Source: Rhizobium sp. CF122 (GTDB taxonomy: Bacteria > Pseudomonadota > Alphaproteobacteria > Rhizobiales > Rhizobiaceae). From it: a stretch of DNA of 64,000 nt. A program made the position numbers and the translations under genes. A model generated the notes under the pieces. The model did no database searches. It had not been told where the DNA came from and was given only the letters and a program-made list of their open reading frames with translations. The stretch covers positions 62,001-126,000 of the forward strand of contig NZ_AKKA01000120.1 in assembly GCF_000282035.1 (NCBI RefSeq), read 5' to 3'. Shown one piece after another: positions 1-64,000 of this stretch (position 1 is the stretch's first letter; each line of letters starts with the position of its first letter).

Positions 1-427
1 GCCGTTGGTGCTCGGTTCGCTGCTGCAAGGCTTCGGTCTGCTGACGATCGAGCTTCCGTTATGGCTTCTGGCGATCAGCTATGCCCTGATCGGCTGGAAC
101 ATCGGTTTGCGCTTCACCCGCGGCATTGTCATGCACGCCGCCCGCGCCCTTCCCCGCGTCGCGGCCTCCATCCTTTTGCTGATGTCGATCTGTGGCTGCA
201 TGGCCTTTGCCTTGCACAAATTCGCAGGCGTCGATCCGCTCACAGCCTATCTTGCAACCAGCCCCGGCGGCGCCGATTCCGTCGCCATCATCGCCGCATC
301 GAGCGATGTCGACGTGCCCTTCGTGATGGCCATGCAAACCGGCCGCTTCCTAGTGATCCTGTTTACCGGCCCAATGCTGGCACGCTTTATCGCGCGCCGC
401 TCCGGTCTTGCGGAGAAGCCTGTCTGA
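1..427 (+). CDS. AbrB-family membrane protein, C-terminal part (cut by window edge)
   Basis: The frame is open from the left edge, so only the last ~141 residues are visible. They contain hydrophobic segments and a GGADSVAII stretch followed by VPFVMAMQTGR, the pattern of the AbrB (ammonia monooxygenase-like, duplicated membrane) family. These are polytopic inner-membrane proteins of poorly defined, probably transport-related function. The tail is hydrophobic, then ends in a basic ARFIARRSG stretch. The 3' end overlaps the convergent AraC gene by 41 bp. Family assignment is fairly sure; the substrate is not known. Confidence 0.75.
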   Translation, partial: PLVLGSLLQGFGLLTIELPLWLLAISYALIGWNIGLRFTRGIVMHAARALPRVAASILLLMSICGCMAFALHKFAGVDPLTAYLATSPGGADSVAIIAASSDVDVPFVMAMQTGRFLVILFTGPMLARFIARRSGLAEKPV

Positions 428-1229
428 GGCTCGCCCATTGGCCAGGCGTCATGCCGTAGGCCTTCTTGAAGTGCCGGGTCAAATGGCTCTGGTCTGCAAA
501 TCCGGTCGCGGCAGCAACATCCGAAAGTCCTTCACCCGCCCCGATCATGGCACGCGCATACTGCAGGCGCCGCATGAGGAGATAGCGATGCGGGCTGGTT
601 GCAAAGGCAGCCCTGAAATGCCGCGCGAGGGAAAAGCGGTCGAGGCCGGTAACAACCTCCAACTCGCCCGACCGCACAGTCTCTGTCGCATGCGCTTCGA
701 GATAGTCCCGCGCCAATCTTGCGCGCTGCCACGCCACGCTTCCGAGCGGCCGCTGTGGTGTCCTTGCATGCTTCGCAAGTCCACCGGCAACACGCGAAAC
801 GAAGTCGTCGACGAACAGCTCATCGAGCTCGCGATCCAGTTCGCCAAGCGCTGCGAGCAACGTGCCAGCTAGGATGGGATCCCAGATCACCGGTTCATCG
901 ACGAATGGCAGCCCGATCTTCTCCTCGTCTAGGCATTCGAGCAGCAACGCCGGTTCCAGATAGAGCATGCGATATTGCAGCCCGTCATCGGTACCCGCAC
1001 CACCATCATGCTCTTCGTCAGGGTGGAGCACGAGCACCTGTCCTGGCATGCTGAAGCGCCGCTCTCCGCGATAGGAAAAAGTCTGCACACCTTTGATCGT
1101 GACGCCAAGCGCATAGGTATCGTGGCGATGGGGCTCGAAGGCATTGCCTGAAAATTGCGCCTCGATCCGCTCGATGCCGGGAAAAGCCGGCGCAGTCACG
1201 ATCCCGTCTGCGCTGCGTTCCGTGCACAA
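387..1229 (-). CDS. AraC-family transcriptional regulator
   Basis: DNA-binding regulator with the two-part AraC plan. The N-terminal half is a cupin-like ligand-binding domain (FEPHRHDTYALGVT, then a PGQVLVLHPDEEHDG stretch). The C-terminal ~100 residues carry two helix-turn-helix motifs, including FSLARHFRAAF and GFADQSHLTRHFKKAYGMTPGQW. The start is uncertain. The frame is open to 1460 but that would run through the divergent DUF2000 gene. No ATG lies near the expected N-terminus, so I chose a TTG at 1229 with a GAGGG about 11 bases upstream; TTG at 1274 or GTG at 1199 are alternatives. It is divergent from the DUF2000 gene, so it may control that gene, and overlaps the AbrB gene at its 3' end. 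Confidence 0.85.
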   Translation of the reverse strand: MCTERSADGIVTAPAFPGIERIEAQFSGNAFEPHRHDTYALGVTIKGVQTFSYRGERRFSMPGQVLVLHPDEEHDGGAGTDDGLQYRMLYLEPALLLECLDEEKIGLPFVDEPVIWDPILAGTLLAALGELDRELDELFVDDFVSRVAGGLAKHARTPQRPLGSVAWQRARLARDYLEAHATETVRSGELEVVTGLDRFSLARHFRAAFATSPHRYLLMRRLQYARAMIGAGEGLSDVAAATGFADQSHLTRHFKKAYGMTPGQWASLRQASPQDRSGAR

Positions 1230-1307
1230 ACGTTCAAGACCCTCGAAGGCATGACTGTTTACATCCTGGTCCAACGCGATTTTCGAACCCGCATGAAAGA
1301 GAGTGGA

Positions 1308-1715
1308 ATGTTTGATACCAAAATTGCGATCGTCCTGCGAAACAATCTTGCATCCTGGCAGAAGCTGAACGTGACCGCCTTCCTGATGAGCGGCATTGCC
1401 GGACAGAACCCCGAGATCATCGGCGAGGCCTACAAGGATCGCGCCGGCAATCTTTACCATCCGCTCTCCATCCAGCCGATCATCGTTCTATCGGCCGAGG
1501 GCGAGACTCTGTCGACGATCCACCGCCGCTCTTTGGAGCGCGGCGTGACCTCTTCGTTGTTCATCGAGGAGATGTTCGCAACCGGCCACGACACCGCCAA
1601 CCGAGCCGTCTTTGCTGAATATGCACCTGACAATGCCAAGGTCGTCGGCATCGCCATCCGAGCCGAGAAGAAGATTGTCGACAAGATCACCAAAGGCGCG
1701 ACGATGCACCAATAA
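1308..1715 (+). CDS. DUF2000 family protein
   Basis: About 135 residues. The start MFDTKIAIVLR at 1308 was chosen because the family begins just before a conserved KIAIVLR strand and because a longer frame (from 1155) would overlap the AraC gene. The family folds like peptidyl-tRNA hydrolase 2 but has no established reaction. Visible family features are the GNLYHPLSIQPIIVLSA segment and the central LERGVTSSLFIEEMFATGHD stretch. It is divergent from the AraC gene, with about 80 bases or fewer between the starts, so regulation by that neighbour is plausible but only inferred. Confidence 0.8.
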   Translation: MFDTKIAIVLRNNLASWQKLNVTAFLMSGIAGQNPEIIGEAYKDRAGNLYHPLSIQPIIVLSAEGETLSTIHRRSLERGVTSSLFIEEMFATGHDTANRAVFAEYAPDNAKVVGIAIRAEKKIVDKITKGATMHQ

Positions 1716-1742
1716 CGAAAACGGCCGGGCGCTGGCCCGGCC
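1716..1742 (-). terminator. Rho-independent terminator of the OmpA-type lipoprotein gene
   Basis: GGCCGGGC and GCCCGGCC form an 8-bp GC stem around a 4-base loop. Read on the minus strand it is followed by GTTTTCGTT, so it best serves the minus-strand lipoprotein gene, which ends at 1766. It sits between two convergent genes and may also stop the DUF2000 transcript, although the plus-strand T-run is poor. Confidence 0.7.
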
Positions 1743-1765
1743 GCTTCTCACGACTGCAATGTCGG

Positions 1766-2431
1766 TCAGCTCTGGGTGACAGGCGCGATCTGGATTTCGA
1801 CGCGGCGGTTCTGGGCGCGGCCGGCTTCTGTGGCGTTGGAAGCGATTGGCTGCGATGGGCCGAAGCCAACGGCCGAAACACGGCGCGGATCGATGCCCTG
1901 GGTGCCGAGATAGTCGGCAACCGACATCGCGCGGCGCTGCGACAGATCCTGATTGTGCTGCAGGCTGCCGGTGGAATCGGTGTGACCGTTCACGTCGATC
2001 AGCGTGCGGTTGAACTTGCGCAAGACGATCGCGACAGAGTTCAGCGTCGGATAGAAGCCAGCCTTCACGGCATCCTGGTCGACATCGAACGTGATATTGG
2101 ACGGCATGTTCAGGATAATGTTGTCACCGCGGCGGGTGACCGAGATGCCGGTTCCCTGGAGCTGGGCGCGCAGTTCGGATTCCTGCTGATCCATGTAATT
2201 GCCGATCGCACCACCCGCGAGCGCGCCGACGCCGGCACCGATCAGCGCAGCGTTGCGACGTCCAACCGGCGAGCCGCCGACAGCCAGGCCAGCAAGCGCG
2301 CCAACGCCGGCACCCAGCAGTGCCCCGCCTGACGTGTTCGACATCTTCTGCTCGCCCGTATAGGGGTCGGTCGTGGTGCAAGCACTAAGGTAAGTTGCGG
2401 CAACAGACAAAAGTATGAATTTCTTGATCAT
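1766..2431 (-). CDS. OmpA/Pal-type outer-membrane lipoprotein with glycine-zipper segment
   Basis: 221 residues. The start at 2431 gives a lipoprotein signal (MIKKFILLSVAATYLSAC, acylated Cys18); the longer frame would bury the signal. Residues ~35-85 are Gly/Ala-rich and contain a repeated GAGVGALAG motif typical of glycine-zipper (YMGG/Rick17kDa-like) segments. The C-terminal ~110 residues are an OmpA peptidoglycan-binding domain (NGHTDSTGS, QRRAMSVADYL, NRRVEIQI). This suggests an outer-membrane anchor that binds peptidoglycan. An upstream GGAG lies about 12 bases before the ATG. It ends at the hairpin listed separately. Confidence 0.88.
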   Translation of the reverse strand: MIKKFILLSVAATYLSACTTTDPYTGEQKMSNTSGGALLGAGVGALAGLAVGGSPVGRRNAALIGAGVGALAGGAIGNYMDQQESELRAQLQGTGISVTRRGDNIILNMPSNITFDVDQDAVKAGFYPTLNSVAIVLRKFNRTLIDVNGHTDSTGSLQHNQDLSQRRAMSVADYLGTQGIDPRRVSAVGFGPSQPIASNATEAGRAQNRRVEIQIAPVTQS

Positions 2432-2625
2432 GGACAGGTGTGTCTCCAGTTCGGTGTTGATGCGACCAGTATTAAGGATTGCGGCAACAAGATGAAGCAG
2501 GCGCTTCAGATGCTGGAAATCGGGCAAAATGCACAGCGACTGCGGATCGCAAGCCACAGTGACAGGCTGAGTGGCCGTGTCGCCCGTCGGATTGCGCGCG
2601 ACACGTCCTTTATCAAGCCGACCTG

Positions 2626-3621
2626 TTAGAAGTTCTGGAAGAGCTGGCGAACCTTGTCATAGCTGGCGTTAGCGATGTTCAGCGACTGCAAGCCAAGCTG
2701 CTCCTGCGTTTGCAGGGCCCGCAGCCGGCTCGACTGCTCCTCCATGTCGGCATCGATCAGCCGGCTGATGCCGCGGGCGTAGGAATCGTCCAACGACTGC
2801 GCGAAATCGCCCTGGATGCCGATACGCTTTTCGAGTGCGCCAAAGGCCGAGCCGACCGTCGTCATCTGGTTCAGCATCATGTCGACGACGGTGATCATCT
2901 CCTTCACCTGCGCCTGGGTCGTAGTGCTTGAAACCCCAATCTCGACCTGCCCTGCCGTGTTGCCGGCGCCCTTCAGCATCACATAGTTTTGCGAAGCACC
3001 GGCCTCGGTGGCAAAATACTGCGACGTGAGAGCGCCGTATTCCCCCGATCCCGTCGTGCGATCATCGATCAGATAGCGCGCATCCTTTGAGCTTGTCGCC
3101 CCAACTGGTGCCAGGTCGGCCTCATAGCTCAGCGTGTCGATTTTGACGCTTCCGTCAGAATAACGGATGAAGGACGAAGGGATCTGCCTGGGTTTCGACG
3201 GATCCGAGGAATCGTCGATCGCCACCCAGTTGTCGCCGTTGAAGGTCGCCGACTGCGCGACCGACCGCAATTGATCCTTCAGATGAGCGATGTCTGTATT
3301 GATCTTGTCCTTGTTGACGCCGGACTCGGTTGCCGCGACCAGCTTTGCCTTGATCTCACTGACGAGATCGATCGCGTTGTCGACGGCGTTGTAGGCCGTG
3401 CCCATGGTCGCGGCCGCGAGGCCAAGGGCATCGCGTATTGCCGACTGGGCTTTCTGATCGGTTTTCAGCGTCGAACTGATCGCCCAGTAGGCGCCATTGT
3501 CGGACGCTTTTTCCACTCTGAGGCCGGTGGACACCTGCCTCTGGGTCTTGGTCATATCGCGACCGATGTCACGCAAAACATAAAGCGCGGCATCCACCGA
3601 AGTGCGCCGATAAATGCTCAA
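2626..3621 (-). CDS. Divergent flagellin-like protein
   Basis: About 331 residues. Both flagellin cores are present: an N-terminal D0/D1-like region (TKTQRQVSTGLRVEKASDNGAYWAIS) and a C-terminal region ending SLNIANASYDKVRQLFQNF. The extreme N-terminus differs from the usual MTSILTN start. I chose a TTG at 3621 (SIYRRTSVDAALYVLRDIG) because GGAG lies 9 bases upstream; a GTG at 3669 would add 16 unrelated residues. No other flagellar gene is nearby, so this is an orphan filament subunit or a specialised flagellin. Middle domain is short and variable, as in rhizobial flagellins. Confidence 0.85.
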   Translation of the reverse strand: MSIYRRTSVDAALYVLRDIGRDMTKTQRQVSTGLRVEKASDNGAYWAISSTLKTDQKAQSAIRDALGLAAATMGTAYNAVDNAIDLVSEIKAKLVAATESGVNKDKINTDIAHLKDQLRSVAQSATFNGDNWVAIDDSSDPSKPRQIPSSFIRYSDGSVKIDTLSYEADLAPVGATSSKDARYLIDDRTTGSGEYGALTSQYFATEAGASQNYVMLKGAGNTAGQVEIGVSSTTTQAQVKEMITVVDMMLNQMTTVGSAFGALEKRIGIQGDFAQSLDDSYARGISRLIDADMEEQSSRLRALQTQEQLGLQSLNIANASYDKVRQLFQNF

Positions 3622-3869
3622 GGCACTGTACTCCGAACACAACAATACGCTGATACACACAAACCGCACCGCGAACGCTCATGTTCGGGGGCGCCCCACA
3701 CCGGCGCCGGAGCAGCCCCCCCGAAACGCTGGAGGACCTATCGGTTTCTGCTCGCATGATTGCCGCTCATGCTTAAAAAACATCTAAGGTTCAGAGGAAA
3801 TGCATCCAATCCTACAACTTTTCATAAACTATAAGTCGCAGCGTTTGCCGGCCAGGGCAGCGGGCTTCC

Positions 3870-6800
3870 TTACTCCGCCGCCTCCAGCCGCCCTGCCTTG
3901 GTGGCAGGGCGCGGACGCGAGGCCTGCGCCATTTCTTCGTGGAGGCGCTCCTCTTCGTGAGCATGCGGCTTCGCAAAGCGGGCGATGAGCAGGTAGGCGA
4001 CCGGCGTGATGTAAAGTGTCACGAGCGTCGCAAAGCCGAGCCCCCCGACAATTACCCAGCCGAGCGCAATACGCGCTTCCGCGCCGGCGCCATGCGCAAA
4101 GACCAGCGGAACGCCGCCGAGGATCGTCGCGATCATGGTCATCATCACAGGGCGCAGGCGCAGCGCACACGCCTTCTCGATCGCCGTGCGCACATCTTCG
4201 CCGCGATCGCGCAGCTGGTTGGCGAATTCGACGATCAGAATGCCGTTCTTCGCCATCACACCCACAAGCAGCACAAGGCCGATCTGGCTATAGATGTTGA
4301 GGCTCGACCCGGTAATGATCAGCGCGAAGACGGCGCACGCGAGCCCCAGCGGCACCGTCGACATGATGATGACCGACGAAAGCACGCTCTCGAACTGAGC
4401 GGCTAAAACCAGGAAGATGATGACGATGGCAAAGCCGAAGGTCAGCGCCATTCCGCTCGAGTTTTCTTCCAGCGTCGCGGCCTCAGCAAGAGGGACGAGA
4501 CGAGCGCCGGCCGGCAGGACCGATTTCGAGATCTCGGTCACTTCCTTGACCGCATCTCCGAGTGAGAGACCGTTCTTCAAGCCAGCGGTGATCGCCACCG
4601 ACGCAAGTTGCTGTTCGCGGTTCAGCTGCGGCGCGACGGAACTCTCTGTCAGCGTGGCAATCACCGACATCGGCACGATCTTGCCGTCGCCGGTCTTGAG
4701 GAAGACGTTCTCGAGATCCGTCGGATCGTCCAGCGGCCGCGTGTTCGATGTGAGCAACACAGGATAGGATTCACCCTTCACGAAGACATCGACGACCGAA
4801 CGCCCCTCGAGCAACGACTGCATGGCTGTCGAAAGGCCGGTGATATCGATGCCGAGATCGGAGGCACGCTCGCGGTCAATCGTGACAGAAACTTGCGCCT
4901 GTGTCGGCTCGTTGGTCAGTCGCGGCGTATCATAGTGTCCCGTGACATCGAGCGCGTGGACCAGGTCGGCAGCCGCAGCCGTCAGAGCCTCATGGTCGTT
5001 GCCGACCAGTGCCATCTGCAGCCCGCTGCCGGCGCCACGGATACGCAGGCTGTTGGACTGGATGGCATTGCCACGCAGCGCCGGCACCCTGGCAGCCGTC
5101 TTGTTGATATCGGCAACGATTTCGGCCTGCGTGCGGTGACGCTCACCCCATGGGGCCAGCGTCAGCACCATGAAGCCGCTGTTGACCTGTCCGCCCTGTC
5201 CCGAGATGGAAAAGACGTTGCGGATATCGCCACTGTCGACGAGCGGCTGAAGATATTCCTCGACCCGCTGCAGCTTGTCGCGCGTATATTCGAGGCTGGA
5301 ACCCTGCGGCGTTGTAAGGCGCATCATCACCAGGGCCCGGTCTTCGCTCGGCGTCAACTCGCTCCGAACCGTTTGGAACGCGACAACAGCCGCTCCCGCG
5401 AAAAGAACGGATGCGACGATGATCACGAGCGGCGCATTCAGGCAGGCATGCAACGACCACCGGTAGGTATCAGCAAACCAGGTGCCGAAACGGCCGAGAA
5501 GTCCGTGGTCCTCGAGCATCTCCTTCGTCAGTATCCGCGACGCCAGCATCGGACATAGAGTCAAGGCGACGATGGACGAGAGGCCGACCGAGAAAGCGAG
5601 CACGAAGCCGAATTCGCGGAAGAGCCCACCCACCTGCCCCGGCAGGAAGGAAAGCGGAATGAAGACCGCCGCAAGCGTCGCGGTCGTCGCGATCACAGCA
5701 AAGAACACCTCGCGCGTACCAAGCACGGCAGCCGCCCGCGGCCCCATGCCCTCCGATCGACGGCGTACGATATTTTCGAGAACGACGATCGCGTCGTCCA
5801 CGACGAGACCAGTCGCCAGCACGATCGCAAGCAGCGTCAGGATGTTGATCGAGAAGCCAACGAGATAGACGGCCGCGAGAGTTCCGATGAGGGCCACCGG
5901 CATGCTGACGGCAGGGATGATCGTCGCGCGCCAGTCCCTGAGGAAAAGGTAGATCACGCCGGTAACGATGACGACGGCCAGGATCAGCGCGAGCAAGACC
6001 TCATGGATCGCCCCCTGGATGAAGACGGCGTCATCGCTGGTAATAGCGATCCGCGTGCCCTCGGGAAGCGTCTTCGAAAGCTCGGCAACGGCGTCCTTGA
6101 TGCCGTTCGAAATGTTCAGCGTATTCGACTGCGCCTGGCGGATAATGCCGAGGCCGATGCCGGGAACGCCGTTGGAGCGCAGTGCAGTCTGTCCGTCGCG
6201 CGGCCCAAGCGTGACGTTCGCCACATCGCCGAGTCGCACGTGGCTCTGCAGGACAACGTTGGAAAACTCTTCCGGCGTCTGCAGGCTTGCCATCGCACGC
6301 ACGACGATCGTCTGCGTCGGGCTCTTCAACGATCCGGCCGGCATATCGAGGGCAGCGCTCGACAGCGCCTTCGTCAAATCACCAACCGTCAGCCCGCGAC
6401 TGGCGAGTTCGCTCTGGTTGACGTCGACGCGGAAGACCTTCTCCTGGTCGCCATATGTCTCGACATCGGCAACGCCGTCGACGGAGGCAAGACGATCGAT
6501 AACCTGGTTTTCGACGAGAAGGGTCAGGTCGTCCATGTTGAGCTTGGACGAGGTCACGGCAAGACGCATGATCGGCTGTGAATCGGAGTCGGCCTTGACG
6601 ATCTGCGGCGCGTCCGCCTCCTCCGGTAGACGATCGGCGATACGGCCGATGGCATCACGCACGTCGTTCGCCGCAACGGCGAGGTCAACCGAGTCGGAAA
6701 ATTCGAGCGTCACACGGCTCTGGCCGAACTGCGAGCTCGATGAAATCGACTTCAGGCCGCTGACGCGTGCCGCCGCCCCCTCGATGACCTTCGTCAATTC

Positions 6801-7025
6801 CTGATCGACCGTCTGTGGCGAAGCGCCGTCAAAGGTCGTGCGAACGGTGACGATAGGCCGGTCGACATCTGGCAGTTCGCGCACTTCGATCCCGGCATAG
6901 GCCGCGAGGCCGGCAACGATCATGAGTGTGTTGAATACCAGCGCAAGGATCGGGCGTCGGACAAACAGCGCGGTAAATGTCTGCTTGCCGGAAGCCGGCT
7001 TCTCCTGCATCTCGATCACGTTCAT
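3870..7025 (-). CDS. RND (HAE1) multidrug efflux pump, inner-membrane subunit
   Basis: 1051 residues, the usual length for AcrB/MdtB-like proton-driven exporters. One TM near the N-terminus (RRPILALVFNTLMIVAGL) is followed by a periplasmic porter domain, a TM block with the proton-relay LVVDDAIVVLENIVRR pair of aspartates, a second porter domain and a final TM block with GVMAKNGILIVEFANQLRDRG. The start ATG overlaps the stop of the adaptor gene by 4 bases (ATGA), so the two are translationally coupled. No outer-membrane channel gene is adjacent, so the pump probably uses a shared TolC-like protein. Confidence 0.95.
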   Translation of the reverse strand: MNVIEMQEKPASGKQTFTALFVRRPILALVFNTLMIVAGLAAYAGIEVRELPDVDRPIVTVRTTFDGASPQTVDQELTKVIEGAAARVSGLKSISSSSQFGQSRVTLEFSDSVDLAVAANDVRDAIGRIADRLPEEADAPQIVKADSDSQPIMRLAVTSSKLNMDDLTLLVENQVIDRLASVDGVADVETYGDQEKVFRVDVNQSELASRGLTVGDLTKALSSAALDMPAGSLKSPTQTIVVRAMASLQTPEEFSNVVLQSHVRLGDVANVTLGPRDGQTALRSNGVPGIGLGIIRQAQSNTLNISNGIKDAVAELSKTLPEGTRIAITSDDAVFIQGAIHEVLLALILAVVIVTGVIYLFLRDWRATIIPAVSMPVALIGTLAAVYLVGFSINILTLLAIVLATGLVVDDAIVVLENIVRRRSEGMGPRAAAVLGTREVFFAVIATTATLAAVFIPLSFLPGQVGGLFREFGFVLAFSVGLSSIVALTLCPMLASRILTKEMLEDHGLLGRFGTWFADTYRWSLHACLNAPLVIIVASVLFAGAAVVAFQTVRSELTPSEDRALVMMRLTTPQGSSLEYTRDKLQRVEEYLQPLVDSGDIRNVFSISGQGGQVNSGFMVLTLAPWGERHRTQAEIVADINKTAARVPALRGNAIQSNSLRIRGAGSGLQMALVGNDHEALTAAAADLVHALDVTGHYDTPRLTNEPTQAQVSVTIDRERASDLGIDITGLSTAMQSLLEGRSVVDVFVKGESYPVLLTSNTRPLDDPTDLENVFLKTGDGKIVPMSVIATLTESSVAPQLNREQQLASVAITAGLKNGLSLGDAVKEVTEISKSVLPAGARLVPLAEAATLEENSSGMALTFGFAIVIIFLVLAAQFESVLSSVIIMSTVPLGLACAVFALIITGSSLNIYSQIGLVLLVGVMAKNGILIVEFANQLRDRGEDVRTAIEKACALRLRPVMMTMIATILGGVPLVFAHGAGAEARIALGWVIVGGLGFATLVTLYITPVAYLLIARFAKPHAHEEERLHEEMAQASRPRPATKAGRLEAAE

Positions 7026-8188
7026 TGCGTGGCAGGCTCCGAGCTCGACGCGACTTCGCTTGCGACGCGCACTGCTCCGCCCTCAAGGACGCGCTGCAGC
7101 CCCTCGGTAACAATGGCGTCGCCGTCCTTCAGGTCGGCTTTGACAAGGATAAAGTCGGGATTGCGCTGCACGATGCTGACGCGAACCTTTTGGGACTTGC
7201 CGTCGACAACATGCCAGACGAAAGAGCCTTGGGAGTCCCACTGTACCGAAACGGGGTCCACCGCCGGGTACTGATCACCCGCGAATTTCATACCGACATT
7301 GAAAGACATGCCGGCCCGCAATTCGTCGGACGCGTTGTCGATCCGCGCCCGCACGCGCAGTGTCCGGCTGGCGGCGTCGATGCGGTTGTCGATCGCCTCC
7401 ACCACTCCCGAGAAAGCTCGCCCGGGCAGCGCAACAGAGGTCGCCTCCACCGGGTGACCTACGGTGATCGTGTTGGCAAAGCGCTCCGGTACCCAGTAGT
7501 CGACGAGAATCTCCGTCCGGTCGTCGAGCGTGGCGATCGGCGTTGTCGTCGAGACGTTATCACCGACATTGACAGCGATGATACCGACGATGCCATCGAT
7601 GGGCGCGACGATGTTGCGGCGCTCGAGATTGAGCTCGGCGGCCTGCAGCTGCAGGCGTGCGCCCTGCTCAGCGATCTCTGCGTCGAAGACGTCCATGCGC
7701 GACACGCTGGACTTGATGTTGTGGTAGAGGCTGGATTTCTCGATGGCGCTCTTCAGCGCCACATCAGCCTGACCGCGAGCAATGACCTGCTCTTCGCTGT
7801 CGAGCTTCGCGAGAACCTGCCCCTTGGTGATCCTGTCACCCGACTTGATGAGGATGTCGCGGATCGTACCGCTCGCCTGCGGCATCACCACGACGGAGCG
7901 GATCGCATCCCCCGTGCCGATGGCGCTCAACCGATCATTGACGACGCCACGAACAACGGCTTGCGTGGCGACCAGAACGGGCGCATTGGCTCCGCCACCG
8001 CGGCGCCTTGATTGTCCCTCTGCGCTGACCACAGGCTGCGGTGCAGCTTCGCCGGGCGCCAACTTGGAAACCTCAGAAAAGCCGGCCTTGCGCAGCGTCT
8101 CGCCGGCCCCCGGCACAAAGTAAACCCATCCAGCAAAGCCGGCAGCAATCACGACAAGGCAAACTATAAACTGCTTCCAAAATGCCAT
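7022..8188 (-). CDS. RND efflux periplasmic adaptor (membrane fusion protein)
   Basis: 388 residues: an N-terminal membrane anchor (FIVCLVVIAAGFAGWVYF), a lipoyl/barrel-sandwich half motif (ASGTIRDILIKSGDRITKGQVLAKLD), an alpha-helical hairpin around residues 130-190, the second lipoyl half (NIVAPIDGIVGIIAVNVGDNVS) and beta-barrel domains. It links the pump encoded next to the outer-membrane channel. The gene is first in a two-gene operon; GGAG is 6 bases upstream of the ATG. The 408-base region upstream, shared with the helicase gene, holds an operator-like inverted repeat. Confidence 0.95.
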   Translation of the reverse strand: MAFWKQFIVCLVVIAAGFAGWVYFVPGAGETLRKAGFSEVSKLAPGEAAPQPVVSAEGQSRRRGGGANAPVLVATQAVVRGVVNDRLSAIGTGDAIRSVVVMPQASGTIRDILIKSGDRITKGQVLAKLDSEEQVIARGQADVALKSAIEKSSLYHNIKSSVSRMDVFDAEIAEQGARLQLQAAELNLERRNIVAPIDGIVGIIAVNVGDNVSTTTPIATLDDRTEILVDYWVPERFANTITVGHPVEATSVALPGRAFSGVVEAIDNRIDAASRTLRVRARIDNASDELRAGMSFNVGMKFAGDQYPAVDPVSVQWDSQGSFVWHVVDGKSQKVRVSIVQRNPDFILVKADLKDGDAIVTEGLQRVLEGGAVRVASEVASSSEPATQ

Positions 8189-8596
8189 TCACGTCTCCAG
8201 AGGGACTCGAGGCTCGTCCAGGGTCTATCGAAAGAGGCGTTCGCAGGACAAATTGCCGCGCGTCTGCGACAATATTGTCTCTTTGCTGATCACCGGCAAG
8301 CGAATTGGTCCGCATTACTGAATTGTAATATCAAGACTGAGTTACTGGTAAAACGTTCGCCACTCGTTTCCCGCACGCGTCGCAGCGTTTCTTCGCCGAG
8401 GACAAATAACGGTTTTGTTTTCTGACGTTTATGCGACATGCCGTGCCGCCTAGGATAAAACTTGCAGCACATCCGGCAATTCGTCGCCGTTGCGGCCCTC
8501 CCAGGCCGGATACAAGCTGAGGACAGCCGCCCGGACAGGAATGAAAGCAGAACATCTTTTCTGGTCTTTCCATCCCGAATCACTACATTACGCGCC
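8189..8596. promoter_or_regulatory. Divergent intergenic region with inverted repeat
   Basis: This 408-base stretch separates the efflux operon (minus) from the helicase gene (plus) and must hold both promoters. I see no gene in it. ATTAC and GTAAT flank a 6-base TGAATT spacer at 8314-8329, a perfect inverted repeat about 125 bases from the adaptor start, and GAATTG occurs twice nearby (8302 and 8320). A repressor or LysR/MarR-type site is possible but no regulator gene is adjacent. Confidence 0.35.
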
Positions 8597-11077
8597 ATGA
8601 GCAATAGTTTCGACGATATCCCCTTCTTCGACGAAGAGCCGGATGAGCCGCCGCGCAAGCAGCCGGCCCCTGCCGCTCCGGCCGGCGGAGGGCTCGCCGC
8701 CCGCGCCATGGCCGCTCGCGATGGCGGCAAGCGCCCCGATTACCTTTCCGGCCTGAATCTGGAGCAGACCGAAGCCGTCGAAACACTCGAAGGTCCCGTT
8801 CTCGTGCTCGCGGGCGCTGGCACCGGCAAGACGCGCGTTCTGACGACGCGCATTGCCCACATCCTCAACACCGGCCGTGCATTCCCCTCACAGATCCTTG
8901 CCGTCACCTTCACCAACAAGGCTGCCCGCGAGATGAAGGAGCGTATTGCCGTGCTCGTCGGCGGCGCCGTCGAGGGCATGCCATGGCTCGGCACCTTCCA
9001 CTCGATCGGCGTCAAGCTTCTACGCCGCCATGCCGAACTCGTCGGCCTGCGCTCCGATTTCACGATTCTCGATACCGACGACGTCGTTCGCCTGATCAAG
9101 CAACTCATCCAGGCGGAAGGCCTCGACGACAAGCGCTGGCCCGCCAAACAGTTTGCCGGCATGATCGACACCTGGAAGAACAAGGGCCTCGGCCCGAGCG
9201 ACATCCCCGAGGGCGACGCGCGCGCTTTCGCCAATGGCAAGGGCCGCGAACTCTACATCGCCTACCAGCAAAGGCTTTCGACGCTGAACGCCTGCGATTT
9301 CGGCGACCTCCTGATGCACCCGATCGCGATCTTCCGTAAGAACCCTGATCTTCTCAAGGAGTATCACGGCCGCTTCCGCTACATCCTCGTCGACGAGTAT
9401 CAGGACACCAACACCGCCCAGTACATGTGGCTGCGGCTGCTTGCGCAGCGCCCCAGGGGCGAACCGCAGAACGTTTGCTGCGTCGGCGATGACGACCAGT
9501 CGATCTACGGCTGGCGCGGCGCCGAGGTGGACAACATCCTGCGCTTCGAGAAGGATTTTCCGGGCGCCAAGGTCATCAAGCTGGAACGCAACTACCGCTC
9601 GACGGCACATATCCTTGGTGCGGCTGGCCATCTGATCGCTCACAACGAAGGTCGCCTCGGCAAGACACTCTTCACCGACCGGAGCGATCCCGAGGACATC
9701 AAAGTCCAGGTGCACGCCTCCTGGGATTCCGAAGTGGAAGCCAGGGAAATCGGTGAGGAAATCGAGCAGCTTCAGCGCGGCGATGCCAATGGCAAGCGGC
9801 ATCTGCTGAACGACATGGCAATCCTCGTGCGCGCCTCCTTCCAGATGCGCGAATTCGAAGACCGTTTCGTGACGCTAGGCTTGAACTACCGCGTCATCGG
9901 CGGCCCGCGCTTCTACGAGCGCCTCGAAATCCGCGATGCCATGGCCTATTTCCGCCTCGTCGCACAGCCTGCCGACGACCTCGCCTTCGAGCGCATCATC
10001 AACACCCCGAAGCGCGGCCTCGGCGATACGACGGTACGCGCCCTTCACGATTACGCTCGCGCCCGGGATATCCCGATGCTGGCGGCAGCCGCCGACATGA
10101 TCGAAACCGACGAGCTGAAGCCGAAGGCGCGCAAAGCCCTCTTCGACGTCGTTCAGTCGTTCCGCCGCTGGCAGGAAATGCTGGAGAACACGCCCCATAC
10201 CGAGCTTGCCGAGCAGATCCTCGAAGAGTCGGGCTACACCGACATGTGGAAAAACGACAAGTCGGCGGACGCGCCAACCCGTCTTGAAAACCTGAAGGAA
10301 CTCATCCGCTCGATGGAAAGCTTCGAGTCGATGCGCGGTTTTCTCGAGCACGTCTCGCTGGTGATGGACGCCGAGCAGAATGAAAATCTCGACGCCGTCT
10401 CGATCATGACCCTGCATTCGGCCAAGGGCCTGGAGTTCGACACCGTCTTTCTGCCGGGCTGGGAAGAAGGCCTGTTCCCGCACCAGCGTTCGCTCGATGA
10501 AAGCGGCCGCGCCGGTCTCGAAGAGGAACGCCGCCTCGCCTATGTCGGCATCACCCGCGCAAAGCGGCGCTGCCACATCTGGTTCGTCTCGAACCGACGC
10601 ATCCACGGTCTGTGGCAATCGACGATCCCGTCGCGGTTCCTCGATGAACTGCCGGAAACGCATGTCGAAGTGGCGGAAGCCGAGCAGAGCTATGGCGGCT
10701 ATGGCAGGGGCAGCTACGGTCAGTCCCGCTTCGACAAGGCCGATCCCTTCGCCAACGCCTATTCGACGCCGGGCTGGAAGCGTGCCCAGCAGAACAAGAC
10801 GGACGCCACCCGCGACAACTGGGGCACCCGCTCCGGCCATGCCGTGGAGCGCATCGGCTACGGCGAAAGCGGCCCGCGCGGCCGCACCATCGACGGCGAG
10901 CTGGTAGCGAAATCCACGGCGACGGAACCCTCGAAGTTCAAGACCGGCGACCGCGTCTTCCACCTGAAATTCGGCAACGGCAATATCATCGAGATCGAGG
11001 GCAATAAGCTTACGATCGATTTTGACCGGGCTGGCCAGAAGAGAGTGCTCGATGGGTTTGTGGAGCGGGTTTCATAG
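8597..11077 (+). CDS. uvrD: UvrD/PcrA-type superfamily 1 DNA helicase
   Basis: 826 residues. ATP-dependent 3'-5' helicase of nucleotide excision and mismatch repair. Motifs in order: Q-motif region NLEQTEAVE, Walker A GAGTGKT (residues 73-79), motif II DEYQDTN, motif III QSIYGWRGAE, motif IV NYRS, motif V TLHSAKGLEFD and motif VI YVGITRAK. The C-terminal ~45 residues (FKTGDRVFHLKFGNGNI) match the Tudor-like domain by which PcrA/UvrD bind RNA polymerase. The ATG at 8597 was preferred to the longer frame from 8462 because SNSFDDIPFFDEE is a typical acidic start. Monocistronic. Confidence 0.95.
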   Translation: MSNSFDDIPFFDEEPDEPPRKQPAPAAPAGGGLAARAMAARDGGKRPDYLSGLNLEQTEAVETLEGPVLVLAGAGTGKTRVLTTRIAHILNTGRAFPSQILAVTFTNKAAREMKERIAVLVGGAVEGMPWLGTFHSIGVKLLRRHAELVGLRSDFTILDTDDVVRLIKQLIQAEGLDDKRWPAKQFAGMIDTWKNKGLGPSDIPEGDARAFANGKGRELYIAYQQRLSTLNACDFGDLLMHPIAIFRKNPDLLKEYHGRFRYILVDEYQDTNTAQYMWLRLLAQRPRGEPQNVCCVGDDDQSIYGWRGAEVDNILRFEKDFPGAKVIKLERNYRSTAHILGAAGHLIAHNEGRLGKTLFTDRSDPEDIKVQVHASWDSEVEAREIGEEIEQLQRGDANGKRHLLNDMAILVRASFQMREFEDRFVTLGLNYRVIGGPRFYERLEIRDAMAYFRLVAQPADDLAFERIINTPKRGLGDTTVRALHDYARARDIPMLAAAADMIETDELKPKARKALFDVVQSFRRWQEMLENTPHTELAEQILEESGYTDMWKNDKSADAPTRLENLKELIRSMESFESMRGFLEHVSLVMDAEQNENLDAVSIMTLHSAKGLEFDTVFLPGWEEGLFPHQRSLDESGRAGLEEERRLAYVGITRAKRRCHIWFVSNRRIHGLWQSTIPSRFLDELPETHVEVAEAEQSYGGYGRGSYGQSRFDKADPFANAYSTPGWKRAQQNKTDATRDNWGTRSGHAVERIGYGESGPRGRTIDGELVAKSTATEPSKFKTGDRVFHLKFGNGNIIEIEGNKLTIDFDRAGQKRVLDGFVERVS

Positions 11078-11182
11078 GTTTCATCTTATATCAGGATGGA
11101 TTCACAAGAATCTCAATCTGATCGGCCTGCGGACATCGTGCAGCGTCGATGAGATCGAGACTATAAGACGGCAACATCCCGC

Positions 11183-11530
11183 TCACCCCAAGATCGGCAT
11201 TGATCCCAGCCCCAGAATATCATTGAGCAATGCCAGCCCGATTCCGGCCGCGACGACCGCGATGCCGATCAGAAACAGCCGTCTGGCCCGATCGTATTTG
11301 GCAGCAATCAGCGAGTCCCGGGCCAGGAGGTCGGCGAAGACCTTGACCTGCAGGGCTATCCCCACCGTCAGCAGCAGCATCGGAAAGATGTCGATCCGGC
11401 TCCAGTCGTTTGGATTGGAGGCCCAGCGGCTGATGAAGCTCAAGGAAAAGCCGAGGATGATGCCGGCCGCCGTCAGCGAGCCGTTGCGGAACGTCGCGTC
11501 GATCTTCTCCTCTGGACCGGGCTCGGTCAT
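11183..11530 (-). CDS. Small membrane protein of unknown function
   Basis: 115 residues with three predicted membrane segments at about 14-35, 46-68 and 84-107, and a charged N-terminus (MTEPGPEEKIDATFRN). I do not recognise the family. Coding bias fits the genome and both sides are free of competing frames. It stands between the helicase gene (convergent) and the DUF488 gene, 89 bases away on the same strand, so it may be co-transcribed with the latter. Confidence 0.6.
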   Translation of the reverse strand: MTEPGPEEKIDATFRNGSLTAAGIILGFSLSFISRWASNPNDWSRIDIFPMLLLTVGIALQVKVFADLLARDSLIAAKYDRARRLFLIGIAVVAAGIGLALLNDILGLGSMPILG

Positions 11531-11619
11531 GGCTTGGGCTCCGGGTAATCCCCTCGCACAGAAAGGCAGAAAATCCCGGAGTCAGCAAGGCCGCGGCTCA
11601 TAGCAGGCCTACGAAGGCG

Positions 11620-12021
11620 CTAGGCGCAGGCTTCCGCCGCAAACGTTGCGTTCCGCTCTTCAAGCAGGCGCCGCAACACGCTTCGATGGCATCGGCTCTC
11701 GTTCTCACAGTAGCAACCGATCGAAAAATGGCTTGCATGCGAAAGCGTGGCGAGCAGGTCGAGCACATGACTTGCCTCCGGCACGTTCATTTCCTTCCTG
11801 AAGCTGCGCACAAACATCGCCCATTCGGCATCCGTGGTCGCTGCCTTCGCTTGGGTCACCAGGGCCTGGCTCGGCGAAAGGATCGGCAGCCAGACGTCAT
11901 AGTAGTTGCGGCTGGAGAATTCCTCCTTCGGTACGCCCCGCGGCGGTCGGCGGACGGTGCCGATGCGCACGCCCTCGCCTTCCGCCCGCGGCGACCCCAG
12001 TTGCACGACGCCAATAGCCAT
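11620..12021 (-). CDS. DUF488 family protein (YeaO-like)
   Basis: 133 residues. It has the DUF488 pattern: N-terminal VRIGTVRRPPRG, then FSSRNYYDVWLPILSPS, and a C-terminal cysteine motif SIGCYCENESRCHRSVLRRLLE. The conserved Cys/His motif suggests metal or nucleic-acid contact, but no reaction is established for the family. The ATG at 12021 has a strong GGAGGGG ribosome-binding site 4 bases upstream. Its first 125 bases are overlapped in another frame by an ORF with a lipoprotein-like signal, discussed in the findings. Confidence 0.8.
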   Translation of the reverse strand: MAIGVVQLGSPRAEGEGVRIGTVRRPPRGVPKEEFSSRNYYDVWLPILSPSQALVTQAKAATTDAEWAMFVRSFRKEMNVPEASHVLDLLATLSHASHFSIGCYCENESRCHRSVLRRLLEERNATFAAEACA

Positions 12022-12357
12022 TCCGCCCCTCCATCAACCTGTCTACGCATCCAGCAGCAAGGAAGATCATCACGAGCATGACGAGGCAAAACTTGACCGT
12101 CGCCACTGTCGCCTGCCGCCTGATACTTTGAACGCTACTCACCATTGTCACTCTTTCGCACCTTCGAAGCCGCGACCTCTCCTGCAAAAGAAGATTGGCG
12201 GGATCGCGGGCGTCAATGGCTCCCCGCATGAGAGCGGTCAGCGTTACGGCGGCACCACCAACAACGCCGCGTCAAGCGAAGGTTAACGAATCACTCCTAA
12301 AGATCGATCAAATAGTGCTGTGCCTCCAAAGGTAACGCCAAAACCGAAAGTCCCGTC
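12022..12357. other. Intergenic region between DUF488 and GGDEF genes
   Basis: 336 bases with no confident gene. On the minus strand an ORF starting at 12145 begins with a convincing lipoprotein signal (FCLVMLVMIFLAAGC) and an AGAG just upstream, but it runs on into the DUF488 gene in another frame and loses all protein character. The plus-strand end must hold the GGDEF promoter; the ribosome-binding site there is weak. Confidence 0.4.
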
Positions 12358-13830
12358 ATGAGCGATTGCGATATCTTCGATCTGTCACCAATCGCGATGT
12401 GGATCGAGGATTTCAGCAGGGTCAAGGCACAGTTCGATCGCTGGCGCGCCGAAGGCGTCGAAGATATTCGCGCCTATTTGAGGGACGATACCAGACGTGT
12501 CGCGGCCTGCTCGCAGCTGATCCGCGTGTTGCGCGTCAACCGCAAGACGTTGGAACTCTTCGAAGCCAACGACCTCGATCACCTCGTCGCGAACCTCGGC
12601 TTGGTATTCCGCGATGAGATGCTGGAAAGCCATGTCAACGAATTGGCCGAACTCTGGGACGGCAAGACCGAATTCACCGGCAGCGCCGTCAACTACACGC
12701 TGTCCGGACGCCGGCTTGATATCCAGTTGCGCGGCTCGGTGCTGCCGGGCCATGAGCAGTCGCTCGCGCAGGTGATGCTGACGACGGAAGATGTCACGGC
12801 TCGCGAGGAAGCCCGCCGCAAGGAGCGCGAAAACCGCCGTTACGCCGAAGGCATTTTCGAGCATTCGCCGGTCTCGCTTTGGGTCGAGGATTTCAGCCAG
12901 ATCAAGCTGCTGCTGGAGAATGTCCGCGATCGCGGCATCGACGACTTCCGGGTCTTCACCGATGTCCATCCCGAGTTCGTAGGCCAGTGCATGAGCGAGA
13001 TCCGGGTCATCGACGTCAACCAGGCGACCCTCGATCTGTTCTGCGCGCCTGACCGCCACACGCTTCTGCAACGCATCGCAGAAGTCTTCCGCGACGATAT
13101 GGAGAAACACTTCCGCGAACAGCTGATCGAACTGTGGAACGGCAGACTTTTCCATCAGCGCGAAGTCATCAACTACGCGCTCGACAGCTCGGAGCGCTAT
13201 GTCCTCCTGCAATTCTCCGTCCTTCCCGGCCATGAAGCAGACTGGGCACTGGTGCAGGTGGCGCTTACCGACATCACCGCGCGCAAGAAGGCGGAAGGCT
13301 ATCTCGAATATCTCGGCAAGCACGACGTTCTAACCAAACTCCGCAATCGCGCCTTCTATGTGGACGAGCTGAACAGGCTCGAGCGCAAGTCACTGCGCCC
13401 GATATCGGCCGTCATCATCGATCTCAACGGCTTGAAGGAGGCAAATGACCAGCTCGGACATGATGCCGGCGATGGACTGTTGCGCCGCCTTGGCGAGGTC
13501 CTGAACGGCGCCGCCGCTCAACCCAATCATGCTGCCCGCATCGGCGGCGACGAATTTGCAGTGCTGATGCCCGGCGCCGACAAGCAGGCGGTCGCGACAA
13601 TGGTCGAGACCATCGGGGAACTCCTCAAGATCAACAACCAGTTCTACTCCAACGCTCCGCTCAGCATTTCGCTCGGCGTCGCGACAAGCGAGCCAGGGGA
13701 AACGATGGAGTCAATGGTGCGGCGTGCCGATATTGCCATGTACGCGCAAAAGCGTGCCTATCACGCCGGCCGCAAGGCGGAAGAGCAAGGCAGCGCCACC
13801 ACGAACGAAAAGTCCGCCTCGGCGGCTTGA
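12358..13830 (+). CDS. Diguanylate cyclase with duplicated PAS-like sensor domain
   Basis: 490 residues, soluble. Two similar ~150-residue sensor repeats come first: FDLSPIAMWIEDFSRVK at the start and FEHSPVSLWVEDFSQIK near residue 170. Each goes on to a RVxxVNxxTLxLF strand and ends in a PAC-like ED/TDxTAR segment. A GGDEF domain follows (LTKLRNRAFY, IDLNGLKEANDQLGHDAGD, RIGGDEFAVLMPG near residue 396). The catalytic GGDEF is intact, so it should make cyclic di-GMP. The RxxD inhibitory site normally five residues before GGDEF is absent (AQPN there), so product inhibition by that route is unlikely. No EAL domain. Monocistronic. Confidence 0.92.
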   Translation: MSDCDIFDLSPIAMWIEDFSRVKAQFDRWRAEGVEDIRAYLRDDTRRVAACSQLIRVLRVNRKTLELFEANDLDHLVANLGLVFRDEMLESHVNELAELWDGKTEFTGSAVNYTLSGRRLDIQLRGSVLPGHEQSLAQVMLTTEDVTAREEARRKERENRRYAEGIFEHSPVSLWVEDFSQIKLLLENVRDRGIDDFRVFTDVHPEFVGQCMSEIRVIDVNQATLDLFCAPDRHTLLQRIAEVFRDDMEKHFREQLIELWNGRLFHQREVINYALDSSERYVLLQFSVLPGHEADWALVQVALTDITARKKAEGYLEYLGKHDVLTKLRNRAFYVDELNRLERKSLRPISAVIIDLNGLKEANDQLGHDAGDGLLRRLGEVLNGAAAQPNHAARIGGDEFAVLMPGADKQAVATMVETIGELLKINNQFYSNAPLSISLGVATSEPGETMESMVRRADIAMYAQKRAYHAGRKAEEQGSATTNEKSASAA

Positions 13831-13931
13831 ACAGTCGCCCCGACACCTGTCCTAAGAACCAGCCTCGCCAGCGTGTGTTCGCAATCGCGAACTACCTATC
13901 GCAACGCAATATTTGAATACTACCATACTAA

Positions 13932-14085
13932 ACGAGTCAGGACTCCGGAATCCCCTGCCTGGCCATTGCTGGCGGCGCCCTGAGGCGCCCTTGCCGACAT
14001 CATCGGCATATACATCGCCTACCTGATGCCGGTTCTGTGCTATGCTTGTATCGCCTTTTACGGGCTGAAGGGCACCGACCGACCC
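13932..14085 (+). pseudogene. Remnant of an MFS glucose/galactose-type transporter (C-terminal end)
   Basis: Two pieces of one protein family lie in different frames. First piece (13932-13979) reads TSQDSGIPCLAIAGGA. The second (13984 onward) reads GALADIIGIYIAYLMPVLCYACIAFYGLKG and then fades out. In FucP/GluP-type sugar symporters these two segments are adjacent in the last two membrane helices, separated by a few residues. Here a small deletion with frameshift joins them, with stop codons before the first piece (TAA) and between them (TGA). So this is the 3' relic of a deleted transporter gene. The rest of the gene is gone. Confidence 0.6.
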
Positions 14086-14193
14086 GACCTTTTCAAGGCT
14101 CGCTTCTCCGGCCCCTGCGGCGAAGCGTCTCGACGCTTGCGCCATCCCTCGGCCCTTGGCATGGTGCAATGCAAAATCGAGGGAGTCGCACCG

Positions 14194-14820
14194 ATGAAAG
14201 CCTTGCTTCTAGTCGATATTCAGAATGGCTTTTGCCCGGGCGGCAACCTCGCGGTCCCTGACGGCAACGAGGTGGTTCCCGTCGCAAACCGCCTGATCGA
14301 GAGCGGCAAATACGACCTGATCGTCGCCTCCCAGGATTGGCACCCGCCCGGCCACGGCAGCTTCGCCTCCTCCCACCCCGATAAGAAACCATTCGAACTC
14401 GGCACACTTTCGGGCAAGCCGCAGATGATGTGGCCGGATCATTGCGTGCAGGGCACAGCGGACGCAGAACTGCATCCGGACCTCAAGATGGGCAAAATCG
14501 ACCTTATCCTGCAGAAGGGCGAGAATCGCAATATCGATAGCTACTCGGCTTTTCGCGACAATGATCAAGACGCGCTTACCGGGCTCGCCGACTTTCTCGA
14601 GGGCCAGGACGTGACCGAACTGGACGTCTGCGGTCTCGCGACCGATTACTGCGTGAAGTTCTCGGCATTGGATGCGACCGAGATGATGCCGGGCGTGCGG
14701 GTTCGCTTTGTCGAAGACGCCAGCCGCGGCATTACACCCGAAGGCGTTGCGGCCGCGATCGAGGAAATGCGTGCGCGTGGCATCGATATCGTGACCAGCC
14801 GGCAAATTCTGGAAGGCTGA
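14194..14820 (+). CDS. pncA: Nicotinamidase
   Basis: 208 residues. Hydrolyses nicotinamide to nicotinate for NAD salvage. The triad is visible as Asp8 (LLVDIQNGF), Lys108 (LILQKGE) and Cys153 (GLATDYCVKFSA). Metal ligands are Asp48/His50 in SQDWHPPGH and His83 in WPDHCVQGT. The ATG at 14194 is preceded by GGGAG. A longer frame from 14026 would read through the transporter remnant and is not the real start. Ends one base before the convergent DUF2164 gene. Confidence 0.95.
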   Translation: MKALLLVDIQNGFCPGGNLAVPDGNEVVPVANRLIESGKYDLIVASQDWHPPGHGSFASSHPDKKPFELGTLSGKPQMMWPDHCVQGTADAELHPDLKMGKIDLILQKGENRNIDSYSAFRDNDQDALTGLADFLEGQDVTELDVCGLATDYCVKFSALDATEMMPGVRVRFVEDASRGITPEGVAAAIEEMRARGIDIVTSRQILEG

Positions 14821-15069
14821 TCACTGCGTCGCGTTCCGCTGCAACTGATAGACGTCCTCGGAAAAGTCATCCATCCGTCTGGCAAGCGCGACCTGCGCGT
14901 CTTCGAGCCCCTTCTTGTAATAGGCGGCGCCAACTTCCTTCGCAAAGAACTCAAGAACGATCTCCGCTTTGAGAAGGCCTATCGGCTGGTCCAGCTCGCT
15001 GTCGAAATAATGCTGGATCCGCGCAAGGAGCTCGGTCTTCTCTTCCTTCGAAAGTTCGATCTGATTCAT
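14821..15069 (-). CDS. DUF2164 family protein
   Basis: 82 residues. The start MNQIELSKEEK at 15069 follows a GGGGAGA. The body matches DUF2164: EEKTELLARIQHYFDSELDQPIG, then AEIVLEFFAKEVGAAYYKKGLEDA. Small acidic, helical cytoplasmic protein of unknown function. It faces the azlC gene divergently across about 130 bases. Confidence 0.82.
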   Translation of the reverse strand: MNQIELSKEEKTELLARIQHYFDSELDQPIGLLKAEIVLEFFAKEVGAAYYKKGLEDAQVALARRMDDFSEDVYQLQRNATQ

Positions 15070-15201
15070 GTTCTCTCCCCGAAAGGCGATCGGCTGCGAA
15101 TGCATCGTTCAGCGAAATCGATCGTTCAATCAAGGAAATTTGCTTGCGGCAGATACCGCCCCTCCTTAGACGAGGGCAAAATTCCAGAAGGATTGTCGCC
15201 G

Positions 15202-15918
15202 ATGAGTCGCGCTGATTTTTTCGACGGTTTGCGCGGTGGCTCAGCCGTTGCGCTGGCCTCGGCCCCATTCGGGGCTTTGTTCGGAGCGCTGGCGGTCGAT
15301 AACGGCATGTCGCTCGCCGAAACGACCTTCATGAGCGCCACGGTCTATGCCGGCGCAAGCCAGATGGTCGGCATCGAGCTCTTCGGCCACAACGTCCAGG
15401 CTTGGCTGATCGTCGCCTCCATCCTGGCAGTCAACTTTCGCCACGTGCTCTATTCGGCGGCACTCGCGCCCTACATCAAGCACTTCTCGCCGATCCAGAA
15501 GTTCTTCACCTTCTTCCTGCTGGTCGATCCGCAGTTTGCGGAAACGGCAAAACGCGGCGAAGCAGGCAAGCCGGTCACGTTTGTCTGGTATCTCGGCTTT
15601 GGCATCATCATCTATGTACCCTGGGTTTTGGTCAGCTTGCTCGGCGGCATGCTCGGCAGTTACATCGGCGACCCGAAATCGATCGGACTGGACATCCTGC
15701 TGCCGGCCTATTTCCTCGGCATCGTCCTTGACTTCCGCCATCGCGACAATTTTCTGCCGGTCGCCGCCGTCAGCGCTGTCGCCTCCATTATCGCCTATCA
15801 TTATGTCGGCTCGCCTTGGCACGTCAGCCTAGGTGCCGCGGCAGGCATCATCCTTGCCGCCCTGTTCCCGCCGCCACCGCATGAGCAGGAACTCGAATCC
15901 GATTTGCACGAGGTATGA
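15202..15918 (+). CDS. azlC: AzlC-family branched-chain amino acid exporter, large subunit
   Basis: 238 residues with about six to seven membrane segments. AzlC motifs include FGALFGALAVDNGMS, SATVYAGASQMVGIELFG and ILAVNFRHVLYSAALAPY near residue 85. AzlC works with the small AzlD protein to export branched-chain amino acids. The ATG at 15202 fits the usual family start (RADFFDGLRGG); a frame from 15010 is longer but unsupported. The stop overlaps the azlD start by 4 bases, so the two are coupled. Confidence 0.92.
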   Translation: MSRADFFDGLRGGSAVALASAPFGALFGALAVDNGMSLAETTFMSATVYAGASQMVGIELFGHNVQAWLIVASILAVNFRHVLYSAALAPYIKHFSPIQKFFTFFLLVDPQFAETAKRGEAGKPVTFVWYLGFGIIIYVPWVLVSLLGGMLGSYIGDPKSIGLDILLPAYFLGIVLDFRHRDNFLPVAAVSAVASIIAYHYVGSPWHVSLGAAAGIILAALFPPPPHEQELESDLHEV

Positions 15919-16229
15919 CGATGGCCTTCGATCTTCACATGGCTCTCGTGATCGTCGCAGCCGCGGTTGCGACCTACGCAACCCGCATCGGCGGCTATAT
16001 CCTCATCACCACGATGAAGCGCATTCCGCCGCGCATGGAGGCTGCGCTTGCCGCCGTCCCCGCCGCGGTCTTGACGACGCTTGTTGCGCCGGCCTTCTTC
16101 ATCGGCGGTTGGGATTCGAAGCTCGCCCTGCTCGTCGCACTCCTCGTCGGTCTGCGGGTCTCGCACACCTGGATGCTGATTGCCGCGTGGCTCGTCGTCA
16201 TGGGCTGGCGTCACACGATCGGCATGTAA
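15915..16229 (+). CDS. azlD: AzlD-family exporter, small subunit
   Basis: 104 residues with about four membrane segments. AzlD features: ATYATRIGGYILITTMKRIPPRMEAALAAVPAAV near the N-terminus and a conserved WMLIAAW in the last helix. It partners the AzlC protein encoded just upstream through an ATGA overlap. Convergent with the aminopeptidase gene, which ends 30 bases on. Confidence 0.9.
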   Translation: MTMAFDLHMALVIVAAAVATYATRIGGYILITTMKRIPPRMEAALAAVPAAVLTTLVAPAFFIGGWDSKLALLVALLVGLRVSHTWMLIAAWLVVMGWRHTIGM

Positions 16230-16259
16230 CGCCACTGGCGGCCGACAAGGCCGCCTCGC

Positions 16260-18095
16260 TTAATATTCCAGCGGCAAGGTCGCATTTTCCAGCCACGCCT
16301 TGACGTCGTGGTCGTGAATCAGCGGCATCAGCGCTTCTCGGGTGCGCTCGTGGTAGCTGTTGAACCAATGCAGCTCGTCATGCGTCAGAAGTTCCGGAAT
16401 AACCAGGCTGCGGTCGATCGGGCAGAAGGTCAGCGTCTCGAATCCGAGCATTGGCATGTCGCCACCGTCGATCGCCTCTGCCTCGCGGACATAGATCAGG
16501 TTCTCGATGCGGATGCCGAAAGCGCCGGGGCGGTAATAGCCGGGCTCGTTCGAGAGGATCATCCCCGGCAAAAGCTCCTGCGTCGAGAGCCTGGCGATGC
16601 GCTGCGGGCCTTCATGCACTGAAAGATAGGACCCGACGCCGTGACCGGTTCCATGGGCAAAATCAACCCCTGCCCGCCAGAGTGCAATGCGGGCAAGCGG
16701 ATCGAGGTCGCATCCGCGCGTGCCCTTCGGAAACCGTGCGGTGCTGATCTGGATCATGCCCTTCAGCACCAGCGTGAAGAAGCGCTTGTGCTCCTCGGTG
16801 ACGGAACCGATGCCGACGGTGCGGGTAATGTCGGTCGTGCCGTTGATGTACTGGGCGCCGGAATCGATCAGGAAGAGTTCCCCGGCCTCCAGCTTGCGGT
16901 TCGTTTCCGTCGTCACGCGATAGTGCATGATAGCCGCGTGCTCGCCGGCTCCGGAGATCGTGTCGAAGGAGATATCCTTCAGCGGGTTCTGCATACTCTG
17001 GCCGACACGGGCGCGTGCCGCTTCCAGCTTCTCCGCCACCTCGATTTCGGTCACGGTCCCCGGCTTGATCTGCGACAGCCAGGAGAGAAATTCGACCATC
17101 GCCGCGCCGTCCTGCAGATGCGCAGCCGCAGAACCGTTGATCTCAACGTTGTTCTTGACAGCTCGCGGAAGCTTTGCGGGATCATTCCCTTCCACGACCT
17201 CGCCACCCCCCTTGCGAATGATCTCCGCCAAGGCATACGAGGTAAGGTCCGGATCCACGACGACTCGACCGCCATCTCTTGCAACAGCGGACAGTTTCCT
17301 TTCGAGTTCCGACGGCGGAAGCTGCATGCACATCTGCGCCAGATAGGCTTCGGCCTCGATACCGGTCTTGCGCTTGTCGAGGAAGAGGTCCGCCTTGCCG
17401 TCGGCATAGATGATCGCACGCGCCAGCGGGTGCGGCGTGTGCGGAACGTCGGCACCGCGAATATTGAAGATCCAGGCGACCGAGGACGGATCGGCGATCA
17501 GCGCCGCCTTGAGGTTCTTCTTTGCAAGATCGGCAGCGATCGTTGCAATCTTGTCGGTCGCGAGCACGCCCGCCTGCACGACGCTCTGGATCATCACCTG
17601 TCCCAGCGGCTCCTGCGGCCGGTCGCTCCAGAGCTTGTCGAGAGGATTGTGAGGCAGGACAACGAGCGAACCGCCAATTTCGGCCAGCGCCTTTTCAAGT
17701 CGCCGCACGTCTGCGCCGGAATGCAGCCAGGGATCGATGCCGAGGCGCAGGCCCTTGGAGCCGTTCTTCGCAAGCCAGGCATGAGGCGGTTCGTTCACAA
17801 GGTCTCCGCCTGTGAAGACGGAACTATCCACTTGCTCGGTAAGTTGCGTCACGTAGCGCCCGTCCACGAAGACAATCGCCTCCGAACGCGTTACCAGCGC
17901 AACGCCCGCAGACCCGGTGAAGCCCGTCAACCACGACAAGCGCTCCGAACAAGCCGGCACGTATTCGCCGTTGAACTCGTCGGCACGCGGCACAAGAAAG
18001 GCGTCGATATCAAGCGCATCAAAACTTGCGCGCAAAGCCGAGACGCGATCGCGGCCGAATTGTGGCGTCGAAGTGACTTCGAAAGACTGGAACAT
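16260..18095 (-). CDS. Aminopeptidase P family metallopeptidase (M24), long form
   Basis: 611 residues, the long form with two creatinase-like N-terminal domains before the catalytic M24 domain. It removes N-terminal residues preceding proline. Metal ligands are visible in LIDSGAQYINGTTDITRT (two Asp), the HGTGHGVGS histidine, NEPGYYRPGAFGIRIENL (two Glu). The ATG at 18095 (MFQSFEVTS) was chosen over a TTG two codons upstream. The C-terminal domain ends with a WFNSYHERTREALMPL motif typical of cytosolic aminopeptidase P1. Confidence 0.93.
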   Translation of the reverse strand: MFQSFEVTSTPQFGRDRVSALRASFDALDIDAFLVPRADEFNGEYVPACSERLSWLTGFTGSAGVALVTRSEAIVFVDGRYVTQLTEQVDSSVFTGGDLVNEPPHAWLAKNGSKGLRLGIDPWLHSGADVRRLEKALAEIGGSLVVLPHNPLDKLWSDRPQEPLGQVMIQSVVQAGVLATDKIATIAADLAKKNLKAALIADPSSVAWIFNIRGADVPHTPHPLARAIIYADGKADLFLDKRKTGIEAEAYLAQMCMQLPPSELERKLSAVARDGGRVVVDPDLTSYALAEIIRKGGGEVVEGNDPAKLPRAVKNNVEINGSAAAHLQDGAAMVEFLSWLSQIKPGTVTEIEVAEKLEAARARVGQSMQNPLKDISFDTISGAGEHAAIMHYRVTTETNRKLEAGELFLIDSGAQYINGTTDITRTVGIGSVTEEHKRFFTLVLKGMIQISTARFPKGTRGCDLDPLARIALWRAGVDFAHGTGHGVGSYLSVHEGPQRIARLSTQELLPGMILSNEPGYYRPGAFGIRIENLIYVREAEAIDGGDMPMLGFETLTFCPIDRSLVIPELLTHDELHWFNSYHERTREALMPLIHDHDVKAWLENATLPLEY

Positions 18096-18242
18096 GTTCA
18101 AGAATCCGGTGTTTTAGGCGAATCCCCTAGGCGAGATTCGGCTATATTATAGGAATTTCAGACGAGTACGAGGAATTCGCGAAGTGACGTATGAGCGAAA
18201 GCCGCGCAATAATCCGGCGGAAATGAGGCGCCGCCTCACAAA

Positions 18243-18265
18243 GTGGCATGCTTTATGCATTCCAC
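18243..18265. promoter_or_regulatory. 23-bp imperfect palindrome upstream of the small-protein gene
   Basis: GTGGCATGC and GCATTCCAC flank TTTAT; the arms match at 8 of 9 positions. It lies 110-130 bases before the start at 18375 and about 150 bases from the start of the divergent aminopeptidase gene, in a good position for a repressor or activator site. A CTATAT -10-like hexamer follows at 18313 but no clear -35 box. The binding protein is unknown. Confidence 0.35.
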
Positions 18266-18374
18266 GCATGGCTCCCATGAACGAAACCCTCTCCCTCAGC
18301 TTTTCTAAATCGCTATATAGGCGCCATCAAACGGGTTCGAGACGAACCTGAAACGAAACAAAAGGAATTTAGAT

Positions 18375-18548
18375 ATGACTGCCCCTCTGTCGCGCTTCGC
18401 TTACAGCAGCCCGGTGCAGGCTGGCGAGCGCCAGACTGTGCGTCACGTCATCGGCTCGCGCCGTCCGCTGCATGAGGACACCCTCAATCTGCTGGGCGCT
18501 GGCCAAAAGGTTACGCGCCATCAGGTCGCAACCAACTACGCGTTCTGA
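18375..18548 (+). CDS. Small protein, 57 residues, unknown function
   Basis: Reads MTAPLSRFAYSS, then VRHVIGSRRPLHEDTLNLLG and ends QVATNYAF. AAGGA lies about 10 bases upstream of the ATG, codon use is normal for the genome, and no gene competes on the other strand. I do not recognise a family; it is basic and soluble with no membrane segment. A short GGTTCG/CGAACC hairpin (18334-18348) is in the leader. The stop codon sits inside the first of two hairpins with CUCCUCCUCC loops, and the transcript ends at a strong terminator, so the ORF and the RNA elements are one unit. Confidence 0.6.
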   Translation: MTAPLSRFAYSSPVQAGERQTVRHVIGSRRPLHEDTLNLLGAGQKVTRHQVATNYAF

Positions 18549-18698
18549 GCAACTCGCCGCTCCCTTCTCCTCCTCCCTCACGGGACCGGCGATCAGAACC
18601 AGTAGAAGCCCGCTCGAGCGCTCCTCCTCCTTCGAGCTCGCGGGCATTGACCGGGAAACTGGTCCAAAGGCGGTGCCATTGGCACCGCCTTTTCTTTT
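18542..18698 (+). ncRNA. Candidate 3'-UTR small RNA with two anti-Shine-Dalgarno hairpin loops
   Basis: Hairpin 1 (18542-18599): GTTCTGA pairs with TCAGAAC, then TCGCCG with CGGCGA and TCCC with GGGA, leaving a loop with CTCCTCCTCCCTC. Hairpin 2 (18608-18645): GCCCGC pairs with GCGGGC and GAGC with GCTC, leaving a loop with CTCCTCCTCC. Both loops complement ribosome-binding sites. A small GACC/GGTC hairpin and a terminator follow. The plan resembles alphaproteobacterial RNAs known for CCUCCUCCC loops (the cuckoo/CcsR RNAs, made from 3' ends of small-protein mRNAs, and the rhizobial alpha-r14/NfeR1 RNAs). Similarity to either family is inferred from layout, not from alignment. Confidence 0.55.
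18666..18698 (+). terminator. Rho-independent terminator after the small-protein/RNA unit
   Basis: GGCGGTGCC and GGCACCGCC form a perfect 9-bp stem around ATT, extended by AAA/TTT, followed by TTTTCTTTT. It is strongest on the plus strand and closes the unit that starts upstream of 18375. The convergent prmA gene ends ten bases further on. Confidence 0.88.
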
Positions 18699-18707
18699 GC
18701 CCTCGCC

Positions 18708-19586
18708 TCAAGGACGATCGAGATGGATCGTCACCCAGCCATTACGCCAGATCGTACGGACGTGCCGCAAATGCGCACCGTTATAGGCCGCCAGCACCTT
18801 CCAACGCTGCGCAGCCAGAATGCCGGAAAGAATGACCGAGCCCCCGGGCGCCAAGTGGGTCACGAGTTGCGGCGCCATCTTGATCAAGGGCCGCGCCAGG
18901 ATGTTGGCGATAATCAGATCGAAGGGGCCATGCGCGCAAAGGGCGGTCGAGTGAAAACCTGGCGCCGTCTCTGTGGCGATACCCGACGCAATGCCGTTGC
19001 GCCGAACATTCTCGGCAGCGACCCGCGTCGCGATCGGGTCAATGTCCGTTGCGAGAACAGGAATGTTCCGCAGCTTCCTGACAGCAATCGCCAGAACGCC
19101 GCTGCCGGTTCCGAGATCAAGCGCATTCCGCACCCGGCGGGAACGCAAGACACGGTCGATCGTCTCCAGGCAGCCTGCCGTCGTGCCGTGATGACCTGTA
19201 CCGAAAGCCTGGCCGGCATCGATCTCGATCGCAATATCGCCGGACCGCACCTTGTCGCGGTCGTGCGATCCGTGGACCAGAAAGCGCCCCGCCCGAACCG
19301 GCGTCAGCCCCTCAAGTGACTTCGCCACCCAATCGACCTCGGGAATCACTTCGCGCTCGACTTTGGCCTCGGGAAAGCTCACCTTCAGCGCTTCCTCGAC
19401 GCGCGCGCGAACCTGTAGTTCTTCTTCGCGCATCATGTAGACCGAGGCTTCCCAAATATCCTTCTTCTCATCGATCTCAGTGGTCGCGATTGCGAAGTCT
19501 TCTTCGCCGAAAACATCGGACAGCAGATCCAGAATCTCTCCTGCCTGCACTTCGGTCGTCGTCACATAAAGGCGTATTTCACTCAC
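18708..19586 (-). CDS. prmA: Ribosomal protein L11 methyltransferase
   Basis: 292 residues. Uses S-adenosylmethionine to trimethylate lysines and the N-terminus of ribosomal protein L11. The N-terminal ferredoxin-like substrate domain is followed by the Rossmann methyltransferase fold with DAGQAFGTGHHGTT, DLGTGSGVLAIA (motif I) and FDLIIANILARPL (NxLAxPL-type motif IV). Length fits the family. Followed downstream by the terminator region of the convergent small-RNA unit; 14 bases after the FAD monooxygenase gene, so likely co-transcribed with it. Confidence 0.95.
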   Translation of the reverse strand: MSEIRLYVTTTEVQAGEILDLLSDVFGEEDFAIATTEIDEKKDIWEASVYMMREEELQVRARVEEALKVSFPEAKVEREVIPEVDWVAKSLEGLTPVRAGRFLVHGSHDRDKVRSGDIAIEIDAGQAFGTGHHGTTAGCLETIDRVLRSRRVRNALDLGTGSGVLAIAVRKLRNIPVLATDIDPIATRVAAENVRRNGIASGIATETAPGFHSTALCAHGPFDLIIANILARPLIKMAPQLVTHLAPGGSVILSGILAAQRWKVLAAYNGAHLRHVRTIWRNGWVTIHLDRP

Positions 19587-19600
19587 AAGCGGTCTTTCTT

Positions 19601-20728
19601 CTATAGGGCGCCATCGATCCAGGGCGGCGACTGCGTATCATATCCGGAAACGCCGTGAAGCAATTTTTGTCGGAATGCAGGTATTCGCAAAAGTAAGGGG
19701 ACGGCAACATTGCGGATCGCGATCGCCACCGGATTCTTCATGGTAATAAGCGATGTCAGTTGATGGGTCTGCTTCAGCACCGTCTTCACCGCCGGCATTC
19801 TGAGGCCCGCATATTCGCGCTCCCGCCCTTCCGAGATGAGCCAGGCCAACCAGCACGCGTCCTCGATGCCAAGGTTCATCCCCCGCGCACCGGCCGGCGA
19901 ATGAATATGCGCCGCGTCGCCTGCAAGAAACACGTTGCCTCTTGCCATCACAGCGACATGGCGGAAGTGAATGCGAAAATCGGAGGCCCAGACACGCTCG
20001 GCGATTGCGGCAGGATGTTGGATGCGGCTCTCGAAATCGGGAAGCGTCGAGATGTAGCGCAGCACATCGCGGGTGACAGGCAAACGCCCGATCATGCCGG
20101 GATCGAACAGGGTTATCTCGGCAAAACCGGGATCGATCGGCACAGCGTAACGAAAGTCCGCCAGATAGAAGCTGCTCTCCAGCGCCTGTCCGGGGAAACC
20201 GATACCGACAGCTTTGCGGACCGCCGAATGGGCACCGTCGGCAGCGATCACGATATCGAAATCCGCCGTTTCGACCGATCCATCGGCCTTCCGTAGCGTT
20301 ACTCGCGGCTTCGAAAGATCCCCGGAGACTGTCTCCACCGCAGTTTGCCATTCCGGAGCAACCTCATAGTCGGAAAGCTTGCCCAGCAGCAGCCGCTCGG
20401 TATGCCCCTGTGCCAGCGCGTGGATTGCGCTGTAGGGGCCGGGAACCTTCGTCGTGTCGATGTCAGCAAGCAGTCTTCCCTTGGAGACGATGCGGAAATG
20501 CGCAATCTGCTGCGCCTCCTGCAGTATCGTGTCCGACACACGCGAGGGTGAAAGCAGCGCCAGCGTTCTGGCATTGATGCCCAGCGCACGGCTTTCCGTC
20601 AGCGGCACGGGCCCGGCGTCGCTATCAACGATACGCGGAAGGAACCCGCGTCGGGCAAGTTCGAGGGCAGCAGTCAGGCCAGTCGCGCCGGCCCCGGCGA
20701 TCAAGATGCTGCGATGCCCTGACGCCAT
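19601..20728 (-). CDS. FAD-dependent monooxygenase (PHBH/UbiH-like)
   Basis: 375 residues. Class A flavoprotein hydroxylase features: dinucleotide-binding GAGATGLTAALELARRG at residues ~11-28, the conserved DGAHSAVRKAVG segment near residue 165, and the FAD-ribityl motif LAGDAAHIHSPAGARGMNLG near residue 275. The aromatic substrate cannot be inferred. It lies 4 bases after the SCO1/SenC gene and 14 before prmA, all co-directional, which suggests one transcript rather than a shared pathway. Confidence 0.88.
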   Translation of the reverse strand: MASGHRSILIAGAGATGLTAALELARRGFLPRIVDSDAGPVPLTESRALGINARTLALLSPSRVSDTILQEAQQIAHFRIVSKGRLLADIDTTKVPGPYSAIHALAQGHTERLLLGKLSDYEVAPEWQTAVETVSGDLSKPRVTLRKADGSVETADFDIVIAADGAHSAVRKAVGIGFPGQALESSFYLADFRYAVPIDPGFAEITLFDPGMIGRLPVTRDVLRYISTLPDFESRIQHPAAIAERVWASDFRIHFRHVAVMARGNVFLAGDAAHIHSPAGARGMNLGIEDACWLAWLISEGREREYAGLRMPAVKTVLKQTHQLTSLITMKNPVAIAIRNVAVPLLLRIPAFRQKLLHGVSGYDTQSPPWIDGAL

Positions 20729-20732
20729 GCCG

Positions 20733-21335
20733 TCATCCCTTGCTGACGAGGTTCTCCAGTTTCTTTACAGCCGTATCGGGATTTTCGCCATAGGCGATGG
20801 TCCCGGAGAACCGCCCTGCCGAATCGAGCAGGAAGACCGAGGCCGTATGGTCCATCGTGTAGTCGCCGTTCGGATTGCTCTCATCCACGGGAACCTTCTT
20901 GGCGTAGACGCGGTAACCCTTGATGACGTCGGCAACCTTGTCGGGAGCGCCTGATATACCGACAATGCGCTTGGAGACATTGGAGACGTACTGGTTCATG
21001 ACGTCAGGCGTATCGCGCTCCGGATCGACGGTGACGAAGTAGGCCCGAAGCTTCTTGCCCTCCGGATCGACCTTCTCCAGCCAACCATTCATTTCGAACA
21101 GCGTTGTCGGACATACTTCCGGGCAATGGGTAAAGCCAAAGAAGAGCGCCGTCGGCTTGCCGCGGAAGGCCTGCTCCGTGATTGGTTGGCCGTTCTGGGC
21201 GACAAGCGTGAACGGCACGCCGAACGGTCCCTCGGATACAGCCTCTTTTGTCTTGGTGACATTGAGCGTCAGCCAGCCGAGAATCCCGGCCATCACCAGC
21301 ACCGCAACCCAGACCGCAATGCGGACAGTCTTCAT
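20733..21335 (-). CDS. SCO1/SenC family copper chaperone
   Basis: 200 residues. One N-terminal membrane anchor (residues ~5-24) and a periplasmic thioredoxin-fold domain. The copper-binding residues are intact: Cys81 and Cys85 in FTHCPEVCP and His173 in TMDHTASVF. Such proteins deliver copper to the CuA site of cytochrome c oxidase or act as disulfide reductants. The ATG at 21335 (KTVRIAVWVAVL) gives a proper anchor; the frame is open for 9 more codons. First gene of a probable three-gene transcript with the monooxygenase and prmA. Confidence 0.93.
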   Translation of the reverse strand: MKTVRIAVWVAVLVMAGILGWLTLNVTKTKEAVSEGPFGVPFTLVAQNGQPITEQAFRGKPTALFFGFTHCPEVCPTTLFEMNGWLEKVDPEGKKLRAYFVTVDPERDTPDVMNQYVSNVSKRIVGISGAPDKVADVIKGYRVYAKKVPVDESNPNGDYTMDHTASVFLLDSAGRFSGTIAYGENPDTAVKKLENLVSKG

Positions 21336-21687
21336 CGATCGAACCTCTGAGATCGGGACCATTCCCGTTTCCGGGTGATATCGCCTCGTTCTTCAGGGTG
21401 CAATTCAACAAGATGTTTTCCAGGCGGCGACCGATTGCCCCACCAGCACACGGAAAAGGCGCAATCAAAATCGGAAAATCCAGTATTTACAAACACATAT
21501 TCGACGCAACAAAGGCAACCTACAATCTTTGAGGGTTAGCAAATACTTAAAAATACATATCTATATTTAGCAATGGATAGAACGGTCGCCGTTCTCGTGA
21601 CATGACGTCTGCCTGGCATTTCAACCCCGGCTATCCGCGTGAGCGCAAGATACATGCCGCGTCTCATCGCGGGGGGATAATCGTCAC
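21336..21687. other. Divergent AT-rich intergenic region between SCO and MCP genes
   Basis: 352 bases without a gene. The stretch 21475-21575 is clearly richer in A and T than its surroundings, as expected for promoters. A 7-bp hairpin AGAACGG-TCG-CCGTTCT sits at 21579-21595 with no T-run, so it is a possible operator rather than a terminator. The MCP ribosome-binding site GGGGGGA lies about 10 bases before its ATG. Confidence 0.4.
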
Positions 21688-23652
21688 ATGACTGATATGA
21701 AAGTGCGCAAGAGCCTCTCCGTTGGCCAGAGGCTTGGAACGCTGGCCGGCGCTGCATTCGTCGGCTTCGGCGCGATGCTTGGAGTCGGCTGGCACCAGAA
21801 TTCGAGCGCCGACGCCGCTCTGAGGCATGCCAACGAGATCCAGGCTAGCGTCGATCACATCAACGAGCTGCGCACCGCAAATCTTACTCTAATTCTCGCC
21901 GCCATGGACACCATCGTCGATCGCGGCGATCGCGCCGTGATGCCCGAACGCCTGAAACTGATGAACGAAGCGATCGGCGAGCTACAGAGCAGTTCCAAGG
22001 AAATGCACCGCCTCGGAGAGGAGCTGAACACGGGAAGCCTGCTCTCCACGTATGATGGAGACGTGGCGACACTCGGACAGAATGTCGTCGGAGACCTGAA
22101 AGCTGCCGTCGAATCTGGGGCGCCCGACAATGAATTCGACAGGCTTGATGACGCCATCGACGGTGGCGGCGACAAGGTGGGCGCGACTCTGGATAAGTTC
22201 GCCCGCGAAGGCGGCGAATTCGCCAAGAGGAAAATCGACGAAGCCAATGTGATCTCGCAGCGAGCGATTCACATCCAGCTTGCACTTGGCATCGTCGCTA
22301 TCCTGACGATGGCGATCCTGCAGTACATCCATGGCGGCTCGATTCGCCGCGGCATCGAGGGCGTACGCAAGAGCATGCAGGGGATCATGCGCGGCGATCT
22401 CGATAGCCACGTCCCCGCCACTGAGCGTGGCGACGAGATCGGCGACATGGCGCGCGCGGCGGAGAGCTTTCGCCTTGCCGCAATCGAGAAGCAGGACCTC
22501 CAGGCGCGAAGTGAAAGCGAACGCCAGCAAAGTGATGCCGAGCGTCGCAGCCGCGAAGCGGCAAAACTTGCAGATGCCGAAGCGCTCGATAAAGCAGTAA
22601 AAGCACTGGGCCAAGGCCTCACACGGCTCGCTGGCGGTGACGTAACGGTCACCATCGATCAACCGTTCAAGCCGGAACTGGAGCGCCTGCGTAGCGACTT
22701 CAACGAGACCACGGCAACGCTCCGCCAGACGATGGCCGGCATCTCCCAGAACGGAGCTTCCATCCAGGCAAACAGCCAGCAGATGCGCTCGGCCGCCGAC
22801 GACCTCGCAAAGCGCACGGAACAGCAAGCGGCCTCGCTCGAGGAAACCTCCGCTGCCCTCGATCAGATCACGGCAACGGTTCGCAACGCCACCAACCGCG
22901 CCGAAGAAGTCGGCCACATGGTGGCCCATACCCGGCAGAACACGGCGAAGTCAGATGTGGTCGTCACCGACGCCATGGCGGCCATGGAGCGAATCGCGGC
23001 GGCCTCGCGCGAGATCGGAACGATCATCAACGTCATCGATGAGATTGCATTCCAGACTAATCTCCTCGCCCTCAACGCAGGCGTCGAGGCGGCGCGCGCA
23101 GGCGAAGCCGGCAAGGGCTTTGCGGTCGTCGCACAGGAAGTGCGTGAACTCGCCGGTCGCGCAGCGGGTGCCGCCAAGGATATCAAGGCTTTGATCGGGA
23201 AGTCCGGAGCCGAGGTGAAGGCCGGCGGTGAACTCGTGACGGCCGCAGGCGAAGCGCTGCGCCAGATCGGCGACGATGTTTTGCGCATCGACGAGCATGT
23301 TAAGTCAATCGTAACCTCTGCACGCGAACAATCCACTGGACTGAACGAAATCAATACGGCCATCAGCCAGATGGACCAGGTCACGCAGAAAAACGCGGCC
23401 ATGGTGGAAGAGACGAACGCAGCAAGCCACGCACTCGCCACCGATGCCGACAGCCTGATCCACCTGATCCAGACGTTCAAGATCGGCGAGGGCATGAATG
23501 CCCGTTCTACGCCGCGGGAAGCCACCGCAGTCTCGCATCCAAAACCATCTCCCGCACGAAGCCTGATCGGCAAGGTGGCGGGCGCATTCAGCGGCGGCGC
23601 AACCGCCAGAGCCATGGCCCCACCGGCCGGAGACAACTGGGAAGAATTCTGA
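21688..23652 (+). CDS. Methyl-accepting chemotaxis protein with C-terminal CheR-tether pentapeptide
   Basis: 654 residues. TM1 at ~15-35, a ~150-residue helical periplasmic domain, TM2 at ~190-212, a HAMP domain ([20 protein letters not shown]) and a long cytoplasmic signalling hairpin. The hairpin tip is present ([20 protein letters not shown], then [17 protein letters not shown]), where CheA and CheW bind. The protein ends NWEEF, matching the C-terminal pentapeptide (NWETF in E. coli) that recruits the methyltransferase CheR. The periplasmic ligand is unknown. Two bases separate it from cheW. Confidence 0.95.
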
Positions 23653-23654
23653 TC

Positions 23655-24122
23655 ATGAACAGTACCATCATCAACCAGACCGGCTCGCATCTCGAGATCG
23701 TCTCTTTCCATCTCGGCGAGCAGGAATTCTGCATCGACATCATGGCGATCCGCGAAATTCGCGGTTGGGCACCGGTCACCCCGATGCCGCACACGCCGCC
23801 TTACGTGCTTGGCCTCATCAACCTGCGCGGCGCGGTGATCCCGGTCATCGACATGGCCTGCCGCCTCGGCATGAAGATGACGGAGCCGTCCGAGCGCTCC
23901 GCCATCATCGTCACCGACATAGCCGGCAAGCTCGTCGGCCTGCTGGTCGAGCAGGTCTCCGACATGATGACCATCAAGAGCGAAGACCTGCAGCCGGCGC
24001 CGGAGATCATTCCGGAAGCACAGCGCGCCTTTTGCCGCGGCATCGTTGCGCTGGAAAAGACCATGGTCTGCTTCCTGAACCTCGACACCGTCATCGCCGA
24101 CGAGCTGGCACAGGCCGCGTGA
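23655..24122 (+). CDS. cheW: CheW-type chemotaxis coupling protein
   Basis: 155 residues forming one CheW domain. Typical segments are FHLGEQEFCIDIMAIREIRGW, the receptor-facing NLRGAVIPVIDMACRLGM, and a C-terminal MVCFLNLDTVI. CheW bridges receptors and the kinase CheA. It follows the MCP gene by two bases, so both are co-transcribed. No cheA, cheY, cheR or cheB lies in the window. A terminator follows at 24173. Confidence 0.95.
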   Translation: MNSTIINQTGSHLEIVSFHLGEQEFCIDIMAIREIRGWAPVTPMPHTPPYVLGLINLRGAVIPVIDMACRLGMKMTEPSERSAIIVTDIAGKLVGLLVEQVSDMMTIKSEDLQPAPEIIPEAQRAFCRGIVALEKTMVCFLNLDTVIADELAQAA

Positions 24123-24172
24123 TCAGACTAGCCGGGTTTCGCTGCTAGGCCTGGCCCCTGACAACATTTCCG

Positions 24173-24208
24173 AACCGCTTGCGACCGAACGTTGCAAGCG
24201 GTTTTTCT
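24173..24208 (+). terminator. Rho-independent terminator after cheW
   Basis: AACCGCTTGC and GCAAGCGGTT form a perfect 10-bp stem around an 11-base loop, followed directly by TTTCTAT. Closes the MCP-cheW transcript 50 bases after the cheW stop. Confidence 0.85.
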
Positions 24209-24351
24209 ATGCCGCCATTCTTAGGGCCGCATTGCAGGCTATCTCGTTGGCGAACGCCACCTCCGTCACGCGGTCGTTAGACATAACCTTGTAAATGAAG
24301 GGCGAAGGCCGGCGTTTCAATGTCGTTGGAAAAGGCAATGGGATACGCAGG

Positions 24352-24762
24352 ATGAGCAAAGCAAAGACCCGCCACACCGGAGGATGCGGCTGCGGCGCGA
24401 TCCGCTATAGAATCGACGAGGCGCCCCTATCCAGCGGCATCTGCCATTGCCAGACATGCCGGAAGGTTGCTTCGGCTCCCACGCTGCCGTTCGTCACCTT
24501 TCCCGTGCGAACACTGGTGTACGAACAAGGAGCCCCGCGGGCTTTCGCCTCCTCGAAGGGCGTCGTGCGGACATTCTGCGGCTCATGTGGTTCCCCGCTC
24601 GGCTACCAGAACGATGCGGACCCCGGTTTGATCGACATCATGACCGTCAGCCTCGACGAGCCGGATGAGTATCACCCGACCTTTCACGTCTGGACATCCG
24701 AAAAGGTGTCCTGGGATGTCATCTGCGACAACCTGCCGGCCCATCCCAAAAGCCGTCCCTAA
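24352..24762 (+). CDS. GFA family (glutathione-dependent formaldehyde-activating-like) protein
   Basis: 136 residues. Zinc-binding cysteines of the GFA fold are all visible: GGCGCGAIRY at the start, CHCQTCRK, and FCGSCGSPLGYQ. The family has a Mss4-like zinc fold; only some members act on glutathione adducts, so the reaction here is not established. The ATG at 24352 was chosen over a frame extending 19 codons upstream. The 3' end overlaps a decayed creA fragment on the other strand by three bases. Confidence 0.88.
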   Translation: MSKAKTRHTGGCGCGAIRYRIDEAPLSSGICHCQTCRKVASAPTLPFVTFPVRTLVYEQGAPRAFASSKGVVRTFCGSCGSPLGYQNDADPGLIDIMTVSLDEPDEYHPTFHVWTSEKVSWDVICDNLPAHPKSRP

Positions 24763-24905
24763 CTCGACGGGCCGCGCTGCTGTTGCGGCTTGCCGTTCTT
24801 CCACATGACGTTCCGGCCGTAGAGCGGGATCGTCGAGATCGCCATCTTGGCCGAGCCGTCGGCCTCGAAACGATCGCGGTCTGATCGCAGACTGATGCCA
24901 GGATC
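24759..24905 (-). pseudogene. Decayed duplicate of the 3' end of creA
   Basis: Read on the minus strand this codes for GISLRSDRDRFEADGSAKM, then AISTIPLYGRNVMWKNGKPQ and a short tail to a TAG. The intact CreA gene at 25884-26378 ends DGSAKMAISTIPLYG and QSVIWKNGKPQ. Over the 26 shared codons I count 72 of 78 bases identical. The piece starts with GISL, matching GMSL of CreA, but about 30 residues after that are missing. There is no start codon of its own. It lies directly after the aldose-epimerase gene, whose other side is the intact creA. Confidence 0.75.
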
Positions 24906-24908
24906 GAA

Positions 24909-25778
24909 CTACTCGACGATCTCGACCGTAAACGCAAAGCGGCCGATCTCGCCGGGAGGCAATGTCAGGCTGTACGGTCGCTTTGCAAGCTCCCTCGAGC
25001 CGTTCTTTTGAGCAGCCATCCCATGCCAGGGTTCGATGCAGATGAACGGCGCACCCGGTTTCTGCCAGAGCGCCAGATTGGGCAGATTCTCAAAACTGAA
25101 ATGCATCGTCGGTCCGCCCTCGACGCCGTAGCGCAGCCCCTTCCCCGCATCCTCCGGAAAGATCATGGCATCCTGCTCGAACATACCGTGGTCCAGCACA
25201 AGCCGTCCTGCCTTGAATGGGGATGCCAGCTTTGCGGGCGAAATCAGCCCATTCTCCAACCGCACCAAACCAGGCTCGCCCTGATTGTCGAGCGTTATAA
25301 CGTGATCCTGCCCGGCAGCGCCTGGCAATGGCCAGAGGAAGGCGGGATGAAAGCCGAGCCCAAAAGGCATCGGCCGCCGGTCGCGATTGGTCACCTCGGC
25401 GGCGACGGTCAGCGCCCGCCGCTCAAGCGTATGCTCCACCGCCAACAGGAAGTCGAACGGAAAGACCGCCATCGTCGTGGGCGATGACGCAAGCTCATAC
25501 CGGCACGTCGTCGCGCTGGCGGACGCAAGGGCAAATTCCGTCCGGCGCGCGAAGCCGTGCTGGCCCATCGGAAAGCTCTGGCCGTCGATTGCCAGCATGT
25601 CATCGGGCGCCTTGCCGACGATCGGAAAGAGCACAGGCGAACGCCCGCCCCAGAAAGCCGCATCACCATTCCACAGCCACGACCTGCCGTCGCTCGTCAG
25701 CAAGTCCTGCATCTCGGCGCCGAAAGAGGAGACATCGACTGTCAGGTACTGGTTTGCGATCCGCGTGAGGCTTGGCAT
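24909..25778 (-). CDS. Aldose 1-epimerase family protein (galactose mutarotase-like)
   Basis: 289 residues. Galactose-mutarotase-like beta-sandwich with GFHPAFLWPLPG carrying the catalytic-type histidine, an early FGAEMQDLLTSDGRSWLWNGD segment, and a late ICIEPWHGMAAQKNG with the conserved glutamate. Such proteins interconvert alpha and beta anomers of hexoses or act on hexose-6-phosphates; the exact sugar is not clear. The ATG at 25778 is preceded by AAAGGAT. It is flanked by intact creA upstream and the creA fragment downstream. Confidence 0.85.
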   Translation of the reverse strand: MPSLTRIANQYLTVDVSSFGAEMQDLLTSDGRSWLWNGDAAFWGGRSPVLFPIVGKAPDDMLAIDGQSFPMGQHGFARRTEFALASASATTCRYELASSPTTMAVFPFDFLLAVEHTLERRALTVAAEVTNRDRRPMPFGLGFHPAFLWPLPGAAGQDHVITLDNQGEPGLVRLENGLISPAKLASPFKAGRLVLDHGMFEQDAMIFPEDAGKGLRYGVEGGPTMHFSFENLPNLALWQKPGAPFICIEPWHGMAAQKNGSRELAKRPYSLTLPPGEIGRFAFTVEIVE

Positions 25779-25883
25779 CGAGCATCCTTTCGATTTGATC
25801 CGCAATCGGACCCTATCCGCGTCAACCAACGATTTCCATGACGACGCACGATTGGCCACCTCGTCCCGTCAGCGAGCGCGCAG

Positions 25884-26378
25884 CTATTGCGGCTTTCCGT
25901 TCTTCCAGATGACGCTCTGGCCATAGAGCGGGATAGTCGAGATCGCCATCTTGGCCGAGCCGTCGGTCAGTTCGCGAGAATGTGCGAGATAGATCAGCGT
26001 GTCGTTCTCCTTGTCGTAGATCCGGTTGACGACCAGTTTCTTCCAGATCAGCGACATGCCTGTCTTGAACACCTCGTCGCCGCCCTTCGACAGGTCAATG
26101 TCGCCGATCTCAATCGGCCCCGTCTGACGGCAGGCAATGGAGTTGTTCGAGGGATCCTCGAACCAGTTGCCGTTCTTCACGCGGTCGATAACGCTGCGGT
26201 CGAAATAGGTGACGTGACAGGTCACGCCTTTCACCTGCGGGTCGGCCACCGCGTCGATGATGATGTCGTTGCCGATCCAGTCGACCCCGACCTTGCCGAC
26301 TTGGTCGGCGGATGCCGTGCCGGCGCAGAGGCCTACAAGCGAGGCGGCGGCAAGCGCGATACAGCTCTTTCTGGACAT
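25884..26378 (-). CDS. creA: CreA family secreted protein
   Basis: 164 residues. An N-terminal signal peptide (CIALAAASLVGLCAGTASA) precedes the mature CreA domain: VGKVGVDWIGNDIIIDAVADP, VKGVTCHVTYFDR, and the conserved tail IPLYGQSVIWKNGKPQ. CreA is a conserved periplasmic protein of unknown biochemical role. The start at 26378 gives a clean signal peptide. A partial near-identical copy of its 3' end lies at 24759-24905. Confidence 0.92.
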   Translation of the reverse strand: MSRKSCIALAAASLVGLCAGTASADQVGKVGVDWIGNDIIIDAVADPQVKGVTCHVTYFDRSVIDRVKNGNWFEDPSNNSIACRQTGPIEIGDIDLSKGGDEVFKTGMSLIWKKLVVNRIYDKENDTLIYLAHSRELTDGSAKMAISTIPLYGQSVIWKNGKPQ

Positions 26379-26441
26379 GACGGCTCCCTGATTACATCCG
26401 CATCTAAGGTAAGCGCGACCGATGCCTTTACAAGGAAGCCC

Positions 26442-27065
26442 TCACGCCTTCCTGCACGTGCAGGCCTCGTACCCCTCCGACGTCAGCCTTCCCGGTTTCA
26501 TGCCGATCAGAGCAGGAATGGCGTTCACCGCTGTCGCCCCGACGGCCTTTGCCATCGCAATCGCCGCATGCGCACAGACCGCAGCGTCTTCGGCAGCGTT
26601 GTGATGCGCAAAGCGCAGCCCAAGGTGCTCGGCAATCATGTTCAGCCGATGCGACAGGAAATGCGGCCAGATTCGCTGTGCCATCTTCAGGCTGCAGAGA
26701 TAGGTGAGTTCCGGATAAGATTGCCGATACAGGTCGAGACTTGTGCGCCAAACGCTGAAATCGAAAGCCGCATTGTGCGCGATCATGGTCGCGCCTCGGA
26801 AATCGTCGTGAAACTCGTCCATCACCTCCGGAAACTCCGGCGCGTCCTCGACGTGCTCCGGCCGAATGCCATGAATGGCGATGTTCATGCCGGAAAACCG
26901 CATTTCCTTCGGGCGGATCAGCCGTTCCTCGACGCGGGTGACCTTGCCATCCTCGATCCATGCCAGACCGACCGAACAGGCGCTGCCGCGTTGTTCGTTG
27001 GCAGTTTCGAAATCAATGGCGATGGTCTTCAAGGGGTTTCCGATTCGATTGTATCGATATGGCAT
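26442..27065 (-). CDS. DnaQ-like 3'-5' exonuclease (DEDD superfamily)
   Basis: 207 residues. Exonuclease motifs: ExoI AIDFETANEQRGSACSVGLAW (Asp and Glu metal ligands), ExoII MIAHNAAFDFSVW and ExoIII-type HHNAAEDAAVCAHAA. It resembles the exonuclease subunit of DNA polymerase III and ornithine-exonuclease-like proteins, but lacks a polymerase-binding tail. The ATG at 27065 (MPYRYNRIGNPLKTIAIDFE) is preferred to the frame reaching 27179. It may proofread or process DNA or RNA ends. Divergent from the GNAT gene. Confidence 0.88.
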   Translation of the reverse strand: MPYRYNRIGNPLKTIAIDFETANEQRGSACSVGLAWIEDGKVTRVEERLIRPKEMRFSGMNIAIHGIRPEHVEDAPEFPEVMDEFHDDFRGATMIAHNAAFDFSVWRTSLDLYRQSYPELTYLCSLKMAQRIWPHFLSHRLNMIAEHLGLRFAHHNAAEDAAVCAHAAIAMAKAVGATAVNAIPALIGMKPGRLTSEGYEACTCRKA

Positions 27066-27099
27066 AGCCTTCCGGCCCTGTCGGCGCAAACCCAAGCTG

Positions 27100-27296
27100 T
27101 TGACATCCGCAACCGGATTGCGAAACATGGCGGGCATGAACGGATCGATGACCATGACGCTTACGCTGACGACCACCACCCTTGCAGGGTTGGCGGGAGC
27201 GACGGTGCGTTAGATCAAGCCCCGTCATCCCCGAAACCCTGCCGAGGCGAGCAGGGTTCTGGAACCGGCTCTCCTCACAACAACCAGGAGAGTTGC
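27100..27296 (+). promoter_or_regulatory. Structured leader of the GNAT gene, possible attenuator
   Basis: TTGACA at 27100-27105 with an AAACAT 17 bases on is a plausible promoter. A Thr-rich short ORF (from 27127, 27136, 27148 or 27154, to TAG at 27211-27213) reads MTMTLTLTTTTLAGLAG at its core. GCAGGGTT occurs at 27184-27191 and 27251-27258, and both can pair with the single AACCCTGC at 27235-27242. CTCTCCT (27269-27275) pairs with AGGAGAG (27286-27292), the ribosome-binding site of the GNAT gene. So a masked-start hairpin and competing upstream pairings are present. Function is inferred. Confidence 0.45.
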
Positions 27297-27818
27297 ATGC
27301 AGAATAATCCAAGCAGTAGAAAAGCACCTGTCGGACTGTTGATCCGAGCCATCCGTCCGTCCGACACCGAAGCCTTGGCAGCGCTGGTCAATCTGCCGGG
27401 CTTTCGGGCAGGGACCTTGCGTCCGCCCTACCAGAGTATCGAAGAAACCCGCCGCCATGTCGAAAACAGCAATCCGGACGCGATGCGTCTGGTCGCAACC
27501 ATCGACGGGCAGATCGTCGGCGACATCGGCATGACCCGCTTCCGCGGCCGTCGCAATCACGTCGCCGGCATCGGCATGGGCGTTCATGACGACTTTACCG
27601 GCCGAGGCATCGGCAGCGCGCTGCTCGCAGCCGTCATCGACGCCGCGGATAATTGGTTGAACATCATGCGTCTGGAATTGACCGTCTACACCGACAACGA
27701 AGCCGCTCTTGCGCTCTACAGAAAGTTCGGCTTCGAAGAGGAAGGCGTACTTCGTGCCTACGCCTTCCGGGCCGGCAGTTACGTCGATGCCTATGCGATG
27801 GCGAGGGTCAAGCGGTAG
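27297..27818 (+). CDS. GNAT family N-acetyltransferase
   Basis: 173 residues. One acetyltransferase fold: IRAIRPSDTEALAALVNLPG at the start, the acetyl-CoA loop GMGVHDDFTGRGIGSALLAA (Q/RxxGxG/A type), and a late LTVYTDNEAALALYRKFGFEEEG typical of amino-acid or spermidine acetylating enzymes. The C-terminal YVDAYAMARV is family-like. The substrate is unknown; close relatives acetylate small amines, ribosomal proteins or drugs. AGGAGAG lies 4 bases before the ATG but is masked in a hairpin (see leader). Confidence 0.9.
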   Translation: MQNNPSSRKAPVGLLIRAIRPSDTEALAALVNLPGFRAGTLRPPYQSIEETRRHVENSNPDAMRLVATIDGQIVGDIGMTRFRGRRNHVAGIGMGVHDDFTGRGIGSALLAAVIDAADNWLNIMRLELTVYTDNEAALALYRKFGFEEEGVLRAYAFRAGSYVDAYAMARVKR

Positions 27819-27851
27819 AAGAAGGCTCTGAGGTGAGCAGAACCGATGCCC

Positions 27852-30092
<2,241 letters not shown>

Positions 30093-30131
30093 TCATCTCC
30101 GGCGCCTCTCCCCAATTCGGCGATTGCGAAA

Positions 30132-31805
30132 TCAGCCGTTCCCGGCCAGCAGACGGGCAGCCGCGGCCCTCGCCTCTTCCGTCACCGAGGCCCCCGCCAG
30201 CATGCGCGCGATTTCCTCCGTACGGTCGCCAGGCGCCATCGTCGCGACGCGAGTCGCGATCTTCTCGGAGCCTTCCGCAGCCGGCCCCTTCGAAATCAAC
30301 AGATGCGTTGCGGCCCGTGCCGCAACCTGCGGCGCATGCGTGACCGACAGCACCTGTACACGGTCGGAAAGGCGCTTCAGCCGCTGCCCGATTGCATCCG
30401 CAACCGCGCCGCCGACGCCGGTATCGATTTCGTCGAAGACGAGCGTTGGCGCAGAGCCACGATCGGCAAGCGCCACTTTAAGGGCCAGCAGGAAGCGCGA
30501 AAGCTCGCCGCCGGATGCCACCTTCATGATCGAGCCCGGACGCGTGCCGGGATTGGTCTGAACGTGGAACTCCACCATGTCGATACCCTCCGAGGTCGCG
30601 TCTTCGGGATCGGTGGTGATTTCCACCATGAACCGTGCCCGCTCGAGCTTTAGCGCCGGCAGCTCCGCCATGACCGCAGCAGCCAGCGCGTCTCCAGCAT
30701 GATGACGCTTGTCGGAAAGCGTGCGGGCCGCCGTGTGGTAGTTCGCCTTGGCGACACCGACCTCCGCCTCAAGCTTGGCAAGCCTTTCCTCGCCAGCGTC
30801 GAGATCGGCAAGATCGCCGATCATGCGAACGGCGAGCGCCGGCAGTTCGGTCACCGGAACGGAGTACTTGCGCGAGGCGGCGCGCAAGGCAAACAGGCGC
30901 TCCTCTACACGCTCCAGCTCTTTCGGATCATATTCCGTTTTCCGGAGTGCCGCCTCGACTTCCATCTGAGCGTTGGAGAGCTGGTCCAGCGCAGCGTCCA
31001 GAAGCGCCACCGTATCTTCCAGCAGTCCTGGGGCTTCGTGGCTCTTGCGCTCCAGCCGGCGCACCAGCGAGGCGATATGCGGCACAGGAGAGGCGTTGCC
31101 GTTGAGGAACTCGGAAGCCTCGGCGATATCGCCCGCGATCCGCTCGGCCTTCATCATCTTCTGGCGGCGGTCGGCAAGTTCGTCCTCTTCGCCATCCTGC
31201 GGTGACAGCTTTTCGAGCTCCTCGACGGAGGAGCGTAGATAATCCGCCTCGCGCGCAGCATTCTCCACCTTCTCACGCTGCTTCTTCAGTGTTCGCTCGG
31301 TATCACGCCAGATGCGGTAAAGGTTGGAAACGGCCGCAGAGTCTTCGTTCGCGCCTGCGAAGGCATCGAGCAGCATCCTGTGCGCATGCGTATCGACGAG
31401 AGCACGATCATCATGTTGGCCGTGGATCTCGACCAGCATCTGTCCGGCCTGGCGCATCAGCTGAACACTGAGTGGCTGGTCGTTGACATAGGCCTTCGTA
31501 CGCCCGTCAGAGTTTTGGACGCGGCGAAAGATGAGATCGCCATCATCATCGATGCCGTTTTCGCGCAGCAACTTGCGGGCGCCGTGATCCGGCCCGACGT
31601 CGAAGACAGCCGTCACCTGCCCCTTGTCTTCGCCGTGTCGAACAAGGCCGCCATCGCCGCGGCCACCAAGGGCAAGCGACAGGCTATCGAGCAGGATGGA
31701 TTTGCCAGCACCGGTCTCACCGGTCAGCACCGAGAGGCCGGTCTCGAAGGCGAGATCCAGCCGCTCGATCAGGACGATATCGCGGATCGAAAGCTGGGTC
31801 AGCAT
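30132..31805 (-). CDS. recN: DNA repair protein RecN
   Basis: 557 residues. SMC-like ATPase of double-strand-break repair. Walker A is LTGETGAGKSILLDSLSLAL near residue 30; a long coiled-coil middle follows; the C-terminal ABC part has SGGELSRFLLALK (signature), VFDEIDTGVGG (Walker B) and LSVTHAPQVAARA. Only five bases separate it from bamD upstream, so the two are co-transcribed. Confidence 0.97.
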   Translation of the reverse strand: MLTQLSIRDIVLIERLDLAFETGLSVLTGETGAGKSILLDSLSLALGGRGDGGLVRHGEDKGQVTAVFDVGPDHGARKLLRENGIDDDGDLIFRRVQNSDGRTKAYVNDQPLSVQLMRQAGQMLVEIHGQHDDRALVDTHAHRMLLDAFAGANEDSAAVSNLYRIWRDTERTLKKQREKVENAAREADYLRSSVEELEKLSPQDGEEDELADRRQKMMKAERIAGDIAEASEFLNGNASPVPHIASLVRRLERKSHEAPGLLEDTVALLDAALDQLSNAQMEVEAALRKTEYDPKELERVEERLFALRAASRKYSVPVTELPALAVRMIGDLADLDAGEERLAKLEAEVGVAKANYHTAARTLSDKRHHAGDALAAAVMAELPALKLERARFMVEITTDPEDATSEGIDMVEFHVQTNPGTRPGSIMKVASGGELSRFLLALKVALADRGSAPTLVFDEIDTGVGGAVADAIGQRLKRLSDRVQVLSVTHAPQVAARAATHLLISKGPAAEGSEKIATRVATMAPGDRTEEIARMLAGASVTEEARAAAARLLAGNG

Positions 31806-31810
31806 TGGCC

Positions 31811-32656
31811 TCAGGAACCGAGCAGGAGTTTCTTGCCTGCAGCAGCGATCCAGGAGCCCGGGTTTTCACGCGGCTCTGTGCCACCGCTCTTCAAGAGCTT
31901 GAAGGAATCTGCGTACCACTGGCTATCCGGATAGTTGTGGCCCAGAACGGCGGCGGCGGTCTGCGCCTCCTCGACGATGCCCATTGCATAATAGGCTTCG
32001 ACAAGGCGCGCGAGCGCTTCTTCGATCTGGTTGGTATTCGGATACTTCTCAACGACTGTGCGGAAGCGTGAGATTGCCGCAAGGTATTCCTTGCGTTCCA
32101 TATAGTAACGACCGACCTGCATTTCCTTGCCGGCGATCTGGTCGCGTGCGAAGCGGATTTTCGCTTGCGCATCGTCGACGTATTCGGAATCCGGATAATT
32201 GTCGATGACAGCCTGCATGGCTTCGACGGTCTTTGCAGCCGCGCGCTGATCCTGCGTGACGTCGACGATCTGCTTGGAATAGGTCAGACCGATCAGATAC
32301 TGCACATAGGGAGCATCCTTGGACTTCGGATACTGCGCCATATAGCGGTTACCCGAGGCGAGAGCATCGTCGAGACGGCCCTGGCGGTACTTGACGAAGG
32401 TGCTCATCACGAGCGCCTTGCGCGCCCATTCCGAGAACGGGTTCTCGCGGTCGATGGCATCGAACTTGCGCGCCGCCTCGGCCATGTTACCGGCCTTCAT
32501 GTTGGCGAGGCCCTGGGTATAAAGAACATCCGGCGGATCGCTCTCGACGCCGAGCTTGGTAATATCGATGTCAGGGTCCGACTGGCATCCGGAAACTAAG
32601 GCACCTGCGCTCAGCACCAAGAGCGATGCGAACAAAGCGCGCGCTGTCTTCATCAT
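31811..32656 (-). CDS. bamD: Outer membrane assembly lipoprotein BamD
   Basis: About 281 residues. Lipoprotein signal MMKTARALFASLLVLSAGALVSGC with the acylated Cys at about residue 24, then five TPR-like repeats (DVLYTQGLANMKAGNMAEAARKF and following). BamD is the essential partner of BamA in outer-membrane protein insertion. The start at 32656 gives the signal; the frame extends to 32767 without support. A GTTGCCGC/GCGGCAAC hairpin lies upstream at 32841-32865. Confidence 0.95.
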   Translation of the reverse strand: MMKTARALFASLLVLSAGALVSGCQSDPDIDITKLGVESDPPDVLYTQGLANMKAGNMAEAARKFDAIDRENPFSEWARKALVMSTFVKYRQGRLDDALASGNRYMAQYPKSKDAPYVQYLIGLTYSKQIVDVTQDQRAAAKTVEAMQAVIDNYPDSEYVDDAQAKIRFARDQIAGKEMQVGRYYMERKEYLAAISRFRTVVEKYPNTNQIEEALARLVEAYYAMGIVEEAQTAAAVLGHNYPDSQWYADSFKLLKSGGTEPRENPGSWIAAAGKKLLLGS

Positions 32657-32900
32657 ACTTTCAGACCCTGCATAACCCATCGGAACAATCCCAACGCTGC
32701 CATCCCTCAACAGCAGCCACGCCTTGCTGGCGTTTCTAGCCACAAATGAGCAGCCAGAGCAACGCAATGATGATGCATTAACGCATTTTTGTGGCGACGC
32801 AGGCCATATTCACCGGTTTTGCACCGAGAAAGCTGCAACTGTTGCCGCTAAACATCTGCGGCAACACATCTATCGGGGAATCACCGTCGGTCTGTTCCCC

Positions 32901-32930
32901 ATAAAGAAACCGCCTCCCGAAGGAGGCGGC
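32901..32930 (-). terminator. Rho-independent terminator after lpxC
   Basis: On the minus strand CCGCCTCC-TTCG-GGAGGCGG forms an 8-bp stem with a stable UUCG tetraloop, followed by TTTCTTTA. It starts 26 bases after the lpxC stop, separating lpxC from bamD. Confidence 0.85.
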
Positions 32931-32955
32931 CCTGGCCTTAAAGATGCGATGGAGG

Positions 32956-33912
32956 TCATGCCGACCAGGGAGCAAATTCCGGTGCGTTGACCCGGATGAA
33001 ATCCCGAGGAGCAACACGCTGGCGCGGCGCAGAGGTCTCGACCACTTCATAGGCGGTCGGGTCGCTGAGCAGCGCCTTGAGAGCATTAGCATTCATCTTG
33101 TGGCCACCGCGATACGAGCGGTAGCAGCCGATAAACGGAGCGCCGGCCAGTGCCAGATCGCCGACGGCATCGAGTGCCTTGTGGCGCACGAACTCGTCCT
33201 TGGCGTAACGCAGGCCCTCGACATTGATAACAGTATTGTCGTCCGAGATGACGACGGAATTCTCAAGCGAGGAACCAAGCGCATGGCCAGATGCCCAGAG
33301 ACGCTCGACATCCCGCATAAAACCGAAGGTGCGAGCGCGCGACAACTCGGACTTGAACGTCGCGGCCGTCATGTCGCCTTCCCATTTCTGCCGGCCGATC
33401 AGCGGGCAATCGAAATCGATCTCGACTTCAAAGCGCATACCGTCATAGGGACGGAACTCGCTCCACGAGCCGCCATGCTCGATGCGAACCGGCTTGGTGA
33501 CGCGGACGTAGCGGCGCTTCACGCCGAGCGATACCAGGCCAACCTGTTCGATCGCTTCGATAAAGGGCATAGAGCTGCCGTCCATGATCGGCATTTCGGC
33601 GCCATGGACCTCGATCAACACGTTGTCGAGACCAAGCGCGTAGACAGCAGCCATGACATGTTCGATCGTCGCGACTGAGTGCGCCGGCGAGAACCCAAGA
33701 ACAGTGCAGAGATCCGTATTGCCGACCTGCGAAGAAACAGCACGGTATTCGGAAACCTCGCCGTTCTCATGCATGCGATTGAAGACGACGCCAGTGTCGG
33801 CTTCTGCCGGGTTGAAGGTAATCGAAACGTCAGCACCGGAATGGACGCCGATGCCCGAGAGCGTGATCGGACGTGATACCGTCGTTTGAAAACCCAACAT
33901 GCCAATAACCAT
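32956..33912 (-). CDS. lpxC: UDP-3-O-acyl-N-acetylglucosamine deacetylase
   Basis: 318 residues. Zinc enzyme that makes the first committed step of lipid A. It opens MLGFQTTVSRPITLSGIGVHSG. Zinc ligands are the histidine of VATIEHVMAAVYAL, and His and Asp in FVRHKALDAVGDLAL. Start at 33912 (VIGMLGFQ) has AAGG upstream; a second ATG four codons on is possible. Downstream of ftsZ on the same strand but with its own terminator on both sides, so it is probably a separate transcript. Confidence 0.96.
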   Translation of the reverse strand: MVIGMLGFQTTVSRPITLSGIGVHSGADVSITFNPAEADTGVVFNRMHENGEVSEYRAVSSQVGNTDLCTVLGFSPAHSVATIEHVMAAVYALGLDNVLIEVHGAEMPIMDGSSMPFIEAIEQVGLVSLGVKRRYVRVTKPVRIEHGGSWSEFRPYDGMRFEVEIDFDCPLIGRQKWEGDMTAATFKSELSRARTFGFMRDVERLWASGHALGSSLENSVVISDDNTVINVEGLRYAKDEFVRHKALDAVGDLALAGAPFIGCYRSYRGGHKMNANALKALLSDPTAYEVVETSAPRQRVAPRDFIRVNAPEFAPWSA

Positions 33913-34139
33913 AAATTTTGCCTTTATTATCCCTGGTGACCCGCCGCGGCTAACATGCCGAACTATCTGCCAGGGTTCATTTCACGCCGTCCAAGTCTCG
34001 CCATGAAGGGCACAAGGGCGGTTTCTTGACCCCATACATACGTGCGCCCGGGTTCCAATCCAAATCACTGTTTCTTTCGCATTGTTACGAAAGTATGCCA
34101 TTGAAATAACAGCGCAATTAGCGCCAGATTCGATGCTCT

Positions 34140-34176
34140 GAAACAGCAATGCCCGGGAGCTTACTCCCGGGCATCC
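34140..34176 (-). terminator. Terminator hairpin after ftsZ
   Basis: ATGCCCGGGAG and CTCCCGGGCAT form a perfect 11-bp stem around a 4-base loop, 23 bases after the ftsZ stop. On the minus strand the following bases are TTGCTGTTTC, a weak T-run, so termination may be partial and allow read-through to lpxC. Confidence 0.7.
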
Positions 34177-34198
34177 TTGTGGCGATTCTGTCCTTGCT

Positions 34199-35923
34199 TC
34201 AATTCGACTGACGGCGCAGGAATGCCGGAATTTCGAGCTGATCGTCTTCCTGCATCATGCGAGCCTGCGGAACGCTGCGACCCTGATCGTCGAGATTTCC
34301 ACGGCGCGGTGCATAGAGGCTTGCTTCGGGAGAGAGCGGACGGCGCTGCTGCGAGGCAGCCGCAGGAGCCGACGTCATCTCCGGCGCGACTTCCTCTTCG
34401 CGGCGGCCAAGCGAGTTGGTGATCCGCTTCAGGAGGCCCATTGGACCACGCTCTTCATGCGCATGAGACGTCGGAGCAGGCTGCGAGCGATGGTCGATCT
34501 CTGCCTGAACCACTGGCGGGAAATCTTCCACCTTCGGCATACGTACGGCCTGCTGAGCGGCCATCGGCTGCTGCATGACCGGTGCCGGCTGGCTGATAAC
34601 AGGCTGCTGAACCGGCTGGCTCATGACCGGAGCGTGAACTGGAGCCTGCTGAACCGGAGCTGGACGAATGACCGGAGCGGCCTCAGGAGCAGCGAAGATC
34701 TTGCTCTGCGGACGGAAGGTCTCCTGCATCGCCGGCTGCTGGACCGGGGCTGAAGCACGCGGCGCGTGGATTTCAAGCTCGCGTTCCATTTCGGCTTCAG
34801 CCGTACGGATTGCTTGCGCGACCGGATCGACGGGCTTGGGTGCCTGCTGCAGGACAGGTGCAGGCTGAACTGCGGCCGGCGCCGGAGCAACGGCCGCGGA
34901 AGGACGCACGATCGGCTTTGCCACCGGCTGGAAAGTCTTCCCTGCCGCCGCGTTGATGGCACGGTCGATGCCTGTCGCAACGACGGAAACGCGGATGATG
35001 CCTTCGAGCGATTCGTCGAATGTCGCGCCGAGGATGATGTTCGCATCCGGATCGACTTCTTCGCGAATACGGGTTGCCGCTTCATCGACTTCGAAGAGGG
35101 TAAGGTCGCGACCGCCGGTGATGGAGATCAGCAGGCCCTGTGCACCCTTCATCGAGGTTTCGTCGAGCAGCGGGTTGGCGATCGCAGCTTCGGCAGCCTG
35201 CATCGCGCGGCCCTGGCCGGATGCTTCACCGGTTCCCATCATGGCGCGGCCCATTTCGCGCATGACCGAACGAACGTCAGCGAAGTCGAGGTTGATGAGA
35301 CCTTCCTTCACCATCAGGTCAGTGATGCAGGCAACACCCGAATAGAGAACCTGGTCGGCCATCGCGAAAGCGTCGGCAAAGGTCGTCTTGTCGTTGGCGA
35401 TGCGGAAGAGGTTCTGGTTCGGGATGACGATCAGCGTGTCGACCGACTTCTGCAGCTCTTCGATGCCGGCTTCCGCCAGGCGCATGCGGCGACCGCCTTC
35501 GAAGTGGAAGGGCTTGGTGACAACGCCAACGGTCAGGATGCCCTTGTTCCGGGCTGCCTGAGCGACAACCGGAGCAGCACCAGTACCCGTGCCGCCGCCC
35601 ATACCGGCGGTGACGAAGCACATATGCGTGCCGTTCAGGTGATCGATGATTTCATCGATGCATTCCTCGGCAGCTGCGCGACCGACTTCCGGCTGCGAGC
35701 CAGCACCGAGACCTTCGGTAACATTGGCGCCGAGCTGGATAATGCGCTCTGCCTTCGTCATCGTCAGGGCCTGGGCGTCGGTGTTGGCAACGACGAAGTC
35801 GACGCCCTGGAGGCCCGCGGAGATCATGTTGTTGACAGCGTTGCCACCGCCACCGCCAACACCGAACACGGTGATACGCGGCTTAAGCTCAGTGATATCC
35901 GGCTTTTGCAGCTTGATAGTCAT
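34199..35923 (-). CDS. ftsZ: Cell division GTPase FtsZ
   Basis: 574 residues, long as in rhizobia. Tubulin-like polymer that forms the division ring. The GTP-binding tubulin signature GGGTGTG is at residues 109-115, and the T7 loop [11 protein letters not shown] near residue 210 completes the active site of the next subunit. A Pro/Gln/Ala-rich linker of about 200 residues follows. The conserved C-terminal peptide [15 protein letters not shown] binds FtsA. AGAAGGA lies before the ATG. 56 bases separate it from ftsA. Confidence 0.98.
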
Positions 35924-35979
35924 CTTACCGTTCCTTCTCTTTATGGCCGTATCGCCACGCCGGCCAATTCACTCAATTA

Positions 35980-37311
35980 TCAGAAGCTTTCTTTCAGCCA
36001 CTGCCCCATGCGGGCAAAGCGGCTGGTATTTCCCCCAAGCGACATGAGCAGACCGCTCTGTGACGCATGTGTTTCCTGGTCCGCGACCTGCGGATAGATC
36101 ATCAGGCCGACGGCGGTCGAAAAGGCTGGGCCCTTCGCTGCTGTCGGCAGGCCCGAGACGCCCATCGGACGACCGATTCTGACGTTGCGGGCAAGAATGC
36201 GGCGTGCGACTTCGGCAAGGCCGGTCAGCTGGCTCGCACCGCCCGTCAGCACGACGCGCTTGCCGACGATCGGGCTGAAGCCCGAGCGCTGGATGCGGTC
36301 GCGGATCAATTCCATCGTTTCCTCGATCCGGGCGCTGACGATGCGCGATACCAAAGCGCGCGGCACCTGTGTCGGCAGGTCGCGTTCGTCTTCGCCGATC
36401 GGCGGGATCGAGATCAGTTCGCGCTCGTCCGAGGAATTCGGCATCGCGGAAGCATGGACGACCTTCAGGCGTTCGGCATCCTCGATACGGGTCGAAAGAC
36501 CGCGGGCGAGATCCGTGGTGACGTGATGGCCGCCGAGGCCGACGGCATCCGTGTGCACCAGCTTGCCTTCTGCGAAGACCGAAATCGTCGTCGTGCCGCC
36601 GCCCATGTCGATCGCCGCGCAGCCGAGCTCGACTTCGTCGTCGACGAGAGCAGCAAGGCCCGATGCGTAGGGCGTCGCAACGATGCCCTCGACCGAGAGG
36701 TGCGCGCGATTGACGCTGAGCTCGAGGTTCTTGAGCGCGGTACGCTCAGCCGTGACGACGTGCATGTCGACGCCGAGAACGTCACCATACATCGACAGCG
36801 GATCGCGGATACCGCGCTCGCCGTCAAGCGAGAAGCCGGTTGCCAGCGAATGCAGTACGGCACGATCCTGGCGCAGCGACTGCTGGCAGGCGGCGGAAAG
36901 GACCTTCTTGAGGTCGTTCAGTTCGACTTCCTGGCCACCGAGATCGATGGTCGCAGTGTAGATGTCGCTCGTCAGGCGCCCCGCCGTGACGTTGACAATC
37001 AGGCTTTCGACAGTAAGACCGGCCATGCGCTCTGCAGCGTCGACCGCAAGGCGAATCACGCTTTCCAGAGCATCCAGGTCAGAGATCGCACCGGTCTTGA
37101 TGCCACGCGAGCGCTGATGACCGATCCCGATGATCTCAATGTTATGCGTGCGACCGGGCAAAACCTGACTTTCCTCGCGGGGCGTCAGGCGGCCGATCAT
37201 GCAGACGACCTTCGTCGATCCGATGTCCAGCACCGAAACGACATGGGACCGCTTCGACGAAAGCGGCTTCAGGCGCGGCAATCCGAAATGGGACGAACCG
37301 AACAAGCTCAT
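35980..37311 (-). CDS. ftsA: Cell division protein FtsA
   Basis: 443 residues. Actin-like ATPase that tethers FtsZ to the membrane. It shows VVSVLDIGSTKVVCMIGR (phosphate 1), the SHS2/1C region, DMGGGTTTISVFAEGKLVH (phosphate 2) and GKRVVLTGGASQLTGL. The last ~15 residues (SRFARMGQWLKESF) form the amphipathic membrane-targeting helix. Start overlaps the ftsQ stop by 4 bases. Confidence 0.97.
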   Translation of the reverse strand: MSLFGSSHFGLPRLKPLSSKRSHVVSVLDIGSTKVVCMIGRLTPREESQVLPGRTHNIEIIGIGHQRSRGIKTGAISDLDALESVIRLAVDAAERMAGLTVESLIVNVTAGRLTSDIYTATIDLGGQEVELNDLKKVLSAACQQSLRQDRAVLHSLATGFSLDGERGIRDPLSMYGDVLGVDMHVVTAERTALKNLELSVNRAHLSVEGIVATPYASGLAALVDDEVELGCAAIDMGGGTTTISVFAEGKLVHTDAVGLGGHHVTTDLARGLSTRIEDAERLKVVHASAMPNSSDERELISIPPIGEDERDLPTQVPRALVSRIVSARIEETMELIRDRIQRSGFSPIVGKRVVLTGGASQLTGLAEVARRILARNVRIGRPMGVSGLPTAAKGPAFSTAVGLMIYPQVADQETHASQSGLLMSLGGNTSRFARMGQWLKESF

Positions 37312-38240
37312 ATATTTTGCCCCGCCTTCTTCAAATCCTTAGCCCTCTGATCGAGCACCAGTTGCCGGCGCGCCATCGCCTCCGGCGTCAACTGAATTGC
37401 CGTGCGGTCGGTGAGCCTCAGATCGACGGCAGCGATGTCGCGCTCCAGAAGATCCTGCTCCTTCATGAACTTCGACAGCCGCGCCAACGCCAGATCGACA
37501 TCGTCTTCCGGCAGCTTCACCGAAATGCCGTTGTCCATGTGCAGATCCCAGCGACGACCCGAAACCCAGACGTAGGCCTTCACCCGCGCCTTGATCTCCG
37601 GCCAGTTTGCGAATTCGGCTTCGAGCGAAGTTGCAGCAGCCTCCGCACCACGACCAACCACCAGAGGCAACTGCGAGAACTTATTGTCGCGCAGCGGAGC
37701 GATTACCGAGCCCCCCTTCTCCACGAGAGAAAGTTCCTGGCCATGCTGCCAGATGGCGTAGGCCTCACGCTCCTTGAGTTTCACCTCGATCGTCTTCGGA
37801 TAGATCTTGCGAACTTCAACATTCTCGACCCAGGGAAGCTTCGCGATCTTCTGACGCGCCGCATCGACATCGAGCGCCACGAGCGACGTTGTGCCATCAA
37901 GCCCCAACAGCTGCAGGATCTCGATTTCGGAGGTCTCGGAATTGCCGGACACCTTCACATCATCGATCGCAAATCCGGCAGCCGTTGTCGTCGCCTGGGC
38001 AACGGCTTCTGTGTGACCACCGAGCGACATGCCATAGAGACCCGTCGCGGCAAAGAAAGCCAAGGCGGAGACCGTCCCGACATGAGCCGGAATATGGATG
38101 CGGCCGCTTCCGAGGCTGACAAGGAAGCGAACGACACGACGCAGCGGGCGCGGCAGAATCAGCCGACCATCACCCTCGGGATACGAAGGCTCCACCTGAT
38201 GACTTGGGCGCCCTATCCTTTTGACCGTCACCGAGAACAA
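37308..38240 (-). CDS. ftsQ: Cell division protein FtsQ
   Basis: About 310 residues. Bitopic divisome scaffold: basic cytoplasmic N-terminus, a membrane segment near residues 55-75, a POTRA domain ([20 protein letters not shown]) and a beta domain. The start is not certain. I prefer TTG at 38240 ([13 protein letters not shown]), seven bases after GGAGG and overlapping the ddlB stop; an ATG at 38261 adds seven residues but has no ribosome-binding site. Stop overlaps ftsA (ATGA). Confidence 0.92.
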
Positions 38241-39154
38241 GAAGCGTCCTCCACCATCCAACGGAGAAATTCACCAAACGAGTAGCCGGCATGACCGGCC
38301 ATTTCGGGCACCAGGGAGGTTGGCGTCATGCCTGGCTGAGTATTGATTTCCAGCCAGATAATTTCGCCATCTTCGGAGAAGCGGTCGTCATAACGAAAGT
38401 CGGAGCGACTGACGCCACGGCAACCAATTGCTTGATGCGCCCTTAACGCCAATGATTGTATTTTTTGGTAAATATTCGGTGAAATTTCCGCAGGGATGAC
38501 GTGTTTCGATCCACCCGCGACGTACTTGGCATCATAATCGTAGAAGCCATGCCCGAGCGGCACAACCTCGGTCACGCCGAGGACCCGATCACCCATAACG
38601 CCGCAAGTCAGCTCGCGACCATAGATGTAACGCTCGACAAGAACCTGCTCGCCGTAGCGCCATTCCGGAGAGCTGATGATCTGCGGAGGGTGAGATTGAT
38701 CCTCTTGAACGATCACCACGCCGAAGCTGGAGCCCTCACGCACAGGCTTCACAACATAGGGCGGCTTCATCGGGTGCTCGGCCGGAAAGGCGAATCGATT
38801 GATCACCTCGGATTGCGCAACCGGAATGCCAGCGGCGGCGGCAACGCCCTTGGCCTTCTCCTTGTCCATGGCAAGGGCCGACGCCAGCACGCCGGAATGC
38901 GTGTAGGGAACCTCAAGATATTCGAGCACGCCCTGGATCGTACCATCCTCGCCGTAGGGGCCATGCAGTGCATTGAAGACGACATCGGGTCGCAAGGCAG
39001 CAAGCTTCGCAGACACATCGCGGTCGACATCAATCCGCGTCACCTGGAAGCCCTCAGCCTCAAGAGCATCCGCGCACGCCGTCCCGGAAGAAAGGCTTAC
39101 CGGCCTCTCCGAGGAAAACCCGCCCATCAGGACAGCGACATGCTTGCGACTCAT
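38228..39154 (-). CDS. ddlB: D-alanine--D-alanine ligase
   Basis: 308 residues. ATP-grasp enzyme making the D-Ala-D-Ala end of the cell-wall peptide. Motifs: [34 protein letters not shown], and [18 protein letters not shown] with magnesium-binding residues. The ATG at 39154 follows GGGGG. It is first in the ddlB-ftsQ-ftsA-ftsZ transcript and overlaps ftsQ. The MFS transporter inserted upstream breaks the link to murB. Confidence 0.96.
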
Positions 39155-39651
39155 CAACACCCCCAAAAAATAACCTGCACACTGCGTTCCGACGCTTGCA
39201 CCAAGCTTGTTTGTCGTCCGAATCTCGCTCGGTGATGCAGATGCATTAGAGTCCGATTATGGTTAATGAAGTGTTTACTTTCGTTAATTTTTGGCTTGTC
39301 CGACCGCCCGGACAGGGCCGTGCAAAACGCAGAAACCCCGTGGCGACAGCGCGTGACGCGCGGGGTTCCGTAAAGGAAGTTGTGTCAGTTCGAGCCCTCT
39401 TCGCCTGCTAATTTCCACACAAGGCCACCCAGAGCGCCGCCAAGAAGCCCTCATGCGCTCAACCAGAGCTTTCATGAGGGATCTGCTTCATATTGATTCT
39501 GGTCAAGTGACCACACGCGGGCGTCGATGGGTGGAAAAATGCAAAGCCTACTAATCTTTTTTTCGTTTGTTACGCGGTGACCATTTGCGCCGAATTAAAA
39601 TTGCGTTAAGAGCCGCCTGCCTCCCAAGGCATCTTTACAATCCCGATTGGA
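39155..39651. promoter_or_regulatory. Divergent region between ddlB and the MFS gene
   Basis: 497 bases without a confident gene. An AT-rich imperfect palindrome sits at 39263-39287, about 110 bases from the ddlB start. It contains TTAA-N7-TTTAC on one strand and TTAA-N7-AAAC on the other, close to the CtrA consensus TTAA-N7-TTAA. An inverted repeat CCCTCATG/CATGAGGG lies at 39448-39480. A GAAACCCCG/CGGGGTTCC pair near 39331-39369 can form a hairpin with no T-run. A 63-codon minus ORF here looks like chance. Confidence 0.4.
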
Positions 39652-40962
39652 ATGAAAATGTCAGACGCGATATACAAAGTATCGCCGACTCCCGCTTCAT
39701 CGAACCATGCGCAAGTCAACTCGCCGGCGCGTGTTCTGATCGCGAGCCTCGTCGGCACCACGATCGAATTCTTCGATTTTTACGTGTATGCAACCGCCGC
39801 CGTGCTGGTCTTTCCGACGCTGTTCTTTCCGAACAGCGACCCGACGACCGCACTGCTTGCATCCTTTGCAACCTTCTCCATAGCCTTCTTCGCCCGTCCG
39901 CTCGGCGCCGTGGTCTTCGGCCATTTCGGCGACAGGATCGGCCGCAAGACGACACTCGTTGCCGCGCTGCTCACCATGGGCATTTCGACGGTTGTGATCG
40001 GCCTCCTGCCCTCCTACGAATCGATCGGCGTCATCGCACCGCTGCTGCTCGCGCTTTGCCGTTTCGGCCAGGGCTTCGGTCTCGGCGGCGAATGGGGCGG
40101 CGCCGTGCTGCTCGCGACCGAGAACGCGCCGGAAGGCAAGCGCAGCTGGTACGGCATGTTCCCGCAGCTCGGCGCCCCGGTCGGCTTGTTCCTTTCCTCG
40201 GGCATCTTCTGGCTGCTGCTGCAGGTCATGTCTCAGGACGCTTTGCTGAGCTGGGGCTGGCGTGTGCCGTTCATCTCCTCGATCCTGCTGATCGTCATCG
40301 GCCTCTGGGTCCGCCTGTCGATCACCGAGACGCCAGCCTTCCAGAAGGCGATCGACAAGCAGGAGCGCGTTGCTGTTCCGGTTGCCGAACTCTTTCGCAA
40401 GCACAAGCGTAGCCTGTTCCTCGGCACCTTTGTGGCGCTCGCGACCTTCGTGCTGTTCTATATCGGATCGGCTTACCTGCTGTCCTACAACGTCAAGGTC
40501 CTGAAGATCCCGTTCCTTGACGCGCTCGAAATCCAGATCGTCGGTTCGGTCGCCTTCGGTATCTTCATCCCGATATCAGGCAAACTGGCCGAGCGGTTCG
40601 GACGTCGCGAAATGCTGATCCTCACCACCTTGCTGATCGGTATCTTCTCGTTCTTCCTGCCCGGCCTGATGACTGGCGGCGAAGGTGGCATCCTGGTCTT
40701 CGCGATCGTCGCCATGGCGCTGATGGGCATGACCTACGGTCTGATCGGAACCGCGCTTGCCGCCCCCTTCCCGACGGCCGTCCGCTACACCGGCTCGTCG
40801 ATCACCTTCAACCTTGCCGGCATCTTCGGCGCTTCGCTGGCGCCCTACATCGCCACCTGGCTGCAGGCAAACTACGGCATGCAGTATGTCGGCTACTATC
40901 TCGGCCTCTCCGCGGTCATCACGCTGATCTGCATCCTGGCTTCGGGCCGCGACGAAGTCTGA
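39652..40962 (+). CDS. MFS transporter, metabolite:H+ symporter (MHS) family
   Basis: 436 residues, about 12 membrane segments. Family motifs: TTIEFFDFYVYATAAVLVFP, FFARPLGAVVFGHFGDRIGR between helices 2 and 3, and GFGLGGEWGGAVLLATENAP. This matches the ProP/ShiA/KgtP group, which take up organic acids, shikimate or osmolytes with protons; the substrate is not clear. The gene is opposite to the surrounding division genes and splits ddlB from murB. It ends at a bidirectional terminator. Confidence 0.92.
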   Translation: MKMSDAIYKVSPTPASSNHAQVNSPARVLIASLVGTTIEFFDFYVYATAAVLVFPTLFFPNSDPTTALLASFATFSIAFFARPLGAVVFGHFGDRIGRKTTLVAALLTMGISTVVIGLLPSYESIGVIAPLLLALCRFGQGFGLGGEWGGAVLLATENAPEGKRSWYGMFPQLGAPVGLFLSSGIFWLLLQVMSQDALLSWGWRVPFISSILLIVIGLWVRLSITETPAFQKAIDKQERVAVPVAELFRKHKRSLFLGTFVALATFVLFYIGSAYLLSYNVKVLKIPFLDALEIQIVGSVAFGIFIPISGKLAERFGRREMLILTTLLIGIFSFFLPGLMTGGEGGILVFAIVAMALMGMTYGLIGTALAAPFPTAVRYTGSSITFNLAGIFGASLAPYIATWLQANYGMQYVGYYLGLSAVITLICILASGRDEV

Positions 40963-40982
40963 AGTTAACTCATATTGAAAAC

Positions 40983-41020
40983 GAAAGGCCGCAAAACCCT
41001 GGTTTTGCGGCCTTTCTTGT
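40983..41020. terminator. Bidirectional Rho-independent terminator between MFS gene and murB
   Basis: GAAAGGCCGCAAAACC and GGTTTTGCGGCCTTTC form a perfect 16-bp stem around CT. On the plus strand it is followed by TTGT and on the minus strand by GTTTTCAA, so it can stop both the MFS transcript and the mraZ-to-murB transcript. Confidence 0.9.
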
Positions 41021-41079
41021 CTGCAAGAAGGTAAAAAGCTATTTCCTGTCGCTCGAGCGAGGAACCAGCCGGACGAAGT

Positions 41080-42054
41080 CTACTCGCTGGTCACGCCCTG
41101 GAAGGGGCGGACTTCGCGTCCCAGCATGAAAACGCCGAGACGCTTGATTTCCCACTCAAGCTTGATGCCGGAATTCTCGAAGACCTCGCGGCGAACCTGT
41201 TCGCCGAGATATTCGAGATCATATCCCGTCGCCTGCCCCATGTTGATCATGAAGTTGCAGTGAAGCGAGGACATCTGCGCTCCGCCGATCACCAGACCGC
41301 GGCATCCGGCCTCGTCGACGAGCTTCCAGGCCGAATGCCCTTCCGGGTTCTTGAAGGTCGAACCGCCGGTCTTTTCCCGGATTGGCTGGACCGTCTCGCG
41401 ATGGCTGCGCACGGCGTCCATCTCAGCGCGGATCTTGGCGCGATCCTCGCTATAGCCTTCGAAGAGCACCGACGTGAAAATCAAATCGTTCGGCACCGAC
41501 GAATGACGGTAGGAATAGCCCATATCGGCGTTCGACAGGATGTGCTTGTTGCCCTTGCGATCAACGGCGTTCACCTCGACAACCCGTTCACGCGTCTCCG
41601 CGCCATTGGCGCCGGCGTTCATGCGTGCCGCACCGCCGATGCTGCCAGGGATGCCGTAGTAGAAGTGGAAGCCGCCGATGCCGTTGTCCATTGCCATGGC
41701 CGCAACATGCTTGTCCGGGCAGATTGCACCGGCAAGAATACGATTCTCGCCAGCGAGCTCGACTGCGCCGAAGCCTTTCGCTGAAAGCCGGAGAACGACA
41801 CCAGGAATGCCGCCATCGCGCACGAGAATATTAGAGCCGACGCCCACGACGGTGATCGGCACTTCTTCGGGCAGGATCTTGAGGAAGGCGCTGAGGTCGT
41901 CCTCGTCGTGTGGCTGGAACATCAGCTCGGCCAGACCGCCAGCGTGGAACCAGGTGACACGGTCCATCGGCGCATCCGGTGTGATCCTCCCACGGATGTC
42001 CTTTACGCCGTCGCCGAGCGACGCAAGAAGCTTTTCCCCATTCACCTGTTTCAT
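41080..42054 (-). CDS. murB: UDP-N-acetylenolpyruvoylglucosamine reductase
   Basis: 324 residues. FAD enzyme that reduces UDP-GlcNAc-enolpyruvate to UDP-MurNAc. FAD-binding [13 protein letters not shown], substrate-side [24 protein letters not shown], and the catalytic serine-containing region are present. Last gene of the mraZ-murB string. Start overlaps murC stop by 4 bases. Confidence 0.96.
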
Positions 42055-43466
42055 GCAGATATTCCCGAAAGGCTTTCCAATTGCTTGGGCAGCGCTGCCG
42101 CCCAGTATGTGATACTCCCAGCCCCCAACAGAACCACAAAATCCCCCGGCTTTGCAATCTCTGCGACCATTTCAGGCAAAAGCTCTGGGGACGACAAGAA
42201 GCGGGCATCACGGTGACCGCCCGATTTGATCCGTGACACAAGTGCCTCGGAGTTCGCCCCTTCGATGGGATCCTCGCCTGCGGCATAGACAGGCGCAAGG
42301 AAAATGCTGTCCGCATCGTTGAAGCAAGCCGCAAACTCCTCGAAAAGGCTCGATAGGCGCGAATAGCGATGCGGCTGATGGACCGTAATCACACGCCCCT
42401 TGCAGGCCTCACGCGCGGCCCGCAGCACGGCCTTGATCTCGACCGGGTGATGACCGTAATCATCGAAGATCTGCACACCGTTCCATTCGCCGGTCAGCGT
42501 GAAGCGACGCTTGACGCCGCCAAAGGAGGCCAGTCCCTTGGCGATGTCCTCGCTCGACATGCCGAGACGGTTGGCAACCGCAATCGCGGCGGTGGCATTA
42601 GAGATGTTGTGACGTCCGGGCATCGGCATCACGAGATTGTCGAGCCTGATGACCTGCCCAGTCCGCCGGCGACGGATCTCGACGTCGAAAATCGAACGCG
42701 GACCCTCGACACGAACATTCATGAAACGAACGTCGGCCTGAGGATTCTCGCCATAGGTAATGATCTTGCGGTCCTCGATGCGGCCAACCAGTGCCTGGAC
42801 TTCCGGATGGTCGAGGCACAGCACGCCGAAGCCGTAGAACGGCACGTTCTCGACGAACTGGCGGAATGCAGCGCGCACGGCATCGAAGTTGCCGTAGTGA
42901 TCGAGGTGTTCAGGGTCGATGTTGGTGATGACAGCAACATCAGCGGGAAGCTTCAAGAATGTGCCGTCGGACTCGTCGGCCTCCACCACCATCCATTCAC
43001 CCTCGCCCATGCGGGCGTTGGTGCCGTAGGCATTGATGATGCCGCCATTGATTACCGTGGGATCGAGGCCGCCTGCTTCCAACAACGTCGCCACCAACGA
43101 CGTCGTTGTCGTCTTGCCATGCGTTCCGCCGATCGCGATCGCGTTGCGGAACCGCATCAATTCGGCAAGCATCTCTGCCCGGCGTACGACCGGCAGCAGC
43201 TTTTCGCGCGCCGCTACGAGTTCCGGGTTGTTCTTCTTGATCGCGGTCGAGACGACGACAACTTCGGCGTCGCCGAGGTTCTCGGCCTTGTGACCGACGA
43301 AGACTTCGATGCCCTTGTCGCGCAGGCGTTGCACATTGGCGCTGTCGGCCTGATCCGATCCCTGCACGCGATGGCCGAGATTATGCAGCACCTCGGCAAT
43401 GCCGCTCATGCCGATGCCGCCGATGCCGATGAAATGAACGAGGCCGATGGCCTTCGGCATTTTCAT
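42051..43466 (-). CDS. murC: UDP-N-acetylmuramate--L-alanine ligase
   Basis: 471 residues. Adds L-Ala to UDP-MurNAc. N-terminal [15 protein letters not shown] Rossmann motif, then ATP loop [11 protein letters not shown], and [12 protein letters not shown]. Mur ligase fold with three domains. Overlaps murG (upstream) and murB (downstream) by 4 bases each, so the three are tightly coupled. Confidence 0.97.
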
Positions 43467-44587
43467 GCGCGTTTCCCCTTGAACTCTGCAATTGTACGTC
43501 GTGCCGCAATAGCCTCTACCATGTCGGCAAGCAAGTTCGCAGCATCGGGTTTACCCGCCTGCTTTGCTGCAGCGGCCATCCGGCCGAGCTTTTCGGGGTC
43601 ATTCATCACATGGGTGAGGATCGAAGCAATCTTCTCGGGCGAAAGCTCGGCCTGCGGAATAACCTTGGCACCGCCTGTCGCCGCAAGCGCTGCCGCATTC
43701 GCGGCCTGATCGTGATCCAATGCATGCGGATAAGGCACGAGCACGGCCGGCCGCCCGATCACGGAAATCTCCGAAACAGTCGATGCGCCTGAACGGCAGA
43801 TAACGAGATGTGCAGCGGCAAGTCGTTCGGCCATATCGGTGAAGAAGGGGGCTGTGTCAGCCGCCATCTTCAACTGAGCGACGCAAACGCCCATCATCTC
43901 CGTATCTTCCGGCCGAACCTGCTGGGTAAGGCGCAGGCGATCGCGAAGTCCGTCATCAAGCAAGCTGATGGCCGTCGGCATCGCCTTGGAGAAATACTGT
44001 GCGCCCTGGCTGCCGCCGAAGACGACGAGATTGAAAGGCTCACCAGGATTCGATGGAGAATACGGCACTTTCGCCGCATCGATGATTGCCGGGCGCACCG
44101 GATTACCCGTTGTCACCGTTTTGTCGGGAAACTGACCGCCGCCTTCAGGCAGGAAGCCGCCGGCAATCGCTTGCACGCGGCTCGCCAGCGCCTTGTTGGC
44201 GCGTCCCATCACCGCATTCTGCTCGTGGATCATGGCAGGCACGCCAAGGCGTGTCGCGGCGAGCAGCGGCGGTACAGTGGGATAGCCGCCGAAACCGACA
44301 ACAACCACGGGCTTCAGCCGTGCAATCAGCTTCTTGGCGGCCCGCATGCCGCTCCAAAGCGTCCACAGCGAGCGAGCGACGGAGATCGGATTCTTCGAGC
44401 CGATCGTCGCCGACGGAACGACGTGGATCTCATCGGCCGGGAATTTTCCGGCATAGCGCTCGGCACGACTGTCGGTGACGAGATGCACGGAATAGCCCCG
44501 CTCTTTCAGCTTGAAGGCCAGAGCCTCCGCGGGAAACACATGACCGCCGGTTCCCCCGGCGGCAAGCAGGACGATGCCTTTGCTCAT
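43463..44587 (-). CDS. murG: Lipid II synthase (GlcNAc transferase)
   Basis: 374 residues. Peripheral glycosyltransferase (GT28) that adds GlcNAc to lipid I at the inner membrane. [14 protein letters not shown] at the N-terminus, [11 protein letters not shown], and the C-terminal nucleotide-binding region [11 protein letters not shown] are visible. Six bases follow ftsW; stop overlaps murC. Confidence 0.97.
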
Positions 44588-44593
44588 GAACTC

Positions 44594-45748
44594 TTACTCC
44601 GCCGGCATGCCATGCGCGACGCGGAAGAGGCTCCGATCCTGCGCACGCTTTTCCGGCCTATGGCGCGTCAGCGCGAGAATGAACCCGGCGGTGACGCAGA
44701 TGGCGACCATGGACGAACCGCCGTAGGAAATCAGCGGCAGGGTCATGCCCTTTGCCGGCAGCAGTTCGAGATTGACGCCCACATTGATGATCGACTGTAT
44801 GCCGATCTGCAGCACGAGACCAGCGACGGCAAAGCGGTTGAAGTCATTCCGCTCCTTGTAGGCATGCGAGAGACCGCGCAGCACGAGAACGGAAAACAGC
44901 GCGACAAGCGCCATGCAGAAGACGATCCCGAACTCCTCGGCAGCGACCGAGAAAATGAAGTCGGTATGCGCGTCCGGGATGATGCGCTTGACGATGCCCT
45001 CGCCCGGTCCCTGGCCGAACCAGTCGCCGCGGATGATGGCTTCACGCGCCGTATCGATCTGGAAGGTATCGCCCTCGCCGGTCAAGAACTTGTCGATACG
45101 CAGCGCCACGTGCGGGAACACGTAGTAGGCGCCGAAGAGTCCTCCGACGCCGCCGGCACCCAGAATAATGATCCAGATCCACGGCATGCCGGCCATGAAG
45201 AACATGCCGCCCCAGACAGCCGTTGTCAGGATCGTCTGCCCAAGGTCGGGCTGTGCGACCAGAAGTGCTGCCACGATGCCAAACAGGATGATGGCGAACA
45301 GGTTGCCTGGAATTTCAGGCTGCCTCGCATGCTCGGCAAAGAGCCATGCGCAGACCACCACAAAGGCCGGCTTCATGAACTCTGACGGCTGGATCGAGAT
45401 GCCGGCCAAGGTGACCCAGCGGCGGGAACCCTTGACCTCGATGCCGAAGAACAGCGCCAACAACATCATGGCGAGAGCGACAATCAGCAGGATGATCGCC
45501 GTGCGCCGCACCTGGCGCGGCGTCAGGAAGGAAAGCCCGACCATGACAGCCAGCGATGGGATCATGAAAGCCGCGTGTCGCTTGACGAAGTGGAACGGCT
45601 CCAGCCCGATGCGCTCCGCAACCGCTGGCGAGGCGGCGAACGACAGCATGAAGCCGATGCCCATCAGGAAGATGAACATCGCCAGGAAAAAGCGGTCGAT
45701 GGTCCAAAACCAATCGGCCAGAGGCCCACGTTCCGCGCGGCTTACCAT
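44594..45748 (-). CDS. ftsW: SEDS peptidoglycan polymerase FtsW
   Basis: 384 residues with about ten membrane segments. Septal glycosyltransferase working with FtsI. SEDS motifs include ITRAFLFF-like SRRWVTLAGISIQPSEF near residue 125, EEFGIVFCMALVALFS, and the final KGMTLPLISYGGSSM loop. One base after murD. Length and topology match the family. Confidence 0.96.
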   Translation of the reverse strand: MVSRAERGPLADWFWTIDRFFLAMFIFLMGIGFMLSFAASPAVAERIGLEPFHFVKRHAAFMIPSLAVMVGLSFLTPRQVRRTAIILLIVALAMMLLALFFGIEVKGSRRWVTLAGISIQPSEFMKPAFVVVCAWLFAEHARQPEIPGNLFAIILFGIVAALLVAQPDLGQTILTTAVWGGMFFMAGMPWIWIIILGAGGVGGLFGAYYVFPHVALRIDKFLTGEGDTFQIDTAREAIIRGDWFGQGPGEGIVKRIIPDAHTDFIFSVAAEEFGIVFCMALVALFSVLVLRGLSHAYKERNDFNRFAVAGLVLQIGIQSIINVGVNLELLPAKGMTLPLISYGGSSMVAICVTAGFILALTRHRPEKRAQDRSLFRVAHGMPAE

Positions 45749-45749
45749 G

Positions 45750-47162
45750 TCATTTATCTCCTGTTGCCGAACCGATCAGCATGGTGATTCCGTCGAGCGC
45801 TGCCACATGGCTGACAAATGCATCGCCCCTCACTTCGAAGTTCTTGTACTGGTCGAAGCTTGCGCAAGCCGGGGATAACATCACGGCCAGTGGGCCGCTT
45901 TCATCTTTTTCAGCATCCGCAGCCGCATGTGCCACGGCGCGCTCCAGCGTTCCAGAAATCTCATATGGCACGGCTTCGCCGAGCGTCGCGGCAAATTCGG
46001 CCGCGGCTTCGCCGATAAGATAGGCCTTGGCGATCCGCGGGAAGAAGCCCGTCAGCGACGTGATGCCACCGGCCTTTGGCAATCCACCGGCAATCCAGTA
46101 GATGCGGTCGTAACTCGACAGCGCCGGAGCGGCCGCATCAGCGTTGGTGGCCTTCGAGTCGTTGACGAAAACGACATTGCCGCGACGCCCGACCGGCTGC
46201 ATCCGATGCTTGAGCCCGGGGAAGGACGTCAAGCCGGCACGAATTTCATCTTCCGAGACGCCAACTGCAAGGCATGCGGCGACGGCTGCAGCGGCATTCT
46301 GCGCATTATGGCTGCCACGCAGTGTCTGGATGCTGTTAAGATCGGCAATCGGCCTTGTTGCGCCTCCCGAGGCCTGGATAAGCTTCGTTCCATCCGCATA
46401 GATGCCATAGGGAAGCGCGTGGCGCCGCGAAATCCGCGTAACCTTGCCGCCTGCCCGCTCGATACGGTCTGCGATCATCTCGCAATGGCTGTCGTCCACG
46501 CCGATGACGGCAACGCCGCTGCCGGCAACGAGCCGCTCCTTGATGTCGGCATAGTGCTGCATCGTGCCATGGCGATCGAGATGATCCGGCGTCAGGTTGA
46601 GCAGGATGCCCGCGGACGGATTGAGTGTCGGTGCGAGGTCGATCTGATAGGACGAGCATTCGACGACGTAGAAGTGTCCATCTTTTGGCGGATCGAGCGT
46701 CAGGACCGCCGTCCCGATGTTGCCGCCGAGTTGCGTATCCCTGCCGCTGGACTTCAGGATGTGCGCGATCAGCGCCGTCGTCGTCGACTTGCCGTTGGTG
46801 CCGGTGATCGCGATGAACGGGCAATCCGGCGCATGCGCCCGGCGCTCGCGCACGAAAAGCTCGACGTCGCCGACGATATCAACTCCGGCGGCACGAGCGA
46901 GATCGACCGTCCAGTGCGGTTTCGGATGCGTCAGGGGAACACCTGGCGAAAGCACGAAGAGCGATTGCGCGCTCCAGTCGATGGAGCGCAGATCTACTGT
47001 ATGAATGCCTTCAGCGGCAGCCTTGGCGACGCTGTCGGGGTTATCGTCCCATGCAGTGACCTCGGCACCACCCAATTTGAGCGCACGCGCCGTGGCAAAG
47101 CCCGAGCCGCCGAGCCCAAAGAGCGCGACCTTCTTCCCTGCGAGTGTCGTAACGGGGATCAT
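45750..47162 (-). CDS. murD: UDP-N-acetylmuramoylalanine--D-glutamate ligase
   Basis: 470 residues. Adds D-Glu to UDP-MurNAc-L-Ala. N-terminal [20 protein letters not shown] loop [14 protein letters not shown] near residue 120, ECSSYQIDL, and [15 protein letters not shown]. Seven bases after mraY and one before ftsW. Confidence 0.97.
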
Positions 47163-47169
47163 TGCGGCC

Positions 47170-48270
47170 TTACCGCAGCTTCAGGGTGGAGAGACCAAGC
47201 AGGGCGAGACCGACCGCAACGATCCAGAAGCGGATCACCACCTGGCTTTCCGTCCAGCCCTTCTTTTCGAAATGGTGATGGATCGGCGCCATCAGGAAGA
47301 CGCGCCGGCCAGTCATCTTGAAGAAGCCGACCTGGATAATGACCGACAGCGTCTCCATCACGAACAGGCCGCCGATGATCGCCATGACGATCTCGTGCTT
47401 GGTGGCCACGGCAACCGTGCCGATCGTGCCGCCGAGCGCCAGCGAGCCGGTGTCGCCCATGAAGATCGCGGCGGGCGGCGCATTGAACCAGAGGAAGCCA
47501 AGGCCGGCGCCGATGACGGCGCCGAGGACAACCGAGAGTTCGCCCGTGCCCGGCACGAAATTGATCTGTAGATAATTCGCGAAGACGACGTTACCCGCCA
47601 GATAGGCGATGACGCCAAAGGACGCAGCGGCGATCATCACAGGGACGATGGCGAGGCCATCAAGACCATCGGTAAGGTTCACGGCATTGCCGGCGCCAAC
47701 GATCACGAAGCCGCCGAAGACAACGAACATGATGCCGAGATTGATCATGAAATCCTTGAAGAACGGAAACGCGACCGACGACCCGAAGGTTGAACCTGCC
47801 GTACCCGACGCCAGCGCCGTGCGCATCATGAAGTAGACGGCAATGCCGGCAATCACGAACTCGATGCCGAGCCGAGCCTTGCCGGAAAAGCCCTTATGGC
47901 TCTGCTTGGTGACTTTCAGGTAGTCGTCGTAGAAGCCGATCGCGCCGAAACCGAGGGTCACGAGCAGCGTCGCGACCACGTAAACGTTGGAAAGATCGGC
48001 CCAAAGCAGCGACGAACCGACAATGCCGGCGAGGATCATCAGGCCGCCCATGGTCGGCGTACCGGCCTTCTTGAAGTGCGTCTGCGGGCCGTCGGCACGG
48101 ATCGGCTGCCCCTTACCCTGACGGATACGCAACGAGTTAATGATGGCAGGACCAAAGAGGAACACAATGAAGGCGGACGTAAACAGGGAGGCGCCCGTGC
48201 GGAAGGTGATGTACCTGAACAGGTTCAAGAATTTCAGGTGTTCCGACAGTTCGACAAGCCAAATCAGCAT
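47170..48270 (-). CDS. mraY: Phospho-N-acetylmuramoyl-pentapeptide transferase
   Basis: 366 residues, ten membrane segments. Transfers phospho-MurNAc-pentapeptide to undecaprenyl phosphate, giving lipid I. Family motifs: GTPTMGG near residue 50, the catalytic FYDDYLKV aspartates, [12 protein letters not shown], and the loop [12 protein letters not shown] near the C-terminus. Between murF and murD in the operon. Confidence 0.97.
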
Positions 48271-48292
48271 TCAGGGCCCCTTGTTTACCCGC

Positions 48293-49726
48293 TCAAAAAT
48301 CGCGTTGCGTGTCGGCAAATGGCGAGAATTTGTCAAGGAGCGCGGCGACGATCTTGCCGAAACCGATGCCCAGTGACGATTTTACCATCAGCACGTCGCC
48401 AGCCGCGACAGCGTTTAATACATATTCTGCGAGTTCTTCGGTCTTCTCGTGGTGGACGACCTGGACGCTCTCGGGGAGCGATTCCTTCAGCGCAACCATT
48501 TCAGGGCCGGCAAGCCAGACGTGCTCAATACCGGCAGCGAGCAATGGCCCCGCCAGATCCGAATGGACTTTCTGCGCGTAGTCGCCCATCTCCAGCATGT
48601 CGCCAAGCACGGCGACGCGGCGTCCCGTGCCCGTCGGCACGGAACTCGCAAGCACAGCGATTGCCGCTCGCATCGAAGCAGGATTGGCGTTGTAGCTCTC
48701 GTCGACAACTGTGAAGGAGCTGCGCTCGATCGCCAACCGATGACGACGACCCCTGCCCTTTTCCGGCTGGAGCGTCGCAAGGGCGCCGATCGCCTGCTGC
48801 ATATCAGCCCCGACGATCTTCACAACGCCGAGGGCGGCCAACGCATTCTCGGCGATGTGCCGGCCCGGTGCACCGATCGCAACTTCCTTCGTCTCGCCGT
48901 CAATGGTGATCCACAACGTCGAACTCTGATCGGAGCCGTTGAACTCCGCCAGGCGAAAATCGGCTTTCGCATGCTGACCGAACGAATGGATGTGCTGGAT
49001 GCCCCAAGCCTGCGCCGTGCGCTCCAGGAAGTTGAACTGATCGTTGTCTCTGTTAAGCACGACCTGCCCGCCCGGAACCACACCTTCGAAAATCTCGGCC
49101 TTCGCCGTTGCGATCTCGCGAATGCTCTTGAAATTGCCTAGGTGAGCCGGTGCAATCGTCGTGATCACGGCGACATGCGGTTTGATCATCTTGACCAGCG
49201 GACGGATCTCGTCCGGATGGTTCATGCCAACTTCGAAAACGCCGAAATAGGTATCGAGCGGCATCCGGGCGAGCGTCAAAGGTACGCCCCAGTGATTGTT
49301 GAAAGAGGCCACGGAAGCATGCACCTTGCCCGATGGAGCCAAGACTCGCCGCAGCATCTCCTTGGTGGTCGTCTTGCCAACCGAACCGGTGACAGCAACG
49401 ATTTGGGCGCGCGAACGGGCGCGCGCGGCAACAGCGAGCTTGCCAAGTGCCGCCAACACGTCCTCGACAACGATCACCGGAACGGTGAGCCGCCCCATGG
49501 CTGGAAGGCGTGCTTCGCTGACGACGAGAAGAGCAGCCCCGTTTGCCATCGCCATCGACGCAAAGTCGTGGCCGTCAACGCGGTCGCCCTTGATGGCGAA
49601 GAATGCTTCGCCGGGCGCAATGGAACGGCTGTCGATGGAAATCCCGGTAATGCCCTCAGGCAAAGTTCCGAACGGCCGCCCTGCCATGGCGGCAATCATG
49701 TCTTCCGTCGTCCAAAGCCAGTTCAC
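48293..49726 (-). CDS. murF: UDP-MurNAc-tripeptide--D-alanyl-D-alanine ligase
   Basis: 477 residues. Adds D-Ala-D-Ala to the tripeptide. ATP loop [14 protein letters not shown] near residue 115, [12 protein letters not shown], and [15 protein letters not shown] are conserved. Start overlaps the murE stop by 4 bases; 22 bases precede mraY. Confidence 0.97.
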
Positions 49727-51183
49727 GGTTTCAGCTCCTCCAAAGCCTTACGCAATTCGGCGTGATCCGAAAACGGCAGGGTGACGCTCCCGATCGTCTG
49801 CCCTTCCTCGTGTCCCTTGCCGGCAACGATCAACGTGTCGCCCGACGTGAGCATTTCAACCGCGGTTCGGATCGCCTCGGCGCGGTCGCCGATCTCGGTC
49901 GCGCAACCTGCAGCCGCCATGATCTCGGCACGAATAGCCGCCGGCTCTTCTGAGCGCGGATTGTCGTCGGTGACGATCACCACATCGGCCAGACGGCAGG
50001 CGATCTCGCCCATAATCGGGCGCTTGCCGCGATCGCGATCGCCGCCGCAGCCGAATACGACGATCACACGGCCAGTCGTAAACGGCCGAACGGATTCCAG
50101 AACGTTGGCGAGCGCGTCCGGCTTATGTGCGTAGTCTACATAAGCAAGTGCGCCATCCTTGGTGTGCCCCACCAGCTCAAGCCGACCCGACGCGCCCTGC
50201 AGCTTCTCGAGCGCGGCCATGGCGACCTTCGCCGGCACACCCGTCGACATGGCAAGGCCTGCCGCCACGAGCGCGTTGGCCACCTGGAAGTCGCCGGCAA
50301 GCGGAATGTCGACCTCAAAGATCTCGCCGTCGGCATGAATTTCAGCCACCTGCTTGTGGCGAAAATGTTCGACGCGCTTCAGAGTCAGGTAATCGCCCTT
50401 GCGTCCGACGGTGCGAACACCGTGACCCGCATCGCGAGCCGCCTTGATCGCCTGCTCCGACCAAGCATCGTCGGCAAAGATCACGGCCGGTGCGCCCTTC
50501 GGCAGCAGCGTATCGAACAGCCGCATCTTCGCGGCCATGTAGCTTTCGACCGTCGGATGGTAGTCCATGTGATCGCGGCCGAGGTTGGTAAAGGCAGCGG
50601 CAGCGAGCTTGACGCCGTCCAGGCGGCCCTGATCGAGCCCGTGGCTGGACGCCTCCATCGAGGCATGCGTGACGCCCTCGTCCGCGAGTTCTGTCAGCAG
50701 CTTGTGAAGTGAAACCGGATCAGGCGTCGTTAGCGAGCCGTATTCGTTGCGTGTCGGCGAGACGACGCCGGTCGTGCCGATCATCGCGGCCGCATGCCCA
50801 GCATAGGCCCATATCTGCCGGGTGAAGGAGGCAACCGACGTCTTGCCGGCCGTGCCGGTCACGGCCACCATCGTTTCCGGCTGCTTGCCATAGAAGTGAG
50901 ACGCCGCGATCGACAGGAAGCGGCGCGGATCGTTCACGACAAGAACGGGGATGGAGGCATCGATACTATGGGAGGCAAGCGCTACGACCGCACCACGCGT
51001 CGCCGCATCCGCGATAAAGCCCGCGCCGTCCGCCTTCGTCCCGGCGACGGCCACAAACACCATTCCGGGTTCGATCTTGCGGCTATCGGACGAGATGCCA
51101 GAAACCGCCAGCGCCCCGACAGCCCCAGCCAATTGATCTTCAAGTTCCGGAAATGCATCTCCGGCGATGTCTCGCAAGTTCAT
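49723..51183 (-). CDS. murE: UDP-MurNAc-tripeptide synthetase (meso-diaminopimelate adding)
   Basis: 486 residues. ATP loop [13 protein letters not shown] near residue 95 and the amino-acid selectivity motif DDNPRSEEP near residue 400, which in Gram-negatives marks use of meso-diaminopimelate. The start [14 protein letters not shown] at 51183 fits the family; an ATG at 51240 would add 19 basic residues. Start is 67 bases after ftsI; stop overlaps murF. Confidence 0.96.
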
Positions 51184-51250
51184 CGAATGTACTTTTCTCT
51201 CTCGAGCCGCCGCGCCCCCGTGGCGAATCGGCTTCGACATTCATTCAGAC

Positions 51251-52993
51251 TCAATAAGACACCAACATGGCCGATCCGTCGTCACCGAACTTGGGTTCCA
51301 CACCGAGAATTGGCGCTGCGCGGGCAATGATGTTCTTCACCATCGGCGCTGCGGTATACGCGGCGATGTTCTGGCCTTTCTCACCATTGTGCGGCTCATC
51401 ACAGAAGGTCAGCACGACATACTTCGGGTCATCGATCGGAAACGCCGCCAGGAACGCGTTGAAGTTGAGGTTCGTCGCATAGCGGCCGTTGACCACCTTG
51501 TCGGCCGTCCCGGTCTTTCCACCGACGTTGAAGCCGGGAACGTCCGCATTGCGGCCAGACCCCTTGATGCCGTTCAGCTTGAAGAGATAGCGCACATCGT
51601 CGCTGGTGCTCTTCTTGACGACCGCTTCAGCAACTTCGTCTGCCTGTTCGCGGTTGCGCGGAAGGAAGGTCGGCTCGATGAGCTTGCCGCCATTGACGAG
51701 TGCAGCGCCGGCAACCGCCGTCTGCAGCGGCGTGGTCGAGACCCCGTGGCCGAAGGAAATCGTAATCGAGTTGATTTTCTTCCAAACCTTCGGTTGGCTC
51801 GGCATTTTCACTTCTGGCAACTCGGTCTGCATCTTGGTCAAGAGGCCGAGCTTCGTCAGATAATCTTTCTGAGCATCCATGCCGACGATGTCGATGATGC
51901 GGGCGGTACCGACGTTCGACGAATACTGGAAGACTTCAGGCAGCGTCAGCCAACGGCGTTGGCCGTGGAAGTCGTGAATGGTGAAGCCGCCGATGCGGAT
52001 CGGCTGCGTGGCATCGAAGCTGTCGTTGAGACTGACCTTGCCGGTGTCGAGTGCCATGGCGAGGGAGAAGGTCTTGAAGGTCGACCCCATCTCGAACGTG
52101 CCGTTCGACATGCGGTTGAGCCAACCCTCCTTGGCGCCTTCCAGCGGATTGTTGGGATCGAAATCCGGCGCCGATGCCATCCCAAGCACCTCACCGGTAT
52201 GAATATCGAGGATCACGGCGCCCGCACCCTTTGCCTCGTAGTTCTTAACTGCGTTGACGACGACATCGCGCACGATGTTCTGGACACGAACGTCGATGGA
52301 CAGACGCACAGGTTCAAGCGGCTGATCGCTTGTCATACCGACTGAAGCAAGGTCGGCAAGACCCTGATCGTCAATGTATTTCTCCATGCCGGCAACGCCG
52401 CGGTTATCGATGTTGACGTAACCGAGGATGTGCGCTGCGGTTGGGCCACCCGGATAGAAGCGACGCTTCTCTGGCCGGAAGCCGATGCCGGGAATGCCGA
52501 GCGCGAGGATCTGGCTCTGCTGCTTCGGCGTCAGCTGGCGACGGAGCCAGGCAAAGTGGGATGTGCGGTTCGCGAGCTTCTTATAGGTACCCTTCATGTC
52601 AAGGTCGGGCAGAACCGTGGCAAGTTTCTCGACCGCCTCGTCGGCATCGACGACCTTATTCGGTTCGGCAAAGAGCGAGACAGTGCGGATATCGGTCGCC
52701 AGCACTTCGCCGTTTCTATCCAGAATATCAGGGCGCGACGCCATCAGGCGATCCGGCGGCAAAATGCTGGACACGACCTCCGGGTCGCGGACCGCGTATT
52801 CAACGAGACGCCCGCCGATCACGCAATAGACCCCGAGGAAACCGACGATCAGCAGACCGACACGGCTCTTGGCCTGCCCCGCCCTCTTCTTTCGCGATCC
52901 CTCGATCGGCATGTTGCCACCGAAGCGGTTGTGTGTGCCTGCCGAAAAATGCGCCTGGCTCTTCAAGACCATGATGCGTGAAAGAAAGGACAT
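51251..52993 (-). CDS. ftsI: Septal penicillin-binding protein 3
   Basis: 580 residues. Division transpeptidase. Membrane anchor near residues 45-65 (SRVGLLIVGFLGVYCVIGG), a non-penicillin-binding module, then the transpeptidase domain with the active-site SxxK in MGSTFKTFS, SxN in YSSNVGT, and KTG in GGKTGTADK. Two bases from ftsL; partner of FtsW. Confidence 0.96.
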   Translation of the reverse strand: MSFLSRIMVLKSQAHFSAGTHNRFGGNMPIEGSRKKRAGQAKSRVGLLIVGFLGVYCVIGGRLVEYAVRDPEVVSSILPPDRLMASRPDILDRNGEVLATDIRTVSLFAEPNKVVDADEAVEKLATVLPDLDMKGTYKKLANRTSHFAWLRRQLTPKQQSQILALGIPGIGFRPEKRRFYPGGPTAAHILGYVNIDNRGVAGMEKYIDDQGLADLASVGMTSDQPLEPVRLSIDVRVQNIVRDVVVNAVKNYEAKGAGAVILDIHTGEVLGMASAPDFDPNNPLEGAKEGWLNRMSNGTFEMGSTFKTFSLAMALDTGKVSLNDSFDATQPIRIGGFTIHDFHGQRRWLTLPEVFQYSSNVGTARIIDIVGMDAQKDYLTKLGLLTKMQTELPEVKMPSQPKVWKKINSITISFGHGVSTTPLQTAVAGAALVNGGKLIEPTFLPRNREQADEVAEAVVKKSTSDDVRYLFKLNGIKGSGRNADVPGFNVGGKTGTADKVVNGRYATNLNFNAFLAAFPIDDPKYVVLTFCDEPHNGEKGQNIAAYTAAPMVKNIIARAAPILGVEPKFGDDGSAMLVSY

Positions 52994-52995
52994 CT

Positions 52996-53400
52996 CTACT
53001 CCACCGATCCGGTTGCCATCAGGTCTTCTTCTTCGGGTCGCGGCACCGCTGCCTTAGGCTTTGCCTTGCCAGAACCAGCCTTCGCTTCGGTAACGTCGGG
53101 AACAGGAACCTGCGACTTCAACATCGGCAGCTCCTTGGCATGAACCAGCGACGTTGAAGCCGTTGGCTGCAACTGAAGCTCGCCATTGTAGTTGTTGACG
53201 AGACGCTCGAGTCTGTTCGGCTGGGAGAGCAAAGCCCAATCGGCCTTTAATAGATCGATCGTGTCCTTCTCGAGCTTGATCTCCGCTTCGAGGCGGTGAA
53301 CCTCCTCAAGCTTGAGTTCGGCATGGTGCTTGATCGTGTAGGTGACAGCCGCCGCTGCTGTCATGACACCGACCAGGATGAGGTCCAAGGTTCTCAGCAT
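52996..53400 (-). CDS. ftsL: Cell division protein FtsL-like
   Basis: 134 residues: short N-terminus, one membrane segment (LDLILVGVMTAAAAVTYTI, residues ~4-22), a coiled coil (LKLEEVHRLEAEIKLEKDTI) typical of FtsL, then a proline- and lysine-rich tail. The ATG at 53400 is one base from the rsmH stop. The family is poorly conserved, so the call rests on position and topology: it lies between rsmH and ftsI as in most dcw clusters. Confidence 0.9.
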   Translation of the reverse strand: MLRTLDLILVGVMTAAAAVTYTIKHHAELKLEEVHRLEAEIKLEKDTIDLLKADWALLSQPNRLERLVNNYNGELQLQPTASTSLVHAKELPMLKSQVPVPDVTEAKAGSGKAKPKAAVPRPEEEDLMATGSVE

Positions 53401-53401
53401 A

Positions 53402-54427
53402 TCAGGCTCCGAGCTTTCCGAGACTCGCCAGATTCGGCAATCCGAAGATGGAAACATCTGCCGCTTCGGCAGGTGCTGCAGTGCGCAGCCCCGCACGTAG
53501 CTTGGCCGAGCGCGCCCGCGGGTTTGCTTGCGCCTCCGCTTCGGTCGCAGCAACCATTGGCTTACCGATTCGCTCGAAGGTCGCCGCACGCTCGTGCGCA
53601 ACGGGCAGGTGACGAGAGCCCGAAGCCTTGCCGGCGCGATCGGAGAAAAACGTCTTGACGATCCGGTCTTCAAGCGAATGAAAGGTGACGACAACGAGGC
53701 GTCCACCGGGCTTCAGGACACGCTCCGCGGCAAACAGCGCCTGCGCCAGTTCGCCGAGCTCATCGTTGACGAAAATGCGCAGCGCCTGAAAGACGCGCGT
53801 CGCCGGATGAATCTTGTCCTTCATCTTCCGCGGCGTGACGAGCTCGATCAGCCCGGCCAGATCACGCGTGGTCTCGAAGGGCTTATCGGCCCGCCGCTTT
53901 TCAATCGCATGCGCGATGCGCGGCGACTGGCTTTCCTCTCCGAGAAAATGAAAGATGCGGATCAGATCGGCCACCTTGGCGCGATTAACCACGTCAGCCG
54001 CGGAAACGCCTGCAGCCGACATGCGCATATCCAGAGGACCACTCTTTTGAAACGAGAAGCCACGCTCGGCCTCATCGATCTGCATTGACGAAACGCCGAT
54101 GTCGAGCACGACCCCGTCGAGCCCGTCGTGGGGAGCACACTCGGCCAATTGAGAAAATTGAGAATGAACGAGCGTCAAACGACCCTGGCTGCTTGCCACA
54201 AGGGCCTGGCCGGCTTCGATCGCGGTCGGGTCCCGATCCAGGGCGATCACGTTTGCACCAGCGCCCAGAATGGCAGACGTGTAGCCGCCCGCACCGAATG
54301 TGCCATCCAAAATGAGCTTGCCGGGGAAAGGATCGAGCGCCGCAAGCACTTCGTTGAGAAGAACCGGAATGTGGCGAACCGGTCCGCCACCGGCATCAGT
54401 TGAATCTCCGCCAGGATTCGCCGCCAT
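53402..54427 (-). CDS. rsmH: 16S rRNA (cytosine-1402-N4) methyltransferase
   Basis: 341 residues. Methylates C1402 of 16S rRNA at the ribosomal P site. [14 protein letters not shown] at the start, SAM motif [35 protein letters not shown], and [13 protein letters not shown] near the end. The ATG at 54427 begins MAANPGG; a much longer open frame upstream runs through mraZ and is not coding. 17 bases after mraZ. Confidence 0.96.
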
Positions 54428-54444
54428 TCCGTTCCCTCGTATTG

Positions 54445-54882
54445 TCAGGAACGCCCGCCCGCCAGCCGACGCCCTCCTCGTGCCTGCATCTGGGCAGCCT
54501 GAAATGCCTGCGGCTGCCACAGCTGAAAATGATCCGCCCGACCGACGAAGGTCACTTCGTCCGAGATGCCGGTGAAGTCGCGAATGAAATTCGTGACCAT
54601 CAGCCGACCTTCCGCATCGAGCTTCATGAAGATACCGCCCCCGTGGATGAGAAGCGACATCTCGTTCGCGTCCGGCGAAAACGGATCTTCCGCAGAAATC
54701 TGACGCTCGAACCTCTCCAGGAGGTCCGGACCGCCGACACTGATCGCCGGAAACACAAAGTCCTGGAAGCAATAGAGCTCCTGAACATTGCGCTGCGCCA
54801 GCACGGATCGAAACGCCGCCGGCACGGAAACCCTGCCTTTGGAATCGATTCTGTTGGTCGCATTTGAAAGGAAGCGGCTCAT
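54445..54882 (-). CDS. mraZ: Transcriptional regulator MraZ
   Basis: 145 residues. Two AbrB/SpoVT-like MraZ repeats: [23 protein letters not shown] and [19 protein letters not shown]. MraZ forms rings, represses its own dcw operon, and in some species guards rsmH function. An ATG at 54894 adds four residues (MFRV). First gene of the dcw operon. Four TGGG boxes lie about 180-210 bases upstream. Confidence 0.95.
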
Positions 54883-55460
54883 GACACGAAACATCCGTTC
54901 CCGAAAGAGCCCGGACTGAACTCACAAGCCCGGAACCTCGAAATTCAGGCACAGCTTCGCGAGCCAAACGGGCGTGATCCCATCCGGCGCTTCCATCGAG
55001 GAAGACACCTTGGCTTTGCGATTGAGGGGCACCTACTTGCCCTTGCGCAGTGCATAAATGGGATAACATGGGACCATATGGGCGTCAATGGGAAACGCCC
55101 GTCTCACGATGAGCGCAGTATCGAAAATTTATAAGCTGTTAAGTTTAACAAAGGGTTAGGATTGCCCTTACCGATGCCAAGCGGGCGTGTTGCGAGCATG
55201 CCCTCGAAGGCGGCACATGTTTCAAATCGGCACAGCCAAATATGCGATTTCAAACAGAGGCTTAAGACTCCCTCTTCAAGAGTGGGAGGCGCCAGTCCGA
55301 GCGCCCCCATGAAGAGGTAGGCGACCGCTATTTCCTTCGAAGTAGGGATCAAGCCGTTCGGATATTGCCATGTGCAAAATAATAAAGAGCCGGAGAATTG
55401 AATTAGTTCTGCGCTGCCGCATATTACCGATGGCTAAATAAGTAACAGTGGAGTAACGCC
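54883..55460. other. Upstream region of the dcw operon
   Basis: 578 bases between mraZ (minus) and the small CxxC gene (plus). It holds the MraZ-box array at 55059-55092 and a palindrome TGTTAA-GT-TTAACA at 55137-55150. A TATAAATTTT stretch read on the minus strand (55123-55132) may be the -10 region of the mra promoter. An 82-codon minus ORF at 55104-55352 would overlap the palindrome and looks like chance. Confidence 0.45.
55059..55092. promoter_or_regulatory. Array of four TGGG boxes, probable MraZ operator
   Basis: TGGG occurs at 55059, 55069, 55079 and 55089, that is four copies at an exact 10-bp period. In E. coli MraZ binds TGGGN repeats separated by 5-base spacers, the same period. 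Here they are on the plus strand, so their orientation is opposite to mraZ transcription. The array lies 177-210 bases upstream of the mraZ ATG, close to the likely promoter. Confidence 0.7.
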
Positions 55461-55655
55461 ATGACAAACTTCACACTAAAGGGGCTTCTGTACGGGCGCT
55501 TTGAGCCGGAAAAGCGTATTGCGCTCTCGCAGTCGGGCATGACAACCGACATCCAGTGCGATTCCTGCGGGAAGATATTCAAGCGCTGGTCCATTCTTGC
55601 CCGAAGCAGCACCACCTGCGAAGAATGTCTGGCGAAGGCGCCGACCGCCCACTGA
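55461..55655 (+). CDS. Small CxxC-CxxC protein, probable zinc ribbon, unknown function
   Basis: 64 residues. GGAG lies 7 bases before the ATG. Cysteines 33 and 36 (QCDSCGKIF) and 53 and 56 (TCEECLAKA) are spaced as a treble-clef or ribbon zinc site. The N-terminus is MTNFTLKGLLYGRFEPEKRI. No family is recognised. It is divergent from the dcw operon and convergent with RNase P RNA, whose 3' end is about 40 bases away. Confidence 0.65.
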   Translation: MTNFTLKGLLYGRFEPEKRIALSQSGMTTDIQCDSCGKIFKRWSILARSSTTCEECLAKAPTAH

Positions 55656-55691
55656 CGGCAATGCCGGAACCCTCATTTCGCAAAGGGAATT

Positions 55692-56088
55692 CGCCAGTTG
55701 GCCTGTAAGCCGGGTTCTGTATGGCCCCGGCCGAAGCCGGAACGTGGCAGCCATTCCTCTGGGACAACGTTCGCACGCTGCCTCACGCAACCCACCCGGA
55801 TGACTGACCTGGAAACCGGCCGAAAGGCTTTCGCCTCCCACGTCATCCCTATTCGGTCTTGCTCCCGGTGGGGTTTACCTTGCCATCGCCGTTACCGGAA
55901 ATGCGGTGGGCTCTTACCCCACCCTTTCACCCTTACCTGCCGTGCAGGCGGTTTGCTTTCTGTGGCACTTTCCCTGAGGTCGCCCTCGCCGGACGTTATC
56001 CGGCACCGTGTTTCCGTGGAGCCCGGACTTTCCTCACCCTACCGCCTTTCGGCATTGGTAAAGCGCGGCTGCCCGGCCAACTGGCACG
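55692..56088 (-). ncRNA. rnpB: RNase P RNA, class A
   Basis: Catalytic RNA that trims the 5' leader of tRNA precursors. On the minus strand the P1 helix closes: 5' AGTTGGCC (56075-56082) pairs with 3' GGCCAACT (55696-55703). The hallmark P4/J3-4 sequence GAGGAAAGTCCGGGCTCC lies after the 5' end, and ACAGAACCCGGCTTAC near the 3' end. Size of about 400 nt fits alphaproteobacteria. It is between the small CxxC gene and the flavoprotein gene. Ends are estimated within a few bases. Confidence 0.95.
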
Positions 56089-56187
56089 GTTCCCTTAGCG
56101 GAGACTTGGCGTGAATTCCACTGAAATGTCCGCAACGAGGAAGCAATACCACGACAATTGCCTGACGCGCCGCTGAAATGCGCTTGC

Positions 56188-57375
56188 CTACCGGAAGACG
56201 GGCGTCAACTCCTGGCCGAAGTCCTCGGCACAGAGCCAGCCCTGCGTCATGACGACCGCACCCAGCCGGCCAAGTTCGTCCGATGACTTAGCCGCGACGA
56301 AATTGCCGCCGGAGAGAACGGCGATGCGCGGCGAATCCGTGTATCCCACATAAGGATAGGCTGTTGCCGTGAAGGTCGCCACGCAAGGCGCCGAAGTTGT
56401 CGGACACCCGGCCAGCGCCGGCATCAGTTGAAGGGCCGTGGATACCAGAAGGTCGCGCTCCACCAGATCGCCGTCCGAGCGAAACCAGGCTCCGACGTCC
56501 TCCAGCGTGTCGAATGAGCGTGCTTCCAGATCGCCGCCGAGCTTGAGATAGGTCTTGCCGTCGGGATAGCGCACCGGTGGGAGGATATAGACATGGTCCT
56601 CGTCGCGGTCACCAAAGACGATCGTCGAAGGCATTTCGGACAAGACCGCCATTTCCCGCTCACCAAGCTCGAAGAAGGCGACAGTGCGCGCCGCAAGGCG
56701 AACATCGGTGGCAGCCGGCAGAAGATCGTTGAAATTGCTAAACCCGCCGGCGGCGACCAGCACACGTTCGGCGGTGTAGTGCATGCCATCCGTATGGACC
56801 TCTACGAACGTGCCCTCATCGCGAACCGAGGCAACGGTTGCATCGATGACCGTCACACCCGCCTGCCCGGCAAGCTTGGTCTGAGCCCGAACCAAAGCGC
56901 GCGGATTGATATGGCCGGCACGCCGCGCTTCGAAATAGCCGTTGAACGAAGGATTGAGGTCAAACTGAGGAAAGCGCTCTTGCAGCGCCGCAGACGTCAA
57001 CATTTCAACGTCGAGATCAAGCGCTTCGCTTACCTGCAGCGCCCGCCCAAGGAATCCCTGGCCCGGTCGGGCGGGCGGTCCGGCAAACAGACAACCCACC
57101 TCCGAGAAAAAGGAAATGCCGCTTTTCGCTTCGATTTCCCTATAGCGATCGAGCGAGCGCGCCGCCAACGTCGCCCAAACCATATTGTCGTCGAAGCACC
57201 GCGTGATGCGGGCCTCGTCGTAATGACTGGCAAAAACGCCATGATGGCTCTTGCGCTCGGCTGGCTCACCGGGGCCGATGAGCGCAACGCCCTCGATCAT
57301 CCCGGAAAGATGACGGGCTGCAGCCGCGCCCATCATTCCGCTTCCGACGATGATCACCTTGAAATCAACTGCCAC
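56188..57375 (-). CDS. FAD-dependent amine/amino acid oxidoreductase (sarcosine oxidase-like)
   Basis: 395 residues. DAO-fold flavoprotein: VIIVGSGMMGAAAARHLSG at the N-terminus, a middle substrate region, and a late PRIAVLSGGNFVAAKSSDELGRLGAV. It resembles monomeric sarcosine or N-methyltryptophan oxidase. The HYDEARITRCF segment near residue 52 fits that subgroup. The exact amine is unknown. Between rnpB and the lytic transglycosylase gene. Confidence 0.85.
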   Translation of the reverse strand: MAVDFKVIIVGSGMMGAAAARHLSGMIEGVALIGPGEPAERKSHHGVFASHYDEARITRCFDDNMVWATLAARSLDRYREIEAKSGISFFSEVGCLFAGPPARPGQGFLGRALQVSEALDLDVEMLTSAALQERFPQFDLNPSFNGYFEARRAGHINPRALVRAQTKLAGQAGVTVIDATVASVRDEGTFVEVHTDGMHYTAERVLVAAGGFSNFNDLLPAATDVRLAARTVAFFELGEREMAVLSEMPSTIVFGDRDEDHVYILPPVRYPDGKTYLKLGGDLEARSFDTLEDVGAWFRSDGDLVERDLLVSTALQLMPALAGCPTTSAPCVATFTATAYPYVGYTDSPRIAVLSGGNFVAAKSSDELGRLGAVVMTQGWLCAEDFGQELTPVFR

Positions 57376-57474
57376 GTGTCACCTCATTTCAGAGGTCAGA
57401 TAACACAGGCGTCATGTTGAACCATATCGTTAAGTGCCTGACCGAAGTGATTCTCGACCAAGCAGTCCAGATGA

Positions 57475-57993
57475 TCAATCGAGCATCGCCAGGACTTTGC
57501 CGCAATAAGCCTTCGAGACTGGGTTCATGCGGGTTGCGCCGTGGCCGGCATTGTACTTCAGGATCGTGTCGCAGGTTTCGCCACCGCCGAGCTCATGCGC
57601 TGCAGCCAGGTATTTCATGCCAAATTTGATGTTCGTCTCCGGATCGAACAATCCTTTACTCGTCCCCGAATAACCCATCATCCTTGCAGTCGCCGGCTTG
57701 ATTTGCATGAGACCTATTTCACCCGCGCTACCGCGTGCATTCGGATTGAAATTGCTCTCTACGCGCACGACCGCATGAGCAAGCTCGACGGGCACATCGT
57801 ACTGGTTTGCATATTTGACAATGAGAGCGGAATACTTGTTGGCGGTGAAGTCCGGCATCGCATAGCCGCTGGTCCGGTCAACAGTCTTCAAAGGAACTGT
57901 CTGAGATCTTGCACCCCATTCGCCCGCAAAGGCGCAATTGATACTCATCAACAGTGCGTTCGCGCACACTGCAGCAGAAATAATCTTCTTCAT
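57475..57993 (-). CDS. Secreted lytic transglycosylase (SLT domain)
   Basis: 172 residues. Signal peptide MKKIISAAVCANALLMSINCAFA, then a single SLT domain: KYANQYDVPVELAHAVVRVESNFNP (catalytic Glu in VRVES), GEIGLMQIKPATARMMGY, and KYNAGHGATRMNP. Cleaves peptidoglycan to anhydro-muropeptides. Its core is similar to the SLT domain at 62085-63020, so the two may be paralogues. Upstream is a 260-base gap. Confidence 0.9.
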   Translation of the reverse strand: MKKIISAAVCANALLMSINCAFAGEWGARSQTVPLKTVDRTSGYAMPDFTANKYSALIVKYANQYDVPVELAHAVVRVESNFNPNARGSAGEIGLMQIKPATARMMGYSGTSKGLFDPETNIKFGMKYLAAAHELGGGETCDTILKYNAGHGATRMNPVSKAYCGKVLAMLD

Positions 57994-58253
57994 ACAGTCT
58001 AATTACTCCGACCCAAAGAATTTCCGGATCGAAATTCTAATAACAATCCGGCCATATGCAGCAGATATACATTAGATGTTCTGCAGCAATTCTTTTTGTT
58101 TCAATTGACAACCGCCTGAAACCCCAAAACAAACCAGGCGGCACCGTTCGACGATGGCGTTAGACCATCGCAATGAGGAGATAATAGGGAAATCATGTGG
58201 CGGCGCAGCAGACACCCGAATTCTTCGGAGTCGGAGCCGCTTAAAAGTACGAC

Positions 58254-59018
58254 TTATGAGGAGTAGCGCGGAAGCGACGCCAGCAGACGGTGTAGCGTGT
58301 CTATCGTCGAAAAATCCGCAATTCCGTCGATCCGCGCAGGCCGAAAGTGGCGTTGGAAGGCCTCCACATCGCCCGCCGTCTTATCGGAGAATTCGCCTGT
58401 GATTTCCGTCGCATAACCGTAAAGCGAGAGCATCGACTGCAAGGCCTCGACCGGCTGGCCGTGGTCTCCGCGTTGGAAAAATCTTCCACCTGCGATCGGA
58501 GCAGGCTCGACCCAGTGCCCGACACCAGCTCTGTGAAGGCCTGCCCAGGGAAATTTTTCCCCCGGATCAACCTTCCTAATCGGTGCAACATCGGAGTGTC
58601 CAAGCACCCGTTCGGGGGCAATGGACCAACGTTGGCCGCAATCGCGACACAATTCAATGACTGCCTGAATTTGTTCTTGCGGATACTCGGGAAGACCGCC
58701 GGGGTGCCCCGCATTGGCGATCTCGATCCCGATCGACACAGAGTTGATATCGGTCTCGCCCTGCCAGTAACTTTTGCCGGCGTGCCAGGCGCGGCGCTCC
58801 TCAGGCACGAGCTGAAGAACCTCGCCGTCTTCACCTACGAAGTAGTGACTCGAGACCTGGCTCTCGTCACGACAGAGCCACTCCAACGCTCCATCCGGCG
58901 TTGGCATGCCCGTATAGTGCAGAAGGATCATATCAGGCTTGCGCCCGCCCGCACGCTCCCCGTGATTGGGCGACGGACGAACAAGGGCTTTCCGGTAGTC
59001 GGCCTCGAACGAGGTCAT
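58254..59018 (-). CDS. N-acetylmuramoyl-L-alanine amidase with peptidoglycan-binding domain
   Basis: 254 residues. Amidase_2 zinc enzyme (AmiD/AmpD type): MILLHYTGMPT with the first His, the WHAGKSYWQ motif, and GHSDVAPIRKVDPGEKFPW with the last His and Asp. The C-terminal ~70 residues form a PG-binding domain (VEALQSMLSLYGYATEITGEF). No signal peptide is obvious, suggesting cytoplasmic recycling or non-classical export. Start overlaps the DjlA-like gene by 4 bases. Confidence 0.9.
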   Translation of the reverse strand: MTSFEADYRKALVRPSPNHGERAGGRKPDMILLHYTGMPTPDGALEWLCRDESQVSSHYFVGEDGEVLQLVPEERRAWHAGKSYWQGETDINSVSIGIEIANAGHPGGLPEYPQEQIQAVIELCRDCGQRWSIAPERVLGHSDVAPIRKVDPGEKFPWAGLHRAGVGHWVEPAPIAGGRFFQRGDHGQPVEALQSMLSLYGYATEITGEFSDKTAGDVEAFQRHFRPARIDGIADFSTIDTLHRLLASLPRYSS

Positions 59019-59722
59019 GCTGCGCGGCGTTCCTTTTCGATCGCCTCGTAGGCTGCATTCAGAGCAGCCATCCGCTCATTGGCAATGGCATGGAACTCGG
59101 CTGGTACGCCACGGGAAATCAGCCGATCCGGATGATGTTCACTGACAAGGCCATGATAGCGACGGCGAATCGTCGTGAAGTCATCGGAGGGCGACACGCC
59201 GAGCACCTTGTATGGGTCGCGACCCATGGAGACATGGCGCGCTGCGATCCGTTCGAAATGCTCTTCATTCATATGGAAGATCTCGCCGACATGCCGCAGG
59301 AAGGCCAACTCCTTCTCGTGGACGAGCCCGTCCGCCTTGGCGATGTGGAAGAGACCGTCCAGCACCTCTTCCAGCACCGGGCAATTGGCTGCACAAGTCA
59401 CGCACAAAGATGAAAGGCGCTCTGCATAGGCCTCATAGCCGGCAACGTCCTGACGCGCCATATTATAGAGGCGTGCAACATTCTTCGCCTGCTCGGGCGG
59501 GAATTCGAAGATCTCACGGAAGGCATCGACCTCCCTCTCACTGACGATTCCATCCGCCTTGGCCATCTTCGCCGACAAAGCGATGATCGCGACCGAGAAG
59601 GCGACCTTGCGGCGCGTCTCGGGATCACCCTCGAAAACTGTCCGGATAGCCTCGACCACCGCCGAAAGGACGTTGCCCGCGGTGTTGCCAATGGCATTCA
59701 GCAGTTTTTCCCAGAAGGACAT
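59015..59722 (-). CDS. DjlA-like protein, TerB plus J domain
   Basis: 235 residues. An N-terminal TerB-like helical domain (KVAFSVAIIALSAKMAKADGIVSERE and a second acidic repeat KADGLVHEKELAF) is followed by a C-terminal J domain with HHPDRL, which stimulates DnaK. Unlike E. coli DjlA there is no clear membrane segment at the start. The ATG at 59722 was chosen because AGAAGG-like context is missing upstream at 59764. Translationally coupled to the amidase. Confidence 0.85.
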   Translation of the reverse strand: MSFWEKLLNAIGNTAGNVLSAVVEAIRTVFEGDPETRRKVAFSVAIIALSAKMAKADGIVSEREVDAFREIFEFPPEQAKNVARLYNMARQDVAGYEAYAERLSSLCVTCAANCPVLEEVLDGLFHIAKADGLVHEKELAFLRHVGEIFHMNEEHFERIAARHVSMGRDPYKVLGVSPSDDFTTIRRRYHGLVSEHHPDRLISRGVPAEFHAIANERMAALNAAYEAIEKERRAA

Positions 59723-60064
59723 AAAAGTCTCTCGCAGTGCAAATAGATGAAACACCTTGACCAAATAATGCCTGCGTTTGCAAGGCGGCGATTGGTCGTA
59801 GGATGGAATAGACCTTTCACAATTCGTTCATGGTCGCAGCGCGAAGTGGGTCCCAACTGCTGCCAGTGAGTGACGATCGCGCTTTCCACAGCCTTCTGAA
59901 GCGCCATCTCGAGCTTGAAACGATTATATCACCGCTTCCGCCTGTCTTCGCCGTTTGGGGCCTGATTTTCATAATAACTACACTTTACATGCCCCTTTCC
60001 CTGTCGCATCCATGCGTTAGGTAAGCAGCACGCAACTGCGCTGTTATGAGACGTTGGAGGGATC
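59723..60064. other. Divergent intergenic region, no gene recognised
   Basis: 342 bases between the DjlA-like gene and the phosphofructokinase gene. A 64-codon plus ORF at 59830-60024 has one hydrophobic stretch but no ribosome-binding site, and I do not accept it. AT-rich DNA near 59920-59990 may hold the phosphofructokinase promoter. GGAGG lies 4 bases before that start at 60065. Confidence 0.4.
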
Positions 60065-61276
60065 ATGGCCAAACAGAAAGTCGCAATGCTCACGGCTGGA
60101 GGCCTGGCACCCTGTCTGTCGTCGGCGGTCGGCGGACTTATCGAACGCTACAGCGACGTGGCGCCGGACATCGAGCTTGTCGCTTATCGCTCCGGATACC
60201 AAGGAGTGCTCCTCGGCGATAGCATAAAGATCACCGCTGACATGCGGGAGAAGGCACCGCTTCTGCATCGTTACGGCGGCTCACCGATCGGCAACAGCCG
60301 CGTCAAGCTGACCAACGCAGCCGATTGCGTGAAGCGTGGCCTGGTCAAGGAAGGTGAAAATCCACTGCGCGTGGCGGCCGAGCGCCTCGCCAATGATGGG
60401 GTCACGATCCTTCATACGATCGGCGGCGACGACACGAACACCACGGCTGCCGATCTGGCGGCATATCTGGCCGCCAATGGCTACAATCTGACGGTCGTTG
60501 GCCTGCCCAAGACGGTCGACAATGACGTCGTCCCCATCCGCCAGTCGCTCGGCGCGTGGACGGCCGCGGAAATTGGCGCGCAGTTCTTCGACAACGTCAG
60601 CAACGAACAGACGGCGGCACCGCGCACCCTGATCATCCATGAAGTCATGGGACGCCACTGCGGCTGGCTGACGGCAGCAACTGCCCGGGCCTATCTGCAG
60701 CGGACGAAGAATTACGAATATGTCGATGGCTTGATGACGAACGCCAAGATGAAGAGCATCGATGCGGTTTATCTCCCTGAAATGGCGTTCGACCTCGATG
60801 CGGAAGCCGCACGACTGAAAGAAATCATCGACCGCACGGGCCACGCGACGGTATTCGTTTCGGAGGGCGCTTGCCTTGACGCCATCGTCGCGGAACGCGA
60901 GGCCGCCGGCGAGACCATCAAGCGCGACGCTTTCGGCCACGTGAAGATTGATACGATCAATGTCGGCGGCTGGTTCCAGAAGCAGTTCGCAGGCCTCATC
61001 AATGCCGAGCGCTCGCTCGTGCAGAAGTCGGGCTACTTTGCCCGTTCGGCACCTGCCAACAGCGATGACCTCCGTCTCATTCAGAGCATGACCGACCTTG
61101 CCGTCGAAAGCGCCCTCAACAAGGTATCGGGTGTTACCGGTCACGACGAAGCGCAGAACGGCAAGTTGCGGACAATCGAGTTCCCGCGCATCAAGGGCGG
61201 CAAGGCTTTTGACATCTCCACCAAGTGGTTCGGCGAAGTCATGGACACAATAGGGCAGAAATACCGGACGGCATGA
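60065..61276 (+). CDS. pfp: Pyrophosphate-dependent 6-phosphofructokinase
   Basis: 403 residues. The phosphate-donor loop GGDDT (residues 120-124) has Asp in place of the Gly found in ATP enzymes, and PKTVDND (148-154) has the Lys typical of PPi enzymes. MGRHCGWL (substrate loop) is present. It converts fructose-6-P and PPi to fructose-1,6-bisphosphate, reversibly. Rhizobia mostly use Entner-Doudoroff, and a PPi enzyme can also serve gluconeogenesis. Confidence 0.94.
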   Translation: MAKQKVAMLTAGGLAPCLSSAVGGLIERYSDVAPDIELVAYRSGYQGVLLGDSIKITADMREKAPLLHRYGGSPIGNSRVKLTNAADCVKRGLVKEGENPLRVAAERLANDGVTILHTIGGDDTNTTAADLAAYLAANGYNLTVVGLPKTVDNDVVPIRQSLGAWTAAEIGAQFFDNVSNEQTAAPRTLIIHEVMGRHCGWLTAATARAYLQRTKNYEYVDGLMTNAKMKSIDAVYLPEMAFDLDAEAARLKEIIDRTGHATVFVSEGACLDAIVAEREAAGETIKRDAFGHVKIDTINVGGWFQKQFAGLINAERSLVQKSGYFARSAPANSDDLRLIQSMTDLAVESALNKVSGVTGHDEAQNGKLRTIEFPRIKGGKAFDISTKWFGEVMDTIGQKYRTA

Positions 61277-61334
61277 TTGACTGAGGGTTGATATGGTGTC
61301 TTTGCTTTTACCCTAGGGAATAGGAGGAGATTCC

Positions 61335-61970
61335 ATGTCGCTCGAAGCCTGGTTCGCTTTTGCCGCTGCGTCTGCAATCATGCTGGCCATCCCGGGCCCG
61401 ACGATTCTCCTCGTCGTTTCCTATGCCCTCGGTCATGGCCGTAAGACGGCGCTTGCAACGGTAACCGGCGTTGCACTCGGCGACTTCACCGCGATGACCG
61501 CATCGCTATTCGGATTGGGGGCCCTACTCGCGGCCTCCGCAACCCTGTTCACGGTACTGAAGTGGATCGGCGGCGCCTATCTGATCTGGCTCGGAGTAAA
61601 ACTCTGGCGTGCACCCGTGATTTCCGAGCCCATGGCAGACAATGACAACCTGCCCGAAAAGAAATCGCTCAAGGTTTTCCTCCACGCCTATGTCGTAACG
61701 GCTCTCAACCCGAAGAGCATCGTATTCTTCGTCGCATTCGTTCCGCAGTTCCTCAATCCGGATCTGCCGTTCTTTGGCCAGATGCTCGTCATGGAAGCCA
61801 CCTTCCTGGTGCTCGCGACCATCAATGCCTCTATCTATGCGCTGGCCGCAAACGCGGCGCGCGGCCTTATCCGCAAGGCAAGCGTTCAGCGCGCAGTCAA
61901 CCGTACCGGCGGCACCTTGCTCATTGCTGCAGGCGCCGTAACCGCTGGCTATCGGCGCATCGCCGCGTAA
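61335..61970 (+). CDS. LysE/RhtB family exporter
   Basis: 211 residues with about five to six membrane segments. N-terminal IPGPTILLVVSYALGHGRK and ALATVTGVALGD are family motifs. LysE/RhtB proteins export amino acids or small metabolites. It follows the phosphofructokinase gene by 58 bases on the same strand; GGAGGAG lies 5 bases before the ATG. The substrate is not known. Confidence 0.9.
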   Translation: MSLEAWFAFAAASAIMLAIPGPTILLVVSYALGHGRKTALATVTGVALGDFTAMTASLFGLGALLAASATLFTVLKWIGGAYLIWLGVKLWRAPVISEPMADNDNLPEKKSLKVFLHAYVVTALNPKSIVFFVAFVPQFLNPDLPFFGQMLVMEATFLVLATINASIYALAANAARGLIRKASVQRAVNRTGGTLLIAAGAVTAGYRRIAA

Positions 61971-62084
61971 ATATTTTCGGCGGGTTGCGGCTAAACAACG
62001 AATACGTTAATTGCGGAATCCGGGCTTAAGGTTTTTGGTAACTTCTAAATGCTGCCGGGGCGGCGCATTCACGAAAGTGAGAGT

Positions 62085-63020
62085 ATGGTAGCGATCGGTT
62101 TTTCCGGCCTGAAACGCAGTCTCATCGTCTCGACGATGCTCTGCGGCGTTGTTGCCGGATGCACGAGCGTCGAATACACGTCGCAGGCAGAATTGACCGC
62201 AGCCCAGACCGTTGTTCCGACGCCGAAGCCGGGCGAAGACGCTACGCTTGCAGCCGTGCCGGCCGGCGAAGGCGCGCCCCAGACGGCGATGATCACCACC
62301 GCCGATCCGACAGCAACTGCCCTGGCAGCACCGGCCATGCCGGCAACCGATCCCTCTCAGTTGAGCAGCCAGATCCAGCAGGCCACAGCAACGGGTTATG
62401 CGCAGATCCCGCTCACGCCCGAGATGACGGCTATCCAGTCCGTTATACCGACACCGCGACCGGGCACCACTTCTCCGTCGACGCAGCTCGCCTTTGCTGC
62501 GACGCCGCAGGCTGGCACTGGTGCGATTGCCGCGCTTTCCGCAATAGATACCATGCCGCATCCGATGATGGACTACGGCTTCGACACCTCAGGTCCGTCC
62601 GACCCGCCGACCGCTCCACCCATGTTCAGCGACAGCGACGACGATGGTGCACCGACGGTCGAGAAAAGCGCGATCACCAAAATTATCGACAAGTACTCGA
62701 AGCTTTACGAGGTGCCCTCATCCCTGCTTCACCGCGTCGTGCATCGGGAAAGCCGTTACAATTCGAAGGCCTATAACAAGCGTGGCTACTTCGGCCTCAT
62801 GCAGATCAAGTACAATACGGCTAAGTCGATGGGCTACAACGGCGAGCCCGCCGGCCTGTTTGACGCCGATACCAACATCAAATACGCCGCCAAATACCTT
62901 CGCGGCGCCTGGCTAGTCTCCGACAACAGCGAAGACGATGCGATCCGCCTCTATGCCCGTGGCTACTACTATGATGCCAAGCGCAAGGGCATGAACGACG
63001 TCGCCCACGGCAACTACTGA
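62085..63020 (+). CDS. Lipoprotein lytic transglycosylase (SLT domain)
   Basis: 311 residues. Start MVAIGFSGLKRSL at 62085; a lipobox (LCGVVAGC) ends with Cys27 or so. A Pro/Ala/Thr-rich low-complexity linker of about 180 residues contains two VxPTPxPG-like repeats (VVPTPKPGED, VIPTPRPGTT). The C-terminal ~115 residues are an SLT domain with HRESRYNSKAYNKRGYFGLMQIK carrying the catalytic Glu. Acts on peptidoglycan from the outer membrane. Its stop overlaps the convergent hydrolase gene by 7 bases. Confidence 0.9.
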   Translation: MVAIGFSGLKRSLIVSTMLCGVVAGCTSVEYTSQAELTAAQTVVPTPKPGEDATLAAVPAGEGAPQTAMITTADPTATALAAPAMPATDPSQLSSQIQQATATGYAQIPLTPEMTAIQSVIPTPRPGTTSPSTQLAFAATPQAGTGAIAALSAIDTMPHPMMDYGFDTSGPSDPPTAPPMFSDSDDDGAPTVEKSAITKIIDKYSKLYEVPSSLLHRVVHRESRYNSKAYNKRGYFGLMQIKYNTAKSMGYNGEPAGLFDADTNIKYAAKYLRGAWLVSDNSEDDAIRLYARGYYYDAKRKGMNDVAHGNY

Positions 63021-64000
63021 CCACTGCCGGGCAGCACCGCTAGAATCTCCTTTACCAGGACCTGCGGCTTATAACGGAGCCAGCTCGGCGTCAGCCCGAG
63101 CCTGACGACGACAAGCTTCGCGGATGGCACGATCGCAATGCTCTGTCCGTCGTGCCCCTCCATCCAGAAGGTGTCATCGGGAAGACCGGCAATGGTGCTG
63201 CTGTCACCCCCCGGCGCGGCAAGCCAGGCCTGCGCCTGCGTATATTTGCCACCCGAGGCCACAGTCGGCGTCCGCATTGCCGCCATGAACTGTTCCGGCA
63301 ACAGCCTCTGTCCATTCCAGACGCCGTCTTGAAGAAGAAACTGCCCGAAACGGGCCCAGTCCCGCGCAGTGGCGTAGAGATAGGAGCTGCCGGCAAAGGT
63401 GCCGCGCGCGTCAACCTCCAGTACGGCACTCGACATGCCGATCGGGTCAAACAGCGCCATCTTGGGATAGGCAAGCGCCGCCTGCATGTTGCCGATCCGA
63501 TCCATCCATATCTTCGAGATCAAAACCGATGTGCCGCTCGAATAGTTAAAGCGCTGGCCCGGGCTCGCCTCCAAGGGGAGGCTCGCCGGGAGCGCCGTCA
63601 TATCTGCATCGAGATAGAGCATGCGTGTGACATCTGCGACCGTGCCATAATTCTCGTTGAAGGCCAGGCCGCTCTCCATGCCCAGCAGATCGCTGAGCTT
63701 GATTGCTGAATGGTCGCCGCCCTGCCACTGCGGCAGGAGGGCGGCATCATCAAACCCGATCTTGTTGTCCTGCATCAGCCGTCCGACAATCGCCGCATTG
63801 ACGGTCTTCGTCATCGACCACCCCGTCAGCGGCGTCGTCGGACTGAAGCCGTCACCGTAGCGCTCGGCAATGATACGGCCGTTGCGAACCACGACAACCG
63901 CGCGCGCTGCAGGACCGGTCAAGTCGCTGTGCGAGAGCAGTGCGTCGATACGGCTGTCATTGACCGTCGCGACGGCATTACCCTGCGGCCATATCGCATC
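63014..64000 (-). CDS. Beta-lactamase-like serine hydrolase, 5' end beyond window
   Basis: Open to the right edge; about 328 residues visible. Class C beta-lactamase-like fold with the nucleophile motif SMTK (GWSMTKTVNAAIVG), a YSS motif in FNYSSGTSVLISKI, and a C-terminal HDGQSIAIVPSAKLVVVRLG. It resembles 6-aminohexanoate-dimer hydrolase or esterases rather than true beta-lactamases. Visible N-terminal part begins DAIWPQGNAVATVND. The 3' end overlaps the lytic transglycosylase gene by 7 bases. Confidence 0.88.
   Translation of the reverse strand, partial: DAIWPQGNAVATVNDSRIDALLSHSDLTGPAARAVVVVRNGRIIAERYGDGFSPTTPLTGWSMTKTVNAAIVGRLMQDNKIGFDDAALLPQWQGGDHSAIKLSDLLGMESGLAFNENYGTVADVTRMLYLDADMTALPASLPLEASPGQRFNYSSGTSVLISKIWMDRIGNMQAALAYPKMALFDPIGMSSAVLEVDARGTFAGSSYLYATARDWARFGQFLLQDGVWNGQRLLPEQFMAAMRTPTVASGGKYTQAQAWLAAPGGDSSTIAGLPDDTFWMEGHDGQSIAIVPSAKLVVVRLGLTPSWLRYKPQVLVKEILAVLPGSGQ

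Follow-up and report, generated by a model that had tools for sequence, protein, structure and literature searches.

How does a messenger RNA turn into a regulatory RNA? Regulatory RNAs are often supposed to originate at the 3' ends of mRNAs and, to our knowledge, the intermediate states of such a transition are seldom preserved. The question is raised by a locus in the window (the whole 64,000-nucleotide stretch of Rhizobium sp. CF122 DNA analysed here), where a small-protein gene ends in hairpins whose loops are complementary to Shine-Dalgarno (SD) sites. Is this a dual coding and regulatory RNA, and which states does the same locus take in related genomes?

From the sequence, the list of open reading frames (ORFs) and folding, we delimited a single plus-strand unit between two genes that we take, from their sequences, to be pepP-like and prmA-like (Table 1). 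The unit consists, from 5' to 3', of a promoter region, a leader hairpin, a 57-codon ORF, two CUCCUCCUCC-loop hairpins, a third hairpin and a terminator. An earlier sequence-only reading of this DNA had described the ORF with its ribosome-binding site, the leader hairpin and the terminator, all of which were recovered; it did not include the third hairpin, the promoter motif of LsrB type, the synteny with pepP and prmA, or the ORF-less orthologs that carry the loops.

Table 1. Features of the locus and of the window, with positions in the window. Promoter positions are counted from a start site near 18326, inferred from the predicted -10 element.
Feature	Position	Strand	Basis
pepP-like aminopeptidase P gene, upstream flank	16260-18101	-	ORF; synteny by tblastn
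TGGCATGCTTTATGC, with sigma-54 -24/-12 spacing (GG-N10-GC), overlapping the LsrB-type motif	18244-18258		conservation in Rhizobium
LsrB-type motif TGCA-N6-GCAT (LysR T-N11-A box), inferred -70 to -57	18256-18269	+	pattern conservation
Overlapping VtlR/LsrB-type box GCATGGCTCCCAT, one mismatch to GCAT-N3-TG-N3-T, inferred -60 to -48	18266-18278	+	consensus comparison
Predicted -10 CTATAT; no good -35	18313-18318	+	upstream alignment
Leader hairpin GGTTCG-AGA-CGAACC	18334-18348	+	folding; pattern in 68/72 Rhizobium loci
Ribosome-binding site AAAAGGAA	18360-18367	+	AAGGA in 72/72 Rhizobium loci
Small protein, 57 aa	18375-18548	+	ORF; pN/pS; profile match to wider family
Hairpin 1, loop UUCUCCUCCUCCCUCAC	18554-18592 (loop 18565-18581)	+	folding of 18546-18698
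Hairpin 2, loop GCUCCUCCUCCUUCGA	18608-18645 (loop 18620-18635)	+	folding; double-sided pair changes
Third hairpin GACCGG-GAAA-CUGGUC	18649-18664	+	folding; in most aligned relatives
Intrinsic terminator (hairpin 18666-18692 and U-run)	18666-18698	+	folding; pattern in 72/72 Rhizobium loci
prmA-like gene (ribosomal protein L11 methyltransferase), convergent downstream flank	18708-19586	-	ORF; synteny by tblastn
Bacterial RNase P RNA, class A	55690-56084	-	Rfam, 313.5 bits

The 3' part of the unit (18546-18698) folds at -65.1 kcal/mol (z -4.1), a stability reached by 0 of 200 shuffles, and the loops of hairpins 1 and 2 are unpaired also in the 369-nt fold of 18330-18698. The two separate hairpins with SD-complementary loops that had been read from the sequence thus stand, with one correction: hairpin 1 had been drawn at 18542-18599, but its outer pairs form only with upstream bases in the fold. 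Counting both strands, CTCCTCC occurs 11 times in the window (9 plus, 2 minus), and all four sites of the two loops lie in hairpin loops, versus one of the seven others. We compared the locus with 71 others obtained by a protein search of named Rhizobium genomes, and the ORF is intact, both loop motifs are kept and the terminator pattern is present in all 72. In the 45 aligned sequences of this set, 6 of the 10 pairs of hairpin 2 are changed on both sides, as is 1 of the 11 pairs of the terminator. The MAFFT alignment (A2) mis-registers hairpin 1, which was therefore judged by single-sequence folds; these show its stem rewritten between clades around a constant loop motif. Two of the three outcomes that the sequence-only reading had named against itself, stems free of compensatory changes and loops that are not conserved, thus did not occur. 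The third hairpin, found in most aligned relatives, is absent in L082. A third CCUCCUCC loop occurs in L082/L154, L181, L182 and L185; in L082 it lies inside the terminator hairpin itself, like in ar14.

Hairpins of this kind could also have been copied from an ar14 locus rather than made anew, the locus being then a diverged ar14/cuckoo copy. The loop motif is common to both, five ar14 copies in the genome exceed the Rfam cut-off, and our covariance model R1 (hairpin 2 to terminator) weakly matches some ar14 copies (29.5 bits for L075). Yet the Rfam search that had been proposed placed the locus in neither family, with 23.9 bits for ar14 (RF02344; cut-off 58.8) and 13.5 bits for CcsR1 (RF02791; cut-off 65.3). 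At the cut-offs, RNase P was the only Rfam match in the window and 12 orthologous loci gave none, and stems, spacing and synteny differ from those of ar14. We thus consider descent from an ar14 copy unlikely, while giving it some weight.

The region upstream of the ORF is strongly conserved in the Rhizobium alignment. The pattern TGC-N7-GCAT is found in 72/72 loci, its strict form TGCA-N6-GCAT in 67, and a TATA correctly spaced from the box in 71. The exact GCAT-N3-TG-N3-T consensus occurs upstream in only 9 of the 72 loci and its local variant in 71. In Sinorhizobium meliloti, LsrB is reported to activate the NfeR1 promoter and to bind it at a TGCA-N6-GCAT located at -72 to -57 (PMC10746234), and PabcR1 has an LsrB/VtlR box GCAT-N3-TG-N3-T at -61 to -49 (PMC8844928, PMC7486931). 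The motif and its predicted position at our locus match the LsrB site reported for the NfeR1 sRNA promoter. The same genome has an lsrB-like gene adjoining trxB and two abcR copies, an order described for Agrobacterium (PMC7486931). A search with the pattern GCATGGCWCCCATG returned one exact site, the window's own, and many with mismatches; no regulon was drawn from it because the reversed-pattern control is unfair for coding DNA.

The regulator might instead be sigma-54, or yet another one. In Rhizobium, TGGCAYGCTTTATGC fits the GG-N10-GC spacing, a sigma-54-like TGGCAYG-N4-WTGC overlaps the LsrB-type box, which, like the rarity of the exact VtlR consensus, counts against the LsrB reading, and the -35 region is poor. 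The sigma-54-like extension is, however, not seen in several other genera, where TGC-N7-GCAT and the GCWCCCAT that follows it are present, and we hold a regulator other than LsrB to be rather improbable. Beyond the Rhizobium set, 54 of 56 distinct loci carry the pattern of the promoter box. LsrB-type boxes also precede coding-only Rhizobiaceae orthologs (e.g., L264, L270, L274), and control by such a box thus seems older than the loops.

What would the loops bind? NfeR1 and AbcR1, both targets of LsrB, are reported to block translation by pairing with SD sites, and the use of such motifs by NfeR1 and AbcR on the start regions of mRNAs (PMC10746234, PMC8844928, PMC7143759) speaks against loops that act as a sponge or decoy for other RNAs or for a protein. 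Loop pairing alone names no partner, which leaves such a role a small chance. The unit itself has AAGGA before its start codon in all Rhizobium loci and GGAGG in 0/72. Its best duplex with the loops reaches -5.3 kcal/mol, and 37 of 42 window ORFs, whose start choice is biased to strong SD sites, pair at least as well. Since its own ribosome-binding site pairs weakly with its own loops, the unit may escape its own repression.

The small protein is conserved as a protein. Pooled pN/pS over 65 equal-length ORFs is 0.31 for all codons and 0.12 for the first 31, and the peptide is therefore under selection. It belongs to no Pfam or NCBIfam family; DUF1127 (PF06568) matches none of nine proteins, that of the window included, at E<=10, and at the Pfam gathering score neither the window protein nor seven of the eight other proteins concerned give a match. 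The few names returned for proteins of relatives (ARMC9_ARM, DUF6483), all sub-threshold, were discarded. Profile comparison gives another picture of the family at large: the Rhizobium alignment (A1) matches the wider family (A4) over its full length (97%), and A4 matches the DUF1127 proteins of the same genome over 30 columns (96%), versus no match (0.4%) for A1 alone. The earlier statement that the protein is not DUF1127 thus holds for the Pfam and NCBIfam models and for the Rhizobium profile, whereas the wider family matches DUF1127 in profile comparison; the protein is best called a remote DUF1127 relative. We found no relative of solved structure, and an AlphaFold run on A1 (mean pLDDT 56) gave no useful information. 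CcaF1, a DUF1127 protein of Rhodobacter, helps in the maturation of the CcsR RNAs that share its transcript (PMC10253847); a similar maturation role here is only an idea.

The distribution of the locus was established with R1 (hit threshold E<=0.01), which matches 88 of 297 Rhizobiaceae genomes, in 43 of 109 genera. In the genome of the window it also gives two overlapping weak matches on opposite strands (C69:1074-1194, 28 bits). We examined 66 further hits (L131-L196), beyond the closest four, and pepP and/or prmA flank 56 of them in the same orientation, with both genes in 47 (tblastn). The ten weak hits lacking both neighbours (E 5.7e-5 to 1.6e-3) were left out of the tree. Among the 56, three repeat earlier loci, L190 has only a short motif and L178 a single loop; these last two, each with one CCTCC loop motif and an unclear ORF, were excluded from the counts of changes.

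These loci fall into more than one state. The family ORF precedes the loops in 16 distinct loci outside Rhizobium, of which ten have at least two loops in the scanned part, three (L081-L083) have the second loop just outside it, and three (L163, L174, L180) have a single loop motif. In 38 other Rhizobiaceae loci we found no family ORF between the box and the first loop, and both loop motifs are kept; local folding gives at least two CCTCC hairpin loops in 36 of them, and in the remaining two both motifs are still there. The promoter box is retained in 37 of the 38, and its distance to the first loop shrinks from roughly 290-350 nt with the ORF to roughly 105-190 nt without it. The predicted RNA of the ORF-less loci has a median length of 208.5 nt (32 of 38 loci gave a length; the start-site rule, box + 61, fails for L157). 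Some of these loci have reading frames of more than 45 codons that extend across the hairpins and are, by eye, unlike the family. The absence of the ORF rests on this inspection and on profile A4, which at E<=0.01 has no match anywhere in 33 of the 38 genomes and is an imperfect detector (the ORF-bearing L131/G250 escapes it, and the protein of the window is detected at no better than E 0.003). A4 matches five of these genomes: G057, G094 and G106 at 0.0015-0.009, and G103 and G100 at about 5e-10 and 7e-10, the match in G103 being on another contig than the ORF-less locus.

The remaining state is found also outside the Rhizobiaceae. In the other families of the order we read 29 loci, all found by A4 and hence through the small ORF, which all of them carry; both flanking genes are present in 25 of them, a single one in 3 and neither in 1. 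There is no CCTCC within 227 nt downstream in 22 of the 29; among the seven that have one, it lies in a hairpin loop in L245 and L254, and no locus has two such loops. The coding-only relatives L259, L260 and L263 have a single TCCTCCC about 35 nt past the stop codon, possibly an early or a chance form of the loop. These states also bear on whether the unit is an ordinary small-protein mRNA, with hairpins that only stabilise or terminate it and CUCCUCC loops that are incidental. An ORF under purifying selection and a terminator placed after the hairpins suit such an mRNA, but loops that outlast the ORF in 38 loci, and loop letters that stay constant though the stems are rewritten, make it very improbable.

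We placed the states on a tree of PrmA and part of PepP (84 rows, a sample of the examined hits, with some long branches). The loops need two changes, one gain (branch support 99) and one reversal, and the ORF needs seven, four of them forced by starred branches. The reversal is in L268 (G204), a loop-less coding ortholog within the loop-bearing clade that has apparently lost its loops. A single clade of the 38 ORF-less rows is rejected (p-AU 0.0016; the grouping was set before the final tree but after an earlier FastTree run). The tree fits a history in which the loops were gained once and reversed once and the ORF was lost repeatedly. Change counts alone give no direction, but repeated gain of the ORF is scarcely credible given that the coding loci form one homologous family, present at the same site in other families of the order too. 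Since several relatives have lost the protein and kept the promoter signal and the loops, the change from protein gene to regulatory RNA seems to have occurred on more than one occasion. On balance, we think it more likely than not that one orthologous locus exists in three states: a LysR-controlled small-protein gene, a dual mRNA whose 3' UTR carries anti-SD loops, and an ORF-less sRNA, the last step having been taken several times.

Our reading of the locus, to which we give a probability of roughly three in four, is that of an LsrB-activated dual RNA whose 3' part blocks SD sites, with loops added in one Rhizobiaceae lineage and an ORF lost in several descendants. Activated by LsrB, the locus between pepP and prmA would make a single RNA of some 370 nt. 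Translation of the 5' half of this RNA would give the 57-residue protein, whose family is a remote relative of DUF1127, and the 3' part would act either while still joined to the mRNA or, after processing, as a fragment of some 150 nt. By analogy with known RNAs, the two CUCCUCC loops would pair with the SD sites of many mRNAs and block their translation. The ancestral locus would have been a protein gene, to which the loops were added once, and loss of the ORF would have left stand-alone sRNAs of about 200 nt behind the same promoter box. The proposal of a dual coding and regulatory RNA made from the sequence is thus borne out for the coding ORF (pN/pS 0.31), the conserved SD-complementary loops, the compensatory stems and the single predicted transcript; transcription itself, control by LsrB, processing and the repression of mRNAs we infer.

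If this reading is true, the locus resolves, as a natural series behind a promoter that did not change, the passage from mRNA to regulatory RNA, and it adds a new branch to the anti-SD RNAs controlled by LsrB. With coding, dual and RNA-only orthologs at one syntenic site, the order of the steps and the separate roles of peptide and RNA become testable in rhizobia. The locus would also add a further broad SD-blocking RNA to the LsrB targets AbcR1 and NfeR1, and LsrB would be a hub of translation control in rhizobia. Anti-SD loop RNAs, their origin in 3' UTRs and control by LsrB are each already known. Their combination at this locus, in which the pairing of peptide and loops had been thought possibly new, was not found in the literature searched, nor was any paper on the locus or on a series of coding, dual and RNA-only orthologs; most subscription journals lie outside that literature, and such work may be published there.

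Several known systems share parts of this organisation. Small protein genes under LsrB/VtlR are described for VtlR-activated atu1667, BAB1_0914, BAB2_0512 and BAB2_0574 (PMC7486931, PMC12595884), which we compared by description; the authors leave open whether atu1667 acts as protein or RNA (PMC7486931), and the Brucella proteins are called DUF1127; the descriptions compared mention no anti-SD loops. SmelA075 and SmelA099 of S. meliloti have CCUCCUCCC-loop hairpins with variable stems like ours, but three and four of them, and no small ORF is described in the accessible part of the report (PMC3927594). The ar14/NfeR1 RNAs have CUCCUCC-type loops and an LsrB-dependent promoter with TGCA-N6-GCAT (PMC10746234), a dependence that is only predicted here. 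They carry the anti-SD motif in all three of their hairpin loops (PMC7143759), whereas the locus in the window has it in two of four hairpins, is linked to an ORF and scores below the ar14 cut-off. CcsR1-4/cuckoo with ccaF1 (CIN1) are also anti-SD-loop RNAs that derive from a 3' UTR, that of a small-protein gene (PMC10253847, PMC8625941). A CIN1-like locus also occurs in Rhizobium: on contig C109 of the genome of the window (loci L113, L075 and L228), an ar14 cluster with four CCUCC-loop hairpins comes after a DUF1127 gene; an LsrB-type box, GCATGGGTGGCGT, precedes the gene, and a near match to such a box precedes the ar14. CIN1 itself is described as having four separate CcsR RNAs, an RpoHI/HII promoter and a DUF1127 protein, whereas the locus between pepP and prmA has two loops and an LsrB-type box, and its protein falls outside the DUF1127 model.
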